Positions 1 to 64,000 of a stretch of 64,000 nt of DNA are shown here, one piece after another. The stretch spans positions 372,001 through 436,000 of the forward strand of contig NZ_JACJOT010000018.1 in assembly GCF_014695715.1 (NCBI RefSeq), written 5' to 3'. The DNA comes from Microcoleus sp. FACHB-68 (GTDB lineage: Bacteria > Cyanobacteriota > Cyanobacteriia > Cyanobacteriales > Oscillatoriaceae). Every line of letters starts with the position of its first letter. The first letter of the stretch is position 1. The notes under the pieces are model-generated. The model worked only from the letters and a program-made list of their open reading frames with translations. It made no database searches and was not told the DNA's origin. Both the position numbers and the translations under genes were made by a program.

Positions 1-69
1 AGATAGGAACAGAGATTGATACAGTAGGATCTGCTCTCTTGCCCAACTGAATTTTGGAGGACTCAACCT

Positions 70-369
70 GTGGCCAAACAAACCGTTCGAGTGGTAGCTC
101 GTGTTGTGGCGCTTCCCGATCAGGTGGAGCCGGTGAAGTCTATTCTTTTGAGCATCATTGAACCAACTCGCCAAGAAGCCGGCTGTATTTTCTACGAACT
201 GATGCAAAATTCAGCCGATCCGACTGATTTTGTCTTTGTGGAAGAGTGGGAAACTCAGGAATTGCTCAACGCCCATTTAAATTCACAACATATTCAGCAG
301 GCAGCCTCTCAACTTAATGGCTTGGCTGCGATGTCGCCAGATATCCGCTGTTATCAATTGCTGGCTTAA
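70..369 (+). CDS. Putative quinol monooxygenase (ABM/YgiN-like)
   Basis: A 99-aa protein with the size and pattern of the dimeric alpha+beta antibiotic-biosynthesis-monooxygenase (ABM) fold: an N-terminal strand RVVARVVAL, a central EAGCIFYELMQ strand and an FVFVEEWETQE strand followed by the helix ELLNAHLNSQHI. Family members such as YgiN oxidise quinols or related aromatics without a cofactor, or act as small stress proteins. It starts with GTG; TTGGAGG lies 9 nt upstream, which supports this start. It appears monocistronic, with nearly 400 bp of non-coding sequence after it. The fold is fairly secure; the substrate is unknown. A second, divergent member of the fold is at 50794-51075. Confidence 0.8.
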   Translation: MAKQTVRVVARVVALPDQVEPVKSILLSIIEPTRQEAGCIFYELMQNSADPTDFVFVEEWETQELLNAHLNSQHIQQAASQLNGLAAMSPDIRCYQLLA

Positions 370-756
370 TAGTATTGACAATTTTCAAATTTTATGAATA
401 AAACTGATATTTAAAATTCTTGAGCCGGCAGGAGCAATGCCTTTCCTCTGTCTGAGCAAAACTAACCGAGCAATTGAAATGAATAATTTGTAGCATTCAC
501 TACAATCATCCAGTTTTATCAAAAGCACGAAGTCGATGGATGTGATGAGCACCGCTCATACCACAGCCAGCGTAGAGGGTCATTTCAGCCATAGTAGAAA
601 CTGAGACCGGCCCAATAAAATTAGAGAATTCAAAGAGATTCCCAGAGGGTCAGCCCAATGTGGGAGCTTAAAGGTTAAAAGTAAAAAAGCAAAATTAAAA
701 ATAAAACAGAGAATACTCTCCTTTTTTAATTTTTTATGGCTTGCTGATGCCGGCAG
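370..756. other. Intergenic region without a recognisable gene
   Basis: No convincing reading frame is seen on either strand; the longest ATG frames are about 20 codons. A short palindrome (agagaatactct) near 708-719 is flanked by a T-rich stretch and could be a weak terminator for the minus-strand regulator that ends at 757. Confidence 0.5.
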
Positions 757-1125
757 TTACAGTCCTTTCAGCAGTTGTTTAACTGTTGCAATCAGTTCGG
801 TTGGGCGAAAAGGTTTGGCAATATAAGCATCAGCCCCTTGTTTCATTCCCCAGTAGCGATCAAATTCCTCACTTTTACTCGTACACATAACAACAGGGAT
901 ATTGTGGGCTTTTGGGTCATTTTTGAGCCACCGGCACAGTTCGTAGCCGTTCATCCGAGGCATGACAACGTCCGTAATCACTAAATCTGGATAGCGGGCT
1001 TGAATTTGTTCTTTTGCTTCAATGCCATCAGATGCTTCAACAACATTGAGTCCGCTCTTTCTTAAAATATCTGAAACAATTTGACGTAGGGTTAAACTGT
1101 CATCCACGATCAGAACCGTATTCAT
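757..1125 (-). CDS. CheY-like single-domain response regulator (PilH-like)
   Basis: A 122-aa stand-alone receiver domain. It has the acidic pair D8/D9 in VLIVDDS, the phospho-acceptor D52 in VITDVVMPRMNG, T82 in the CTSKS switch segment and the invariant K104 in AKPF. The sequence style (RMNGYELCRWLKNDP, YWGMKQGADAYIAKPF) is that of cyanobacterial PilH/PatA-neighbour regulators, which act with CheA-like kinases in type IV pilus motility and phototaxis. No kinase or pilus gene is adjacent, so the partner is unknown. The gene is divergent from pds and separated from it by about 520 bp. Fold and phosphorylation site are secure; a motility role is inferred from similarity only. Confidence 0.9.
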   Translation of the reverse strand: MNTVLIVDDSLTLRQIVSDILRKSGLNVVEASDGIEAKEQIQARYPDLVITDVVMPRMNGYELCRWLKNDPKAHNIPVVMCTSKSEEFDRYWGMKQGADAYIAKPFRPTELIATVKQLLKGL

Positions 1126-1553
1126 AGATCCCTGCCTGCTAGTTTAAAAGGTTAATAAGAAAGTGTAGATTTCCTACAGTGCCGAGCGACCCTCTATTTG
1201 ATATCGTGCCCATTGATCACGCAAAAATTTACAGGGCCAACGATTTTAGGCTGGAAATTTTTCCGAACAGCGACCGATCCAAATTCTCAGCCTCCAGCCA
1301 TCGGCAATTTTCTGGGGACGCCTGAGAATTTTTGAGATCGGATGGGATCGCCGGGAAAGCTGGGAGACTCTATCCTAGCTGAATAACGAGAGAGTGCAAG
1401 CTATGAGCCGCAATTGTTTTACCCCAGAGTAACGGGCTTGCTCTCAAGGCGTTTATGGATGGGAAAATAAACTTTTCTGGCTACTCCAACAGGCAGAGGG
1501 CCGGCACTCCAGCTAAAAATCGTCAATATAAAATTGATCAGGTTGGACAAAGC

Positions 1554-1585
1554 TTGCAAAATGTAACGGATTGCAAAGGTATAAT
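1554..1585 (+). promoter_or_regulatory. Candidate promoter of pds-crtB
   Basis: A perfect TATAAT lies at 1580-1585, 61 nt before the pds start. A TTGCAA at 1554-1559 is a possible -35 element, but its 20-nt spacing is long, so the -10 is the stronger part. Transcription would begin near 1592, leaving a leader of about 55 nt. Confidence 0.45.
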
Positions 1586-1622
1586 GAGAGGCGGGTAATC
1601 ACACCCTTAAGAAAATCTTTAG

Positions 1623-3160
<1,538 letters not shown>

Positions 3161-3178
3161 TTTCTAAGCTTGCAACGA

Positions 3179-4108
3179 ATGCTGCAACTGCCTCATTACT
3201 CCTGCATGAACACGCTGGCTTCCCCAGAGGCCGCTTACGAACTCTGTCGTCAGATCACAGCCACTTATGCCAAAACTTTTTATTTGGGCACGCTGTTGAT
3301 GTCAGAGGAGAAACGGCGGGCAATCTGGGCTATCTATGCTTGGTGCCGTCGCACAGATGAATTGGTTGATGGGCCTCGCGCTCGATTAACTACGCCTGAA
3401 ACCCTCGACCAGTGGGAACACCAACTCGAATCCATCTTTGGGGGTTATCCCCAAGAAGATCCCGATGTGGCGCTAGCGGATACGCTGCAACGCTTCTCCC
3501 TAAGCATTCAGCCATTTCGGGATATGATTGCGGGCCAGCGGATGGATTTGTGCTGTAGCCGGTACGAGACGTTTGAGGAGCTTTACCTCTACTGTTACCG
3601 AGTCGCCGGTACAGTTGGTTTGATGTCGATGCCGATCATGGGGGTGGAACCATCGCCCCGCACGGCTCCTTGGAATCGAAATGTACCAGCGGAACTTCCG
3701 ATTGAAGAGGCAGTGGCACTGGGAATTGCCAACCAGCTCACAAACATCCTCCGAGATGTTGGGGAAGATGCGAACCGGGGTCGCATTTACCTGCCTTTAC
3801 AAGAGTTGGCGCTGTTTAACTACACCGAAGAGGATTTATTCAATGGTGTGGTGGATGAACGATGGCGCGAGTTGATGCGCTTCCAAATCGGGCGAGCGCG
3901 TAAGTTTTTTACGATGGCTGAAAAAGGCGTTAGTCAGTTGAGTTTAGATGCACGCTGGCCGGTTTGGTCGGCGCTGATGCTCTACCGGCAAATCCTGGAT
4001 GTGATTGAGAGCAACCACTACGACGTGTTTCGGCAGCGAGCTTATGTTGGGCGCTCCCGCAAGCTGTTGTATTTGCCTGTGGCTTGGCTGAGGGCGCAAG
4101 TCCTCTAA
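3179..4108 (+). CDS. crtB: Phytoene synthase
   Basis: A 309-aa enzyme that condenses two geranylgeranyl diphosphates to phytoene, the first committed carotenoid step and the substrate source for the upstream desaturase. It shows both Asp-rich motifs of the squalene/phytoene synthase fold: DELVDG in the first half (after YAWCRRT) and the second motif DVGEDANRGRIYLP, plus the family segments YAKTFYLGT and RVAGTVGLMSMPIMG. The ATG at 3179 (MLQLPHYSC) matches the usual start of cyanobacterial homologues; an in-frame TTG at 3170 would add three residues. It probably forms an operon with pds, though the repeat hairpin between them could affect read-through. Confidence 0.96.
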   Translation: MLQLPHYSCMNTLASPEAAYELCRQITATYAKTFYLGTLLMSEEKRRAIWAIYAWCRRTDELVDGPRARLTTPETLDQWEHQLESIFGGYPQEDPDVALADTLQRFSLSIQPFRDMIAGQRMDLCCSRYETFEELYLYCYRVAGTVGLMSMPIMGVEPSPRTAPWNRNVPAELPIEEAVALGIANQLTNILRDVGEDANRGRIYLPLQELALFNYTEEDLFNGVVDERWRELMRFQIGRARKFFTMAEKGVSQLSLDARWPVWSALMLYRQILDVIESNHYDVFRQRAYVGRSRKLLYLPVAWLRAQVL

Positions 4109-4264
4109 AAGATTACTGGCAACCGGCTAAGGTATGGTGGGTGGCGCTGGCTTGTGTGAGCGCCGCTGCTTACTTGTGCTAATCCAGCAGAATAAAGGTT
4201 GCTTTGAAGTCAACTCAGTCACACCGATGAAAGCCGGTTAGAAGCTTCTTGATAGGTTTTATCG

Positions 4265-4409
4265 ATATCTTCCTTTGGTTAGATGCGCTAAAAGCTTAGT
4301 TGTGAAATGTTTTTAAATGTCAACCTAAAGAGGTCCGGAGCCGTTTTCTTCATATTTTCCTTTAGGTGGATGCAGAAAAAACTTAGTTGTGAAGTGTTTT
4401 CTTAATGTC
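4265..4409. repeat. Imperfect direct repeat in the crtB-EAL gap
   Basis: Two related segments of about 57 nt, 4265-4321 and 4352-4409, share ttccttt, gatgc and the block cttagttgtgaa followed by tgtttt and aatgtc. They lie in a 575-bp region with no credible gene on either strand, upstream of the EAL gene. Confidence 0.6.
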
Positions 4410-4683
4410 CTGCTCGCTTATTTCTATCTCTGCCTGAAGACGCTTGTATCAGAGAATTGCTGATAATAATTTGTCAATAGACTGATAAGTTATTTACATA
4501 TCCTGCTAGAGAAGGCTTAACAAAAGCTTAAAGATTGAACACTTTTTTTATCTACCTCAATATCATTTATAGATATTTCTTAAAGGGGATGTGATTGAAA
4601 TTAAGCGGTGTGATTTTTAGCACAGTATGAAGCACCTCTCCTATCGTATATTATTAGCTAAATGAGCTTAATATGTCGTAACA

Positions 4684-5769
4684 ATGAGGAATCTATCCCT
4701 AATGCGCCCTATCGATTCATTAACTAACCAACTGAAATTCATAATACAACCGTTGGACTTAGATACAATTAACGAGCTTGGCGAACTAGGATTCCAGAAA
4801 ATTCCGGCCATTCCTCAACTCGTTTATCAAGAAGTTACTGAAACTCAGCTAGCTGCTGTTTTTAGGCAGCTCAGCCGAACTCTAACAGACGCTAGTCAAG
4901 CCGCATCGCGCTTTTTGTTGACACGCTTACCCCTTGAGGATAACAGTCTACTGTTAGAATTTCTTCAGGCTCAGCCCCTAAGTGTGATTACGAACTGTGT
5001 GAGAAATGCCTGGTTTTTCCATTTACTCTTAAAGCAGTGTTTATTATTCAAGTATCAACCTATTTTTGATTTAGGTTCGGGTGAGATCATCGCTCATGAA
5101 TGTCTAGCTCGCGCCCTCAGCGAACAGGGTCAGTATCTGAGCGGACAACAATTAATTGATGCAGCCCTTTCAACGAAGCTAACGCGCGAGTTTGATGAAT
5201 TAGCCAGGGAAATTTGTTTGGATTCAATTGCCGCCTTAAACACGAATCAAACTTTTTTCATTAATGTTTTACCGAATGCGATTATCAATAATTTTAAGTC
5301 TCTAGAACAGAATCTAGAAAAAGTATTGGCGCTGGGATTGCAACCGCACCAAATTGTGTTTGAATTAACTGAAGTTGAAATCCTCGCCCACTGCCCAAAT
5401 TTGCCCCAGCTCATCAACCGTCTAAGAAAATGGGGTTTTGGAATTGCGGTGGATGATTTATGTGGTTGTGTTTCCATTGATCATTATGTGATGGAGATTC
5501 GTCCGGATTTTGTTAAACTTGATCGGCGCTTGATAGATGGGTGCAGCAAACATCCTCTGAAGCAAACTTTAATCAAAAGTCTGTTACATTCTGCCCACGA
5601 AGAGGGAATTCTGGTTGTCGCGGAGGGACTAGAACAGCGTAAGGATATCGAGTGCTGCCGCGATTTAGGGATGGACTACGGACAGGGATTTGGATTGGGG
5701 CGTCCCGAATTGACGTTGCAACAGCAATCTTCAACCTTTAGAGATTTTTCGATGTCTAAAGCTTCGTAG
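4684..5769 (+). CDS. EAL-domain protein, probable cyclic-di-GMP phosphodiesterase
   Basis: A 361-aa protein with an unrecognised N-terminal region (residues 1-118) and an EAL domain (about 120-350). Motifs in order: YQPIFDLGSGEIIAHECLAR (the EAL signature, here ECL, E139), FFINVLP (N194), FELTEVE (E227), AVDDLCG (D257/D258), FVKLDR (K278), VAEGLE (E314) and YGQGFGLGRP (Q334). All metal- and substrate-binding positions are present, which favours hydrolysis of c-di-GMP. The loop-6 motif DFGTG is DLCGC here; this loop couples dimerisation to catalysis, so activity may be lowered or the protein may act as a c-di-GMP sensor. No transmembrane segment is obvious. An in-frame ATG at 4702 is an alternative start. 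Confidence 0.85.
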   Translation: MRNLSLMRPIDSLTNQLKFIIQPLDLDTINELGELGFQKIPAIPQLVYQEVTETQLAAVFRQLSRTLTDASQAASRFLLTRLPLEDNSLLLEFLQAQPLSVITNCVRNAWFFHLLLKQCLLFKYQPIFDLGSGEIIAHECLARALSEQGQYLSGQQLIDAALSTKLTREFDELAREICLDSIAALNTNQTFFINVLPNAIINNFKSLEQNLEKVLALGLQPHQIVFELTEVEILAHCPNLPQLINRLRKWGFGIAVDDLCGCVSIDHYVMEIRPDFVKLDRRLIDGCSKHPLKQTLIKSLLHSAHEEGILVVAEGLEQRKDIECCRDLGMDYGQGFGLGRPELTLQQQSSTFRDFSMSKAS

Positions 5770-5930
5770 TACGGATGCCGGCTGATTTGACAAATTTGGG
5801 AATTAACGTATTTTCGCGTACCGTGTGGCGAGTGGGAAAAAATCTGTATGATGGGTTATGTTTTGGCGAAAGCAAACCTCAGCTTGCTTTAATTTCGCCT
5901 ATCACACCGGCAATTCCATAACCACTATCC

Positions 5931-6344
5931 ATGCAGCTAGAATTTGTTCCAGTAGAAGAGTTTTATTTTGCCCTTACCTTGGCAGTTCGCACACTTGAAG
6001 ATTTAACGAAACCCGGTTTAGCCGAGCAGGTGCGATCGCGCTTGGAACTCGAATGCGGGCAACCCTCCACCGTAGCCGCTGCTAGCCAGAATACTTTTAA
6101 CTATGTGTTTCGCGTCAAAGATTACGATAACAGCCCTTCCCCTCAGCTCATGGTTTCTGTCGCTGACTGGCAAGGGAAACTGCGTTTGAGCAGTGATTAT
6201 GGCTGGACACTTGACGAATCTCGTAAGGCAGTGCGGACTGAACTATTCAGCCGCCGGCAAGAATTTGCTCAACACCTGCGTGTTCACCTCCAAGATTGGC
6301 TGCAAGTGCCGTTATTAGAAGAAACGTCTAATTGGGTTGCTTAA
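5931..6344 (+). CDS. Conserved hypothetical protein
   Basis: A 137-aa soluble protein that I do not recognise. It begins with MQLEFVPVEEFYFALTLAVRTLEDL, contains many charged helical segments (LTKPGLAEQVRSRLELE, DESRKAVRTELFSRRQEFAQHLRVHL) and ends with a tryptophan-containing tail. There is no signal peptide, membrane segment or metal motif. A HIP1-type sequence (gcgatcgc) lies within it. It stands alone, with a hairpin 45 nt after its stop. Codon use resembles its neighbours, so it is probably a real gene. Confidence 0.65.
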   Translation: MQLEFVPVEEFYFALTLAVRTLEDLTKPGLAEQVRSRLELECGQPSTVAAASQNTFNYVFRVKDYDNSPSPQLMVSVADWQGKLRLSSDYGWTLDESRKAVRTELFSRRQEFAQHLRVHLQDWLQVPLLEETSNWVA

Positions 6345-6388
6345 ATTTGTTCTGTGGTTTAACCGGCACTAAAAAAATAGGCCGATGA

Positions 6389-6413
6389 AAGGTTAAAACT
6401 TCTTTTTAACCTT
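6389..6413. terminator. Inverted repeat between two converging genes
   Basis: A perfect 10-bp inverted repeat, aaggttaaaa / ttttaacctt, with a 5-nt loop. It lies between the hypothetical gene (plus) and the Rbp gene (minus) and is A/T-flanked on both sides, so it could end transcripts from either direction. Confidence 0.5.
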
Positions 6414-6568
6414 CAACCTTTTTGAGGATTTCCCACTCAAACTTAACGATTTCAAAGACAATCAGCGGGCGCTTGCTACACGTGGATTTTAAAAAATTCC
6501 TCCGGCTAATTCACCGGCACAAGTGTTCAAGTCGCCCGTTTTAACTGTCTTGAGCGCAAAAGCTACAT

Positions 6569-7099
6569 TTACGGGTTGCTTGCTTGAGCCGCCAGCATTT
6601 GCTTGAGCTTTTCCAACTCTTGTGCCCAGCGTGGATCTGGCTGGGAGGCTTCTTGCTGTGTAGAAGTCGAGGTGCCGCCGCCGCCGGTACTGGTAGAACC
6701 GCGACGAGACTTGTTACCGCCGCCGCGACGTTCGCCACTACGACGTTCGCCACCGCCACCGCCACCGCCGCCACCGCCAGTTGGAGCGCCAGCAGCCTTG
6801 GTAACAGGAGCAGCCGGTTGTGGGGCTGATTCCTCGTCTCCTTTACCCTTAGAGCGAGGCAATGCCTTCTCTATTTTGATTGGGTTTTCTTTAAACACAA
6901 AACCGTTGTACTTCTCGATGATTTGATCAGCCTCTTCATCAGTTTTGACGGTAACAAAACCAAATCCCCGACATTTGCCGGTTTTGCGATCAGTGATCAC
7001 TTTCGTAGAAACAGAATCGCCGGCTTCCGCAAAAATATCTTGCAGCTCTTTACGATCTATTTCTTTGGGTAGATTCCCTACATAAAGACGAATTGACAT
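6569..7099 (-). CDS. RRM-type RNA-binding protein with Gly-rich tail (Rbp)
   Basis: A 176-aa protein with a single N-terminal RNA-recognition motif (residues 1-80): RNP2 is LYVGNL and RNP1 is CRGFGFV. After a linker (EKALPRSKGKGDEE) comes a Gly/Arg/Ser-rich stretch with a run of nine or more glycines, then a helical end DPRWAQELEKLKQMLAAQ. Cyanobacterial Rbp proteins bind mRNA and are involved in cold response or in directing certain photosynthesis mRNAs to thylakoids. The ATG at 7099 is chosen because GGAGG lies 8 nt upstream; an in-frame TTG at 7114 overlaps that site and is unlikely. The Gly tract makes false frames on the other strand. Confidence 0.92.
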   Translation of the reverse strand: MSIRLYVGNLPKEIDRKELQDIFAEAGDSVSTKVITDRKTGKCRGFGFVTVKTDEEADQIIEKYNGFVFKENPIKIEKALPRSKGKGDEESAPQPAAPVTKAAGAPTGGGGGGGGGGERRSGERRGGGNKSRRGSTSTGGGGTSTSTQQEASQPDPRWAQELEKLKQMLAAQASNP

Positions 7100-7654
7100 G
7101 GACAAGTCCTCCAAAGTTGGGTTCCAACAAATTTACAAATCTTAACTTGATAACGGTCATCAAGAGACAAGGGTTGACGCCAAGCAGCAAAACTAGCCGA
7201 GCTGTGTGCCCCTCTGGCAAACCTCAGCAACGCAGTTCACCTCTAATTGCAAAATTATTCAATAGGCTTCTGCCAATACATTGCACCCGACGCGCTTGAA
7301 ATTTAGCTAGACGCTCGCTGCGTAAGCTTTTGGTCATCACTAGGGAATGGAGGCTCAATGGTGTTTTAAGAATACTGTTGTTACACAATCTTGAGAAAAA
7401 CCGCCGTAAAAACCACTGGTGGTAGCCTGGGATTTCAAGCAATAGGGATGCTAACGTCCCGATTTGTCCCGTCGGGTATGCAGGAACTGACGCGCTTAGG
7501 AGCCGATAGCATAGCCTAGACACGCTTTGCCCAAAATGCTGTCTTGGTAACTCGCAATTCAGTGAGCGACCCACAAATCCCCTTGCTTTGAGGATATAAG
7601 ATTTTAAACCCTTAATAAAGGTATCACAGCCTTGGGTATGGAGCTAGCTACAAG

Positions 7655-7674
7655 GGCGGAAATCCGTCTTTTTT
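7655..7674 (+). terminator. Terminator-like hairpin with T6
   Basis: ggcgg-aaat-ccgtc forms a 5-bp stem (one G-T pair) directly followed by six T. It has no protein gene upstream on the plus strand, which suggests a non-coding transcript ends here or that it is a remnant. Confidence 0.4.
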
Positions 7675-8052
7675 ATCTATAACAATGCCATTACTTAAAA
7701 GGCGCTCAGTTAGGTGTGCATCTAACTTGCATTTTTCAAGTTGCCCGATAGCACCAATAAATGGCTAGCCGCAGAGAAAGAAAAACGAATTCCCACAGAT
7801 ATCGTTACCTACATTTCCCATGCTGGCAAGCAATAGAAATTAAATGCCTGACAGCTTACGCAAAAAACCAGCCGATGGCTGCGGCTGGCTGAAATTGCTG
7901 TGTTGGGAGAAGGAAAACCTGATACCAAGACGGCTCCTGCGACTGCAATAACAGAGATTGAAGGCTTGGACACGTCTGGAACCATGTGCTTTCTGTAAAT
8001 AACTGTAACATTACTGGAAAAAAGTTTGCAACATTTCTTTACATATTAGGGG

Positions 8053-8093
8053 ATGGGGCATGGGGCATGGGGCATGGGGCATGGGGCATGGGG
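8053..8093. repeat. Tandem GGGGCAT heptamers
   Basis: About six copies of a 7-nt unit (ggggcat) in a row, close to the 3' end of the M48-like gene. Related tracts occur at 21764-21804 and, on the opposite strand, at 42781-42822. Confidence 0.85.
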
Positions 8094-8124
8094 AGGTTCT
8101 ACTTTATTCTTGTCTCCTAACCTT

Positions 8125-10707
8125 TTAAAGTCCGCCGCGAGAAATCAGATAGGCTCCCCAGAGGGCTGCCACACCGGCTAGAATCGTAGACCAAATGGGG
8201 TGGCCGCTGTGGCTAGTTTGACCGGCACTCGTCGAAAGCGTTTCAAGATCCAGCCAGGGAGTCGCACCCCGGCGAAACCACCCGGTTGCAATCACTTGCT
8301 TATTGACAAAATCGCTGGGACGAGGGGAATGAGGCCAAAGATTGCCGATTGGGCCAAATTTTGAAAGGTAGTGCAATTTCACGAAGCCGGCAGACGTTTG
8401 CAAAATTAAATCCTGTCCCAGCCAGTTGCCAATACCTTTACGTCCCAAAAGCTTACCTTCTAAACGAACCGGCTGGCTATCCAGCGGCAAGGCAGCGGGA
8501 TTTGCCAGCAAAGCCGGCAAGCTCGATTCATTTGACAAATTAGCCGGTTTGATATCTGGAAAAAAAGAATTGATCCGCATAACCGTCCCCAAGCAAAATC
8601 CAGTCAGCACCAAGCCGGTAAGCAGCCATTGATGATCGCGTAACACCCAACTAATTTCTGGAATACGCATCTGGACGCCCACCCACCCGATCAGCCAGAA
8701 CACAGCGCCAAAGATTAAACCAATCAACACCCCAAAATAGGGCGCACCTTGTAGCAACAAGTCCTGAGTTTTTAGTGGTGAGTTTTGAATTGCAGGCGAA
8801 ACCGGCTTTTTCTTGCTTTTCTTCCCTGCCGGCTCAGGAACCGGCAAATCCAACTCGGTTTCTAACTTCCAAAAGCGGGCACACAGAGCCAAAATATTCA
8901 GCCGATCACCTAGAGGAGGATGGGCGGTGTTAATCGTCAGCCACTGCCGGTAAGGGTTACTGCGATCCCACTCCAGCAAGGGTTCAATGGGTGTTAACGG
9001 ATAACAACTGCCCAGCGTGATCGCCTGCCGGCATCCCACCGGAATCAGCAGATCAAAGCCTTCGAGGAGATAGCTGGTTGAGCGCTGTTTGCCGACATCA
9101 CCGGCAATCCCAATCGCTATTTTTAGTAAAGCGCGAGTCAAGCCATTGGGATTGCCGGTGGTTTGTGTCGCCACCCGATCACTATAGTAGAGCCGCTGCC
9201 GCGACAGCCAAAAAGCCGGCCAGCGGAATACCCAGTAAATCCCATAAGCAAGGGAAGAAACCACCGCCATTGTCCCGCCGAAAACTGACGAGAGAAACGG
9301 GGATTGGATTAGACGTTGCCCCCGTTCTTCCCAGTCAGCGGCTTGCCAGTAAATCAGATAAGGAATCTGGACAACCAGAACCGCCACAGACATCAAAGCC
9401 AAATCCCAGTTGGCAATGTGCCCCAGTTCGCCGGCATAAATTGCGGCAATTTCGTCATCTGCCAATTGATCCAATAAACCCTGACTCACCACAATTCGGG
9501 CAGTACGGGGCAGGTTGCCATAACTAAGCGCCACCGGCGCATTAATGGGCAACACCTTCAAAGTGGGCCAAGGCCATTTTTTCTTCCAGCAAACGCGTTT
9601 CAGCATCTTCGCCGCTTCTGGACTGTGGGTTTCTAGCGTCTTCACTGACAACGGCTTTTGACCATAAAACAGCTCTAGGAGTCCATCGAGTAACCAGGGC
9701 GACAATATTAGCAGCGCCAGCAAAATCATTAAAATAGACTGAGTTTGGTCATAGTAGAAAGCTTGAATAGGTGACATAAAGGGCAGTTTCACTATGATGT
9801 CGTTGATGGTAGACATCGCGAAGTGAACGACAGCACGAATAACCGCCAGCATCAGGAAGACAGTTGCCCCTTGAAGTAACCACAAACGCCATTGCTTGGG
9901 AGTTCGCAGGGGCTTCCAATTTTGGGCGCGACCGGCATTACGCCAACTCGGTTGATAGTTCTGAATTTGGGGCTGAGGGGTTGACAAAGATTCACTTTCT
10001 CCCGCTTTCCCTTGCTCCCGCTCTCCCTTGCTCCCCTCACCGGCAGATGGCTGAGCCTCCTGATTTGGGAGAGCCGGCGGGTTGGCAGAACGCCGAGACG
10101 GAAGCGGTGGTGGGGGCGGAACTGCTTTTGGCACACTCTGCCTAGGTTTTACCGGCAGGTTATCGAGGGGGACAAAGCCGGTGGAGTTAGCAGCGGCTTC
10201 TGAGGCTGGCGGCAGGTTATCGAGGGGAACAAAGCCGGTGGGGTTAGCAGCAGCTTTTGAAGAGTTCGGCAGATTATCGAGGGGAACAAAGCCGGTGGGA
10301 TTGGCACCGGCTTCTGAAGAGGTTGGTGCCGGTGAACTTTGAAAGGCAGTCGGGTTAGAAGGCTGTAGCGTTTGAGCGGGAGCGGATTTTTTTTGGGAGA
10401 AACGCGCTTGCAAATCGGTGAGTGTGCGAGTCGCCCATTGCTTAACCTGGCTTTTCTCGCTTTTGCTGAGCGTTTGGCAGAGGGCAATGGCCTTTTCTGC
10501 TTTGCCGGTGCGCTCATAGGCGACGACTAACCCCATCTGAGCACGCAAGAGTGAAGGTTCATGGAGTTCAATCTCACAGATCCCTTCTAGGTGAGTAATC
10601 GCCGCTGAATAATCGCCCTGCTTTAGTGCGGCTAAACCAGTCTCTAGGGAAGGAGTTACCCCAGAAGCGCCGGCACTAGAGGGAGGGGGTTCGGGAATCG
10701 AGGTCAT
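8125..10707 (-). CDS. M48-like membrane protein with N-terminal TPR-like region and degenerate zinc motif
   Basis: An 860-aa protein. Residues 21-105 resemble TPR helices (ALKQGDYSAAITHLEGIC, VVAYERTGKAEKAIAL). Residues 135-187 hold three 20-residue repeats (NPTGFVPLDNLP), followed by a Pro-rich linker. Hydrophobic segments lie near 275-300 and 325-345. An M48-type peptidase core follows: ARIVVSQGLLDQLADDEIAAIYAGELGHIANWD (about 404-435) and later HPPLGDRLNIL. The canonical HExxH reads GELGH at 426-430, so the first zinc ligand is Gly (GGC codon at 9430-9432) while Glu and the second His remain. More membrane segments and a C-terminal soluble region follow. AAGGAGG sits 6 nt before the ATG. 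It is either an inactive M48 homologue or one with an altered metal site. Confidence 0.75.
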   Translation of the reverse strand: MTSIPEPPPSSAGASGVTPSLETGLAALKQGDYSAAITHLEGICEIELHEPSLLRAQMGLVVAYERTGKAEKAIALCQTLSKSEKSQVKQWATRTLTDLQARFSQKKSAPAQTLQPSNPTAFQSSPAPTSSEAGANPTGFVPLDNLPNSSKAAANPTGFVPLDNLPPASEAAANSTGFVPLDNLPVKPRQSVPKAVPPPPPLPSRRSANPPALPNQEAQPSAGEGSKGEREQGKAGESESLSTPQPQIQNYQPSWRNAGRAQNWKPLRTPKQWRLWLLQGATVFLMLAVIRAVVHFAMSTINDIIVKLPFMSPIQAFYYDQTQSILMILLALLILSPWLLDGLLELFYGQKPLSVKTLETHSPEAAKMLKRVCWKKKWPWPTLKVLPINAPVALSYGNLPRTARIVVSQGLLDQLADDEIAAIYAGELGHIANWDLALMSVAVLVVQIPYLIYWQAADWEERGQRLIQSPFLSSVFGGTMAVVSSLAYGIYWVFRWPAFWLSRQRLYYSDRVATQTTGNPNGLTRALLKIAIGIAGDVGKQRSTSYLLEGFDLLIPVGCRQAITLGSCYPLTPIEPLLEWDRSNPYRQWLTINTAHPPLGDRLNILALCARFWKLETELDLPVPEPAGKKSKKKPVSPAIQNSPLKTQDLLLQGAPYFGVLIGLIFGAVFWLIGWVGVQMRIPEISWVLRDHQWLLTGLVLTGFCLGTVMRINSFFPDIKPANLSNESSLPALLANPAALPLDSQPVRLEGKLLGRKGIGNWLGQDLILQTSAGFVKLHYLSKFGPIGNLWPHSPRPSDFVNKQVIATGWFRRGATPWLDLETLSTSAGQTSHSGHPIWSTILAGVAALWGAYLISRGGL
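10147..10305 (-). repeat. Three in-frame 60-nt repeats in the M48-like gene
   Basis: The unit encodes NPTGFVPLDNLP plus a short Ser/Ala-rich spacer, repeated three times (residues 135-187). The third copy has S for P. The 60-nt period is a multiple of three, so copy number can change without shifting the frame. Confidence 0.85.
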
Positions 10708-11172
10708 AACTCCTCCTTTGGCTTACTTCCCAACCATAACCCACAAGCGTTTCACCCAACCTGATAGCTTCATACAATCTTTGGGAAACTGGGCGTGAAA
10801 GCGAACCCAATTCCCGCGAAAATAGTAATGAGTAGTCAATATGGATAAGCAGGCCGGTACTTACTGCGCTTCGCACCGAACGAGCGCATGAGGGGCACAG
10901 GGGCTAGGGAGAAGCGAGGGGAAAAATTAAATTATCGAATTAGCAATCATCCTATTACCCTCAACAAAGTTATGCCCGATTTGTTCTAATAGTTGGCGCG
11001 AATTCTGTTATTCAAAACTCAGGGTATCTTCAAGAATATCTCCTTATAAAAAAAATGAGTTTTTTGATGTAAAGAAACAGAGTGAGATTAGCCTAGCTCA
11101 ACTGGCTAGCCAAACTTTTTCCGATAAACACTAGCATAGAAATAGAAAAATACACCTAAGCTGAAAACTTTT
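10708..11172. other. Divergent intergenic region
   Basis: This gap separates the minus-strand M48-like gene from the plus-strand hydrolase. It should hold both promoters. No credible gene is visible; the 66-codon minus frame that enters from 10876 overlaps the RBS and start of the M48-like gene and lacks protein-like features. Confidence 0.5.
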
Positions 11173-11991
11173 ATGGTTGGAACCACAAGCCTTCTTAAGC
11201 GTAATCATGTACAAATACTGGGTAATGGTTCTCAAACGATTATCTTTGCTCACGGGTTCGGCTCCGACCAAACGGCTTGGCGGCATCAGGTGGAAGCATT
11301 TGCCTCTGACTACCGCCTCGTCCTCTTCGATCATGTCGGAGCCGGCAAGTCTGATTTTTCTGCCTACAGTCCGCGTCGCTACAGCAGTCTTTACAGTTAT
11401 GCCGAAGACTTGCTGGAGTTGTGTTCCGAATTAAGAATTAAAGACTGCATCTTAGTGGGTCACTCGGCTAGTGGTATGGTCAGTTTACTAGCCGCGTTAG
11501 TCCAGCCTGCGGTATTTAGCCAACTAATCTTTATCAGTGCGTCGCCACGTTATCTCAATGATATTAACTACATCGGGGGATTTGAGCAGTCCGATCTTGA
11601 CACCCTCTACGCAGCCATGTCGTCCAATTACTACGCTTGGGCAAGTGGTTTTGCGCCTCTGGCAATGGGGAACCCGGAAAAACCTGAATTGGCCATCGAG
11701 TTTGCCAATACCCTCAGTGCTATCCGCCCGGATATCGCTCAAGCTGTAGCACGGGTGATTTTCCAGTCAGATCACCGGATTGAGTTACCGCGCCTGAAAG
11801 TGCCGACACTGATCGTGCAATCAAGCGATGATATTGCGGTGCCGTCTGAGGTTGGCTGCTATATGGCAGAGCATATCCCTAACAGTAAGCTACTGCCGAT
11901 CGCCGCCAGTGGCCACTTACCTCACCTGAGTGCGCCCGACGTGGTGACTAATGCCATCAAAGCCCATCTCGATAAATGTGTCAAGTTATAA
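11173..11991 (+). CDS. Alpha/beta hydrolase of the RsbQ/KAI2/D14 type
   Basis: A 272-aa alpha/beta hydrolase. The nucleophile elbow is GHSASG (S98), the acid is D219 or D220 in VQSSDDIAVP, and the base is H248 in SGHLPH. The N-terminal LKRNHVQILGNGSQTIIFAHGFGSDQTAWR and the motif FDHVGAGKSDFSAY are characteristic of RsbQ and its plant relatives KAI2/D14. Bacillus RsbQ works with a PAS-domain phosphatase (RsbP) to sense energy stress; the plant relatives perceive karrikins or strigolactones. Here the next gene on the same strand, 375 bp downstream, is a sensor kinase with a PAS-like segment. Family assignment is strong; the ligand is unknown. Confidence 0.88.
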   Translation: MVGTTSLLKRNHVQILGNGSQTIIFAHGFGSDQTAWRHQVEAFASDYRLVLFDHVGAGKSDFSAYSPRRYSSLYSYAEDLLELCSELRIKDCILVGHSASGMVSLLAALVQPAVFSQLIFISASPRYLNDINYIGGFEQSDLDTLYAAMSSNYYAWASGFAPLAMGNPEKPELAIEFANTLSAIRPDIAQAVARVIFQSDHRIELPRLKVPTLIVQSSDDIAVPSEVGCYMAEHIPNSKLLPIAASGHLPHLSAPDVVTNAIKAHLDKCVKL

Positions 11992-12004
11992 GGAATTGGG
12001 CATT

Positions 12005-12053
12005 CTAAACAAATGGGACGGAAGTTGCTTTAAGCTGAAACTCATTTGTTTAG
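12005..12053 (+). repeat. 11-bp inverted repeat after the RsbQ-like gene
   Basis: ctaaacaaatg (12005-12015) and catttgtttag (12043-12053) are perfectly complementary across a 27-nt loop, 14 nt after the hydrolase stop. There is no T-run, so it may be an RNA-stabilising hairpin or an operator rather than a standard terminator. Confidence 0.55.
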
Positions 12054-12366
12054 CTGCTCGGAAACCTGTTTTTAATTGAGGGAATCGGGATGAGCCGCAA
12101 ACGCCGGCAGACAAAGATTAATAAAACTTTGCAAAATCTAAAATTTTTATTAAATTTTTAATTTTTGTTAAAGATAAAGAAAGTGTTTTGTAAATTTCTT
12201 TGCGATGAATGCGCCTTTTTTTGAGCGATAAAACTTTCTGATTGAGGAAGTCTCGCTGACTCTGAAAGGGAAATTCAAAATATAAAAGGGTATGAGGAAA
12301 TCAGGAGAATACCTGATCGAACGGAAATAAAGCATTCTGTATTTTCAGAAAATATCGTGTTCAGTA

Positions 12367-14361
12367 ATGCAAAATACTCGATGGTTCAACTTGCCGTACA
12401 ATCATCCTGACCGGCTACCGACTTTCAGGGGCGCTATTGTGGGGCTAACGCTGGCTCTAGTGGGTTTTAGTGTCCTAGCTGGAGTGATGCCGGTGTTGAT
12501 CGTCGCACCGGCATTGTTTGCGGCTGCTTTGATGCTGCCACTGTCACCAATGCTGGTGGCGCTGATGCTGGGGCAGAGTGGGTTGTTGACGCTGTATAGC
12601 TACAGCAGCGCTCTGCTAGGCGATGACAATGTATTGCTGACACGTTACAGCATAGCCGTGGGGAGTGCGACCGTTCTGGGTGTTTTAGCACGAAGATTTT
12701 TACTCGGCATTGAGTGGCAGTTTGCTTCGCGCAACCTGCTCGCATCCCTACTGGAGGCAGACACGACTGCAACTCCCGAAATTCTTCTGACTAAAGCGCT
12801 CTCCTCCCTGCGCGAATTAGCCCGTGCAGACGCGGCAATTGCCCTGCATCAACTTGACGAAGTCACAGCAGAGGCGCTCGTCTGTCTTCCCCAGACGGCA
12901 TTGCCGGATAAACTAACGACCCCTAAACTTTTTGCTGAGGCGCTCGCTCAGAATCGCTGCCTTTACTATTCTGATTATCCCAGTAGTGCCGGCGCAGCGC
13001 CGGTTTTGGTTGGCCAAGGCACTCAGTCTCTAGCTGTGCTGCCGTTGCAAGATGCCGGCAATCGGCGCGGGGCAATTCTGCTAATCTGGTATCGCCGCAC
13101 TGAGATTTCTTGGCGCTTAAGGAAGCTAATGGAGTCGCTATTAGCGGGTGTGCGGACTCTCTTGCGCTTCCAAGACACAACGTTCCACTTTGAAAAGCTA
13201 CAGGCACGCTACAGCGCGATTCTAGAGACAATCCCTCAAGGTGTGGTGTTTGTGGATGAAAGTGGAGAGCAAAGTTGGCTGAATCAGGCTGCGGCTAAGC
13301 AACTGAATCTGATGCCTGGATCTGTAGAGCCGGTGGTAATCTCTCAGGCAATGGCAAAGTTACGCACCAGTGCTGAAAATCAGGAGGCGATCGCGCAGCA
13401 GGCGGTTAAGTTTTTCTCACAGCCTCAAGCGGAGATTCGGGATTGGTTATGGGTTTGTGCAAATGAAAGCCTGCCCCAAGATTCTACTTGGCCGGCAGAA
13501 AATCATGAACCCAATGCTACACCTGTCCCTGAAGGGCGAACAGTGCTGAGTCTTTCCAGCACTCCGACGCGTGTGCGCGATGTGCCCGGTCGCCTCTGGT
13601 TGCTAGATAATGTGACTGAGCGCTATTTCAGCCGCTTAGCGCTGGTGGATCGTACCCAGCAATTAGAAATTGTTAACCAAGAGCTAGAAGCATTTTCTCA
13701 CTCAGTTGCTCACGACTTGCGAGCACCCTTGGCTTCGATTGACGCGTTTAGCCTGCTTTTGCTGAGAGACTATGCTGAAAAGCTTGATGAGGAGGGTTTG
13801 GACGACCTTCAGAGTATTCGGACGGCAACGGCGCGAATGCGGCAACTGATTGATGATTTGCTACAGTTGGCGCGGGTGGCACGCACGGAAATGAGGCGTG
13901 AAGTGATTGATGTCAGTGGCTTAGCTCAGGCAGTCCTTAACAATTTGAAGAAGACAAAGCCGGCACGTCAGGTGGAATGGGTGATCGCCACTGGTGTGGT
14001 GGCTAAGGTTGATGGCCGGCTGCTACAGATTGTGTTAGAGAATCTGCTGGGAAATGCTTGGAAATATACGTCTAAACACCAGAACGCTCGAATTGAATTT
14101 GGGGTTCTGCCGCAATCGGCTGGTCAAACCGGCCTCCCGTCTCCCAGTCCTATTTACTTTGTGCGCGATGACGGGGCCGGTTTTGATATGACCTACGCGG
14201 ATAAGCTTTTTGGAACCTTCCAGCGTCTGCACCGCACCAGTGAGTTTGAGGGCACCGGCGTTGGCTTGGCAACCGTGCAGCGCATCATTCACCGGCACGG
14301 GGGCCGAATTTGGGCGGAAGCTGAGGTGGAGAAAGGTGCAACTTTCTATTTTACGCTTTAA
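12367..14361 (+). CDS. Membrane-bound sensor histidine kinase
   Basis: A 664-aa kinase. The N-terminus has four or so hydrophobic segments (about residues 18-110: VGLTLALVGFSVLAGVMPVLIVAPALF, LMLPLSPMLVALML). A GAF-like region follows (about 130-270, LPLQDAGNRRGAILLIWYR), then a PAS-like region starting at about 280 (YSAILETIPQGVVFVDESG). The HisKA dimerisation helix has the phospho-acceptor in FSHSVAHDLRAPL, and the ATPase domain shows the N box (LENLLGNAWKYT), G1 (DDGAGFD), F box (FGTFQRLHR) and G2 (EGTGVGLATV). It should autophosphorylate and pass phosphate to an unlinked regulator; none is adjacent. The RsbQ-like gene upstream is a candidate partner. Confidence 0.9.
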   Translation: MQNTRWFNLPYNHPDRLPTFRGAIVGLTLALVGFSVLAGVMPVLIVAPALFAAALMLPLSPMLVALMLGQSGLLTLYSYSSALLGDDNVLLTRYSIAVGSATVLGVLARRFLLGIEWQFASRNLLASLLEADTTATPEILLTKALSSLRELARADAAIALHQLDEVTAEALVCLPQTALPDKLTTPKLFAEALAQNRCLYYSDYPSSAGAAPVLVGQGTQSLAVLPLQDAGNRRGAILLIWYRRTEISWRLRKLMESLLAGVRTLLRFQDTTFHFEKLQARYSAILETIPQGVVFVDESGEQSWLNQAAAKQLNLMPGSVEPVVISQAMAKLRTSAENQEAIAQQAVKFFSQPQAEIRDWLWVCANESLPQDSTWPAENHEPNATPVPEGRTVLSLSSTPTRVRDVPGRLWLLDNVTERYFSRLALVDRTQQLEIVNQELEAFSHSVAHDLRAPLASIDAFSLLLLRDYAEKLDEEGLDDLQSIRTATARMRQLIDDLLQLARVARTEMRREVIDVSGLAQAVLNNLKKTKPARQVEWVIATGVVAKVDGRLLQIVLENLLGNAWKYTSKHQNARIEFGVLPQSAGQTGLPSPSPIYFVRDDGAGFDMTYADKLFGTFQRLHRTSEFEGTGVGLATVQRIIHRHGGRIWAEAEVEKGATFYFTL

Positions 14362-14366
14362 ATTTC

Positions 14367-14402
14367 GGGCGGGTTGAGAAAATCTTTGCAGAAAACCCGC
14401 CC
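14367..14402. terminator. Bidirectional terminator-like hairpin
   Basis: gggcgggtt / aacccgccc form a perfect 9-bp GC-rich stem with an 18-nt loop, between the stop of the histidine kinase (plus) and the stop of prfC (minus). The flanks are only weakly T-rich. Confidence 0.6.
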
Positions 14403-14430
14403 CTAATTCACGCTTCTACTGGCTTTGTTG

Positions 14431-16059
14431 TTACAAAGATTCCGGTTCCTGGCCGGCAACCACCGGCGCTGTGGCTTTCAGTTTTAACCCTGGGTGATCT
14501 GCTTCTACTTGATGCAAATTCCACTCATTTTTAAACAGTAAAACCGGCCTTCCCCAGCTATCTTTGACGGTGACTGTGTTGAACAGCCGCCCGACTTTTT
14601 GTAATGCTTCCCAGCCGCCGGTCGCCCAACGGGCCACGGAGAAGGGCAACATTTCCAGCAAGGTTTCTACCCCGTATTCGTTTTGCATCCGAAACTGCAC
14701 GACTTCAAATTGCAACTGGCCTACTGCGGCGAGAATTGGGTCGCGCTTTGCTTCATCTGCGGAATACATAATTTGCACCGCACCTTCTTCGCGCAACTCG
14801 GCAACGCCTTTGCGGAATTGCTTGAATTTAGAAGGGTTAGGATTTTTCAGGTAAGCAAACAGTTCCGGAGAAAAGCAGGGAATACCTTCATATTCAAGTT
14901 TTTGGCCGGTATAAATCGTGTCGCCAATTGCAAAAACTCCGGGATTATTTAACCCGATCACATCCCCCGGATAGGCTTCTTCAATCGATTCGCGATCTTG
15001 GGCGAAAAGTTTTTGCGGGCGGGAGAGACGCACGTTTTTGCCGGTTCTGGCATGATTCACGGTCATGTCTTTTTCAAACTTGCCGGTGCAGACGCGCACA
15101 AAGGCGACCCGATCTCGGTGTTTCGGGTCCATATTCGCTTGCAATTTAAAGACAAAGCCAGAAAATTCTGGATGAGTCGGGGGAAGGTCACCGACAGAAG
15201 TTTTGTGTGAACCGGGTTTTAGGGCGTAGTCTAAGAACGAGTCGAGGAATAACTGCACGCCAAAATTGGTCATGGCGCTGCCGAAGAAAACGGGTGTCAT
15301 TTTGCCGGCATGAACCTGTTCTAAATCTAATTCTGAACCCACTCCATCCAGCAGCTCTAACTCATCTTTGAATTGATAATAAAGGTCTTTTTCTAACAAT
15401 TCTTCGAGGCGAGGATCGCCTAGATCGATGGCTGTATCGAGCGCTTCACGGCTACCGTGGGCACTACGCTCAAACAGGTGAATTTGCTGGGTGCGCCGGT
15501 CGTAGACGCCTTTGAAGCGGTCACCCATCCCAATCGGCCAGTTTACTGCATAGGTTGCTAGACCCAGTTCTTTCTCAATTTCGTCTAGCAGTTCTAACGG
15601 TTCACGTCCGGGCCGGTCGAGTTTGTTAAAAAAAGTGAAGATGGGAATGGAACGCATCCGGCACACTTCAAACAGTTTGCGTGTTTGCGGTTCTAGCCCT
15701 TTGGCGGCGTCTTCCAACATCACGGCGTTGTCTGCGGCGGCGAGGGTGCGATAGGTGTCTTCGCTGAAGTCTTGGTGTCCGGGGGTGTCTAGCAGGTTAA
15801 TCTGCCGGCCTCGATATTCAAACTGCAATACTGTGGAAGTGATGGAAATGCCCCGCTGTTGCTCCATTGCCATCCAGTCTGAAGTCGCATGACGCTGTGC
15901 TCTGCGTGCCTTTACAGCACCGGCTTCGTGAATTGCACCCCCGTACAGCAGCAGCTTTTCTGTAAGTGTGGTTTTACCGGCATCGGGGTGGGAAATAATG
16001 GCAAAGTTGCGGCGCTGATCAACCGCTGCTAGAAGTTCGGTTTGCAGTTCTGTGGTCAT
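14431..16059 (-). CDS. prfC: Peptide chain release factor 3
   Basis: A 542-aa translational GTPase that removes RF1/RF2 from the ribosome after peptide release. GTPase motifs: G1 [13 protein letters not shown], switch [11 protein letters not shown]3 [14 protein letters not shown] and G4 [10 protein letters not shown]. The RF3-specific segments [14 protein letters not shown] and the domain II/III blocks ([35 protein letters not shown]) are intact. The start at 16059 gives [31 protein letters not shown], the usual RF3 beginning; the open frame extends upstream to 16110 without likely coding value. No clear Shine-Dalgarno is visible. The gene stands alone and converges with the kinase gene. Confidence 0.96.
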
Positions 16060-16294
16060 GCTGAAATTTGGCGGGACGAGGTTACGGAGCTTTAAGTTTG
16101 AGTGTAGCAAAGCTAGCTAAGGATTCAAGTTTTATCCCTAGCACGAATTGCTTGGCTGTCGTGTGCGGAAACTCCCCCCAGATCCCACCCAGCGTAAATG
16201 TTGGCTGTCAAAGTTAAAATACATTACAGATAACGAAGCGGATCAGCCGCTGGCAACAATAGCAAAGCCCGAAATGGGTGAGAGAGTTGGTTAA

Positions 16295-16630
16295 ATGGAC
16301 AAACGAAAGCTTTTATCAGCACTGTCTCATGGGGCGATATTTTTCAGCACTACGATTGTGTCTGTTGGGATACCGATTGCAGTTTGGTTTGTATCGGATG
16401 ACTCGGTTGTGCGAGAAAATGCCAAAGAATCGATCAATTTCCATATTAACGTATGGTTTTATGGAGCCATTATTGCAGCGCTGGCTTTCTTGACCTTTGG
16501 GTTGCTGGGGTTGATTTTGGGTCCTATCGGGTTTCTTATCCACTGGGGACTGACGGTTCTGGCACTTTTACAGGTCTTTGGAAATTCTGACCAGCCTTAT
16601 CGCTACCCGTTTATTTTCCGCATTCTCTAA
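16295..16630 (+). CDS. DUF4870-like small membrane protein, copy 1
   Basis: A 111-aa protein with about three hydrophobic segments (IFFSTTIVSVGIPIAVWFV, FYGAIIAALAFLTFGLLGLIL, GFLIHWGLTVLALLQVF). The pattern DKRKLLSALSHGA, NAKESINFHIN and GNSDQPYRYPFIFRIL is typical of DUF4870 proteins (Tic20-like fold). Function is not established. A second copy of the same length begins 216 bp downstream, so the pair arose by tandem duplication. Confidence 0.82.
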   Translation: MDKRKLLSALSHGAIFFSTTIVSVGIPIAVWFVSDDSVVRENAKESINFHINVWFYGAIIAALAFLTFGLLGLILGPIGFLIHWGLTVLALLQVFGNSDQPYRYPFIFRIL

Positions 16631-16846
16631 GGCTGCCGGTGTGGGAAATGTTCGTGATTGCACTTGCAGGATATTTCGGGTAATGGATAATTGGTAATTA
16701 GAAAGGGCAGAGCATTACCAATTATCCATCCGCTTTTAAAAGATAACCGAACGCTCTAATCTTAAATAAAAGCGAGTAATTAAAGTGATGCCGATTTTAG
16801 GCCGGTATGATTGAACGTATCGTGCAATCAATGGGAGCGTGCTCGC

Positions 16847-17182
16847 ATGAATGACTTAGATAAACGGAAGCTCTTCTCAGCGTTGTGTCATGGAGCGATA
16901 TTTTTTAGCGCTGCACTTGTCTCTATTGGCATACCGATTGCGCTTATGTTTATATCTAACGATCCGGTGGTGAAAGACAATGCTAAGGAATCCTTAAATT
17001 TTCACATTAACCTTTATATTTATGCAGCTATCTTTGGGCTGCTGGCTTTGGTATTAATTGGGCTTCCACTGTTAATTCTGTTAGGTATTGCCAGTTTTGT
17101 ACTCCCGATTATGGCTATTATTCAAGTTCTGGGCAATCCCGACCGGCCTTATCGCTACCCGTTTATTTACCGCTTGGTATGA
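16847..17182 (+). CDS. DUF4870-like small membrane protein, copy 2
   Basis: A 111-aa paralogue of the upstream gene, sharing DKRKL, SALCHGAIFFS, GIPIA, NAKESLNFHIN and the C-terminal PYRYPFIYRL motif. The ATG at 16847 makes the two proteins equal in length; an in-frame TTG at 16811 is rejected because copy 1 has no such extension. GGGAGCG lies about 8 nt before the start. A large hairpin follows 54 nt after the stop. Confidence 0.82.
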   Translation: MNDLDKRKLFSALCHGAIFFSAALVSIGIPIALMFISNDPVVKDNAKESLNFHINLYIYAAIFGLLALVLIGLPLLILLGIASFVLPIMAIIQVLGNPDRPYRYPFIYRLV

Positions 17183-17236
17183 TAACTGCCTAAACACCTG
17201 AGCTTAGATATAAAAAATTAGTTTTAGGAATCACCG

Positions 17237-17282
17237 GCTGTCGGCGTGTAGTGATGGTTATCTAACCATTACACGCGACAGC
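17237..17282 (+). repeat. Long imperfect hairpin just before the 17291 start codon
   Basis: Left arm gctgtcg-g-cgtgta-gtg-atggtta pairs with taaccat-tacacg-cgacagc, giving 7+6+7 bp with a 1-nt and a 3-nt bulge. It ends 8 nt before the ATG at 17291, so it could end the DUF4870 transcript or control translation of the next gene. Confidence 0.7.
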
Positions 17283-17290
17283 CTACTTTT

Positions 17291-17824
17291 ATGCGTACAC
17301 AATTTTTATCCATCGCTGCTTGTGGTTTATTAGGTGCCGGCGCAATCGCGCAACCGACAGTTGCCAACACCGAAGTTCCTATCACTTCCATTCGCTTCGT
17401 GGGCGCTCAGAAAGGCGGACAAGCAAGAGGCGTTTTTATTGTACCGGATGTAGACACAACTCGCTCAGCTTATGGTGGCAAGCTGAGTCGTTATGATGTC
17501 CACATCTCTAAAATGCTTGAAGTGGCAAATCTCTATTGTTCTAATAGTTGGAACAGCGTTGAGTGGCATTACTTTGCCGGTGATGGTGAGATCAATATGG
17601 GGCGATTTGTAATGAGTTGTAACCTTGTGCGTGATATCCACATTGCTTATGGCACAGGACGTCCCGAACGAACCGTGATTCGCTACGGTTACGGATACGA
17701 CTCAGCAAGCGAAGAAAGATATCTGCCGGTTTTGAATTTAAATGGAGACAAAATTCCTAAATTTCAAAGCTTTGTTCAGCGCTTTACGCCTGTAGGTAAG
17801 GCACAACGGATTGATTCACAATAA
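17291..17824 (+). CDS. Hypothetical secreted protein
   Basis: A 177-aa protein with a likely Sec signal peptide (MRTQFLSIAACGLLGAGAIA, cleavage probably within AQPTVANTE). The mature part has two cysteines (LYCSNSW and VMSCNL) that could form a disulfide, and is rich in aromatic beta-strand segments (EWHYFAGDG, VIRYGYGYD). I do not recognise a family. The short distance between the upstream hairpin and the ATG leaves almost no room for a ribosome-binding site, so the true start could lie elsewhere, but the signal peptide supports this one. Confidence 0.65.
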   Translation: MRTQFLSIAACGLLGAGAIAQPTVANTEVPITSIRFVGAQKGGQARGVFIVPDVDTTRSAYGGKLSRYDVHISKMLEVANLYCSNSWNSVEWHYFAGDGEINMGRFVMSCNLVRDIHIAYGTGRPERTVIRYGYGYDSASEERYLPVLNLNGDKIPKFQSFVQRFTPVGKAQRIDSQ

Positions 17825-17997
17825 CCTCCCAAAACTAATGATTTCTTTCCGAAATATTGTTTTTTAAGCGCAGAAAGAGGTCAAGATTAAATTACATTTT
17901 GTCTTCCAACCTTTGCGGTATTTCTGTTTCCTGATATCGCCACACCTGCTCGATAACCAGCCGGGAGTTTAAACCTCTGGTTAATAGCTAAAGCCGG

Positions 17998-18034
17998 ATA
18001 AATCCGACTTGAAAATTATTGGATTCGGATTTAT
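17998..18034. repeat. 10-bp inverted repeat between converging genes
   Basis: ataaatccga and tcggatttat flank a 17-nt loop. It precedes a stronger hairpin at 18047-18078 in the same gap. Confidence 0.5.
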
Positions 18035-18046
18035 TCGACTTAAACG

Positions 18047-18078
18047 AAACCGCCCGAAAATCAATTTCCGGGCGGTTT
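18047..18078 (-). terminator. GC-rich terminator-like hairpin
   Basis: aaaccgcccg / cgggcggttt form a perfect 10-bp stem with a 12-nt loop. It lies 34 nt beyond the stop of the minus-strand radical SAM gene and probably ends that transcript; its A/T-rich ends would allow termination from either side. Confidence 0.65.
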
Positions 18079-18111
18079 GGAGGCTGTTGCTGAAAAAAAT
18101 CGTTGCAAGGA

Positions 18112-19695
18112 TTAAGCGGCTGCTGATTCTCTCGCCTCTTCATGAATCTTCGTTTTAGCCCCAGCTTCAGATGCCATATATTCAGCTAGTTGAGCTTCAA
18201 TTTGTTCGCGCACAATCTGGCGATATTCGATAAAGTGTTCGCTGTGGGCGCAAACAGTTAAATAGGCATCCCACACGCGGGGATTGTGCCGGAAGATGCC
18301 AAACAGATTGCGCCAGAACTGCCAGCGAGTATGGCGAACAAAACCTTGCCGCCAGCAGACAGTCAGCAGTGCTTTAACATTCACCCAACTTGGCGGTCTT
18401 GTGGGGGCGTGATGCTTGGGAACCCCTAACATTAGAAAGTGCCGATAGGTGCGATTTAAAAATGTCATGGGGTCGTACAATTGCCAAAACGCATCAACAT
18501 ATTCACGGGCAATTGTCTCTATGGGACGCGTTGGCACAAAGTTCATTAAGTTGGTTTGGTTGATAGCCGTGGTTTTGCCATGCAACCGGCCTTCTTTTTC
18601 CAGCCGGTGCCACAGTCCGGTATCTGGCAATGCCTGTAACATACTGAACAGTGCTGTGGGGATTGCTGTTTGCTCAACAAACCGGACAATTCGCTCACCG
18701 GCACCTGGTTTTTCGCCATCAAAACCAATAATAAAGCCGGCCATTACCCGCAAGCCGGTTCTCGTAATCGCCTCCACAGATTCTGAAAGCGGATCTCTTG
18801 TATTTTGAAACTTTTTGGTAAACGCTAAACTTTCTTCATCAGGTGTTTCAATTCCTAGAAAGACAGCATTGAAGTTGCACTCAACCATCAATTTCATCAG
18901 TTCAGGATCTTGTGCTAAATCAATGGATGCTTCAGTATTTAAATGGAAGGGATAGTTGCGTTCTATCATCCAGGTTTTCAACTCATTTAGCAACAATCTG
19001 ACATTGCGTTTGTTGCCAATAAAGTTGTCATCTACCATGAAAATGCTGCGTCGCCAGCCTAATTCATAAAGCCGGTCAAGTTCAGCTAAAAGTTGTTCTG
19101 GAGATTTTGTCCGAGGTTTGCGACCGTAGAGAACAATAATGTCACAAAATTCGCATTGAAACGGGCAACCGCGAGAGAACTGGATTGACATATTGTCGTA
19201 GGCTTCAAAATCCAGCAACTCAAAGCGCGGGATTGGCGTTGAAGTCACATCAGGCTTTTCTGTGGCGCGGAAAGTTCCTGAAACTTCACCCTTTTGAATC
19301 GCCTCGACAAACATGGGCAGGGTGAGTTCGCCTTCATCTAAAATCAGAAAATCTGCACCGGCAGCATTCGCTTCTTTTGGCAATGCCGTTGGATAAGGGC
19401 CGCCCACTGCGACTAATTTGCCGCGTCGTTTTGCTTCCTCAATTTGAGCAATAAAATCTAGCTTTTGAACAATCATGGCTGAAATAATTACAACTTCAGC
19501 CCATTCCCATTCCGCCTCCGTTACTGCCCGAACATTGCGATCAACTAACTTAAACTCCCATTCTTGAGGCAAAATTGCCGCAACTGTTGCCAAACCCAAT
19601 GGCGGCAGCATTGCCTTTCGCCCCACCAGTTCTAAGGTTTTTTCAAATGACCAGAAACTTTTTGGAAATAGGGGATAGAGGAGTAAAACTCGCAT
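18112..19695 (-). CDS. B12-binding-domain radical SAM protein (DUF4070-type)
   Basis: A 527-aa protein. The N-terminal cobalamin-binding-like domain (residues 1-135) includes MLPPLGLATVAAILP and VGGPYPTALP. The radical SAM core has CPFQCEFC (Cx3Cx2C for the 4Fe-4S cluster) followed by VVLYGRK-type IIVLYGRKPRTKSPEQLLAEL and the strand FMVDDNFIGNKR. The C-terminal part (GFIIGFDGEKPGAGERIVRFVEQTAIPTALFSMLQALPDTGL) reads like DUF4070. Such enzymes carry out methylations or other radical chemistry; the substrate is not predictable. It is the last of four minus-strand genes (22392 down to 18112) that include lipid hydroxylase-like proteins. It is not an evident HpnP or BchE by its motifs. Confidence 0.85.
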   Translation of the reverse strand: MRVLLLYPLFPKSFWSFEKTLELVGRKAMLPPLGLATVAAILPQEWEFKLVDRNVRAVTEAEWEWAEVVIISAMIVQKLDFIAQIEEAKRRGKLVAVGGPYPTALPKEANAAGADFLILDEGELTLPMFVEAIQKGEVSGTFRATEKPDVTSTPIPRFELLDFEAYDNMSIQFSRGCPFQCEFCDIIVLYGRKPRTKSPEQLLAELDRLYELGWRRSIFMVDDNFIGNKRNVRLLLNELKTWMIERNYPFHLNTEASIDLAQDPELMKLMVECNFNAVFLGIETPDEESLAFTKKFQNTRDPLSESVEAITRTGLRVMAGFIIGFDGEKPGAGERIVRFVEQTAIPTALFSMLQALPDTGLWHRLEKEGRLHGKTTAINQTNLMNFVPTRPIETIAREYVDAFWQLYDPMTFLNRTYRHFLMLGVPKHHAPTRPPSWVNVKALLTVCWRQGFVRHTRWQFWRNLFGIFRHNPRVWDAYLTVCAHSEHFIEYRQIVREQIEAQLAEYMASEAGAKTKIHEEARESAAA

Positions 19696-19744
19696 TGAAA
19701 CTCAAGCCTCATAAAAAAGGGAAGCGGTCAGTTAGAAATTGTTA

Positions 19745-19804
19745 GCACTCAACAATCAGTGTTTTTTTCAGTGATTGCTGAGTATTCTACTGGCTGTTGA
19801 GTGC
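19745..19804. repeat. Inverted repeat between radical SAM and amidohydrolase genes
   Basis: gcactcaaca and tgttgagtgc are perfectly complementary across a 40-nt loop that itself contains partly complementary caatcagtg / cagtgattg. It resembles the STRR family of this genome and would lie inside the message if the two genes are cotranscribed. Confidence 0.6.
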
Positions 19805-19817
19805 CACTTACTAACTT

Positions 19818-21200
19818 TTAGGCATGAACCATTTGGTTTGCCGGCAGAGATTGGCGCAAACGTTCGCCATACAACGCTAACGCATTGCCACCTAACAGCA
19901 ATCCGAGATGCTGCCGGTCGTAATTTGTCACCTCAGCCGCATCTTTGACGCAATTTTTCAGAACCCCATCCCAGTGACCATAATCGCCTGAGAAGCAAGC
20001 CAAATGCTTGCCAATTTCACCCATCGCCGTCGGCAGATAAGCCGGTCCCGGATCGTCAGATTCAAACGAGGTAAAAATCTGACCCCGTTCAAAATATTCC
20101 AGAGGATCGCGGTGACGCAAATCGTAGTGCTCGTACAAGCTGGCATCATCGATTTTTGTGGGATCGTTTTGAGCATTCCACATCAAATCGAAAAGATTTT
20201 TCGCCTGAGAGATAATATTGACATTATTGCTCCCACGCTCCTGAATGAGCAACTTGGTAAACTCCATCAAAGAGGGGCGATAGGGATGCTTGGGATCAAA
20301 GTCTCGAATGCGTTTTTCCCAGTGTTCGTGGAAAGAATGGGCCAAATCTGGCAGCCAACCGCAACCACCTTCTAAAAAGCCAACTCGCAGAGTGGGGAAT
20401 TTCTCAAAAGCCCCATCAAACACCATCCGCGCGAGCGCTAATTGCTGCTGATTTCGCTGCACGAAAATGTGAGTGAGGATGAAAGTTTCGGTGTAGTCTG
20501 AAATCCCACCCACCATATAGGAACCTGGGCCACCGTGTACGCCTAGGGCGATATCCAGGTCTACGGCAGCTTGTAAAATGGGGTGGAAGTCAGGATGGCT
20601 GATGGTTTTGCAAGCGCGGATTTCCGGGAAAGCATCGGGTGCTTTGGGATGAGGGATCGGCATATTGGGGGCAACTGCAACGCCAATCATGCCCAATTCA
20701 TTAACACATCGGTGCATTTCTGCTACGGCTTCATTCACATCTTGAAGCGGCAAAACACCAATTGGTTTGAGCCGATCACTGTACTTGCGGCAATCATCGG
20801 CGATATAGCTGTTGTAAGCTTTGCACAACGCAACCCCGAAATCTTTATCCAAAATGCTGGAGAAGATTAGATTTAGGGTGCCGTAGATCACTTGGACATC
20901 TACGCCTTCTTGATCCATGTGTTCAACCCGGCGCTGATTGAACAAAGCGCCTAAGGTTGTATCTGGGTGGAGGTTGCGAAAGCCGCCTTTACCGAAACCC
21001 TGCGGTTGGGGGAACATCCGCATAAAGTCTTTTTTGCCGGTGGCTGGGTTAAAGTCCATGACTCTTGCCCGTTGATCGCCGAGGCTATCGACAACTAAAC
21101 CGAGCCGGTCGCGATACTCTGGTTCCAAATAATCCCGCATAATCAGGGGATTTTCTATCTTATGAGCATCGGCATCAATCACCAGTAAGCCGTCGTACAT
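19818..21200 (-). CDS. Amidohydrolase family protein (metal-dependent, amidohydrolase 2 type)
   Basis: A 460-aa TIM-barrel hydrolase or decarboxylase. It opens with LLVIDADAHKIENP (a D-A-H metal motif in place of DxHxH), followed by VDVQVIYGTLNLIFSS, HPDFHPILQAAVDLDIALGVHGGPG (His ligands) and, near the end, LACFSGDYGHWDG (Asp). This layout is that of the amidohydrolase 2 / ACMSD superfamily. The natural substrate is unknown. It lies 122 bp upstream of the radical SAM gene and 134 bp downstream of the Mpo1-like gene, all on the minus strand. Confidence 0.82.
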   Translation of the reverse strand: MYDGLLVIDADAHKIENPLIMRDYLEPEYRDRLGLVVDSLGDQRARVMDFNPATGKKDFMRMFPQPQGFGKGGFRNLHPDTTLGALFNQRRVEHMDQEGVDVQVIYGTLNLIFSSILDKDFGVALCKAYNSYIADDCRKYSDRLKPIGVLPLQDVNEAVAEMHRCVNELGMIGVAVAPNMPIPHPKAPDAFPEIRACKTISHPDFHPILQAAVDLDIALGVHGGPGSYMVGGISDYTETFILTHIFVQRNQQQLALARMVFDGAFEKFPTLRVGFLEGGCGWLPDLAHSFHEHWEKRIRDFDPKHPYRPSLMEFTKLLIQERGSNNVNIISQAKNLFDLMWNAQNDPTKIDDASLYEHYDLRHRDPLEYFERGQIFTSFESDDPGPAYLPTAMGEIGKHLACFSGDYGHWDGVLKNCVKDAAEVTNYDRQHLGLLLGGNALALYGERLRQSLPANQMVHA

Positions 21201-21334
21201 TAACTTTCCTCTGTTAGTTCTTAGTTGTCAGTTGTCAGATTTTAGGGGCTAGAGACGTTCGAGGGAACTGGACTAGCAGAATAGGTTTCTACTGCTCAGT
21301 CTCGCGCCGATTGCTTAGGTTATTTTAAGTGAAC

Positions 21335-21655
21335 CTAGCGTGAAGCCGGCTTACGGTTAAAGTGCGCCCACAATTGGCGTAAACCAAACCAGTGTTCAAA
21401 CGACCACGACATCGAGGCGAGGATGGTGATGCCGGGATATTTTCTAAAAGCAGGTTCGTTTTTTTCAAAAAAGGCATGACCTCCCAAGGCAAATACTTGG
21501 GTGAAGATCAAGCAAAGAAGGGTGAGACGCCAGTCATAAAATAGCAAGATCACCGCCGCAATTGCCAGGATGTTGGTTATATGATGCAGGATTTGGTTAA
21601 TGGGATTTTGATGGCTGGCCACAAAGTGTGCTTTGGCTTCTTGGAAGTAGCTCAC
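21335..21655 (-). CDS. Mpo1-like / DUF962 membrane protein
   Basis: A 106-aa protein with hydrophobic segments ILAIAAVILLFY and LTLLCLIFTQVFALGGHAFF. The signature GGHAFFEKNEPAFRK and the N-terminal HQNPINQILHHITN match the DUF962 pattern, in which conserved His residues bind iron in yeast Mpo1, a dioxygenase for alpha-oxidation of 2-hydroxy fatty acids. Its upstream neighbour (21910-22392) is a fatty-acid-hydroxylase-like protein, which makes a shared lipid role plausible. Family call is good; the bacterial reaction is inference. Confidence 0.8.
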   Translation of the reverse strand: MSYFQEAKAHFVASHQNPINQILHHITNILAIAAVILLFYDWRLTLLCLIFTQVFALGGHAFFEKNEPAFRKYPGITILASMSWSFEHWFGLRQLWAHFNRKPASR

Positions 21656-21763
21656 GGTGATTCTCCTGTCGAGTCACGCTTTTGGGAACAATATCACTTA
21701 CGCTCTCATTCTGGCGAGAGCGAGCGCAAAATTTCAAGGATTGGCTGGGATTGGGGAATGGGG

Positions 21764-21880
21764 ATTGGGCATTGGGCATTGGGCATGGGGCATGGGGCAT
21801 GGGGCAAGGCTGCGCCAACAAGAACGGTAGGGTCAAGGCTGCGCCAACAAGAACGTTAGGGGGATGGGGCATTGGGCACC
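21764..21880. repeat. GGGCATT/GGGGCAT heptamers and a 29-nt tandem duplication
   Basis: Heptamers alternate as gggcatt and ggggcat from about 21764 to 21804. Then the 29-nt unit that starts caaggctgcgccaacaagaa occurs twice (21805-21833 and 21834-21862), differing at one central base (gg/gt). A further ggggcattgggca follows. The tract lies between the Mpo1-like and hydroxylase genes. Confidence 0.8.
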
Positions 21881-21909
21881 CTTTACGCACTCACTCCTCA
21901 AAATTCCCT

Positions 21910-22392
21910 CTACCACCAGCGCAGTTGTAAGTAATTTCGTGGTGGTTGAGTCATTTCCTCTTCAGTTAGCCATTCCACCGGCTTGTAGGTGCCAAAGACA
22001 TGATCCCACCAATCAACTGCTAGACCGAAGTTGTGGTGCCACATATTGTATTTGTGGTGGACATAGTGAACCGGCATCTTCATCCAAAAGCACGCTTTTG
22101 GGTTTTCGTGCTGTAGTTGGTGGGCATAAGCTGAAAAGGCTGCATAAGCCACTCCGCCCAGACACCAACCGATACCGGCTTCTAGGGAGTAGAAAAACAT
22201 TAGGGCCAGAACAAGGCCAGTCCCCTTAATATAGTCCCGAAATTCCCAGATCACGCCTTGGCCTTCGTTGCGCCGGTGGTGATCGCGGTGACGTTCGCCA
22301 ATTTTAGGCGAGACGTGCATTAAGCGGTGCATCCAATATTCCACTAAACTTGCCAAGATAAAGGCAATGATAAAACAGGCGATTGCGATCAT
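21910..22392 (-). CDS. Fatty-acid hydroxylase / sterol desaturase superfamily protein
   Basis: A 160-aa membrane di-iron enzyme. The His boxes are HRLMH (HX3H), ERHRDHH and, near the C-terminus, VHHKYNMWHHNFG, in the order expected for the superfamily. Hydrophobic segments surround them (MIAIACFIIAFILASLVEYW, LVLALMFFYSLEAGIGWCLGGVAY). The short length resembles CrtR-like and CrtZ-like bacterial hydroxylases, so a carotenoid substrate is an alternative to a fatty acyl one. It is the first gene of a minus-strand run that continues with the Mpo1-like protein. Confidence 0.82.
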   Translation of the reverse strand: MIAIACFIIAFILASLVEYWMHRLMHVSPKIGERHRDHHRRNEGQGVIWEFRDYIKGTGLVLALMFFYSLEAGIGWCLGGVAYAAFSAYAHQLQHENPKACFWMKMPVHYVHHKYNMWHHNFGLAVDWWDHVFGTYKPVEWLTEEEMTQPPRNYLQLRWW

Positions 22393-22628
22393 GCTGCCTC
22401 CTCACGCGGGATGTTTCTGTAGTGAAACCACCAGGGATATTTTGCCATTTTCTGGCTGCCGGTGAGGGGTACGATTCGCCTAAAAGTTAAGTTATGGTTC
22501 TCTACCACGAGACGTGTGCGAAGCTGTAGAATGCCGCTTATCTGCGTTCACCGGCAGGGTGCAATCTCACAGACCAAGTAGCCTCATCCTAGATAAGTCG
22601 GACAGAAGGCTCAGAAATAATTCTTTGG

Positions 22629-23234
22629 ATGAAAGATCGCCCCATGAAAGTAAATAACCTTGATTGGCCAGAGATTGCTGAATATTTAGCGCTTTCCGGT
22701 GCTGTGATTGGTTCAATTGTCGCTGTGGCTTCACAGCAAGTTTTGTATTCGGCTGTGCCGGTGTCTTTATCGTTGTTATTGAACTTGTTTAACCGGCATC
22801 GTTGGGAGGAACTGACGAGGGCGAGACTGACTGCTGCGATCACCCAACTAGACCAAAAGTTGTTTAGTATCAAAGCTTTAGTTGAGCGGCGCGTTGACGA
22901 CTTGAGAATGGACATTGCTCAGCTGAATCAGGAGGCGCAAAAAATTCAAGCCGGCCAGGAAGTGGAAAACTTGGGGACAGCTATGCTGAAATTGCAACAG
23001 CAGATCGTTTCGCTAGAGCAATCTCTTGAGGTGATGAGCGTTCAGTTAGAAGAATTAACCCCACCAGGCGGCATTCAGTCTCAGATGCAGTCTGGCGAGG
23101 CATCTGTGGCCACTCCTGTTCGGTTGCATGATATCCACTCCGTCCCAGAGCAAGATGCGATTAGAATTGCCTCTCAACAAGTACCCGAAGCCGGTTCAAA
23201 TCCTCAAGATGTGTTAAGGCGATATCACTGGTAA
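22629..23234 (+). CDS. Hypothetical membrane-anchored coiled-coil protein
   Basis: A 201-aa protein with an N-terminal hydrophobic stretch (YLALSGAVIGSIVAVASQQVLYSAVPVSLSLLLNLF, about residues 16-52) and a long heptad-rich region (about 60-150: AITQLDQKLFSIKALVERRVDDL, LQQQIVSLEQSLEVMSVQLEEL). The tail is polar. This N-terminal module is one I associate with several cyanobacterial hypothetical proteins, but I know no function. An in-frame ATG at 22644 (MKVNNLDWPE) is an alternative start. Confidence 0.7.
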   Translation: MKDRPMKVNNLDWPEIAEYLALSGAVIGSIVAVASQQVLYSAVPVSLSLLLNLFNRHRWEELTRARLTAAITQLDQKLFSIKALVERRVDDLRMDIAQLNQEAQKIQAGQEVENLGTAMLKLQQQIVSLEQSLEVMSVQLEELTPPGGIQSQMQSGEASVATPVRLHDIHSVPEQDAIRIASQQVPEAGSNPQDVLRRYHW

Positions 23235-23692
23235 CCCTTGAAGTGTTTCGAGATTTATCAAAACGGGTGTAAAACACCCAAAAATGTTGCTATGAGCTGG
23301 GGATGAAAGCTAAGCTGGACTGGCTAAGTTTTGAACGCCTTAGCTGTTGCCGGTGCCGTGCAAGCATCACCATTTGGCACAGCACGGAAATTACTTAGTC
23401 CTACCCAGCTATCAACGATGATGCCTGCACTTTGACTGATACTTAGGCTTTTATCCTATGAAAAAATAGAAGATAGAATTTTAGCAAGGCAGACTCCAGT
23501 AGTGTACTTGTCGATCTGAGTAATGTTTTAATCGGAGTTCTGTTGTTAACTAATTCAAGGATATGTTTATCTTTATATTAAATTGTAAATAACTATTCAA
23601 TTCAACTATAAAATTTTAGTTAAAATTGTTTAAAACTCATTTTTTAAAAAATATTTTAGTATTGTTGGATTTGAAGTAAAGGGCATGAGTTT
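23235..23692. other. AT-rich intergenic region with a small hairpin
   Basis: A perfect gggtgt-aaa-acaccc hairpin at 23265-23279 lies 31 nt after the previous stop and may end that transcript. The remainder becomes strongly AT-rich toward the chemoreceptor start; no gene is seen. Confidence 0.45.
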
Positions 23693-25231
23693 ATGGAATT
23701 TAAAATGAATCTAAAAACAAAAATGTTAATTAGCTCTACTATTCCTTTATTTTTGTATATGCTAATGGTTGGGTTGGTTTACTCAACAGCAAATCAAGTC
23801 TTTAAGACATTTGAAGAAGTTGAAAGACTACAAAAAGTCTTGATATTGGCTAATAAACTGGAAACAGAAGCTAAGGCAATGATCCGAAATTATAGGGGAT
23901 ACGTTATTGATAATAACGATGAATTCATTAAGGAATATCAACAGAATTTAAAAGCTACTCGTGAGGCAGCAGTTTTACTCGAAGAAATTGTAAAGAGTAA
24001 AGAGCAAAAAACCCGTATTTCCCAAATGCTTGATGTAGTTAAAGAGTATGATAATTTTACAAAAAAATCAATAAATCTTATTAATCAAGGAAAACAAAAT
24101 CAAGCAATCGCTTTATTCAAAACAGGTCAGGGGACAAAATTTGTTAATAAATTTGATGAAATTAGTCAAGATTTTAGAGAATTCCAGCAAGAGCAACTTG
24201 AAGAAAAAACCGCACAATCAAAAAATGCTTTAAATTTTTTGCTCTATGCACTTATTGTTGGGTCATTATTGCTAATTATTTTAGCCATAACCGTTGCTTT
24301 AATCCTTTCTTCTGGAATTACGAATACGATTAATCAAGCTGTTAGTTCAATTGCCTCATCTTCAACGCAAATTGCGGCAACCGTAGAACAGCAGGAACGT
24401 ACAGCAGCACAGCAAGCGAGTTCCGTCTATCAAACAACGACGACAATGGATGAGTTGGGCGCGTCATCCCGTCATGCAGCACAGCAAGCAGAATTATCAG
24501 CCGAAAGTGCGCGTCAAGTTTTAAAGCTAGCAGAATCAGCATCAGCCGGCGCACATCAAGTTTTAAACCGGGCAGAGGAAGGCAATAAATCGGTGACGCA
24601 AACCCTTGAGGGAATTTACGCACTAAAAGACAATGTCGGGGCAATTGCTGAGCAAATTATGCGCTTAAGCCAGCAGGCAAATCAGATCGGCAGTATTACG
24701 AATGCAGTTACCCAGTTAGCAAATCAAACAAATATGTTAGCACTCAACGCAGCAGTGGAAGCCGTTCGTGCTGGAGAGCAAGGTAAAGGATTTGGTGTTG
24801 TTGCCGCAGAGATTCGCAAACTCGCCGATCAAAGCAAAATCTCAGCCGATAAAATCACTGTTCTCATTGATGAGATCCAAAAAGCTATTAATTTTACTGT
24901 GATAGTGACTGATCAAGGAACGAGAAAAGCTGAGGAAGGAATTAAACTTTCTCAAGGAACTGTAGAGGTTTTTACGAGCGTGACTCAAGCCATTAATGAC
25001 ATTGTTTTGAACAATCAGCAAGTTTCGCTGAATGCAATTAATGAGGTGGTGGAAAGTTGCCAGCAAATTTCGCTCACTTCTAAACAGCAAGCGATTGCGG
25101 TTCAGCAAGTCGTGGAGGCAATGAATGCTATTAATCAGGGAGCTTCTGAGACAGCAAGTGGGATCAGTCAAACAAAAATTGGCACTCAAAAACTTAATGA
25201 AGCTGCCATGCATCTCAAAACAGTAGTGTAA
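23693..25231 (+). CDS. Methyl-accepting chemotaxis protein
   Basis: A 512-aa chemoreceptor. TM1 is near residues 10-33 ([21 protein letters not shown]), a periplasmic helical sensor with CHASE3-like pattern spans about 35-175 ([28 protein letters not shown]), and TM2 is at about 184-206. A normal HAMP domain is not evident after TM2. The signalling tip is clear: [38 protein letters not shown]. It should regulate a CheA-type kinase controlling motility or phototaxis; no che genes are in the window. Base composition is more AT-rich than the neighbourhood. M5 (23705) is a possible alternative start. Confidence 0.92.
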
Positions 25232-25536
25232 TGAATATTAAAGCGCCGATAGTATTGAAACTATCGCATTGATATAGTAGTGAGGGGGTGCATCTCAAAT
25301 TTGTCAAAATATTGGAGTGAGATCAATAAGCTGCCTAATGACGACAAGCGGGCAAGATGCCCGGACTACAAATTTACAAAAATGGGATGCTATTGTAATG
25401 AGGCTGCCGATCCCCTAAAGATTTTATTCCTAATTTAAAGCAGTCGTAAGGCAATTATTGATAATTTAGAAATGCACATAAATTTGGTAATAAAGGTTAT
25501 CAAAACGAAAAAGCTTATACAAATAAAAGTTTATAT
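25232..25536. other. AT-rich intergenic region
   Basis: A 7-bp perfect inverted repeat, cgatagt / actatcg (25247-25266), follows the chemoreceptor stop by 15 nt without a T-run. Nothing else is recognisable. Confidence 0.4.
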
Positions 25537-26178
25537 ATGAACATAAATTTAGTAAAAGAAGCTATCAGAACTGAACAACATAAAAACGGAGAAATCTGGA
25601 TTAAGTTATCTGAGGTTGCTAAAATTTGCTGTACTAAATACCAATTAGCTATTACAAAAGAATGGTTTACAAATAATCCTGATTTTCGAGTATATCGTAC
25701 AGCAAACCCTTTGGAGATTTACATAGCTTTGGTTGAAACGCTCCCTTCTTTTTACTCTACAAAAAATGGAGAATTTGAGCCAGAGGAATCAACACTCTCA
25801 GAAGAATCTGTATGTAAATCAGAAAGCGAGGAATCAACATTCTCAGAAGAATCTGTATGTAAATCAGAAAGCATAGAACCAGTTATTATATCAAACTCTG
25901 CAATACAGATATCAAGCATCCAATCTTGTGAAGATTTGGAACGATATCTATACAGTTTATTGAAAGAACTAGGAGCAGATTCGCCCTTATATTTTGTTGA
26001 AATTTCAGTTTTAACAAAACATTTTTATAAAAAGTATGGGAAGCCGATAAAGCCCGTGCTGAATGGATTGATTCCACAATTAAAGTTGGTAGAGTTTATG
26101 CAGTGTTATGATTCGTTTCTTATGATAAAAGTTAAGGATAGGTGGACAGTTACCTTACAAAAGTTGGATGATTGCTGA
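25537..26178 (+). CDS. Hypothetical protein with internal tandem repeat, possible paired winged-helix (LOTUS-like) domains
   Basis: A 213-aa protein in AT-rich DNA. Residues 1-72 (GEIWIKLSEVAKICCTKYQLAITKEWFTNNPDFRVYRTANPLEIYIAL) and 128-208 (SPLYFVEISVLTKHFYKKYGKPIKPVLNGLIPQLKLVEFM) both resemble the order of LOTUS/OST-HTH domains: a helix starting at a short strand, a middle helix, and a final strand pair. They are joined by an acidic linker made of two identical-length 15-residue repeats (ESTxSEESVCKSES). LOTUS domains bind RNA or protein partners. The assignment is tentative and made by eye; without it, this is a protein of unknown function. Confidence 0.6.
   Translation: MNINLVKEAIRTEQHKNGEIWIKLSEVAKICCTKYQLAITKEWFTNNPDFRVYRTANPLEIYIALVETLPSFYSTKNGEFEPEESTLSEESVCKSESEESTFSEESVCKSESIEPVIISNSAIQISSIQSCEDLERYLYSLLKELGADSPLYFVEISVLTKHFYKKYGKPIKPVLNGLIPQLKLVEFMQCYDSFLMIKVKDRWTVTLQKLDDC
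25783..25872 (+). repeat. Two tandem 45-nt in-frame repeats
   Basis: Units at 25783-25827 and 25828-25872 differ at one base (actctc/attctc), indicating a recent duplication. They encode the acidic Ser/Glu linker of the surrounding gene. Confidence 0.9.
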
Positions 26179-26654
26179 AAAGTTACTTAATACTAATTAA
26201 GTTTAACTCTAAAACGGATATATAGCAATCTTTCTTCACAAAAACATGGTTCTACCGTTTAACTTATTTGCCTAAATGCTTTGCCCCGACGTGAATGCCT
26301 GTCCCAGATTAAGCTGAGAAATGATATGAGATTCAGCTTGTTAAAGTTTAAAATATTTATTAACTTATAGATTAATTTTTACAGCTTTTACTAAAACAAA
26401 AATCGTTAGGATTCAATCGGCTATATAGTTTTTAATTAGCAAAAATAATAAATTAATAATAGCAAATGGTTTTCTCTGTTATTAAGAGAATAAAATTTAA
26501 TTTTGCAAAATTCACAAAAAATGGTATAACAGAGTGTTTGTCAGGTCAAAGTTACAAAACTCTGCATTCTAAAAAAAATACCAAGGCAGAGAGGAGCGCC
26601 GGCTTGATAAATCGCTTCTAAAATCCAAAATTTGATGCGCGGTGTGAGATTCTA
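26179..26654. other. AT-rich intergenic region, no gene seen
   Basis: About 475 nt with low GC and no protein-like frame on either strand. It should hold the promoter of the GH3-like gene. Confidence 0.5.
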
Positions 26655-28337
26655 ATGCCAAACTTTATGTTGCCCATTCTCAGTGCAGTGGCTAAACGTG
26701 CCAAAGCAAATTTTGTTCGTCAAACCGGCAAGACGGATGCCGTGCAGGAGAAATCCTTACGATCTGTGCTGCTAGCGCATCGAGATACAGAACTTGGGCG
26801 AAAATATCAATTGGGAGAGATCAAAACTATCGAGCAATTTCGAGAGCGCATCCCAATTTTACCTTACAGCAGTTATGAACCCTTAATGGAGCGGATTGCT
26901 AAAGGTGAGCAAAATATATTAACCGCTGAACCCGTCGTTTATTTAACACTCACCAGCGGTTCCACCGGCAAGAAAAAACTAATCCCAACCACCCGCCAAT
27001 CACAAAACATTGTCCGGCAGGCAACTTTAACCAGCATGGGGTTTTTAATAGAGGCGCTAGAGTGGCGAAAACTTCGGTTTGGCAAACTGTTAGTCACCAA
27101 CTCCGTACAACGCTGGGGACGTACCGAAGGCGGCATTGATTATGGTCCTGCAAGTGCCGGCGTTCTGCGAATGGATAACCGGCTTTACAAACAATTTTTT
27201 GCTCACCCTTACGAAGCCCTGCAAGTTGCTGACAGTCCCGCACGCCATTATATCTGTCTGCTATTTGCTTTACGCGATCCTTTAATGCGGGGAATGGTCG
27301 CTAATTTTCCCATGCTAATCTTGCGAACTTGTAATTATTTAGAGAAGTTTGCAGAGGAACTGATTCAAGATATTGACAAAGGAACGATCTCCAGCCGGCT
27401 AGAACTGGAACCCGAAATTAGAGCGCAATTAGAACAGCAATGGTCAGCCAATCCAAACCGGGCGCGTCAGTTGCGAGAAATCTTAAAATCTGAAGGCCGG
27501 CTCACTCCCAAACTCGCTTGGCCAGATATTTCTTTTGTTGCCAACGCACGCGGCGGAACCTCAGATTTTTATTTTGAAAGATTCCCTACTTATTTTGAAA
27601 ATACTCCGATTTTTGGGGCTGTTTTCTCATCAGCCGAAGGAATGTTTAGCATCTATCCAGATGTCAACACAGATGGCAGCGTTTTAGCAATTGAAAGCGG
27701 ATTTTTTGAATTTATTCCAGAAGATCAGTGGGACGAAGAACATCCAAAAACCTTACTCGCCACAGAAGTTAAAGCCGGCCAGCGCTATCGCATACTCACA
27801 ACCAACTATGGCGGTTTCTACCGATACGATATTGGCGATGTCATCGAAGTTGTGGGATTTTATGAAACGACTCCCTTAATTGTCTTTCGCTATCGACGAG
27901 CGGGGCAAATTTCCTCCACAACCGAAAAGACAACCGAAGCTCACGCCACACAAGTTATGAAAGCCTTGCAGCAAGAATTTAAGATTCCCTTAGAAGACTT
28001 CTGCATTACATTATCTGACAACGACTTCCCAGCGCGATATTTAATTAATATCGAACTCGCTGCCGGTTATCAATTGGAGAATCCTCAAGCCTTTTTAGAA
28101 ACTTGCGACCGCAAACTTCAAGAAGTCAATACTCACTATGAAATCTCTCGCAAAGATCCGATTCCGCCGCCAAGATTGAGAATTTTAGCACCCGGAAGTT
28201 TTGGGATCGTGCGCCAGCGTCAGATAGAAAAAGGCATTCCCGATTCCCAACTCAAATTTCCTCATATTAGTGAAGACCGGCAATTTCTTGCCGGCTTAGT
28301 CATAGAACAGGAAATCCGAATGAGCGAAGACAATTAA
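26655..28337 (+). CDS. GH3-family acyl-acid amido synthetase-like protein
   Basis: A 560-aa member of the ANL (adenylating) superfamily. The ATP-binding motif TLTSGSTGKKKLIPTT lies near residues 97-112, preceded by IPILPYSSYEPLMERIAKGEQNIL, which is characteristic of GH3. Later motifs include SAEGMFSIYPDVN, YRYDIGDVIEV (ATP/hinge) and FRYRRAGQISSTTEKTTEAH. Plant GH3 enzymes join amino acids to auxin, jasmonate or benzoates; bacterial relatives are found in some biosynthetic clusters. Its neighbours on the plus strand further down include a Rieske oxygenase and an alpha-oxoamine synthase. The convergent MFS gene ends 6 bp away. Confidence 0.88.
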   Translation: MPNFMLPILSAVAKRAKANFVRQTGKTDAVQEKSLRSVLLAHRDTELGRKYQLGEIKTIEQFRERIPILPYSSYEPLMERIAKGEQNILTAEPVVYLTLTSGSTGKKKLIPTTRQSQNIVRQATLTSMGFLIEALEWRKLRFGKLLVTNSVQRWGRTEGGIDYGPASAGVLRMDNRLYKQFFAHPYEALQVADSPARHYICLLFALRDPLMRGMVANFPMLILRTCNYLEKFAEELIQDIDKGTISSRLELEPEIRAQLEQQWSANPNRARQLREILKSEGRLTPKLAWPDISFVANARGGTSDFYFERFPTYFENTPIFGAVFSSAEGMFSIYPDVNTDGSVLAIESGFFEFIPEDQWDEEHPKTLLATEVKAGQRYRILTTNYGGFYRYDIGDVIEVVGFYETTPLIVFRYRRAGQISSTTEKTTEAHATQVMKALQQEFKIPLEDFCITLSDNDFPARYLINIELAAGYQLENPQAFLETCDRKLQEVNTHYEISRKDPIPPPRLRILAPGSFGIVRQRQIEKGIPDSQLKFPHISEDRQFLAGLVIEQEIRMSEDN

Positions 28338-28343
28338 AAATCA

Positions 28344-29552
28344 TTACCGGCTGGGAGCAAACAGTAACAACCCAGCCACCATTGCAACAATCGCCGCCGC
28401 ATAAAATACAGCCGCAATGCCACCGGCACCCAACACCGGCCCTAAAAACACCGGCGAAAGAAACTGGCCCAAAAATCCGGCCCCCGTGCCGGCAGCCAGC
28501 AAACTAGAACGCATCGTTGAAGGGGCCAAATTTGCTAAAGCCGCATAAAGACTCGGCAGGGCCAAACCAAACCCTACCCCAAAAAACACGGCTGCCGGCA
28601 GAATTGCGTTGAGGGTGCCCAGTTGCGCGATGGCCACCAGCATCGCAGCCATCAGCCCAAATCCCAGGGCGATGGCCCGATCAAGTCCCCATTTTTGGGA
28701 AATTCGGCTGCTTCCCAAAGCAGAAACAACCGCCGCACCAATCGCGGTGGATGCCAGGACAATGCCATTAACAACCGTGCCGGCGGCTAAAGTTTGTTTG
28801 AGATATTGGGGGACATAAATCAAGAAAGCATACATGGTTGCCGAGGCAAGGCTGAGAGTCACTAACAACCGCCAAGTCTGGCTGCGTTTCAGCAAAGCGC
28901 CCAACTGCTTGCCGTCCAACGCCAACCCCTTGGCCGGCTGCTGCTGCTTTTCTGGCAGAAAAAACAAGGCGAGTAGCGCCAGGGGCAACCCAATTGCGTA
29001 AAGATAGAAGGCAAATTGCCAGTGGGACGCGCCCACCCAGCCGCCTAGAAGTGGGAATAAAATGCCGGTAAGCGTTAAAGTGCTGGTGGCGTAGCCAATC
29101 GCTTGCGAACGTTCCGGTTCTTCATACAAACTGCCCAGCAAGCCCAGACTTGCCGCCGCAATGCCGCCACTGGCTGCCCCTAACAGCGCCCGTGTCGCTA
29201 AGAGGGGCCAAAAATTGGACATTAGAGCGCCGGCAACGCCAAATATCGCGTAGAGAATCAAGGAGGGAACCAGCACTTTCAGCCGGCTGAAGCGATCAGC
29301 TAAAATTCCTAAGAATGGGCTAAACAAGGCAATTGTTAAGCAGTGCATACTGACCAAATTGCCGGCTAGCACCGGATTGAGTTGAAGTTGCTGCACCACC
29401 TCCGGCAGCACCGGCGCAACAACTCCCCCGGCCATCGTGGTGAGAGAACCAGCCGCCAGCAATAACAGCAGCCGGCGATCTCGCAACATCGAGGGTTGTG
29501 GGTTAGGGTTAGTTGATTGGGATTTGGGGAGTAAAATCTTCAAGCTTTTCAC
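28344..29552 (-). CDS. MFS transporter, drug/metabolite efflux type
   Basis: A 402-aa transporter with about 12 hydrophobic segments. The loop between TM2 and TM3 has GILADRFSRLKVLV, the MFS signature (GxLaDrxGrkxxl), and a motif-C-like GGWVGASHWQFAFY follows TM5. The pattern is that of DHA1-type proton antiporters that export small molecules. It lies between the GH3-like gene (convergent) and the Rieske gene (divergent, 146 bp), so it could share regulation with the latter. M1 may be early; MLRDRRLLLLL at residue 22 is an alternative start. Substrate unknown. Confidence 0.88.
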   Translation of the reverse strand: MKSLKILLPKSQSTNPNPQPSMLRDRRLLLLLAAGSLTTMAGGVVAPVLPEVVQQLQLNPVLAGNLVSMHCLTIALFSPFLGILADRFSRLKVLVPSLILYAIFGVAGALMSNFWPLLATRALLGAASGGIAAASLGLLGSLYEEPERSQAIGYATSTLTLTGILFPLLGGWVGASHWQFAFYLYAIGLPLALLALFFLPEKQQQPAKGLALDGKQLGALLKRSQTWRLLVTLSLASATMYAFLIYVPQYLKQTLAAGTVVNGIVLASTAIGAAVVSALGSSRISQKWGLDRAIALGFGLMAAMLVAIAQLGTLNAILPAAVFFGVGFGLALPSLYAALANLAPSTMRSSLLAAGTGAGFLGQFLSPVFLGPVLGAGGIAAVFYAAAIVAMVAGLLLFAPSR

Positions 29553-29698
29553 GTTTCACATTTCACTTTTCACAGGTTTGTTCTGCTAGACTCCGGACAG
29601 TCTCAAGCCTAAACTTTAAAGTTTAAAGGCTACCGATTGACGAACACGGCACACAAAAGCTAAATATTTTCCCATACCTAAACACAGAGGCACAATTA

Positions 29699-30853
29699 AT
29701 GGAACTGGCTACAACTTTAAAAAGCCAGACAGTTCAGAACCAAGTCCGAGAAGTCGGAATCAACCCAAATCATTGGTATGGCGTTGGTTGGGCAGATCGG
29801 CTGCGAGTCGGTCAAATCATGCCGGTCGTGATTTGGCAACAAACGATTGCGGTTTACCGCGATGAAACCGGCGAACTCCACGCCCTAGAGGATGTCTGCC
29901 CTCACAAAGGCATCGCCCTGCATAAAGGCCAAGTCCAAGGACGCCACCTCGCTTGTGGGTATCATGGCTGGGAATTTGACGGCAGCGGCCAGTGCGTCAG
30001 CATTCCCTACCTCCCTCCAACGCAAAAACTTCCCTGCGCCAAAGCCCGCAGCTATGCCATTGCGGAAAAATATAATGTCATTTGGATCTTTCCTGGCGAT
30101 TCGGAAGAAGCTGCTAACTACGCGCTGCCCGATATGCCAGAATTTGATGATCCTGACTGGTTCATGGTGCCGGTGAGCGCCTACTTCAGAGCACATTTTT
30201 CCATGTGCAATGAAAATTCAATGGACGTTTTTCACGGTTATTTGCACCGCAACTTACAGGGGTGGTTCGATCCGGTTTTGCTGAGTTTGCGGGAGACGGA
30301 CGCAGCGGTTTGCGCTGAGTACAAAGTCTCCTATAAAAGTCGCATGGCCAAGTTTTTAGGCTTGACCGACAAGGGAAATGAAGTGACCACCCGCGTCGTC
30401 TCAACCGATTACCGCTATCCCAATTTTTACAGCTCTTTGGAAGGCGTTTCCACGCTGTATCTGATGCGGTTGCCGGTGGGTCCAACAGAAAGCCGGTCTT
30501 GCGCTCTATTCTTTTTTAAAGTTCCCCTGCCAAAATGGCTTCTCAATCCACTCAAACCTTTACTAAGCACGCTGCTTCAGCGCTTTTTTCTGCTGAAATT
30601 TCTTGCCCAAGATATTGAGATGGTTGAAAGCGAACAACAAAGCTATCTGGCCAACCCGCGCCGGCGCTATGTGGAAATCAATCCAGCGATTATTGCCGTT
30701 CAACGGTTGATTATTCGGCAGTATGAGCAATTTGTGCAAAAATCTAGTCAACCGAAAAACAATGCGAGCGGAAACTCCAAAGAATCTGTTCCGCTGTCTA
30801 AGGGCATGGCCTCAGGCCAAGCTGAGTTAACAAAAGAAACTTCAATTGGATGA
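29699..30853 (+). CDS. Rieske non-heme iron oxygenase
   Basis: A 384-aa oxygenase alpha subunit. The 2Fe-2S Rieske motif is CPHKGIALHKG ... CGYHGWEFDGSG (CxH and Cx2H, about residues 67-100). The mononuclear iron site NENSMDVFHGYLHR (about 171-184) supplies the bridging Asp and two His. The C-terminal third has an aromatic hydrophobic stretch (PLLSTLLQRFFLLKFL) as in PaO/Tic55-like and related membrane-associated oxygenases, but no clear CxxC tail. It needs a reductase, which is not encoded nearby. It lies 63 bp before the alpha-oxoamine synthase gene, so the two are probably cotranscribed. The substrate is unknown. Confidence 0.9.
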   Translation: MELATTLKSQTVQNQVREVGINPNHWYGVGWADRLRVGQIMPVVIWQQTIAVYRDETGELHALEDVCPHKGIALHKGQVQGRHLACGYHGWEFDGSGQCVSIPYLPPTQKLPCAKARSYAIAEKYNVIWIFPGDSEEAANYALPDMPEFDDPDWFMVPVSAYFRAHFSMCNENSMDVFHGYLHRNLQGWFDPVLLSLRETDAAVCAEYKVSYKSRMAKFLGLTDKGNEVTTRVVSTDYRYPNFYSSLEGVSTLYLMRLPVGPTESRSCALFFFKVPLPKWLLNPLKPLLSTLLQRFFLLKFLAQDIEMVESEQQSYLANPRRRYVEINPAIIAVQRLIIRQYEQFVQKSSQPKNNASGNSKESVPLSKGMASGQAELTKETSIG

Positions 30854-30916
30854 AAGCAGCCGTTTTCGCATTACTCGAATACAGTTGCCAGTCTGCTAAG
30901 GTGAGGGGAGTTTAAA

Positions 30917-32203
30917 GTGCAAGTCGTCAAAGAGTATGTTCAGCGCTGGTATGACAGTGGGCTAGATCCCGATGAGTATATTTGTCATCAAAAGCAGGGA
31001 AATTTAGTAGAGATCGAAGAAGCGACAACCGGCAAGCGTCAGACAGTTCTGACTTTCTGCACGAATGATGTCTTAGGTTTAGTTCAGAACCCGGCTGTAC
31101 GCCAAGCGGCAATTGATAGCATTCTTCAATATGGAACGTCGAACAGTTCCTGCTCAGTTTTGAGTGGGCGCATCGATCTACACCGGCAGCTGGAAGCTGA
31201 AATTTCGGCGTTTAAACATCTGCCTCACACTCAGCTATTTTTAAATGCCTGGATGGCGATGCAAGCCTTAATGGATGCGTTCTGTCATTTGGCAATTCCA
31301 GTGCCCGGATTTCAAAATACCCGCGAGACGTTGATTCTCACGGACGTTCTGAATCACGGTTGCATTGTTGCGGCGGTTGTCAATGCCGGCACCCGTTCTG
31401 GCAAGGTGTTTGGCAATAGCCCCCGTGTCCGTGTCAAGCCTTACCGGCACTGCGATATGGAAGATTTGGCTCGCAAGTTGCGCCGGTATGCTCGTCCAGG
31501 GGATCGAATTCTGGTCATCTCTGATGCTGTGTTTTCAATGGATGGGGACATCGCGCCGCTGCCAGATATGCTCGACGTGCTGCAACATTATGACGGCAGT
31601 GTGTTGGTAATGGATGAAGCTCATGCCAGCGGTGCCATTGGTGCCACCGGCAGGGGCATTTACGAACATTTTGGTATTTTGCCTCAACACGCGATTGAGC
31701 GGGGCATTGTCCCGCTGATTATGACGACATTCTCTAAGTTTGCCGCCTCTGCCGGTGCGGCCATTAGCAGTCATGTGGCTGAACTCATCCCCCTGTTGAA
31801 TGTCTCTCCCACTTCTATTGGCACCATTTCCCTGCCACCGCCGACAACGGCTGCAGCTTTGGAAAGCATTCGTCAAGTTCGCCAACATCCAGAATTGGTG
31901 AAAACCCTTCAGGAAAATACACAGTATTTGCGTTCGCGCTTAGCCGAGAATGATTTTATAAATATTGGCGAAACGAATGTTGTGCCGGTGCTCTTGCCAG
32001 CAGAAATCAATCCCAAGGAATTCGCCAGACAATTGATGGCACAACACGGGATTTGGGTTTCTCCCATCTGGTTTATCGCCAAACCCCGTATCCGAATTAC
32101 CGCCAACGCCCTCCATACGAAAGAGGAAATGGATCGTCTGGTTGCCGGCATGGTGGCAACGCGGGATTTGCTGTATCAACCCAAAACAACAATTAGCGCC
32201 TAA
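30917..32203 (+). CDS. Alpha-oxoamine synthase family PLP enzyme (BioF/KBL/SPT-like)
   Basis: A 428-aa fold-type I PLP enzyme. The PLP lysine is K274 in MTTFSKFAAS; D233 and H236 in VMDEAHASG hold the ring; the substrate loop GTSNSSCSVLSGRIDLHRQLE matches the family. These enzymes condense an amino acid with an acyl thioester with loss of CO2 (8-amino-7-oxononanoate, 2-amino-3-ketobutyrate, 3-ketosphinganine). Divergence at the catalytic region and the neighbours argue against ordinary biotin synthesis. The start is GTG with GGGGAG about 8 nt upstream. A 16-bp perfect hairpin follows 2 nt after the stop. A single-gene name is not safe. Confidence 0.85.
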   Translation: MQVVKEYVQRWYDSGLDPDEYICHQKQGNLVEIEEATTGKRQTVLTFCTNDVLGLVQNPAVRQAAIDSILQYGTSNSSCSVLSGRIDLHRQLEAEISAFKHLPHTQLFLNAWMAMQALMDAFCHLAIPVPGFQNTRETLILTDVLNHGCIVAAVVNAGTRSGKVFGNSPRVRVKPYRHCDMEDLARKLRRYARPGDRILVISDAVFSMDGDIAPLPDMLDVLQHYDGSVLVMDEAHASGAIGATGRGIYEHFGILPQHAIERGIVPLIMTTFSKFAASAGAAISSHVAELIPLLNVSPTSIGTISLPPPTTAAALESIRQVRQHPELVKTLQENTQYLRSRLAENDFINIGETNVVPVLLPAEINPKEFARQLMAQHGIWVSPIWFIAKPRIRITANALHTKEEMDRLVAGMVATRDLLYQPKTTISA

Positions 32204-32205
32204 AA

Positions 32206-32252
32206 ATTGGGTGGGCAAACTGTGGGATTCCACCCTAGTTTGCCCACCCAAT
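32206..32252 (+). repeat. 16-bp perfect inverted repeat after the oxoamine synthase gene
   Basis: attgggtgggcaaact and agtttgcccacccaat are perfectly complementary; the 15-nt interior can pair further (gtgg/ccac). No T-run follows, so it may stabilise or attenuate the message, or be a mobile palindromic repeat. Confidence 0.75.
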
Positions 32253-32329
32253 CAAAGTCTGGACAATCAATTTTTATTTCTAAAATCGAGAATACAGTTC
32301 TAGACTGAAAGCACAAGCGCTCTCTTTGC

Positions 32330-33949
32330 ATGAACCTGATCCGCCTTCTCCTGCAAACGTCTTGGCCGATCGTTGCCCTTGCTGCCCTCGCCGGCATTCT
32401 CAGTGGAGCGAGTGCGGCAGCACTCATTGCCCTGATCAATACAGCAATCACTCAAACTCAACTACCGGCAACACTAATTTGGAGTTTTGCCGGTGTTTGT
32501 TTTTTAAGGCTTACCACCAGTTTCGCCTCTCAAGTTCTGTTAATCCGTCTTTCTCAAAATGCCATTTTTAACCTAAGAATGCTTTTGAGCCGGCGGATTC
32601 TTGCCACTCCCTTATATCAGTTAGAGCAAATTGGTGCGCCTCGCCTCCTAGCCACCCTCACTGACGATATCCAATCGGTCGCTAACGTTGTTTTCAATAT
32701 TCCTTTCATCTGTATTGATATTGCCATCGTAATTAGCTGCTTAGCTTATCTGTGCTGGCTCTCTTGGAGTGTGTTCCTTTTCATTGTTGGTTTTCTCTTA
32801 TTAGGAATATTCAGCTACCAACTGCTAGATGCAAAAGCTGTACATTATCTTAAGCTAGCCCGCGACCGGCAAGATAGTTTATTTAAGCATTTCCGCACCA
32901 TGACTGAAGGGGCAAAAGAACTCAAATTGCACCGTGAACGCCGGCAAGCATTTTTATCTGAGGATCTACAAAATACCGCCCTATCTTCTCAACACCACAA
33001 TGTTGAAGGTCTGACTGTCTATGCTATTCTCGCCAGTTGGGGCCGAGTTTTATTCTTTATTGCCATTGGCGTGCTTGTGTTCATCCTGCCAAACTTACAA
33101 AAAATTGAGACGCCAATTTTGTCTGGTTTCGCACTCACGACACTCTATTTGGCGCAACCTTTAGAAGAAATTCTGGGGATTCTTCCTAACTTTAGTAGAG
33201 CCTCAGTTGCCCTAAACAAAATCGAGTCTTTGGGATTGTTACTATCCACTCATGCTGAAGAAGAATCGGCGATTTCCCTTACTGCCGGCTCAAATTGGCA
33301 GCGTCTGGAATTGGTAGGTGTAACTCACGCTTACCGGGGAGAGCGTGAGGAAGACAGCTTTATTCTTGGCCCCATCGATCTGACTTTCCATTCCGGAGAA
33401 CTAATTTTTATTGTAGGAGGTAACGGCAGCGGTAAGTCCACTCTCGCTAAATTGATTGCTGGGCTTTATATCCCTGAAGACGGCGAAATTCGTGTTGATA
33501 ATACCCCGATCAACAATCAGAACCGTGAATGGTATCGCCAGCAGTTTTCTGCGATATTTTCCGATTTTTATATATTCGATAAACTTTTGGGTTTAGGCAA
33601 CCCCAATTTAGAAACTAAAACAAAAGACTATCTGAGTAAACTACAACTCGAACATAAAGTTGAGGTTAAGGATGGTGTGCTTTCAACAACCGCTTTATCT
33701 CAAGGACAGCGCAAGCGTCTTGCTTTACTGACTGCTTATTTGGAAGACCGGCCTATTTATCTATTCGATGAATGGGCGTCCGATCAAGATCCAGTTTTTA
33801 AGGAAATTTTTTATACCCAACTTTTGCCAGAACTTAAAAGAAAAGGCAAAACAGTGCTGGTAATCAGTCACGATGACCGATATTTTTTCACAGCAGACAG
33901 ACTGGTTAAACTTGAATACGGAAAAGTGGAATATGAAAAGAAAATTTAA
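32330..33949 (+). CDS. ABC exporter, cyclic-peptide/siderophore type (SyrD/PvdE-like)
   Basis: A 539-aa fused transporter. Residues 1-290 form six hydrophobic segments (SWPIVALAALAGILSGASAAALIALINTA; VVFNIPFICIDIAIVISCLAY). The nucleotide-binding domain has Walker A GGNGSGKST at 363-371, signature LSQGQRKRLALL and Walker B IYLFDEWASDQDP, followed by the switch His in VISHDDRYF. The Q-loop/B style FDEWASDQDP is typical of the YojI/SyrD/PvdE group that exports peptides, siderophores or lipopeptides. It fits the biosynthetic-looking genes upstream. No NRPS or RiPP precursor is seen here. Confidence 0.9.
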   Translation: MNLIRLLLQTSWPIVALAALAGILSGASAAALIALINTAITQTQLPATLIWSFAGVCFLRLTTSFASQVLLIRLSQNAIFNLRMLLSRRILATPLYQLEQIGAPRLLATLTDDIQSVANVVFNIPFICIDIAIVISCLAYLCWLSWSVFLFIVGFLLLGIFSYQLLDAKAVHYLKLARDRQDSLFKHFRTMTEGAKELKLHRERRQAFLSEDLQNTALSSQHHNVEGLTVYAILASWGRVLFFIAIGVLVFILPNLQKIETPILSGFALTTLYLAQPLEEILGILPNFSRASVALNKIESLGLLLSTHAEEESAISLTAGSNWQRLELVGVTHAYRGEREEDSFILGPIDLTFHSGELIFIVGGNGSGKSTLAKLIAGLYIPEDGEIRVDNTPINNQNREWYRQQFSAIFSDFYIFDKLLGLGNPNLETKTKDYLSKLQLEHKVEVKDGVLSTTALSQGQRKRLALLTAYLEDRPIYLFDEWASDQDPVFKEIFYTQLLPELKRKGKTVLVISHDDRYFFTADRLVKLEYGKVEYEKKI

Positions 33950-34033
33950 TAAGAATTAAAACAAAAAAGTAAATTGTTAACCGATAATATATAAAAGCAA
34001 AAAAATGTATTATCCTATTATATAAAATTATAA

Positions 34034-35179
34034 ATGATAAAGGCGATGAATTTGACAAAAACAATTGAAATCAGGACTGTCACAACGCCGGCAGAGACGG
34101 AAATGTTTCTCGATGTGCCGGCACGGGTATATGCCAACGATCCCAACTGGGTGCCGCCCTTACGCAGCGATATTGCGAAGCAACTTGCACCAAGTAATCC
34201 CTTTTTTCAGTATGGCCGGCTGCAAGCATTTATTGCCCTTGTAGAAAATAAGCCGGTGGGACGGATTGTTGCTGCTATTAACAACCGGCTGATTGAACGC
34301 GAAGGTAAAAATTTGGGTTTATTTGGGTTTTTTGAGTGCATTAATGACTTTGAAATCGCCCAATCACTCTTAGAAGCTGCCTGCCGGTGGTTGCGAGAGC
34401 AAGGCATGAGCGAAGCACGGGGTCCGATTGATTTATCAACCCACAACAATTGTCTGTTTTTAGTCGAAGGTTTTGACTCACCGCCAATGGTGATGATGCC
34501 TTATAATCCCTCTTATTATCCAGAATTTATCGAGCTTCATGGCTGGCAAAAAGCCAAAGATGCCTGCGCTTATAATTTTCCTTTAGATAAACCGCTGCCG
34601 GCAGAATTTGAAAAAGCATATCGAATTGCTTGTAAATCAGGCGTTATTTTTCGCCCACTCAAAACAAAAGGCGAAGAATTTGAGCGAGATTGTATCAGCC
34701 TCTATCATTTATTTAACAAAGCATTTACGAATAATTGGAGTTCCACACCGAGAACAGAAGCAGAATTTTTAGAAGAAGCGAAATCGCTACAGCAACTGGT
34801 TGATCCGGATGTCTTTCCCATTGCTGAATACAACGGTGAAATGATTGGCTTTTTTATGGGATTGCCGGATTATAATATTCCTTTAAAACACGTTGCCGGT
34901 AAATTGAACTGGCTGGGTATCCTCAAATTTCTCTGGTATCGCCGGCAGATAGACCAAGGAAGAGTGATTGCCATCTGCTCACTACCAGAATACCGCCGAA
35001 AAATGGTTCCTTTGGCATTAATTTACTTAGGAATGAGCGGGGGTATTCAAAAAGGAAAACCTTATAAACAAGCCGAACTTTCGTGGGTTTGGGAAGATAA
35101 TTTTCCTTCTCGCAAACTAATTGAAGCTGCGGGGGGACAGCTTTATAAAAAATACCGAATTTACGAAAAGAGTTTATAA
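34034..35179 (+). CDS. GNAT-fold-like protein, possible N-acyltransferase
   Basis: A 381-aa protein that reads like two tandem GNAT-type halves: YANDPNWVPPLRSDIAKQL with FIALVENKPVGRIVAAINNRL in the first, and FPIAEYNGEMIGFFMGLPD with KQAELSWVWEDNFPSRKLIEAAGGQLYKKYRIYEKSL in the second; the last block is the typical end of this family. Many bacterial genomes carry it as an uncharacterised 'N-acetyltransferase'. It lies 84 bp after the ABC exporter and 26 bp before the adenosine deaminase gene. M5 (34046) is an alternative start. Substrate unknown. Confidence 0.72.
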   Translation: MIKAMNLTKTIEIRTVTTPAETEMFLDVPARVYANDPNWVPPLRSDIAKQLAPSNPFFQYGRLQAFIALVENKPVGRIVAAINNRLIEREGKNLGLFGFFECINDFEIAQSLLEAACRWLREQGMSEARGPIDLSTHNNCLFLVEGFDSPPMVMMPYNPSYYPEFIELHGWQKAKDACAYNFPLDKPLPAEFEKAYRIACKSGVIFRPLKTKGEEFERDCISLYHLFNKAFTNNWSSTPRTEAEFLEEAKSLQQLVDPDVFPIAEYNGEMIGFFMGLPDYNIPLKHVAGKLNWLGILKFLWYRRQIDQGRVIAICSLPEYRRKMVPLALIYLGMSGGIQKGKPYKQAELSWVWEDNFPSRKLIEAAGGQLYKKYRIYEKSL

Positions 35180-35205
35180 AAACAACCAAAAATAGGAATG
35201 GGCAA

Positions 35206-36264
35206 ATGGTTGAGCTGTCACAAACCGGCAAGACAAAAAATATCTCAAACCTTTCTGAAATGCCCAAAGCTGAACTTCACATTCATCTGGAAGGCTCACC
35301 ACGCTGGAGTAGCATCCGAGAGGCACTACACCGGCATACAAATTTGAATTTGCCAGATTTCCCTCCCTTTTACGCTCCGGGATTCCGATTTACGAAGTTT
35401 GCAGAATTTCAAGATTGCTTTCGGCGTTACATTCATCCTTGGTTAGCAACTCCATCGGGATATGCTGAAGTGATTCGCGATGTCATGGACTCGCTCATTC
35501 AGCAAAAAATTCGCTATGCAGAACTGAACTTTGATGCATCGGTTGTTGAGCGAGTTGGTGGGAATCTAGAAGAAGTTCTGCATCTTTTAGAAGCAGAAGT
35601 TGAACGGGCACGCGAGCAAGGAACCATTATTAGAATGATTGTGGGAATTGGGCGGAACCAAGGAGTCGAAAACGCAATTTATTGGGTGCAAAAACTGCTG
35701 CCATTTCCTATCATTTCTGGATTTGACCTGCATGGAGATGAAGCGGGATGGCCGGCAGATTTATTTCGTGAAGCTTTCGCACCCGTGCGAGAATCTGGGA
35801 AAAAAATAAAAGTTCATTCTGGGGAAATGGTAGGGCCAGAAAATATTCGAGCGGCAGTGGAAGGACTCGGTGTAACGCAAATTGGCCACGGCACGTCTGC
35901 CATCAAAGACCCAAAAGTTGTTGAGTTGCTGATTAAGCACAAAGTCTTGGTAGAAATGTGTCCAACCTCTAATGAGCGTCTTCAGAATGTTTCCGCCTAT
36001 GACAAGCACCCTATCTTAGCTTTAGATGCTGCCGGTGTCGCTGTAACAGTAAATTCCGATGATCCCAGTTTTTTCGGTGTAAATTTGACAGATGAAATGA
36101 GCCGGTTAATATCAGAACGGGATGTCACAGCAACTGAGTTGGCACGATGGACTCGAAATGCTTTTAATCAAGCAATTGTAGATGAGCCTACCCGCACTGG
36201 TTTACTGGCAGAGTTAGAGGCGTGGCTGCAAAATCCTGTGAAGTCTGAACCACCAGCAAGCTAG
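35206..36264 (+). CDS. Adenosine deaminase family protein
   Basis: A 352-aa TIM-barrel deaminase. Zinc and catalytic motifs: KAELHIHLEGSPRW (HxH), KVHSGEMVGPENIRAA (HxGE), IGHGTSAI and NSDDPSFF (the Asp pair near the metal). These match adenosine/adenine deaminases that convert adenosine to inosine. The first 16 residues before MPKAELHIH are not conserved-looking, so M17 could be the true start. A complete nucleoside-type ABC importer follows (36335-42736), which makes purine nucleoside salvage the likely role. It lies 26 bp after the GNAT-like gene. Confidence 0.88.
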   Translation: MVELSQTGKTKNISNLSEMPKAELHIHLEGSPRWSSIREALHRHTNLNLPDFPPFYAPGFRFTKFAEFQDCFRRYIHPWLATPSGYAEVIRDVMDSLIQQKIRYAELNFDASVVERVGGNLEEVLHLLEAEVERAREQGTIIRMIVGIGRNQGVENAIYWVQKLLPFPIISGFDLHGDEAGWPADLFREAFAPVRESGKKIKVHSGEMVGPENIRAAVEGLGVTQIGHGTSAIKDPKVVELLIKHKVLVEMCPTSNERLQNVSAYDKHPILALDAAGVAVTVNSDDPSFFGVNLTDEMSRLISERDVTATELARWTRNAFNQAIVDEPTRTGLLAELEAWLQNPVKSEPPAS

Positions 36265-36274
36265 ACTCTTTGGC

Positions 36275-36289
36275 TGCGTGCCTCACGCA
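36275..36289. repeat. Short perfect hairpin between ada-like and BMP genes
   Basis: tgcgtg-cct-cacgca is a 6-bp hairpin with a 3-nt loop in the 70-bp gap. It has no T-run and looks like a dispersed intergenic palindrome. Confidence 0.5.
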
Positions 36290-36334
36290 CCCTACTGATG
36301 ATTGCATTAACACGGATACTGTTTTAGAGGTCGC

Positions 36335-37384
36335 ATGGATAGGAAATACTCTCGGCGTCAATTTATCGGCTTCAGTTCCGCTGCCTTGGGCAGTAGCTTG
36401 TTTCTCAAAGCTTGCACCAATCCCGCTTCCCAAACAACATCAGCCGGCACAAATAATTTTAAAGTCGCGATTGTTTTACCAGGGAATATTACAGATCGCG
36501 CTTGGAACCAGTCGGGATATGAAGGAATCACCCTAACTAAACAAAAGCTGGGTGCAGAAACGTCTTATGTAGAAAAAGTAGGACAACCGGATCAAGCAGA
36601 GGCGCTGTCAGATTTTGCGCGTCGCGGTTACAATTTGGTCTTCGCGCATGGGGGACAATTTGATGCGGCGGTGCAACAGGTTGCCGGTCAATTTCCTAAC
36701 ACTTTTTTTGTGGCAGTGAATGGTGCGGCAACCGGCAAAAATATTGCCGCTTTGAGAATTAATCATATGCAGGTGAGCTATCTGTGCGGCATCATCGGCG
36801 CTTCTATGACCAAATCTAATCAGCTCGCTTATCTTGCCGGCCAATCCTTTGAAGCCACCACTCAGGAATTGCGCGGTTTTGAATTAGGGGCGCAGTCGGT
36901 GAAACCGAATATCAAAATCAGTTCTAGCTTTACCGGCGACTGGAATGACGTGGCAAAGGCGAAAGAAGCGGCGCTGGCTTTAATTGCGTCGGGTGCGGAT
37001 GTGCTGTATCAGTGGTTCGATGTTGCCTCACCGGCAGTATTGCAAACGGCGGCGGAAAAAGGGGTTTACGCCTTCGGTAATACAACCGATCAGCTGGAAA
37101 TCGCCCCAAAAGCGGTTTTAACCAGTGCATTAAAACGGCTTGATTTAGCCATTGCTTATTTAGCAGAACAGGCAAAAACAGGGCAATTAACTGGGCAAAA
37201 ATACCTAATAGGATTGGAAAAACCAGAAATTGTGAGTTTAGGACGTTTTGGCACAATTGTGCCAGAAGCGATACAGACAAAGGCGCTGACGGCAAAAGCA
37301 GCCATTGCCGGCAACAAAATTCAGTTTGAATCGTGCCAAAATGGAGGTAAGGATACTTGGTGTCTCAAGGAAACGGCAACGTAA
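36335..37384 (+). CDS. BMP-family substrate-binding lipoprotein of a nucleoside ABC importer
   Basis: A 349-aa periplasmic binding protein. The N-terminus MDRKYSRRQFIGFSSAALGSSLFLKAC has a twin-arginine-like RRQF and a lipobox LKAC (lipidation at Cys 27). The mature region has the BMP/Med fold pattern: VAIVLPGNITDRAWNQSGYEG, FAHGGQFDAAVQQVA, FVAVNGAATGKNIAALRINHMQVSYLCG. Family members bind nucleosides (BmpA, PnrA). Downstream genes encode the matching ATPase and two permeases, interrupted by three small genes. Confidence 0.9.
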   Translation: MDRKYSRRQFIGFSSAALGSSLFLKACTNPASQTTSAGTNNFKVAIVLPGNITDRAWNQSGYEGITLTKQKLGAETSYVEKVGQPDQAEALSDFARRGYNLVFAHGGQFDAAVQQVAGQFPNTFFVAVNGAATGKNIAALRINHMQVSYLCGIIGASMTKSNQLAYLAGQSFEATTQELRGFELGAQSVKPNIKISSSFTGDWNDVAKAKEAALALIASGADVLYQWFDVASPAVLQTAAEKGVYAFGNTTDQLEIAPKAVLTSALKRLDLAIAYLAEQAKTGQLTGQKYLIGLEKPEIVSLGRFGTIVPEAIQTKALTAKAAIAGNKIQFESCQNGGKDTWCLKETAT

Positions 37385-37400
37385 AACTCTTCAATAAGTT

Positions 37401-37889
37401 ATGGATTTGGAAAGCGAGCAATCTAAAGATATAAAAATTGTTTCTTTAGAACATGAAGTAGAAATTTTGCGCGAACAACTGGAAAGTCTCAAGCAAGAGC
37501 TACTTGAAGAACATCAGCGTGCTGAGGATTACCGTGAAGAATTAGTTTACACGCAGCTTGAGCTGGAGGAACTTGATCGGGAATTATTAAATTTTGTCAA
37601 TTTAGAAATGTTAGAAGCCGCAGACGCTATAACAAGCGATCCCAACTTAAAAGAGCAAGAGCTAAGCAGCAGTCCGTTAGATTTGCCCTTCAAGTTATAT
37701 AGTCCTGAAGGAGAGCGGGCAAACAAGGATATGAGGCAAGAATTAATGAGCCAACTGAAAAGTGAGCGAACCCGATTAACAAAGCAATTTAGAGAACTCA
37801 GCCAGAAATTTGTAACGTTTAAAACCTTTTCGGGTGAGTTAGTTCAACAAATGAACACTCGTAAGGCAGAAAAAAATGGCCCAAGTTAA
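37401..37889 (+). CDS. Coiled-coil hypothetical protein
   Basis: A 162-aa, highly charged, probably all-helical protein. Residues 10-70 are strong heptad coiled coil (VSLEHEVEILREQLESLKQELLEEHQRAEDYREELVYTQLELEELDREL), and residues 110-160 form a second helical stretch. There is no signal or membrane segment. It sits 16 bp after the BMP gene and 40 bp before the ATPase gene, so it is probably cotranscribed with the importer, but its role is unknown. Confidence 0.7.
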   Translation: MDLESEQSKDIKIVSLEHEVEILREQLESLKQELLEEHQRAEDYREELVYTQLELEELDRELLNFVNLEMLEAADAITSDPNLKEQELSSSPLDLPFKLYSPEGERANKDMRQELMSQLKSERTRLTKQFRELSQKFVTFKTFSGELVQQMNTRKAEKNGPS

Positions 37890-37929
37890 TAAAATTAGGT
37901 TTGATATTTTTAACTTTATGTAAAATAAA

Positions 37930-39438
37930 ATGTTGCATCTGGAGGCAATCACCAAGCGCTTTGGCACATTCGTTGCTAACGACAACATCAGCCTTAATGT
38001 GGCTGCCGGCTCGATCCATGCTCTTTTAGGAGAAAATGGGGCGGGAAAGACAACGTTGATGAATATCCTGTGCGGTTTATACAAACCAGATTCAGGCAAG
38101 ATTTACTTACAAAATAAGCCGATACAAATCCCATCTCCAAGTGCCGCAATTGAGCTAGGGATCGGCATGATTCACCAGCACTTTATGCTAGTGCCGCAAC
38201 TGTCGGTGACGGAAAATATTATCTTAGGAAACGACTTTAGTTTTTGTCTGAATTTGCGTTCCAAACAACAAGAAATCGCTGCATTATCACAAGCTTATGG
38301 CTTAGAAGTTGACCCCAGTGCCAAGGTGGGGGATTTGCCGGTGGGAACTCAGCAACGAGTGGAAATTCTTAAGGTTCTTTACCGCAAGGCGCAATTGCTG
38401 ATTTTGGATGAACCGACGGCGGTACTGACTCCATCGGAAATCAAGTCTTTATTTAAAATTCTGCGACAACTGAAGGCGGAAGGACACACAATTATTTTTA
38501 TCACGCACAAGTTAGACGAGGTGATGAGCCTGTGCGACGATGTAACCGTATTACGACGGGGACAGGTAATTTCTACAACCGCAACGCCAGACATTACCGC
38601 TCAAAAGTTAGCCGAATTAATGGTCGGAAGAGCAGTTACTTTGCAGTTGAATAAATCTCAACCGGCAGCCGGAAAGGTGGTCTTAAATGTTGAGAATTTA
38701 AACGTTAACGATGACAGAGGTTTTACGGCTGTTCAAAATTTGTCATTTCAACTGTGTGCCGGGGAGATTTTAGGAGTTGCCGGCGTGGATGGTAACGGAC
38801 AGCGAGAGTTGGCAGACGCAGTTGCGGGATTAAGAACGGTTACAGCCGGCAAAATTCAACTGTGCGGAGAAGATGTAACGCAGGTGCCGACGCAGCGATG
38901 GCGCAAAAAATTTAAAGTCGGCTATATTCCCGAAGACCGGCAGAAAATGGGTTTGGTTTTGGGATTTAGTATTGCCAAGAATTTAATTTTAAAAACTTTT
39001 AACCGTTTGCCTTTTTGTCGCAACTTTTTTTTGCAACAAGATGCCATCCAAAATCATGCAACGGCGAGTATTCAAAACTTTGATATTCGCGTGTCTCATC
39101 CTGATGTGAAAGCCGGCCAATTATCCGGAGGAAATCAGCAAAAAATCGTGCTGGCGCGAGAACTTGCCGGGGAGCCGGTTTTAATTGTGGCGATGCAACC
39201 GACGCGAGGATTAGATGTAGGCGCAACGGAAGCGGTGCAGCAACGGTTACTAGCTGAACGCGATCGCGGTGCGGCAATTCTTTATATTTCTACAGAGTTA
39301 GAAGAAGTGATGGCAATGAGTGATCGCCTTGCGGTAATCTATGAAGGTGAGTTTGTCGAAATTTTAGACGCAGCAACTGCAACCGTTGAACAGGTGGGAT
39401 TTTTGATGGCGGGGGGTCAACTTCAACAAGCGTGCTGA
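37930..39438 (+). CDS. ABC importer ATPase, nucleoside/sugar type with two NBDs (NupA/BmpB-like)
   Basis: A 502-aa protein with two nucleotide-binding domains in tandem. The first is complete: Walker A GENGAGKTT, signature-like VGTQQRVEILK, Walker B LLILDEPTAVLT and ITHKLDEV. In the second, Walker A is degenerate (GVDGNGQRE), but the signature LSGGNQQKIVLARE and MQPTRGLDVGA are present. This asymmetry is normal for RbsA/NupA-type ATPases. Together with the BMP lipoprotein and the permeases at 40538 and 41792 it completes an importer. Confidence 0.92.
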   Translation: MLHLEAITKRFGTFVANDNISLNVAAGSIHALLGENGAGKTTLMNILCGLYKPDSGKIYLQNKPIQIPSPSAAIELGIGMIHQHFMLVPQLSVTENIILGNDFSFCLNLRSKQQEIAALSQAYGLEVDPSAKVGDLPVGTQQRVEILKVLYRKAQLLILDEPTAVLTPSEIKSLFKILRQLKAEGHTIIFITHKLDEVMSLCDDVTVLRRGQVISTTATPDITAQKLAELMVGRAVTLQLNKSQPAAGKVVLNVENLNVNDDRGFTAVQNLSFQLCAGEILGVAGVDGNGQRELADAVAGLRTVTAGKIQLCGEDVTQVPTQRWRKKFKVGYIPEDRQKMGLVLGFSIAKNLILKTFNRLPFCRNFFLQQDAIQNHATASIQNFDIRVSHPDVKAGQLSGGNQQKIVLARELAGEPVLIVAMQPTRGLDVGATEAVQQRLLAERDRGAAILYISTELEEVMAMSDRLAVIYEGEFVEILDAATATVEQVGFLMAGGQLQQAC

Positions 39439-39690
39439 ACCCAAAAAATCATATTTTACCCTGACGAATATTGCCTTTGCAGAGCCGGCTCAGTATAACT
39501 CTGAATGCTGTGGGTTTTAAATCGAAAAAATCAACCTTGCAGAAAAAGTGATAGGTGACTTTGCAACACGCTACGCGAACACAACCAGTTAAGATTGAGC
39601 GATATTGATTTGCAAAGTAAGTTTTTTAAGCTAGCTAGCTAACAATGAACAACAGCTATCGCGAATCATTGCTGTTGTTGGATATAAATT

Positions 39691-39897
39691 TTAAACGGCT
39701 AATTCAACAAAAGCATCACGACGGAATTGAACAACGCATGAAGTGGCTCGTCGATAACGCATAGCAGTGGAAACGGTCAACGTAATGTTATTTTGGGTTG
39801 ACTGTAGTACCTCTTGCACCGTGCAAGTCTGCCTTCTCTGGTGACAATAGGCGAGGATGCGATCTCCGATCTGAACATCCATTGCTTGAATTTTCAT
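39691..39897 (-). CDS. Small hypothetical protein
   Basis: A 68-aa soluble protein beginning MKIQAMDVQIGDRILAYCHQRRQT and continuing with alternating strand-like residues (TVQEVLQSTQNNITLTVSTAMRYRRA), suggestive of a small beta barrel. AAGGAT lies 8 nt before the ATG. It is on the opposite strand to the importer genes around it and appears to be independent. I do not recognise the family. Confidence 0.6.
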   Translation of the reverse strand: MKIQAMDVQIGDRILAYCHQRRQTCTVQEVLQSTQNNITLTVSTAMRYRRATSCVVQFRRDAFVELAV

Positions 39898-40185
39898 TTT
39901 TATTTATCCTTATTGTTTTGGATCGGCTAGCTGTATTGAGCGCGGATGCCGTTGATCCGCACAGCGCGATTGAGCCACTATTATTGCCGATGCTGCCGTG
40001 ATTCGCTGTCACTTTGATAACTCTTTGCGCTGGGGCCGGCAAAATCCAGTCCTGCATCTTACTTACCCGACCGCTTTAGAGTATTTCCATAACATAACAC
40101 GAAAAGGCGGGATTATAACAAAACCCCTATTTTATAGTCAAGGTGATTTATACTGAAAATAGGATTTACTTATCGGGTTTTTACA

Positions 40186-40389
40186 ATGACAGCTCTATTA
40201 ACCAATCAAATTGAAGGGCTGACTAACCCGGAAACAGAGGTGAGCAAAGGGGATGAAGCGAAAACCCTTGATCAGTCTATGACAATGACTCGTATTTGCC
40301 CTTGCTGCTCAAACACTTTAGTTCGTCAGATGCGATCGGCAGAACTTTACTGGTTTTGCAGCCACTGTCGCGAAGAAATGCCGGTTTAG
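40186..40389 (+). CDS. Small zinc-ribbon-like protein
   Basis: A 67-aa protein whose C-terminal half has two Cys pairs, ICPCCSNTL and FCSHCREEM, as in a compact zinc ribbon. The N-terminal half is polar and probably disordered. It lies between the ATPase and permease genes but with 148 bp on its 3' side, so it need not belong to the importer. No function is known to me. Confidence 0.65.
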   Translation: MTALLTNQIEGLTNPETEVSKGDEAKTLDQSMTMTRICPCCSNTLVRQMRSAELYWFCSHCREEMPV

Positions 40390-40537
40390 AAATCATTGCG
40401 TTAACTGAATTAAAGGTTAAGGGCAATTGAAGTCTAAACTAACAAACACTTCTAATTTTGTTTGCAACGGCATCTAAACCTTTTGCTCCCCATACAGATA
40501 AAGGTAATATGAGCGAACCTGATTTCAGGGCAAAATT

Positions 40538-41596
40538 ATGAAATTCGCTCCTATTCCTCCTATCTTCTTGCCACTTCTGTCGCCGGTTGTGGCGATCATC
40601 GCAGCGCTGCTAGTGGGTGCCGGCTTGATCGTTTTAGCCGGCGCAAATCCAGTCACAGCTTATAGCGCCCTATTTCAAGAATCCCTGACAACTTACTTTG
40701 GATTTGGCAACACCCTCACCAAATGGGCACCGCTACTCTTAACCAGTTTAGGCGTGTTGCTAGCATTGCGGGGAGGACAGCTCAATATTGGCGGCGAAGG
40801 ACAGATTTATCTGGGCGGTTTGGGAAGTGCGATCGCAGGATTGTACCTGCAAGGATTGCCGGCTTTTATTCATATCCCTTTAGCGCTGCTAGCCGGATTT
40901 TTGCTAGGGGGATTGTGGGGTTTTATTCCCGGCTACCTCAAAGCAGTACGCGGCGTGAATGAAGTGATTACAACACTGCTGCTCAATTATATTGCATTAA
41001 ACTTTATTGGATATCTTGTACAAGGGCCGCTGATGGAAAAAGGAGCACCCAGCCCTTACACCGCCCCCATTGCAAAATCTGCCCAACTGCCGATTATTTT
41101 GCCCGGTAGTTTAGCCCACGCCGGCATCTTAATTGGGTTAATCGCAGCCATAATTTTATGGTTGATTTTGCAAAGATCACCCCTCGGTTATCAAATTACA
41201 GCCGTGGGATTCAACCCTGTTGCCGCGCAATATGCCGGCATTTCTGTGAAACGCACAATCACACTCGTCATGGCATTAGCCGGCGGTTTAGCCGGGTTAG
41301 CCGGCGCGGGAGAAGTAATGGGGGTAAAATACCGGCTTTTCGCTCAGTTTTCCGGCGGTTATGGCTTTGACGCGATTGCAATTGCCTTTTTAAGTCGCGG
41401 GAATATTGCCGGTGTAGTGCTTGCCTCCCTATTTTTTGCAGCACTTCGCAGTGGCGCAAACGTCATGCAGCGCAGCGCCGGAGTGCCGGTGACGGTGGTT
41501 TATGCGATTCAGGGATTAACAATTCTGTTCATTGCCATCAGTTTCGCCCTAGAGTTAAAGATTGGAATAAAACAACCGCAGATTAACGCAGATTAA
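40538..41596 (+). CDS. ABC importer permease (NupB/BmpC-like)
   Basis: A 352-aa membrane protein with about ten hydrophobic segments. The motif LLNYIALNFIGYLV and the segments LLALRGGQLNIGGEGQIYLGGLGSA and AVRGVNEVITTLLLNY are typical of BPD_transp_2 permeases of nucleoside importers. The cytoplasmic loop GFNPVAAQYAGISVKRTI would contact the ATPase. It is followed by a repeat-rich 195-bp gap and the second permease. Confidence 0.9.
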   Translation: MKFAPIPPIFLPLLSPVVAIIAALLVGAGLIVLAGANPVTAYSALFQESLTTYFGFGNTLTKWAPLLLTSLGVLLALRGGQLNIGGEGQIYLGGLGSAIAGLYLQGLPAFIHIPLALLAGFLLGGLWGFIPGYLKAVRGVNEVITTLLLNYIALNFIGYLVQGPLMEKGAPSPYTAPIAKSAQLPIILPGSLAHAGILIGLIAAIILWLILQRSPLGYQITAVGFNPVAAQYAGISVKRTITLVMALAGGLAGLAGAGEVMGVKYRLFAQFSGGYGFDAIAIAFLSRGNIAGVVLASLFFAALRSGANVMQRSAGVPVTVVYAIQGLTILFIAISFALELKIGIKQPQINAD

Positions 41597-41650
41597 CGCA
41601 GATAATAATTGCATCAATCTGTGTTGCTTTGTGTGGATCTGTGGTTAAAA

Positions 41651-41781
41651 AATCCCAAACTCAACGCAAATAATCATCCGCGCACATCTGCGTTTATCTG
41701 CGTGCATCTGCGGTTAAAAAATCCGAAAAAATCCCAAACTCAACGCAAATAATCATCCCCGCACATCTGCGTTTATCTGCG
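41651..41781. repeat. Two 52-bp direct repeats in the permease-permease gap
   Basis: Copies at 41651-41702 and 41730-41781 differ at one base (cgcg/cccg). Both end in stretches of the acgcagat/atctgcg type, and more units of this kind (gattaacgcagat, gtgtggatctgtgg) surround them. The sequence is of a dispersed intergenic type. Confidence 0.85.
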
Positions 41782-41791
41782 GTTAAAAATA

Positions 41792-42736
41792 ATGATTAAA
41801 ACCAACGCCAACTTAATCTTTTTATCCGATTACTTAGTTGCAAGCTTGCGCCTATCCGTCCCCTTAGCATTCGCCGCCTTGGGAGGACTTTTTTCAGAAC
41901 GTTCTGGAGTCATCAATATTGCGCTAGAAGGAATGCTGTTAACCGGCGCTTTTGCCAGTGCAGCGGCAGCTTTTTATACAGGTAATGTCTGGGCAGGAAT
42001 TCTGGCAGCATTTGTTGCCGCCGGCATGATAGGTTTACTCCATGCCTATCTGTGCGTAACACTCCGGGTCAATCAATTAGTCTCAGGATTAGCAATTAAT
42101 TTAGCGGCAGCCGGCTTAACTGCTTTCTTAGCAAGAATTGTATTTAGTGGTGGCAGCAATCAGCAACTCCCTGGAATAGGATTAATCGGGATTGCCGGTT
42201 TAAAAAACCTACCTATTTTTGGGTCTTTACTCTTTAATCAAGATCCGCTTGTCTACTTTTTATTTCTTCTGGTTCCTATCAGTACCTATATTTTATTTCA
42301 CACCAGCCTTGGTTTATCCCTGAGAGCAGTTGGAGAGTATCCCCGCGCTGCGGATACAGCCGGTGTTCCTGTCACACTTATTCGTTATCTCAGTGTGATC
42401 ATTAGCGGCTGTATGTCGGGTTTAGGAGGTGCTTATTTAACGTTGGTTCATGTCAGATTCTTTGCGGAAGATATGAGTGCCGGCAAAGGTTTTATCGCGC
42501 TAGCTGCACTAATTTTTGGCAGATGGCATCCCGTTAGCACTATCTTTGCTTGCTTGTTATTCGGTGCAACAGAAGCGTTGCAATTGCGAATTCAAGCTTT
42601 TAATCTCAACATTCCCTATCAATTTTTGGTAATGCTGCCTTATTGTGTCGCACTTCTAGCGTTAGTCGGATTAGCCGGCAAATCAACGCCCCCCGCCGCC
42701 CTCGGCATTCCCTACATTAAAGAAAGCCGCGACTAA
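41792..42736 (+). CDS. ABC importer permease (NupC/BmpD-like)
   Basis: A 314-aa permease with about nine hydrophobic segments. The N-terminal FAALGGLFSERSGVINIALEGMLLTGAF is the classic start of the second permease of nucleoside importers, and AVGEYPRAADTAGVPVTLIRYLSVI forms the coupling loop. It completes the set with 36335, 37930 and 40538. The start codon lies 11 bp after the repeat pair. Confidence 0.92.
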   Translation: MIKTNANLIFLSDYLVASLRLSVPLAFAALGGLFSERSGVINIALEGMLLTGAFASAAAAFYTGNVWAGILAAFVAAGMIGLLHAYLCVTLRVNQLVSGLAINLAAAGLTAFLARIVFSGGSNQQLPGIGLIGIAGLKNLPIFGSLLFNQDPLVYFLFLLVPISTYILFHTSLGLSLRAVGEYPRAADTAGVPVTLIRYLSVIISGCMSGLGGAYLTLVHVRFFAEDMSAGKGFIALAALIFGRWHPVSTIFACLLFGATEALQLRIQAFNLNIPYQFLVMLPYCVALLALVGLAGKSTPPAALGIPYIKESRD

Positions 42737-42780
42737 TAATTGTCTGTATTCCCAACAAAAATCCCCAAACTTTCCCCTCG

Positions 42781-42822
42781 CCCCATGCCCCATGCCCCAT
42801 GCCCCATGCCCCATGCCCCATC
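42781..42822. repeat. Tandem CCCCATG heptamers
   Basis: Six units of ccccatg, the complement of the ggggcat unit at 8053 and 21764. It separates the permease gene from the dxs leader. Confidence 0.85.
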
Positions 42823-42834
42823 TCCAAGGATCGA

Positions 42835-42865
42835 TTGATGAAGATGTCCACCAAGCTCATATACT
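42835..42865 (+). promoter_or_regulatory. Possible dxs promoter
   Basis: TTGATG (42835-42840) and TATACT (42860-42865), spaced by 19 nt, lie about 170 nt before dxs. The spacing is slightly long and the call is weak. No riboswitch was recognised in the leader. Confidence 0.3.
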
Positions 42866-43031
42866 ATCCTGATAGATCGAGTGGGACTGATTTAATCTAG
42901 ATTTCGGAGCCACCAACCCGACCTCAACCGCTGCCGGCATTGGTACGGGATACAAGTGTGGGGCGAACTGATTAAAGTCGCTCCTGCTTGTTCGACTGGC
43001 AGTAAGCACGATCACCTAGCGAGTAATAGAT

Positions 43032-44939
43032 ATGCATCTAAGCGAACTGACTCACCCGAACCAGTTGCACGGTTTATCAATCCATCAACTTGAGCAAATT
43101 GCTCGTCAAATTAGGGAAAAGCATCTGCAAACCGTTGCCGCCAGTGGGGGACACCTTGGCCCTGGTTTGGGCGTCGTGGAACTGACTTTAGCGCTTTACC
43201 AAACATTAGACCTTGATCGCGATAAAGTCATTTGGGATGTTGGCCACCAAGCCTATCCCCACAAATTGATCACAGGTCGTTATAACCACTTCCACACGCT
43301 ACGGCAAAAAGATGGGATTGCCGGCTATCTCAAGCGCTGTGAGAGCAAATTTGACCATTTTGGTGCCGGCCACGCTTCCACCAGCATCTCAGCCGGCTTA
43401 GGCATGGCTTTAGCGCGGGATCTTAAGGGCGAAAACTTCAAAGTGGTTTCCGTGATCGGGGATGGGGCGCTAACTGGCGGCATGGCACTCGAAGCGATTA
43501 ATCATGCCGGTCATTTGCCGAAAACGAACCTGCTGGTTGTCCTCAACGACAACGAGATGTCCATCTCGCCCAACGTTGGCGCAATTCCCCGCTACCTCAA
43601 CAAGATGCGCCTTTCGCCGCCGATGCAGTTCCTCACCGATAACTTAGAGGAACAGTTCAAGCATATTCCTTTTGTCGGTGAGACATTCTCCCCGGAAATG
43701 GAACGGCTGAAGGAAGGGATGAAGCGCTTAGCTGTGCCCAAAGTGGGCGCTGTGTTTGAGGAACTCGGCTTTACCTACATGGGTCCCGTGGATGGCCATA
43801 ACCTGGAGGAACTGATCGCCACCTTCAAACAGGCGCACAAAATACCAGGGCCGGTTTTGCTTCATGTGGCGACGATGAAAGGGAAAGGGTATGCGATCGC
43901 AGAAAAAGACCAAGTCGGGTATCACGCCCAAAATCCCTTTAATCTGGCAACCGGCAAGGCAATTCCCTCTAGCAAGCCCAAACCCCCCAGCTACTCCAAA
44001 GTATTCGCCCACACCCTGATTAAAATCGCCGAAGACAATCCTAAAGTCGTTGGCATCACCGCAGCAATGGCCACCGGCACAGGCTTAGATAAGCTACAAG
44101 CTAAGTTGCCGAAGCAATATGTCGATGTAGGCATTGCCGAACAGCACGCCGTTACCCTGGCTGCCGGTATGGCGTGTGAGGGAATGCGTCCAGTTGTGGC
44201 GATTTATTCTACCTTCGCGCAACGCGCTTACGACCAAGTTATCCATGATATTTGTATTCAAAACCTGCCGGTGTTCTTCTGCTTAGATCGCGCCGGCATT
44301 GTGGGTGCAGATGGCCCAACTCACCAAGGGATGTACGATATTGCCTCTCTGCGCTGCCTTCCCAATATGGTGCTAATGGCACCCAAGGATGAAGCGGAAT
44401 TGCAGCGAATGGTGGCCACCGGCATTAATTACACTGCCGGCCCGATTACCATGCGCTACCCGCGTGGCAATGGCTACGGTGTGCCGCTGTTGGAAGAAGG
44501 TTGGGAGGATCTGCCCATCGGTAAGGGGGAACTGCTGCGTCATGGCGACGATGTGCTGCTAATCGGCTATGGCTCAATGGTACAGCCGGCGATGCAGGTC
44601 GCTGAAATTCTCAGCGAGCATGGGATTGAAGCAACGGTAATTAATGCGCGTTTTGTCAAGCCTTTGGATACGGAATTAATTGCACCGTTGGCGAAGCAAA
44701 TTGGGCGGGTTGTCACGTTAGAAGAAGGCTGCACGATGAGCGGTTTTGGTTCAGCGGTGATGGAAGCGCTGATGGATCTGAATGTCGTGGTGCCGGTGAT
44801 GCGAATTGGTGTTCCCGATATTTTAGTCGAGCACGCAACTGCTGAACAATCGATGGCAGAGTTGGGTTTAACACCTCCTCAAATTGCCGAACGAGTGCGG
44901 ATGTCTCTCAGTCCTCAGCTTTCTGCGGTTAGCAGTTAA
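43032..44939 (+). CDS. dxs: 1-deoxy-D-xylulose-5-phosphate synthase
   Basis: A 635-aa thiamine-diphosphate enzyme that condenses pyruvate and glyceraldehyde-3-phosphate, the first step of the MEP isoprenoid pathway and so the source of carotenoid precursors for pds-crtB. Motifs: [15 protein letters not shown], the ThDP/Mg motif [19 protein letters not shown]...[10 protein letters not shown], and in the second half [15 protein letters not shown] and [15 protein letters not shown]. The length and both domains are complete. The last few residues ([11 protein letters not shown]) are encoded by STRR-like sequence. A strong terminator follows 42 nt after the stop. Confidence 0.97.
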
Positions 44940-44981
44940 GAAAATCCTTTAACGCAAAATAACGCAGGCGTTAAAAACCTA

Positions 44982-45010
44982 GGGTGGGCCGTTCCCACCC
45001 TTTAATTTTT
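44982..45010 (+). terminator. Intrinsic terminator of dxs
   Basis: gggtggg-ccgtt-cccaccc is a perfect 7-bp GC stem followed by tttaattttt. Confidence 0.85.
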
Positions 45011-45203
45011 CGAGCCATTTATGATGTAGTTTCAAATGCTTGTAAATAGCGAAACTTTAATGTTATTCAACCTTGCGCGAAAGTGCAGGAAAAATGGTTA
45101 AATTTCAGTTTTTTCAACGCTTAAAAAAGCCCTTTTGCTGAATTTATCAGACATCAGCGATAATAAGAAAACAGAGACGTTGAGGAAAGAAGGAGAACTA
45201 CCC

Positions 45204-45521
45204 ATGACTGAAACCGAGCAGATCCGCACACTACGCCGAGGAAGATTATTTCCCAAAATTCAGTGGTCAGAAGAAAAGAAAGCTCAGTGGAAAGCTGAAC
45301 AGAAGGCATTTTACCAGCGCTGCCAAGTAATTTTAGAGCGAGTTAAACCTGAGTTGCTTAAAACTCATTACAATTGGTATATCGCAGTTGAGCCTGACAG
45401 TGGGGACTATTTCGTTCATCGGGATATAGAAGTGGCTACCCAGATGTCGCGTCAGCAGCACCCAGATGCCATCCCGTTCTTATTCAGGATTAATGAGACG
45501 GGAGTTTGTGGCACCCTATGA
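45204..45521 (+). CDS. Small hypothetical protein coupled to a retropepsin-like protease (DUF5678-like)
   Basis: A 105-aa protein. The N-terminal half is helical and basic (IQWSEEKKAQWKAEQKAFYQRCQVIL); the C-terminal half, YNWYIAVEPDSGDYFVHRDIEVATQMSRQQHPDAIPFLFRI, resembles DUF5678. AAGGAGA lies 7 nt before the ATG at 45204; an upstream in-frame codon at 45135 is not supported. Its stop overlaps the next start as ATGA, so the two are translationally coupled. The pair may act together, but the mode is unknown. Confidence 0.72.
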   Translation: MTETEQIRTLRRGRLFPKIQWSEEKKAQWKAEQKAFYQRCQVILERVKPELLKTHYNWYIAVEPDSGDYFVHRDIEVATQMSRQQHPDAIPFLFRINETGVCGTL

Positions 45522-45895
45522 TTCAAGGCAAACTTGGCGATAATGATGAGCTATTTTTTGAAATTGATTTGATTGCTGATAACGGATTAGAACTGCCAGT
45601 TGATGCCATGCTGGATACTGGGTTTTCAGGTTGGCTAGCACTTGATATTCAGGATATAGAGGGGTTGGATTGGGTTTATATTCGCAAAGAAGCAATGCGG
45701 ATGGCTAAGGCAGGGGTTTCAGAGTTTAATCTTTATGCGGGAAAAGTACGGATAGAGGGACAGGAGTTTGATATTCCTGTCCATGCCGGCGAGGAAGTAC
45801 CAGAAATTTTAATCGGTCGTCAGTGGTTAAAAACTCGCCGCTTAGTTGCAGATATGCCGGCTGGAGTGCTGACATTAGAAACTGTTAATTCGTGA
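45518..45895 (+). CDS. Clan AA (retropepsin-like) aspartic protease
   Basis: A 125-aa protein with the catalytic triad DTG in VDAMLDTGFSGWLALD (near residue 36) and the typical second element EILIGRQWLKTRRLVADMPAG toward the end. Single-domain enzymes of this kind must dimerise to form an active site. The ATG at 45518 overlaps the previous stop (ATGA); a TTG at 45506 would add four residues. Small retropepsin-like genes with a short upstream partner are common in cyanobacteria; their targets are not known. Confidence 0.8.
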   Translation: MIQGKLGDNDELFFEIDLIADNGLELPVDAMLDTGFSGWLALDIQDIEGLDWVYIRKEAMRMAKAGVSEFNLYAGKVRIEGQEFDIPVHAGEEVPEILIGRQWLKTRRLVADMPAGVLTLETVNS

Positions 45896-46011
45896 AATTT
45901 TATTAATTGAAAAAATAGCTGCCGGCATTAAAAACAAGCATTTAAGGTTGCGCCCGGTTAACAAATTCAGCTTTTATTTAGACTTGTTTTAGATCAGCCG
46001 GCATTGTTAAT

Positions 46012-46119
46012 TTATTTTTTCAAAGCTTGCAAAGCTTGCCATCCTAATATTAAAAACCCAATTGTAGCCAACAGAGTCAGCCCTAAGGGCACCACATCAA
46101 CTGCTGTAAATTCTCCCAT
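46012..46119 (-). CDS. 35-aa single-pass membrane protein
   Basis: The frame reads MGEFTAVDVVPLGLTLLATI, continues with a hydrophobic helix to about residue 26 (GFLILGW) and ends in QALQALKK. It has a short acidic N-terminus, one transmembrane helix and a basic end, which is the layout of small subunits of thylakoid complexes, though I cannot match a named one. AGAGAAAG precedes the ATG by about 6 nt. The rest of the 45896-46206 gap holds no other gene. Confidence 0.6.
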   Translation of the reverse strand: MGEFTAVDVVPLGLTLLATIGFLILGWQALQALKK

Positions 46120-46206
46120 CGCTACTTTCTCTTACAACAACGATTTATCTTTTACCTTACCGTCTATCATACACTGTTAGAAATAATTCCAAGGAGCATT
46201 TGCTCA

Positions 46207-46995
46207 ATGACGATCCTCTACGAACACCCGCTATCTCCGTATGCACAGAAAGTCAAAATCGCCTTACGCGAAAAGGGGATTGAGTTTGAGTCCAAGACAC
46301 CTGACTTGAATGAAGGCGGATTTGGAGGCAGCGAGTTCGTAGAAGCCAATCCTCGTCGGGAGATGCCGGCCTTTATTGACGGCGATGCCAAGATTTTCGA
46401 CTCGACCATCATCCTTGAGTACATCGAAGATAAATGGTCTTCCCCACCACTGCTACCCAGCAATCCCACAGATCGCGCTCGCGTCCGTATGATTGAAGAG
46501 GTTATGGACACCTACTACGAGCCGATTAACTGGGGACTCGTTGAAATCAACTTCTTCGGTCGCGCAAAGGGTGAGCTTGCCGAAACAATTGTCGGCAATG
46601 CCAAACAACAGGCCGAAAAGTGCCGGCAATGGCTAACCAAGCAGCTAGGCGATCGCGAATGGTTCAACGGCGACAATTTTGGCTGGAGTGACCTTTGTGT
46701 TGTTCCCTCTATTAACACGTCATTCGTTGCATTTGGGATAGCACCGGCAGCCGATTCCCCACTCGCCAATTGGTTTGATCGCGTCAAAGTGCGTCCCAGC
46801 GTCGCTGAAACGCTTCAAGAAGCAAATGAGTCCATTGCCGGCTTGGAGCAATTTTCGAGCTTTTTAGAGCAGGGTCTACTTAAACGCGAGTACCGCGATC
46901 ATCGTCTTGAATGGATGATTCGGATGGGTGGACTCCAAGTTGTACTCGACGGCATCGAGAAAGACAACATCCGATTCGGTTACGATTTTTCTTGA
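46207..46995 (+). CDS. Glutathione S-transferase family protein
   Basis: A 262-aa protein. The N-terminal thioredoxin-like domain has YEHPLSPYAQKVKIALREKGIEFE (catalytic Ser region), the cis-Pro loop EMPAFIDGD and the glutathione gamma-glutamyl site FDSTIILEYIED. The all-helical C-terminal domain contains WFNGDNFGWSDLCVVPSI. The long C-terminus (GLEQFSSFLEQGLLKREYRDHRLEWMIRMGG) exceeds the usual 200-220 residues. It probably conjugates or reduces small electrophiles in the cytosol; substrate unknown. It stands alone. Confidence 0.9.
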   Translation: MTILYEHPLSPYAQKVKIALREKGIEFESKTPDLNEGGFGGSEFVEANPRREMPAFIDGDAKIFDSTIILEYIEDKWSSPPLLPSNPTDRARVRMIEEVMDTYYEPINWGLVEINFFGRAKGELAETIVGNAKQQAEKCRQWLTKQLGDREWFNGDNFGWSDLCVVPSINTSFVAFGIAPAADSPLANWFDRVKVRPSVAETLQEANESIAGLEQFSSFLEQGLLKREYRDHRLEWMIRMGGLQVVLDGIEKDNIRFGYDFS

Positions 46996-47208
46996 GAGCA
47001 ATTTAAAACCTTAAACTCGCTGCTAGCGAGATAGGATGCTCTTTTTAGCAATCCGCTCTATCCCCCAAAACTGCACCCTGAAAAACGCTGTGCCGGTTCA
47101 AGTCACACCCAGCATTCTCATTATTTGCTAGAATAGCTTTTCTGCGCCGGCTCATGGGTTCGCGCAAGGTTGTGTTATTTGTTCAACGCTATTTCTTCGA
47201 GTGCCAGC

Positions 47209-47436
47209 ATGATTCAACAGTCTATTGTCCTTGATACCCAGCCCCTCCATCAACTGCCGGCACTCACAAGTTTAGAGACTTTAAAAGCCAAGATGCTCGC
47301 TGCTAAGACCATCACAGAACTGCACGCGCTCATTGTAGATTACACGGATGTGGAGATCAAGCAGGTCTACAACCGGCTTACCTCAGTTCAGCAAAGCCGG
47401 ATCAATGCAATTTGTGAGCAAAACAGGAAGGGTTAG
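47209..47436 (+). CDS. Small hypothetical protein
   Basis: A 75-aa, probably helical, soluble protein (LTSLETLKAKMLAAKTITELHALIVDYTDVEIKQVYNRLTSVQQSRINAICEQN). I do not recognise it. The ATG at 47209 is chosen over a TTG at 47170 because the extra residues look non-coding. It ends 45 bp from the stop of the convergent DHH gene. Confidence 0.6.
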   Translation: MIQQSIVLDTQPLHQLPALTSLETLKAKMLAAKTITELHALIVDYTDVEIKQVYNRLTSVQQSRINAICEQNRKG

Positions 47437-47481
47437 GCCACATCATTAGAAGGCGGAAGACCTGCCCCCTCCTGCTTCAAA

Positions 47482-48420
47482 TTAACCATCCGAATTAATT
47501 TGGGCAATTAACTCTTTTAAAACCTCTTCAGCTTTATCATTATCAATCTGGCAGGTGCCGGCATTTTCATGTCCCCCTCCCCCATATTTCAACATTAATT
47601 CTCCGACATTCGTTTTTGAAGTTCGGTTGAAAATTGATTTGCCTACTGCAAACACAGTATTTTGCTTTTTCAGTCCCCAGAGAACGTGAATTGATATGTT
47701 GCAATCTGGGAACAGGGCATAAATCATAAATCGGTTGCCGGCGTAAATGATTTCCTCATTTCTCAAATCTAAAACGATTAAATTTCCGTAAACTTTTGAG
47801 CATTTTTCGATTTGATCTTTAAATTTTTCTTCTTGTTCAAAATACAAATTGAATCGCTCTTGGACATCCGGAAGTTCTAAAATTTGATCGATTGGGTGAT
47901 TTTTGCAATAATCAATCAATTCCATCATCAATTGATAGTTGGATATTCTAAAATCTTTAAATCTTCCTAAACCTGTTCGGGCATCCATCAAAAAGCTTAA
48001 AAGTACCCAACCTTTCGGATTTAAAACTTCATTTCTCAAAAATTGCGCTGAATCGGATTTATCCACCGCATCCATCATATCTTCGGCAATTTGTGGAAAT
48101 TTTTCTTTACCTCCAAAATAGTTATACACAACCCGTGCGGCTGACGGGGCTTTGGGATCGATAATATAGTTTTCTTTTTTGTCTTGGTTTCTGATGGTTT
48201 CACTGAGATGGTGATCGAAAGACAAATACGCACCTTCTACATAAGGCAAGTTGGTGGTAATATCACTACTGGTAATTTCAATTTTTCCATCCTGCATATC
48301 TTTGGGATGAACAAATTTAATTTCATCGATCATATCGAGTTCTTTTAAAAGAACCGCGCAAACCAAACCATCAAAATCACTGCGGGTAACTAATCTGTAC
48401 TTTTTATCGTTGGCTGACAT
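47482..48420 (-). CDS. DHH-family phosphoesterase
   Basis: A 312-aa protein with the DHH order of motifs: TRSDFDGLVCAVLLKEL, YLSFDHHLSE (the DHH motif, about residues 68-77), the SDxxG-like MDAVDKSDSAQF, and the C-terminal DHHA1 GGGGHENAGTCQI. Such enzymes cleave polyphosphate, nanoRNA or cyclic dinucleotides with Mn; homologues are often annotated 'exopolyphosphatase', but the substrate cannot be told from sequence. The ATG at 48420 is preceded by AGGAGG at 5 nt; the frame extends to 48495 without support. Confidence 0.85.
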   Translation of the reverse strand: MSANDKKYRLVTRSDFDGLVCAVLLKELDMIDEIKFVHPKDMQDGKIEITSSDITTNLPYVEGAYLSFDHHLSETIRNQDKKENYIIDPKAPSAARVVYNYFGGKEKFPQIAEDMMDAVDKSDSAQFLRNEVLNPKGWVLLSFLMDARTGLGRFKDFRISNYQLMMELIDYCKNHPIDQILELPDVQERFNLYFEQEEKFKDQIEKCSKVYGNLIVLDLRNEEIIYAGNRFMIYALFPDCNISIHVLWGLKKQNTVFAVGKSIFNRTSKTNVGELMLKYGGGGHENAGTCQIDNDKAEEVLKELIAQINSDG

Positions 48421-49035
48421 ATAACCTCCTGTGAGTGAGCCGGCGGCGAATAAGCTACAGGGACAACTATACCTTATTGCACTCTCGGTTGCCACGGCTG
48501 TAGTACCCCTGCCGGCATGGCTAGGGATTGCACTGCTGAGACTGTTAGTAAGCGAATCAAATCACCTGCACGCCAGATTTTATCACTCAAAGGCTGCCGG
48601 CTCTGGACGCAACGTTTTGTAACATTAGATTTGTTAATGATTGTTAAAATATTTATTCTTTTGGGGGCAAGAAAGCGGGCAATTCTTCCTGCCGGCACTA
48701 CTAGGCTTGTTGGAACTGAATAAGCCGCCCCTGCACCTAAATTAATTTAAAAATGTTTAATTTGAAAAATATTTTTTTTAAGCTGTAAATATTTTTATTT
48801 TTTGAATTGGCAAAGTGTTGATACTCGATAAAACACATCTTTTTCAGCTAGATTGAGCGCCGATAAAAAACATACAGAGCTATTTTTTTTCTTAAACTGT
48901 ATCGTAATGCTTCTGTAAGCCTGAACTTTCTTCGCAGCAGTTAAAACCTTCTTGGCTCACATCGCATAAAATTTGCATTAACATTAAAAGAGAAGCTACA
49001 CCAAGCAGTAACTAGGTGTTTGAAGTGGCAGGTTA
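48421..49035. other. Intergenic region, no gene supported
   Basis: About 600 nt between the divergent DHH and isochorismatase-like genes. The first part is GC-rich; from 48720 it is strongly AT-rich and probably holds the promoter of the downstream gene. A 63-codon GTG frame (48431-48622, plus) is not convincing. Confidence 0.4.
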
Positions 49036-50091
49036 ATGATGAACACACAGACCGTAACGCAATTGCCCATACCGCCTCACTTTGACAGCACAAAAGTGGG
49101 GCAAGTGTGCCGAGTTCCCTACCAAGAAAGAGCATCACAGGCGAAGGTATGGGCCGAGTTACACGGCATTCAACCGGCTGCCAAAGATAAAACCCGCATT
49201 TGTTTAATGGCAATAGACGTGCAGAACACATTCTGCATTCCAGAATTTGAATTGTTCGTTGCCGGCAAATCTGGAACGGCGGCAGTTGATGACAATGTGC
49301 GGCTGTGCGAGTTTATTTACCGGAATTTAGGCGTAATTACTGCTATCGCGCCAACGATGGACACGCACACGGCGATGCAGATTTTCCATCCCGTATTTTG
49401 GATTAATGATGCCGGGGAATACCCCCTCCCAGCAGCCACAATTTTAACGCTAGAAGATGTTGAAAAAGGTGTTTGGAAAGTTAACCCAGCCGTTGCAGAT
49501 AGTATTGCCGGCGGCAATTACCAAACGCTACAAAAACACGCCCTGCACTATGTCCAACAGCTTAGTGATGCCGGCAAGTATCCGTTGACAATTTGGCCCT
49601 ATCATTCCATGCTGGGCGGTATCGGTCATGCGCTGGTTTCAGCATTTGAGGAAGCGATATTTTTTCACAATCTCGCTCGATACAGTCAAACTCGTTTTGA
49701 AATTAAAGGCGACAATCCTTTAACTGAGAATTATTCAGTGTTGCAGGCTGAAGTTTTAGCGGGATCAGACGGACAACCCATTGCTAAAAAGAATACCGGC
49801 TTAATTCAAAAACTGCTGGAATTTGATGCAGTTATTATTGCCGGCCAAGCCAAAAGTCACTGCGTTGCTTGGACAATTTATGATTTACTCAGCGAGATTC
49901 AAGCGAAAGATCCTAACCTGGCAAAAAAGGTGTATTTGCTCGAAGATTGCACCTCACCAGTCGTTGTTCCTGACGTGATAGACTGCACCGATCAAGCGGA
50001 TGAAGCCTTTCGCCGGTTCGCGAGTGCCGGTATGCATCTGGTTAAATCTAGCGATCCCATCGATACTTGGCCAGATATTCAGTTACAGTGA
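49036..50091 (+). CDS. Isochorismatase-family cysteine hydrolase
   Basis: A 351-aa protein, longer than the usual 180-220. The catalytic Asp is in ICLMAIDVQNTFCIPEFEL (about residue 60), and the nucleophile Cys in VIIAGQAKSHCVAWTIYDLL (about 277). A long insertion between them (DAGKYPLTIWPYHSMLGGIGHALVSAFEEAIFFHNLARYS) is typical of the larger nicotinamidase-like proteins. The substrate could be an amide or hydroxamate of nicotinamide type, but this is inference. It converges with the GNAT gene 30 bp away. Confidence 0.85.
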   Translation: MMNTQTVTQLPIPPHFDSTKVGQVCRVPYQERASQAKVWAELHGIQPAAKDKTRICLMAIDVQNTFCIPEFELFVAGKSGTAAVDDNVRLCEFIYRNLGVITAIAPTMDTHTAMQIFHPVFWINDAGEYPLPAATILTLEDVEKGVWKVNPAVADSIAGGNYQTLQKHALHYVQQLSDAGKYPLTIWPYHSMLGGIGHALVSAFEEAIFFHNLARYSQTRFEIKGDNPLTENYSVLQAEVLAGSDGQPIAKKNTGLIQKLLEFDAVIIAGQAKSHCVAWTIYDLLSEIQAKDPNLAKKVYLLEDCTSPVVVPDVIDCTDQADEAFRRFASAGMHLVKSSDPIDTWPDIQLQ

Positions 50092-50120
50092 TCGGTTCAT
50101 TGCCGGTTGGCTGCCGGCAG

Positions 50121-50666
50121 TTATTCAACCTTCGCCTTCCATTCCTGCTCCAAAATGCTGTATATCAGCGTGTCATGCCAGCGTCCCCGGATACTTACAT
50201 TCTCTCGCAGCCGGCCTTCTTGACTCATGCCAAGCGTCAGTGCCAATGACACCGCCCCTCTATTTTCAGCGAGACACTGTGCGTAAATACGATGCAAGCC
50301 AAGTTCTGTAAAGCCAAAGCGCAATAGCAGATGACCCATCTCAACCGGATAATTTCGGCCCCAATGCTCAGGAGCTAATTCACACCCAATTTCTGCTTCT
50401 GGAGCATCGGGATGGCTCTTGCGGATGCCACAGTTTCCAATCAGCGTATCCTGTCTCCGGAGAGCGACTGCCCACTGATACCTCCATTGGGGCTTTTCCT
50501 GCTGCCACAGAAGAAAGCGATTAACAAAGGCACGAGCCTCTGCCTCCGTGCGCCCAACTTCTGGATAAAAGCGTTGATATGCCGGTGTGGATTGGTAGGC
50601 TAAAACAGCCGGCCAATCGGCTTCTCTAAATTCGCGCAGCAGCAGACGATCCGTTTGAAAAAGCAT
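50121..50666 (-). CDS. GNAT acetyltransferase, RimJ/RimL type
   Basis: A 181-aa protein with the RimJ-like opening FQTDRLLLREFREADWPAVLAYQ, the acetyl-CoA-binding region IGCELAPEHWGRNYPVEMGHLLLRFGFTELGLHRIYAQCLAENRGAVSLALTLGM and the ending RWHDTLIYSILEQEW. It probably acetylates an amino group of a protein or small molecule. ATG at 50666 is preferred over the TTG at 50687. Confidence 0.88.
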   Translation of the reverse strand: MLFQTDRLLLREFREADWPAVLAYQSTPAYQRFYPEVGRTEAEARAFVNRFLLWQQEKPQWRYQWAVALRRQDTLIGNCGIRKSHPDAPEAEIGCELAPEHWGRNYPVEMGHLLLRFGFTELGLHRIYAQCLAENRGAVSLALTLGMSQEGRLRENVSIRGRWHDTLIYSILEQEWKAKVE

Positions 50667-50793
50667 GAGTGAATTGCAAAACAACAACTAACTTCATCTG
50701 GAAGTTGTATATGGAGACAACTCTATACAGCCGGCCAACGACAAAGCTCACCGGCATGGCTACGCCACGCCAGAGTTGAGCGAATTGTTCGGT

Positions 50794-51075
50794 TTACAGC
50801 ACACCTTCTTCTAACTGCTCTAAATAAATAAATTCTGGAGCCTTAACACCAGCCTGCTTTCTGATTTCAACCAATTGAGGAGACTCAAAGAATGCTTTAG
50901 CATTAGCAAGTGATCTCCATTTAGAAAAGTGGACAATCTTATTGGAGTTGTTTTCGTATTTTAAAACATGATAACTCTGCTCTCCTGCATCTTTTCTAAT
51001 TGATGCAGCATCATCAAAGATTTTTTTCCATGCATCGTAGTCTTTAACTTCATGAATTATTAACACGTATTCCAT
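50794..51075 (-). CDS. ABM-domain (antibiotic biosynthesis monooxygenase-like) protein
   Basis: A 93-aa ferredoxin-like-fold protein: MEYVLIIHEVKDYDAWKKIFDDA, then HVLKYENNSNKIVHFSKWRSLANAKAFFESPQLVEIRKQAGV. It differs clearly from the other ABM protein at 70-369. AAGGGAG lies 5 nt before the ATG at 51075. It may be a small oxidase or a stress-related dimeric protein; nothing near it narrows this. Confidence 0.75.
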   Translation of the reverse strand: MEYVLIIHEVKDYDAWKKIFDDAASIRKDAGEQSYHVLKYENNSNKIVHFSKWRSLANAKAFFESPQLVEIRKQAGVKAPEFIYLEQLEEGVL

Positions 51076-51105
51076 TCCGGCTCCCTTCTTGAGCAAAAAA
51101 CACAA

Positions 51106-51431
51106 CTTTTAATTATACTTATTTTTTATGTGTAATACCTTTTTCAAGGGAACTATACAAAAATTTTCTGTATATTTTCGACAGCAACCCAAGCTTGTTA
51201 TCTATGATGAGCGCTACAGTCTCTTCACATACAGAGTGTTGATAGAAGGTTCATGGAACCTCGCTCAAAGATTAGGAAATTGTTGAGCGGTAGAGAGCTT
51301 TATCTTGCACTACCGGCTTTTATTTTGTCGGAAACGATTGTTTTTCGCTTGACGATAATTACTTGCTAAAATCTGCAGTCGGGTTCTACTCATCACGACT
51401 GCCGGCAAATTTAGCCATTTTTCTGTAAACT
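51106..51431. other. Intergenic region before the repeat array, with two hairpins
   Basis: cggtag / ctaccg (51288-51315) is followed by gcttttatttt and looks terminator-like on the plus strand. gcagtcg / cgactgc (51375-51402) is a second inverted repeat. Neither has a protein gene upstream on that strand, so a further non-coding RNA is possible. Confidence 0.4.
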
Positions 51432-51464
51432 TTCCGGATCTCAAACCGCAATTAAGAATACAGC

Positions 51465-52240
51465 TAATAGATGCACCCTGATTGATGGCTCCCTGGCACT
51501 TCGCCAGGGGCTTTTTTTTTGCTCGATAATCTTCCGGATACACCCGGCTACTAAAAGAATACTAATAATAGATGCACCCTGATTAATGGCTCTCTGGCAC
51601 TTCGCCAGGGGCTTTTTTTTTGGTCAATAATCTTCCGGATGCGCCTAGGTGGCAGGGGAATACCAATAATAGATGCACCCTGATTGATGGCTCTCTGGCA
51701 ACTTTGCCAGAGGCTTTTTTTTTGCTCGATAATCTTCCGGATGCGCCTAGGTGGCAGGGGAATATCAATAATAGATGCACCCTGATTAATGGCTCTCTGG
51801 CACTTCGCCAGGGGCTTTTTTTTTGCTCGATAATCTTCCGGATACACCCTGCTACACAAGGAATACTAATAATAGATGCACCCTGATTAATGGCTCTCTG
51901 GCACTTCGCCAGGGGCTTTTTTTTTGCTCGATAATCTTCCGGATGCGCCTAGGTGGCAGGGGAATACCAATAATAGATGCACCCTGATTGATAGCTCTCT
52001 GGCACTTCGCTAGGGGCTTTTTTTTTGCTCGATAATCTTCCGGATGCGCCTAGGTGGCAGGGGAATATCAATAATAGATGCACCCTGATTGATAGCTCTC
52101 TGGCAACTTCGCCAGGGGCTTTTTTTTTGCTTGATAATCTCCCGGATGCGCCTAGGTGGCAGGAGAATATCAATAATAGATGCACCCTGATTGATGTTTT
52201 CTGTTCATCCTCTGGCCTAACCGTCAGGGGATTTTTTTTT
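51465..52240 (+). ncRNA. Candidate multicopy small RNA, eight copies
   Basis: In each repeat the core taatagatgcaccctgatt leads into g/aatggctctctggcacttcgcc-type sequence. CTGGC pairs with GCCAG (extended by flanking C/T-G pairs), and the stem is followed by G/C then a run of about nine T. This is the form of an intrinsic terminator on the plus strand only. In copy 8 the stem changes sequence but remains paired and keeps its T-run, which suggests selection for the structure. TAATAG or the AATAAT overlapping it could be a -10 element, giving RNAs of about 45-60 nt; alternatively GATAAT before each unit would give about 95 nt. No -35 is obvious. Transcription is inferred, not shown. Confidence 0.6.
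51491..51520 (+). terminator. Terminator hairpin of array unit 1 (type example)
   Basis: ccctggc-acttc-gccaggg is a 7-bp stem with a 5-nt loop, followed by gc and nine T. Equivalent hairpins end the other units, with T-runs finishing near 51621, 51723, 51824, 51925, 52026, 52128 and 52240. Confidence 0.8.
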
Positions 52241-52281
52241 GTTACTTCTTATAATAGATGCTTTTACTCTGAATAGAAAAC

Positions 52282-52734
52282 TCAAGTTTGTTGTTCGCAC
52301 TCCCGTTTTGTGACTTTGTGCCGGTAGGAAAACATATCCTTGATCCGCAGATCCACCCACCAGCCGAGAACGAGTTCAGCAAGTCCTCCTCCTGGTAACT
52401 CGAAGTCGATGGCATCCGTCAATCTGGTTTTTCCATTTTCCTCAATAAAATGATGCCGGTGAGTCCAACTTTCCATTGGGCCTTCAATTTGCCGGTCGGT
52501 GAAAAGCCGGTTTTTTTCGCATTCCGTATGACGAGCAACCCAGCGCACGGGAATTGGCCCTAACCAAAGGCGGAATTCAGAAATAGCACCCACATCTAAA
52601 CCGCCTTCGCGACGGATGATTTGAACCGGCTGCCAGGGAGGAGTGAGAAGTTGGAGAATATCGGGTCTTTCGTGAAAGCTCCAGACTACTTCTACCGGCG
52701 CATCAATCAGTGAGGAATGTTTGAAGTGTAGCAT
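52282..52734 (-). CDS. SRPBCC (START-like) family protein
   Basis: A 150-aa protein with the pattern of the SRPBCC ligand-binding fold: FKHSSLIDAPVEVVWSFHERPDILQLLTPPW, GAISEFRLWLGPIPVRWVARHTE, MESWTHRHHFIEENGKTRLTDAIDFELPGG. Such cyanobacterial proteins are often annotated as cyclase/dehydrase-like. They bind hydrophobic ligands in a deep cavity; ligand unknown. It may be cotranscribed with the upstream CPXCG gene (65 bp). Confidence 0.82.
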   Translation of the reverse strand: MLHFKHSSLIDAPVEVVWSFHERPDILQLLTPPWQPVQIIRREGGLDVGAISEFRLWLGPIPVRWVARHTECEKNRLFTDRQIEGPMESWTHRHHFIEENGKTRLTDAIDFELPGGGLAELVLGWWVDLRIKDMFSYRHKVTKRECEQQT

Positions 52735-52799
52735 CTCAAATCCGTGATGGGTAGTTGCTCAAAGAAAAGGAGTGATTAAATTTTGTTGATTTCTCTCAT

Positions 52800-52988
52800 T
52801 TAGCCTTCAAACTCAGTATCAATTTCAATATCTAAGGTTTCTTCATCCACTCGCACATACAGAATATTAGGCCGGCAGCAGACTTGACAATCTTCAACAT
52901 AAGACTGCTGGTTGCCGGCGCTGAGATCGATAAACGTTAAATTGGGTTCTCCGCAATAGGCACAGATATATTCCGCTGTGTTTTGCAT
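52800..52988 (-). CDS. CPXCG-motif cysteine-rich protein
   Basis: A 62-aa protein with two Cys pairs, ICAYCGEPN and EDCQVCCRPN, and an acidic C-terminus (VRVDEETLDIEIDTEFEG). This is the layout of CPXCG-type small zinc-binding proteins. The ATG at 52988 gives the usual length; the frame is open to 53072 but the extra residues look non-coding. Function unknown. Confidence 0.78.
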   Translation of the reverse strand: MQNTAEYICAYCGEPNLTFIDLSAGNQQSYVEDCQVCCRPNILYVRVDEETLDIEIDTEFEG

Positions 52989-53120
52989 TTTAATTAAGGC
53001 TGGAATTTGTTGTGAGAGCGGTTGTCTAGAGCCGGTGCGGTAATTATATCCGGTTGTTTTTGCCACCGGCACGCTACGTTACCGGCGGCTCTACTGTATC
53101 ATCTAAACCGTTGGAATTCC

Positions 53121-53627
53121 TTAAATTCCCGAACTCAGCACAGCTTCTCTGCCAATAATCCGGCCATTTTCAGTAATAATTAACTCTTGCGAATCGATTG
53201 TATAGACGACCTCCCCGTTCACCGCAACATAAGTGTCATTCTCAGAACTTACCAGCGGCAGAATAATATTACTACTCTGCTCCGCACCTTTTTCCATCCC
53301 CACGTAAGTCAGACTGTCAGAATTTTGATCTTCGCAAATAAACACTCGGTAATAGGTTGTCTCAAACCGGCGGACAATTCTGCCGTCAAGTCCACAAATT
53401 GCACGGTCTTGAGCTACTAGCACAGGTTTGACGCTTGGTGAGATTTCTGAAGCTGCCGGTTGAAAATTGGTGATCTCTGCCGCACTGTCCTGCAGATGAT
53501 TAACACCGGCACTGCTCGTTAACTCAGTAGCCTTGACCGAGGAAGTCAATAACAAAAACGTGCCGGTTCCTAATAGAGCAACATTTAAGGTTTGTTTGAA
53601 ATTCAATACAGCTTTAGCAAATGCCAT
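53121..53627 (-). CDS. Hypothetical exported protein
   Basis: A 168-aa protein with a signal-peptide-like N-terminus (FKQTLNVALLGTGTFLLLTSSVKA) and a mature region with two Cys (AICGLDGRIV, FICEDQNS) and many beta-like segments (TYVAVNGEVVYTIDSQELIITENGRII). I recognise no family. AAGGA lies 6 nt before the ATG at 53627, so this start is preferred over the open-frame limit at 53705. Confidence 0.7.
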   Translation of the reverse strand: MAFAKAVLNFKQTLNVALLGTGTFLLLTSSVKATELTSSAGVNHLQDSAAEITNFQPAASEISPSVKPVLVAQDRAICGLDGRIVRRFETTYYRVFICEDQNSDSLTYVGMEKGAEQSSNIILPLVSSENDTYVAVNGEVVYTIDSQELIITENGRIIGREAVLSSGI

Positions 53628-53786
53628 AAGAGTCCTTCCAGCTAGAAGTCTGGGTGTGGAGTGCCACTGATGGTTTAAATCCATCAGAAGTTTGATAGCA
53701 ACCACTCTAACCCTGACATTTCTAGTTTTCCAGATTCCTCATGATTATTTTAAAGTTGCCCAAATTCTCAGCAATTTTACGCACCT

Positions 53787-55418
53787 TCAACTTGCTTGCT
53801 CGACCTCCTTAAAATAAGCAGTCGCATCAGCCAAGTGCTTTTGTAGGGTTGCCACCGGCAGCGGCCCTTGCAAGTGGCTCCAGGGTAAAACTCGCTCTAA
53901 TTCCCAGTTAGTATGGACGTAAAAATCCATCTCAGGCAACTTGCCCCGCAACTCTTTAAAGGCTCGCCGATAACTGCCTAAAGAATCGCCATAGTGTCGC
54001 ACCAATTCTAGTAAATCAGAGAGCCGGCGATCTCCTCTTGAGATTAGTGCTTGAACGACTGACCAATTGTAACTTTCAGGTCTAAAATCCAGACCGTGTG
54101 AGCGCAATTGTTTTTCCAAGGACTTCAGACGCTTTTCTGCTAAAGAATTGACCCCAAACCACTGAAACGGAGTATGAGATTTGGGGACAAATGTACTGCA
54201 TCCCAACGTTAAACGCAAACCCGGAGCCGCTTTTTTTAGCGAGCGCATCATTGCCACAGTCTCTTCTAAATCCTCTGGTTCCTCACCGGGAAGGCCAACC
54301 ATGCCGTAAAGTTTTAGTCCCGTCAAGCCGCCGGCTTTGGCATTTACCGCAGCTTGAATAATCTCCTCATTATTCAGCTTCTTGTTAATAATTTTGCGGA
54401 GCCGCTCAGACCCACTTTCAATGGCAATCGTCAGGGATTTTGTGCCGCGATTTCCCAGAATTTTTGCTAAGCTTTCTGTAACTGTATTTGTCCGTACAGA
54501 GGCAATGCTGAGCCGCACATCATCAAACTTTGGCTTACTCAAATAATCGAGCAAGCTGTCAAATTCTGGGTGTTGGGTAACAGATGCGCCCAGCAAACCC
54601 AGCCGATTTGTTACTTCCAGACCTCGCTCAATTGCGGGAATTAAAGAAACTTCCATACTGGCTGTTCTAAACGGCAAAGTTAAATAACTTGCCAAACAAA
54701 ACCGGCACATTTCTGGACAGCTACGAACGACTTCCACCATGTAAATATTTTCCCAAGCTGCCTTTTCCGTCACCACCGACGATGCAGACAGAACATTACC
54801 CCGATAAGTCTGCTTAGCTACTGTGGCGGGAATGTCAGGAAATGCCGGCTCAATTGACGCAATTGGGCCATCTGGGCTGATATATTTCACCTCATAGAGA
54901 CTGGGTACATAAACCCCCGGAACTTGCGCTAAATGCCGCAGTTGAGTTTGCCTGCCGGCGTTGCGGACTTGTTTGTAAGCCTCAATAAAATCCCCCAGCA
55001 AATTTTCCCCATCCCCCAGCAAAATCACATCGAAGAAGCCGGCGAAGGGTTCTGGGTTAGCTGTTAAAACCGGACCTCCACCAAATACCAAAGGATGATT
55101 ATCCGTGCGATCAGCAGCACGAATGGGGATCTCTAGCGATTCCAACAAGCTCAAAATATTGACATAATCCAGTTCCCATGAAATCGAAAATCCTAATAAT
55201 TCTGGGGATGCCGGCAGCGGTTCATGGGTATCGGTAAATAGCCGGCTCACCCACACATCTGATCGCATGGCCAAATTTGCCCACACAATTTGATAGCCGA
55301 GGCTGGTGATGCCAACGCTGTACTCGTTCGGGAAGGCAAAAATCGTAGGGATCGCCCCAGCATCCGGGGTTGCAGGAGTAAATAAAAGCCGTTCAGCAGA
55401 AAATACAGAGGCAGTCAC
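53787..55418 (-). CDS. Radical SAM protein with B12-binding-like N-terminus
   Basis: A 543-aa protein. The N-terminal half (FAFPNEYSVGITSLGYQIVWANLAMRSDV, PLVFGGGPVLTANPEPFAGFFDVILLGDGE) resembles a cobalamin-binding domain. The radical SAM core has CPEMCRFC and later IAIESGSERLRKIINKKL and GLKLYGMVGLPGEEPEDLEET, as in the TIGR03960-type group. Function is not known to me. The start is uncertain: GTG at 55418 (reading MTASVFSAERLLF) suits homologues I recall; TTG at 55439 extends it by seven residues. The SemiSWEET gene lies upstream on the same strand. Confidence 0.82.
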   Translation of the reverse strand: MTASVFSAERLLFTPATPDAGAIPTIFAFPNEYSVGITSLGYQIVWANLAMRSDVWVSRLFTDTHEPLPASPELLGFSISWELDYVNILSLLESLEIPIRAADRTDNHPLVFGGGPVLTANPEPFAGFFDVILLGDGENLLGDFIEAYKQVRNAGRQTQLRHLAQVPGVYVPSLYEVKYISPDGPIASIEPAFPDIPATVAKQTYRGNVLSASSVVTEKAAWENIYMVEVVRSCPEMCRFCLASYLTLPFRTASMEVSLIPAIERGLEVTNRLGLLGASVTQHPEFDSLLDYLSKPKFDDVRLSIASVRTNTVTESLAKILGNRGTKSLTIAIESGSERLRKIINKKLNNEEIIQAAVNAKAGGLTGLKLYGMVGLPGEEPEDLEETVAMMRSLKKAAPGLRLTLGCSTFVPKSHTPFQWFGVNSLAEKRLKSLEKQLRSHGLDFRPESYNWSVVQALISRGDRRLSDLLELVRHYGDSLGSYRRAFKELRGKLPEMDFYVHTNWELERVLPWSHLQGPLPVATLQKHLADATAYFKEVEQAS

Positions 55419-55448
55419 AGGCAGGTTTAGCGTCAGCAAAAAAGGATC

Positions 55449-55703
55449 TTATTCATATTTAATTTTAAGCGATAAAATTATCAGGTTAAAACCCAAAGTC
55501 AGCAGGTTGGCAATAATCACCGGCCACGACTGAATATAAAGACCGTACACCAGCCACAAAAATACGCCAATACAAAAAGTAATCAGCATTTCTAAAGAAA
55601 CATCTTTTGCTGATTTCGACTGCCAAGTTTTAATAAGCTGAGGCAAAAAAGCAAGCGTTGTTAATGTCGCTGCCGCAAATCCTAAAATTTCAACAAAATT
55701 CAT
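55449..55703 (-). CDS. SemiSWEET / PQ-loop sugar transporter
   Basis: An 84-aa protein with three hydrophobic helices. The first contains the PQ motif (TTLAFLPQLIKTWQSKSAKDVSLEM), and the later part FCIGVFLWLVYGLYIQSWPVIIANLLTLGFNLIILSLKIKYE is typical. Two subunits form a passive transporter for sugars such as sucrose. It is followed by the radical SAM gene at about 30 bp. Confidence 0.9.
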   Translation of the reverse strand: MNFVEILGFAAATLTTLAFLPQLIKTWQSKSAKDVSLEMLITFCIGVFLWLVYGLYIQSWPVIIANLLTLGFNLIILSLKIKYE

Positions 55704-56653
55704 AGCTCATTTCTTATAAATTTACTTTAACATTCAAAGGTTTGTCGAACATAAATAAAGGATGAACAAGTCGGAGCGCATAAATTGATCTCTTTTTAAA
55801 ATAGAATATTACCAGAAGCTTTGATTATTTTTAGGATTAAATAATTTTACCAATGAAAAACATTTTTCCTCTTTTTCTATTATTAATTTTTCTAGCTCAA
55901 AAGTCAGGAAGCGCAACTTGCGCTCAACAATCGGCTCATTAGCCTATCCCCAATCCTTTCCTAAGTTGCTCACAGGCTATCATAACTTTATCTATTAAAA
56001 GAAGACTTGGAGGCCGAAATAAAAGAAGCGGATAATGCAACGCCCAGCCTGCCGGCTTTCCCAGGGATGCTGATCATCTGGCGCAGATGATAGCCCGAAA
56101 GTTAATATCCATCTGGCGTTGCCGGCGCTGGAATAGCCACATCAACGAGGGAAGCTCTCAAGGGCAGCTAGCTGGGTGTTTGCGGCCTCTGGGATAAGGT
56201 TTGGCAATTCGGGAGCAAATTAGCCATAACGGCTGATTTCCGGGATGTCATGGCCTGTTTACGGGTGTGTCACTTACAGTTGGATCGGGATAAACAGTGA
56301 TCAAGTTTTTTCCCGATTATCCCTCAAAACAAAAACTGGGGTTCTTGGAATGGCGGTTGGCAGCTCAAAAACTCGATTCCAATCGTAATGCCGGCTGCAA
56401 AGCAACAAAACCCTATCCTTCTGACTGGGCGGCGTTTAGCCCGATCTGGAAAGCCGAGCGAGGGTTGCTGATTCTTGGCCGGCGATCCTTTGACACTGCC
56501 TCGCTGTAGGCTATACCTAGGAAGCAGTGGGTTGCTATCATTCAGCACGGTAGCCAAAACCCGATTATCCTGAAGCAGGCAGTCTATTTAGCGACAGCCT
56601 GGGACAGACTAGCCCCTTTCACTTTTGCAGACCTACTCACTCAGCCCAAATCT
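55704..56653. other. Intergenic region with a perfect 8-bp hairpin
   Basis: No gene is convincingly supported. atcatctg-gcg-cagatgat (56073-56091) is a perfect hairpin. A 29-codon frame at 55853-55942 (plus) has a hydrophobic start but no ribosome-binding site at a useful distance. A 70-codon frame at 56297-56509 lacks protein-like character. Confidence 0.4.
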
Positions 56654-56980
56654 ATGAGTCCTGTTGTTAAAGTTGTGCAACCTTCTGGCCTTTTAGACGG
56701 TACAAAGGCTTCTCAAGTGCGGCAAGAAATTGACGAGATTGTCGCCAATGGCGCAGATGTTGTGTTAATCGATCTGCAAGATGTAACGTTTATTGATAGT
56801 TCGGGTTTGGGTGCTTTGGTATCAGCACTCAAAGCGGTGCGTGCCGCCGGCGGTAAGCTATTTATCTGCTCGATCAATGCTCAGGTCAGAATGTTATTTG
56901 AACTGACAAGCATGGATCGAGTTTTTCAGATATTTTCTAATCGAGATGAGTTCAATAAAGCGGTGAGTTCTGCCAATTAA
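56654..56980 (+). CDS. STAS-domain anti-sigma-factor antagonist
   Basis: A 108-aa protein of the SpoIIAA/RsbV type. The phosphorylation site is in FIDSSGLGALV (about residues 54-64), preceded by VVLIDLQDV. In partner switching the dephosphorylated form binds a HATPase kinase and frees its target; the kinase phosphorylates the Ser and a PP2C phosphatase removes the phosphate. Candidates for both lie next door (58665 and 57041). Confidence 0.93.
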   Translation: MSPVVKVVQPSGLLDGTKASQVRQEIDEIVANGADVVLIDLQDVTFIDSSGLGALVSALKAVRAAGGKLFICSINAQVRMLFELTSMDRVFQIFSNRDEFNKAVSSAN

Positions 56981-57040
56981 CCAGAGAGCTTTTGTGCGGC
57001 TCACTTAACTAAAAGAGCCAACTTGAATGGTGTACGACAA

Positions 57041-58192
57041 TCAGCCGAAGATGATTTGCAACAAGGACAAATCATCTTCAAAGCTGTCTTTTCCATTTAA
57101 AGCGCGAATCTCATCTAGAAGTTGGTCTAAATTAGCCGCTTGTTTCTGCCGGTAATAGACGACCCGATTGATAAAATCATCGAGTCCCCAGAGTTTTCCA
57201 TCAGGCAGATTAATTTCGTAAATGCCATCACTAAAAACATACAGGGAACTCAATGCCTTGATCTCACATGAATCGTCAGCATATTCAGCTTCAGGAAACA
57301 TCCCGATGGGCAATCCCGGCGTCTTTAACTTTTTAACCAAAGTGTTGCCGACATTTGTACCCGATATCAACACTGCCGGCGGGTGGCCGGCGCTTGCATA
57401 AACCAGCCGGCGCTTGACTCGGTGATAAACGCCATACCAGATTGTAAAGTATTTATCAACGTAGTGTTGCCGCTGATAATTCATCTGGAAAGACTGATTT
57501 AAAGCTTTCAAGACTTCCTTAGGTTGATGAAAATTGGTGTTGGGCAAGGAACGCGAACGCAACAAATTCAGCATTGAAACTGATAGCAGCGCAGCCCCCA
57601 CACCATGCCCGGATACATCTAGCAAATAAATCGCTAAATGATCTGCATCGAGCCAATAGTAGTCAAAACAATCGCCTCCCAATTGTTTGGAGGGAATAAA
57701 CCGCCACTCAATTGTCGCGGGTTTACTGGTTACAGGAGACGGGACGAGTGAACGTACATACTCAGCCGCATCAGCTAATTCTGCCTCCAAAATCTGTTTT
57801 GAGGAATGCAACTCCTGATTGAGCTGGTGTATTCTCAAACCGGCTCGCACTCTGGCATTTAGCTCATCGATCTCAATGGGTTTAGAGAGAAATTCATCTG
57901 CGCCGGTGTCCAGCCCAATCACCCGATCCTCTATGTCCCCACGCGCCGTCAGCAGTAAGAAAAATGTTGTTGACAAATCTGGATTGGCTTTAACCCACTG
58001 GCAGACTTGCAACCCATCCATGTGGGGCATCATCCAGTCACTGATAATTAATGCAGGACGCAACCGCTGCGCCTGCTCAATTCCTTCTTTGCCATCCTTG
58101 GCGACTGTGACTTCATAACCCTGCTTTTGCAGGGCTTTTGTCAGTACCAGCCGAATCGTAGGATCGTCATCAATCACTAGAATTTGAGTCAT
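57041..58192 (-). CDS. Response regulator with PP2C-type (SpoIIE/RsbU) phosphatase domain
   Basis: A 383-aa protein. Residues 1-120 form a receiver domain (VIDDDPTIRLVL; phospho-acceptor D52 in IISDWMMPHMDG; K in LSKPIEI). A coiled-coil linker (about 125-150) follows, then a PP2C domain with GGDCFDYYWLD, LLDVSGHGVGAALLS, YVFSDGIYEI and EDDLSLLQI, whose Asp residues bind metal. Phosphorylation of the receiver should switch phosphatase activity toward a STAS protein. It converges with the STAS gene and diverges from the HATPase gene. Confidence 0.94.
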   Translation of the reverse strand: MTQILVIDDDPTIRLVLTKALQKQGYEVTVAKDGKEGIEQAQRLRPALIISDWMMPHMDGLQVCQWVKANPDLSTTFFLLLTARGDIEDRVIGLDTGADEFLSKPIEIDELNARVRAGLRIHQLNQELHSSKQILEAELADAAEYVRSLVPSPVTSKPATIEWRFIPSKQLGGDCFDYYWLDADHLAIYLLDVSGHGVGAALLSVSMLNLLRSRSLPNTNFHQPKEVLKALNQSFQMNYQRQHYVDKYFTIWYGVYHRVKRRLVYASAGHPPAVLISGTNVGNTLVKKLKTPGLPIGMFPEAEYADDSCEIKALSSLYVFSDGIYEINLPDGKLWGLDDFINRVVYYRQKQAANLDQLLDEIRALNGKDSFEDDLSLLQIIFG

Positions 58193-58664
58193 AAGTATAA
58201 AGCACCTACGACGAGCTGCTTACAAGTCGATGAGAGGGCTAAGATATCAGAAATCAAAAGGACGTTTAGTTGATATAGTTAACCAAAAGTCTCTAAACTG
58301 AAAAAAGCAGTGCGACAACAGTCATTTAACTTCCTCTCCAGCTTAACCTTGGCTGCTAGAAGTGTTAAATTTTATCACAAAAACTGTCTACCCCGCTTGA
58401 TCCCTCAGTTATCCAGTCTGCGGCCAGTCGCCATGCCGGTGGTTGCCTTGGGAAACAATCATTGCTTTTTTCATAAAAAATCATGCCGGACAACCTCAAA
58501 TTCAATTTTGATTCATTCACTTTTGGCTTTAAATAAGTTCTCAAAATAATTGTTTTGAAAACGAGATTTTTAGTTAAACAAAAGAGCCTACCAACCTCTA
58601 TTTTTTATGGTAAATCTATAGAGGTACGCGTTAAATTGTGACATAAAAAATTGGCAGCACTGTT
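58193..58664. other. Divergent intergenic region
   Basis: About 470 nt between the RR-PP2C gene and the HATPase gene, with AT-rich segments near both starts. The 79-codon plus frame 58310-58549 does not look protein-coding. Confidence 0.4.
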
Positions 58665-59117
58665 ATGAACTTAAATGATTTGAGCGATTGGCAAGCCATT
58701 CACAAAGCGGAAATTCAGGTGGGTTCCAATTTAAGTGACCTCTCCCAAGTTTTATCATGGTTCGACCAATTTAACCATCCCCCAGTTCCTAAATATATTT
58801 GGATGCAGTGCCAGTTAGCAATAGCGGAGGGATTTACAAACGCTGTTCGTCACGCCCACAGAGATAAACCTCCAGAAACTCCGATAGAAATTGAGGTAGC
58901 CATTTTCCCACAACGCTTAGAAATTCGGATATGGGATCGCGGACAGCCTTTCGATCTCAAAGGAAGCGTCGCAGATATGCCGGCGCAAGTAGATGAGGAG
59001 GCTGTGGGAGGTCGGGGGTTGAAACTTTTGGATCGAATAGCCGATGGTCTGAGCTATACACAAACTGAGGATCAGCGCAACTGTTTATTAATTGTGAAAT
59101 ATTACCCTCAAGCTTGA
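58665..59117 (+). CDS. Anti-sigma-factor-type serine kinase (RsbW-like HATPase)
   Basis: A 150-aa GHKL ATPase. The N box is IAEGFTNAVRHAHRD, G1 is IWDRGQPFDL and G2 is GGRGLKLLDRIAD, followed by YTQTEDQRNCLLIVKYY. This is the single-domain form used in partner switching. It should phosphorylate a STAS partner, most likely the protein at 56654; the ultimate target need not be a sigma factor in cyanobacteria. Confidence 0.92.
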   Translation: MNLNDLSDWQAIHKAEIQVGSNLSDLSQVLSWFDQFNHPPVPKYIWMQCQLAIAEGFTNAVRHAHRDKPPETPIEIEVAIFPQRLEIRIWDRGQPFDLKGSVADMPAQVDEEAVGGRGLKLLDRIADGLSYTQTEDQRNCLLIVKYYPQA

Positions 59118-59613
59118 GAATTTCAAAGCAGAAGAAAGCGGTTTGAGAGAAACGTTAGCTTAAGTTTGTGAGGTTTTTGTCTTTAAAAGCCTGTTTTTTG
59201 CTATATTTTGTGTAAAACTTCTCGTGATTAAGTTGATTGAAAAGATTTTAAGATAAGCCAAACAGTGGCGCTGATTAATTTAATTAAATAAGTCATTAAA
59301 TAAATTTAAAAGGTAGAGTTTACTAAAAACAGCGCCCTGGGAGCCGGCATCAACTTTTTTTGAAAGATTTATCATTGATTTTAGCGAATTACTGGATAAT
59401 CGCTATGCTGATTGCTCATTAGGGGCAATTTTGGTAAAAATTATGGTGGTTCTAGCCGGCAACGATGACAGCGACCCGGAAAATCAGAAATTAACGGCTT
59501 TGTGTTAAAGCATCCTTAAACTCAGCTTTGCGGCCATATTCAATAGACTGTCCTTAACAAAGCCTTCTTGCCAAAGCAGCCGGTGAGGGCTTCCAGAAAT
59601 TTGTGCAGTTGTT
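59118..59613. other. Intergenic region, no gene seen
   Basis: About 500 nt, AT-rich to 59330 and mixed after. No credible gene or strong hairpin was seen. Confidence 0.4.
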
Positions 59614-59772
59614 TCACTCGCCAAAATACCAGGAAAACACGATCAAAGCCACGGTGAGAAACAGCCATAGTGGCACCTTAACCAATTCTATGGCTCCTAA
59701 AGGCAAAGCCACCAAAGCTTCAACCCCAACGCAACCGACAATTACCAGAAAAACCAAGATGACCGCAGGCAT
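59614..59772 (-). CDS. 52-aa two-helix membrane protein
   Basis: The frame starts MPAVILVFLVIVGCVGVEAL, continues through a short loop (GAIELVKVP) and a second hydrophobic helix (LWLFLTVALIVFSW) and ends YFGE. GAGG lies 8 nt before the ATG, a good ribosome-binding site. The high hydrophobicity in this frame, against a poor protein in the overlapping plus frame, supports it. I do not recognise a family. Confidence 0.65.
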   Translation of the reverse strand: MPAVILVFLVIVGCVGVEALVALPLGAIELVKVPLWLFLTVALIVFSWYFGE

Positions 59773-59953
59773 CGTCTTTTCCTCACAAAAGCACTGTTAA
59801 AACTGGATGGAGTGAATGTGGCAGAAACAAAATTGTCACTCCTGTTTCTATTAAACTCGCCCATCGCTGTTACAACTACATTAGCTTCATCTGTATTTTG
59901 CGCTTCGTGAATATAGAAAGTAACCGCCCCGAATGTGTAGGAGGATAGTTGCG

Positions 59954-60439
59954 ATGTTAAGACGCACCAAACTGCGGTTCAAATACGGTTGTTTACTGGC
60001 TGGAATGACAGCACTAAGCGCCCTACCGGCTTTAGCAGAGACGCCGGTTTTTGGAGCTTTGACCCTCGCCCCCGGCTTTAAACCCTCACAGGGAGTTGCA
60101 TCAGGCTATACCAGTGGCTCAACCTCTTTACCGGCCATTGTGGCCAACCAAGATCGCCGAGGTAACAAATGTTTGGGGTTTGCTGACAACGCGCCGGATT
60201 ATAAAATGGTTTTGCAAAAAGACTTTCCGCAGTTGGCCATTGAAGTTGACAGTGGGGGCAAAGATACAACCTTAGCGATCAAAGGGCCTGACGGGACGGT
60301 TCGCTGCGCGGATGATACCGGCAAAAATAAGGATGCCAGCATTCAAGATCCGGATTGGAAAGCCGGCGAATATGAAGTTTGGGTGGGTTCGATAGAAGCC
60401 GGTTCCCGATGGAAATACAAGCTTACTGTGCGGCAGTAA
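59954..60439 (+). CDS. Secreted protein with PPC-like beta-sandwich end
   Basis: A 161-aa protein. A signal peptide (LRFKYGCLLAGMTALSALPALAE, cleavage after ALA) is clear. The C-terminal part (FPQLAIEVDSGGKDTTLAIKGPDGTVRCADDTG, then GEYEVWVGSIEAGSRWKYKLTV) resembles bacterial pre-peptidase C-terminal or related beta-sandwich domains, with two Cys (KCLGF, VRCADD) likely joined. GGAGG lies 9 nt before the ATG at 59954; an upstream in-frame ATG at 59933 overlaps this site and is rejected. Confidence 0.75.
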   Translation: MLRRTKLRFKYGCLLAGMTALSALPALAETPVFGALTLAPGFKPSQGVASGYTSGSTSLPAIVANQDRRGNKCLGFADNAPDYKMVLQKDFPQLAIEVDSGGKDTTLAIKGPDGTVRCADDTGKNKDASIQDPDWKAGEYEVWVGSIEAGSRWKYKLTVRQ

Positions 60440-60658
60440 CTCAAGATACATCTTATTTGACAGACCCTCTTAATACACACACCCATCCCTATAGTCTAAA
60501 ATTTTGCCGATTGTCTGCAACTGTTGATATTTGAGTCAGACAATTTAACTGAAAATCAAGACACGACAGCATCGGCATCTGAATTTTGGCAGAGGACACC
60601 GGCAACAACGGCGATAATATATAAGGTGGTATGTTTTGCCAAAAGTGGATAACATCTC

Positions 60659-61450
60659 GTGCTAAATACTCTTGCTGCCGACTTCCGCATCATTTTTGAG
60701 CGTGACCCAGCTGCACGTAACTGGTTAGAAGTTTTGTTTTGCTACCCTGGTTTGCAAGCGTTGGTGTTTTACCGGCTGGCTCACTGGTTGCACCTGCTGA
60801 AAATTCCCTTCATCCCTCGCCTGATTTCTCACTTGGCTCGGTTTTTCACCGGCGTAGAAATTCATCCGGGTGCGACAATCGGCAAGGGGATTTTTATTGA
60901 CCACGGCATGGGAGTTGTGATCGGGGAAACTGCCATTGTCGGAGATTACGCCCTCATCTACCAAGGTGTAACCCTCGGTGGCACCGGCAAAGAAAGTGGC
61001 AAGCGTCACCCCACCTTAGGCGAATGTGTTGTCGTGGGTGCCGGTGCCAAAGTTCTTGGCAATCTCCAAATTGGTAATAACGTCCGCATCGGTGCCGGTT
61101 CTGTGGTGCTGCGAGATGTCCCTTCCGATTGCACCGTGGTGGGAATTCCCGGTAGAATCGTCTACCGCTCTGGGGTTCGGGTTAATCCGCTGGAACATGG
61201 CCAGCTACCGGATTCTGAGGCAACCGTGATTCGTGCCTTGCTTGATAGAATTGAAGCGCTCGAAGAACAAGTTCAAAACCTACACAGCCAAAAATCTACA
61301 GCAAATGCTAATTTGCCGGCAGACAGTTCAGCCGTAAGAACGCCGGTTTTAGTCGGCGCTTCCACTAGGCCACACGCACCTGATGCCGCCCCAAATTGCC
61401 GACTTAGGGATAAGGAAATTCAGCAGTTTCTCGACGGTGCAGGAATTTAG
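60659..61450 (+). CDS. cysE: Serine O-acetyltransferase
   Basis: A 263-aa enzyme that makes O-acetylserine for cysteine synthesis. The N-terminal helical part has [33 protein letters not shown]. The left-handed beta-helix follows with hexapeptide repeats, including [42 protein letters not shown] (catalytic His) and [25 protein letters not shown]. The tail after [10 protein letters not shown] is long and includes a coiled coil ([19 protein letters not shown]). The start is GTG; no strong Shine-Dalgarno is visible. Confidence 0.95.
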
Positions 61451-61476
61451 CATTTAATACTACATCTTTTCCATTT

Positions 61477-61511
61477 AGTCAAGGCGTAAACTCTCAAATT
61501 ACGCCTTGACT
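61477..61511. terminator. 13-bp perfect hairpin between converging genes
   Basis: agtcaaggcgtaa and ttacgccttgact pair perfectly across 9 nt, between cysE (plus) and the helicase (minus). There is no long T-run, but the position fits a bidirectional terminator. Confidence 0.6.
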
Positions 61512-61547
61512 GGAAATTCATGTTAGCAATGAATACCATTTCCCCAA

Positions 61548-64000
61548 TTAATCAAGCGCTTCATTGACCGGGAAGCGATCAATTAACTGCATGGCGCGAT
61601 AGGCGTTGCGCTTCAGCGTCTCTGAGATGTGGGGGACATGAGGCACCTGAGAGAGAAAATCCAGCGTACGGCGGAGAATTCGCACAACATCCCCCTCATC
61701 TAAACTGGTGTTCTCGCAGAGTTCGGGCCATTCTACCTCCATTGCCCACTGCTCCACCAAGGCAATTAAATCAAGTTCTAACCAGATAGGCAGCGCTACA
61801 CGATAGCGACGCTGCAACTGGAACAGCGCCCGCCGGATGCTTCGCAAGCCCCCTAAAGCTTCCTGCACTTCAGCCGAAAGATCATAATTAGCCCAGGTGC
61901 CCGGTCGAGAAACCTCCGTCACTAAGGCAGCACAAGCAGCCGCGAGGTGATGGGGGTCAAGTTCATCCAATTCCCCAGACATCAGAACCAGCCCCAGCCA
62001 AAGTTCGTTATCGCCGCGAATGGCTGCTGCGGCTTCCCCTAAGAAGGTGGGTTTGTAGGGCTGAGCCGGCGGTTCTCCTTCCAAGCCGCCAAAATGCACC
62101 AAAATGTCGATTAGGTCGAGAAACTCTTCCCAATGACGCTGGGATTGTTTATGCAGATGGCCTTTGTATTTTTCAATTTCTGCTGCCAGATTGGTTGCCC
62201 GCCGCTGACGCTTCAGCAAGGCTGCCGGCTCACCCCACTGATGGATCGGGTGAGATGCGATTTGCTCTTGCACCGCGATTACCCGTTGCATCTGTTCCAC
62301 AACTTCTGGGGCTTCCTCCGCCACTGACGGTTCCGGAATCTGCTGTGCGACGATTGCCGTAGCCTCTGTGCCTTGGCGGGAAGCACCGGGTTTGAGTGAC
62401 AATTCCACCGGCAGCCCTTCCAGCCGGTCTACCCCTTGCACTCTGGGCAACTCTGGATGCAAACCCACCACATCACTCATCGTCACCACATACCAGCGGT
62501 TATCCCGCCCCAGGCAAACTAAGTAGGGGACTTGGCCAGAACCGGCCACTCGCGTGACTAATACCGCGCTGATCGGCTCACTATAACGCACGTGCTTACC
62601 TTTCAGCCTAAGAATTGTCCCTGGCATTGTATAGGGCAAGGCCACAAATATCTCACTCGCTGAGACTTGCGTCGCTTGTTCTTGCAATGTTTTGAACAGT
62701 TGCCGCTCGACTTTGAGCCGTTCGTGCAATTTTTCATACCGAGACAGCACATTCGGGTCAATCGATTCCAGCTGGGACTGCACTTGATCTAATTCTTTCT
62801 GCAAAACTGCGATTTCGTCCTGTTGAGGTCGCAGAGACAGATTTGCCAGATATTGGCCGAAACTGCGTTCCACCAGTTCCTTTGCTTCCTCTAGGGAATG
62901 GGTTTGCAGCAAATTCAACACCATGCCATAGCTGGGGGCAAACTGACTCACCAAGGGATCAGCACCGGCAGTGGCGAGATAAGCCGCTTCCTTCGCCCCT
63001 TCAAACGGCGTCTGCACGGTGACGACGTGGCCCAATTCATCCATGCCCCGACGACCGGCACGCCCTGCCATTTGTAGAAATTCCGAGGCTTTCAGCAATC
63101 TGTGGCCGTCGTCTGTGCGCTTGGAAAGGCTGGAAATTACTGTGGTGCGAGCCGGCATATTAATCCCCGCCGCTAGGGTTTCTGTTGCGAATACGACCTT
63201 AATCAGACCTTCTTGAAACAGTTCTTCAACTAAACCTTTCCAAGCCGGTAAAATTCCCGCGTGGTGGGCGGCAATTCCGCGATACAACGGTTCCACTTGG
63301 CCGGCACGACCGGCATCTGGGTTACGGGCCAAAAAGTCATCAATTCGCAGTTTTAGCTGTTGGGTTTCTCGCTTGCTCACAAGGCTGAGTTCCGCACAGT
63401 CTGCAACTGCTTTATCGCATCCCCGACGACTGAAGATAAAGTAAATCGCCGGCAACATATCCCGCTGCTGTAGAATCGACAGCAGAAACGGCATACTCGG
63501 CGCTTCTGGCCGGCCTCCTTTCGGTTTGCCCCCTTTGGGTTTGAGGCGGGGACTAATTTTCTTGCCACTGTTATCCAGCAGGGGAAATAGCCCTTTCGGC
63601 ATACAGTAGTGAAAATCTAGGGGAACGGGGCGAAAGTCCGAGTAAATAAGATCCGTCGGGCCATGTACTTGGGCGATCCAATCTGTGAGTTGGCCGCTGT
63701 TGGCCACGGTTGCGGAGAGGGCGACCAGTTGAATTTCACGGGGGCAGTAGATGATAGACTCTTCCCAAACCGTGCCGCGCTGCCGGTCGTTCATGTAGTG
63801 ACACTCATCAAGCACCACCGTTTCCACACCAATTAAAGAAGTCCCGACTTCTCCAATGCGGGTGCCGTAGAGCATATTACGGAAAATTTCCGTAGTCATC
63901 ACCAAGATCGGGGCATCACGATTGACGGAGACATCGCCGGTGACTAGCCCAACTCGATCAGCACCAAATTGTTCGCGGAAATCTCGTAACTTTTGATTTG
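61548..64000 (-). CDS. Ski2-like DEAD/DEAH-box helicase with DSHCT domain (5' end outside window)
   Basis: About 816 residues are present and the reading frame runs off the right edge (NQKLRDFREQFGADRVGLVTGDVSVN at the edge), so motif I is missing from view. Visible motifs: motif II as DECHYMND (a DEVH variant), SAT in VALSATVANS, and motif VI MAGRAGRRGMDELGHVV. The C-terminal half (FLDLIDILVHFG, ELCENTSLDEGDVVRILRRTLDFLSQV) is the DSHCT/Mtr4-Ski2 type. Such cyanobacterial and plastid proteins (ISE2-like) act on RNA. An apparent start at 63905 is only where the frame's first possible start codon lies and is not the gene start. Confidence 0.92.
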   Translation of the reverse strand, partial: NQKLRDFREQFGADRVGLVTGDVSVNRDAPILVMTTEIFRNMLYGTRIGEVGTSLIGVETVVLDECHYMNDRQRGTVWEESIIYCPREIQLVALSATVANSGQLTDWIAQVHGPTDLIYSDFRPVPLDFHYCMPKGLFPLLDNSGKKISPRLKPKGGKPKGGRPEAPSMPFLLSILQQRDMLPAIYFIFSRRGCDKAVADCAELSLVSKRETQQLKLRIDDFLARNPDAGRAGQVEPLYRGIAAHHAGILPAWKGLVEELFQEGLIKVVFATETLAAGINMPARTTVISSLSKRTDDGHRLLKASEFLQMAGRAGRRGMDELGHVVTVQTPFEGAKEAAYLATAGADPLVSQFAPSYGMVLNLLQTHSLEEAKELVERSFGQYLANLSLRPQQDEIAVLQKELDQVQSQLESIDPNVLSRYEKLHERLKVERQLFKTLQEQATQVSASEIFVALPYTMPGTILRLKGKHVRYSEPISAVLVTRVAGSGQVPYLVCLGRDNRWYVVTMSDVVGLHPELPRVQGVDRLEGLPVELSLKPGASRQGTEATAIVAQQIPEPSVAEEAPEVVEQMQRVIAVQEQIASHPIHQWGEPAALLKRQRRATNLAAEIEKYKGHLHKQSQRHWEEFLDLIDILVHFGGLEGEPPAQPYKPTFLGEAAAAIRGDNELWLGLVLMSGELDELDPHHLAAACAALVTEVSRPGTWANYDLSAEVQEALGGLRSIRRALFQLQRRYRVALPIWLELDLIALVEQWAMEVEWPELCENTSLDEGDVVRILRRTLDFLSQVPHVPHISETLKRNAYRAMQLIDRFPVNEALD

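Follow-up and report, generated by a model that had tools for sequence, protein, structure and literature searches.

The window analysed here is a stretch of 64,000 nucleotides from the genome of Microcoleus sp. FACHB-68, and the feature under study is a tandem array on its plus strand, at positions 51433–52242, made up of eight head-to-tail units that each carry, from 5′ to 3′, a TCCGGA or CCCGGA box, a core, a hairpin and a T-run. On the plus strand AGATGCACCCT occurs eight times, from 51469 to 52178, and on the minus strand it does not occur; the 19-nt core TAATAGATGCACCCTGATT is invariant in all eight units, and the unit spacings along the array are 101, 101, 102, 101, 101, 101 and 102 bp (Tandem Repeats Finder gives a period of 101 with 7.2 copies, 90% matches and a score of 1164, and a period of 304 too). 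The box, a feature missed in an earlier sequence-only reading of this DNA, begins 36–37 nt 5′ of AGATG and is TCCGGA in seven units and CCCGGA in unit 8; no chance match to box plus core was found in 100 shuffles. We scored the units with the Rfam covariance model for the small RNA NsiR1 (RF02399, gathering score 39 bits). Unit 1 (51433–51520) has its box at 51433–51438 and an RNA from about 51465 to 51520 (42.0 bits); unit 2 (51533–51621) has its box at 51533–51538 and an RNA from about 51566 to 51621 (39.6 bits); unit 3 (51634–51723) its box at 51634–51639 and an RNA from about 51667 to 51723 (43.1 bits); unit 4 (51736–51824) its box at 51736–51741 and an RNA from about 51769 to 51824 (39.6 bits); unit 5 (51837–51925) its box at 51837–51842 and an RNA from about 51870 to 51925 (39.6 bits); unit 6 (51938–52026) its box at 51938–51943 and an RNA from about 51971 to 52026 (41.3 bits); and unit 7 (52039–52128) its box at 52039–52044 and an RNA from about 52072 to 52128 (41.9 bits). 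Unit 8 (52141–52242) has CCCGGA at 52141–52146, placed by offset, and an RNA from about 52174 to 52242 with a different stem of its own; its 32.3 bits is the only score below the gathering score, the other seven lying between 39.6 and 43.1 bits. Two minus-strand genes flank the array, one for an ABM-domain protein (50794–51105, Pfam PF03992) and one, convergent with the array, for a polyketide-cyclase-like protein (52282–52734, Pfam PF03364), and both are syntenic in two related genomes, G047 and G069. Elsewhere in the window, a 351-aa protein encoded at 49036–50091, which we take to be a cysteine hydrolase, gave no Pfam or NCBIfam match at E 0.001, and Tandem Repeats Finder reports heptanucleotide tandem repeats, a common short-repeat type in cyanobacteria, at 8049–8093, 21752–21806 and 42780–42821.

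A repeat protein was considered and rejected. The ORFs that cross the array measure 65 to 102 aa and start with TTG or GTG, and two of them, of 88 and 83 aa, lie on the plus strand, start with TTG and cover parts of it, but these are not taken for genes because the 101–102 bp period shifts the frame. Eight terminator-like stems, one per unit, were found on the plus strand against a shuffle mean of 1.1, and the combination of a conserved 5′ core with a terminator stem and T-run is present in 8/8 units. Folding z-scores of single units are only −1.1 to −2.6, so covariation is the better evidence for the stem: in 28 aligned copies (six from the window) compensatory changes are seen at six of the seven predicted pairs. 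In unit 8 the stem sequence differs and the pairing is intact. Thus the eight-unit plus-strand array with invariant core, stem-loop and T-run described in the sequence-only reading is confirmed, with a spacing of 101–102 bp, as is the altered yet still paired stem of copy 8, which folds as described and recurs at the end of the array in two sister genomes. The proposal that the units encode a small RNA in multiple copies, each with its own terminator, is likewise backed by the anatomy, the Rfam family match, the covariation and the conservation in sister species. Where that reading called the RNA similar to NsiR1 but ‘unrelated or distant’ it was too weak, because the gathering score is passed by seven of the eight units and further NsiR1 copies lie beside hetF in this genome, as they do in Nostoc. 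By the family model and the anatomy, the RNA of the array is NsiR1, a cyanobacterial regulatory RNA described chiefly from nitrogen-fixing heterocysts, and the array is an addition to the known NsiR1 family; unit 8 is assigned as a diverged NsiR1 copy, retained in two sister species. In its make-up each unit resembles a complete small gene, having a DIF1-type −35 promoter box, an unpaired seed and a terminator, and its 5′ core is conserved across cyanobacterial families.

The same design is described for NsiR1 of Nostoc/Anabaena sp. PCC 7120, where tandem copies each have a DIF1 promoter and a terminator and the RNA is about 60 nt, and divergent outer units with central ones that are alike are common to the Nostoc array and the present one (PMC9045159, in its available text). 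The Nostoc array differs in that its 12 copies, which heterocysts express, sit upstream of hetF and divergent to it, a position typical of Nostoc that does not belong to the Rfam model, whereas the window array lies elsewhere, in a genome in which no nifH was found; a further difference is the occurrence of NsiR1 copies with a HetR box in the window genome. Other multicopy bacterial small RNAs likewise come in several similar copies that act jointly or split their targets, and none is placed in the HetR circuit in the available text of PMC9045159; the likeness is one of description.

The genome of Microcoleus sp. FACHB-68 (G000; 6.53 Mb, 99.92% complete) holds 16 NsiR1 copies at four loci, namely the window array with eight, three beside hetF, one on contig 17 and four on contig 13. 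Eleven have a DIF1 box and five, on contigs 13 and 17, have the HetR-site palindrome in its place; the HetR site GGGN5CCC was not found in the −35 zone of any of the eight window copies. The window array is not at hetF, whereas the three copies just mentioned are, and the hetF-like CHAT-domain gene beside them matches the HetF model NF045509 at full length with 942 bits (below the cut-off of 1200). One hetR was found (NF009718, 573 bits; locus L042, 1204–2238, minus strand), and directly upstream of it lies patX (L042, 2745–2927, minus strand), encoding 60 aa with an RGSGR motif (NF047413, 35.4 bits, cut-off 30) and preceded by TCCGGA about 56 nt upstream. No gene for the nitrogenase iron protein, nifH, was found in this genome, the best match reaching 220.9 bits where the cut-off is 394.35, and fitting the protochlorophyllide-reductase family at 485 bits; it should be noted that the absence of nitrogenase is judged here from the nifH search. 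Since no nifH was found, expression of NsiR1 restricted to heterocysts is unlikely in this organism. Elhai and Khudyakov (2018) are said to have found that PatX, with DIF1 upstream, accompanies HetR in filaments whether or not they form heterocysts. The PatX–HetR module as described in the accessible parts of PMC11298460 and PMC7761841 offers a close parallel in that it is present with HetR in both kinds of filament, with DIF1 upstream, the difference being that PatX regulates HetR as a peptide and NsiR1 is an RNA output.

Between the same flanking genes (proteins 86–98% identical) G047 and G069 carry arrays of four and nine units, so that the unit number at this site in three related species is 4, 8 and 9; the earlier idea of copy-number dosage is plausible. 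First units best match first units across species (identity 0.94–0.97, with 97% between window unit 1 and its counterpart in G069) and last units, with the odd stem, best match last units (0.89–0.99), while the middle units differ in number among the species and resemble one another to about the same degree within and between them. All 13 sister units keep the T-run and a box within one mismatch of TCCGGA, although the exact box is present in only three of the nine units of G069 (the others have one change) and three of the four of G047, and in one G069 unit the core is changed. Loss of the stem and T-run in homologous arrays, named beforehand as evidence against a small RNA, was not seen in these two arrays, whose 13 units were read by eye.

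The wider distribution was examined in 388 genomes of the order, where an NsiR1 match was found in 280 at E 0.001 and in 256 at 1e-5 (the level called ‘strong’ here, 256 being also the count above the family cut-off), HetR in 236 and NifH in 155. Strong NsiR1 and HetR occur together in 234 genomes, NsiR1 only in 22, HetR only in two and neither in 130, and at E 0.001 all 236 HetR genomes have some NsiR1 match. NifH, in contrast, is present in 103/256 genomes with strong NsiR1 and 52/132 others (odds ratio 1.04, P 0.91), which is no association, and such P values overstate independence because the genomes are related. Across the sampled genomes NsiR1 tracks HetR, not nifH. In a phylum sample (n = 214, partly overlapping that of the order; lists compared by eye) 51 of 51 NsiR1-positive genomes are among the 53 that are HetR-positive, eight of this set falling outside the order, and in each of the two HetR-positive exceptions (G029 and G053) there is a weak copy that carries a GGGN5CCC box. 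Weak matches can be due to chance, because an E. coli control matches the NsiR1 model at E 0.001, below the cut-off; at 1e-5 none of the 14 controls gives a match. Strong NsiR1 in the absence of any HetR match was seen in 10 genomes of family f31, six of f18-g43 and six others (G008, G144, G198, G257, G295 and G363, three of them less than 90% complete), and the tie between NsiR1 and HetR is not absolute because NsiR1 persists in the HetR-negative families f31 and f18-g43. For Limnospira, a cyanobacterium that does not form heterocysts, an NsiR1-like RNA has already been published (PMC8400943), and the map of RNA homologues over 89 genomes in Figure 2 of PMC4734099 may show NsiR1 outside heterocyst formers. 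Neither the HetR-wide distribution nor the HetR-site promoter class is stated in the available text of any paper among the matches listed, and the founding NsiR1 and PatX papers may say part of it.

The distribution bears on whether the array does anything at present. It could have been left over from a heterocyst-forming ancestor and have no present function, as the lack of a detectable nifH in G000, the drift of unit number among the sisters and the loss of the exact box in 6/9 units of G069 and 1/4 of G047 would allow, but the box (to within one mismatch) and T-run are retained in 13/13 sister units, and strong NsiR1 and HetR without nifH are found in 131 of the 388 genomes. As heterocyst formers are described as one monophyletic group (PMC11298460, available text), so wide a spread of NsiR1 is hard to explain as relics, and we regard this origin as quite improbable. 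With eight near-identical boxes and seeds lying within 0.8 kb, the array might instead act mainly as bait, either as DNA whose DIF1 boxes bind the DIF1 regulator or as RNA that soaks up a partner. The terminators and the stem pairing are conserved, however, and a DNA decoy needs neither; NsiR1 of Nostoc is, moreover, a demonstrated trans-acting repressor in the portion of PMC9045159 available, and a role as bait is highly improbable. That the array encodes a separate small RNA resembling NsiR1 through chance or convergence is extremely improbable, for although its passing units score near the gathering score (39.6–43.1 bits, against 70–78 bits for the best copies of family f33), they have the core, box spacing and terminator design of NsiR1, with graded intermediates that include hetF-linked copies of 54.6 and 58.5 bits in the same genome.

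Promoters were scored for 385 copies from 81 genomes, taken as cores with up to one mismatch and a downstream T-run, a rule that may admit a few non-genes, at loci biased to strong matches. Among the 342 copies of 57 HetR-positive genomes the −35 zone holds a DIF1-like box (up to one mismatch to TCCGGA) in 292, GGGN5CCC in 34 (five of them in G000), neither in 16 and both in none, against a background at 39,217 random positions of 4.9% for DIF1-like boxes and 0.46% for GGGN5CCC. The two promoter classes suggest two routes from HetR to NsiR1. Exact TCCGGA is present in 197 of these 342 copies and in 1/30 copies of families f31 and f18-g43, a comparison that counts related genomes as independent and in which the 30 include at least one probable non-NsiR1 (G073:C186:14240); slightly wider position limits give 205 exact boxes and 34 HetR boxes, and narrower ones 197 and 31. 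We had expected DIF1 to be totally absent from HetR-negative genomes, and at one mismatch this was wrong (38 of 43 copies are DIF1-like). The loci of f31 and f18-g43 at which exact TCCGGA is nearly lost and NsiR1 is kept are L084, L090, L204, L205, L207, L208, L210–L212, L214, L215 and L217–L221. HetR-negative genomes of family f8 have single NsiR1-core RNAs with neither a DIF1 nor a HetR box (L093, L222 and L225, with 36.6, 39.4 and 30.5 bits, only L222 passing the gathering score), which may represent an earlier form of the RNA. Genome G065 (L184–L202) has 22 scattered NsiR1 matches, of which 20 copies were scored, 13 as DIF1-like and seven as HetR boxes. By the rules used, copies in G087, G104 and G136 (L169, L170, L172, L173 and L180) have neither box, and several of these show, by eye, wider-spaced GGGGTGT...ACCCC-like palindromes in the same zone; G104 has a nifH match. 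No NtcA site (GTAN8TAC) was found in the 90 nt upstream of a set of NsiR1 copies other than the window array.

How the RNA might act is suggested by its 5′ end. Among 285 distinct RNA bodies the 14 nt at the 5′ end hardly vary, changes setting in at position 15, and in 81% of the bodies at least 12 of these 14 nt are unpaired in the predicted fold. Because bodies were admitted with up to one mismatch in their first 12 nt, the fixation of those positions is partly built in, which does not apply to positions 13–14 or to the drop at 15. NsiR1 of Nostoc depends on HetR, acts as an antisense inhibitor of hetF translation and also represses alr3234, a hetP-like gene (PMC9045159, available text); alr3234 has been tested with reporters in E. 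coli. In an Anabaena promoter-fusion experiment, as given in the accessible part of PMC8406250, disabling the last nsiR1 copy changed hetF-gfp little. Computed as a simple duplex, with accessibility ignored and single-base shuffles as control, the RNAs of window units 1–7 pair with the strand upstream of hetF at −61 to −69 kcal/mol and that of unit 8 at −49.4, the shuffle means being −33.5 to −35.8 and the lowest shuffle −48.0, so that unit 8 is barely beyond the best shuffle. The paired region starts at a distance of about 376 nt from the position taken as the ORF start, and the pairing is partly trivial because an NsiR1 paralogue lies opposite that region. Sites for the 12-nt seed complement with one mismatch number 20, 24 and 20 in G000, G047 and G069, against 4, 6 and 6 for the reversed pattern, a control that differs in composition from the seed complement; 20 of the 21 non-NsiR1 sites in the own genome were read (C18:458962 was left out) and none is claimed as a target. 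One exact seed complement that is not an NsiR1 copy lies on contig 17 at 120860–120871 (L138:1501–1512, L144:601–612), roughly 215–230 nt upstream of an ADP-ribosylglycohydrolase gene, and about 60 nt from this site onward are identical in three related genomes; it is possibly a target or a small RNA.

From sequence we infer the expression, HetR dependence and targets of the window array as follows. Each unit would be transcribed separately once the HetR/HetZ circuit turns on in a cell, the copies summing to a strong pulse of roughly 55-nt RNA in HetR-active cells, and the copies with a HetR box at other loci would bring in direct control by HetR. The single-stranded 5′ seed would then pair with mRNAs and lower their translation, the hetF leader being the first candidate target because in this genome, as in Nostoc, the region upstream of hetF has an NsiR1 copy on the opposite strand. 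Taken as a whole, we consider it very probable that the array is a paralogous NsiR1 locus unlinked to hetF, in a filamentous cyanobacterium whose genome yielded no nitrogenase iron protein, giving a HetR/HetZ-driven pulse of RNA that represses mRNAs.

The role of hetR and patX in species without heterocysts is called a mystery in PMC11298460, and necridia and filament breakage have been conjectured by one group for HetR in heterocyst-less filaments (PMC7761841), both in the text available. For Leptolyngbya BL0902, hetR deletions have been made and studied by RNA-seq (PMC11298460). A broader proposal, tentative though a serious possibility, is that NsiR1 would be not a heterocyst RNA but an ancient small-RNA output of the HetR circuit in filamentous cyanobacteria, with two exclusive promoter classes, DIF1 (the HetZ tier) and the HetR site (direct), and that without nitrogenase its paralogues may mark and help to set a HetR-defined cell state, for example in cells destined for patterned filament breakage. 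The published view that NsiR1 siblings have different targets is extended here to siblings with different promoters, and the presence of NsiR1 is no safe evidence of heterocysts. Being in nearly every sampled HetR genome, NsiR1 would serve as a reporter of the cells in which HetR acts, and its wider pattern makes the role of HetR in filaments without heterocysts testable.
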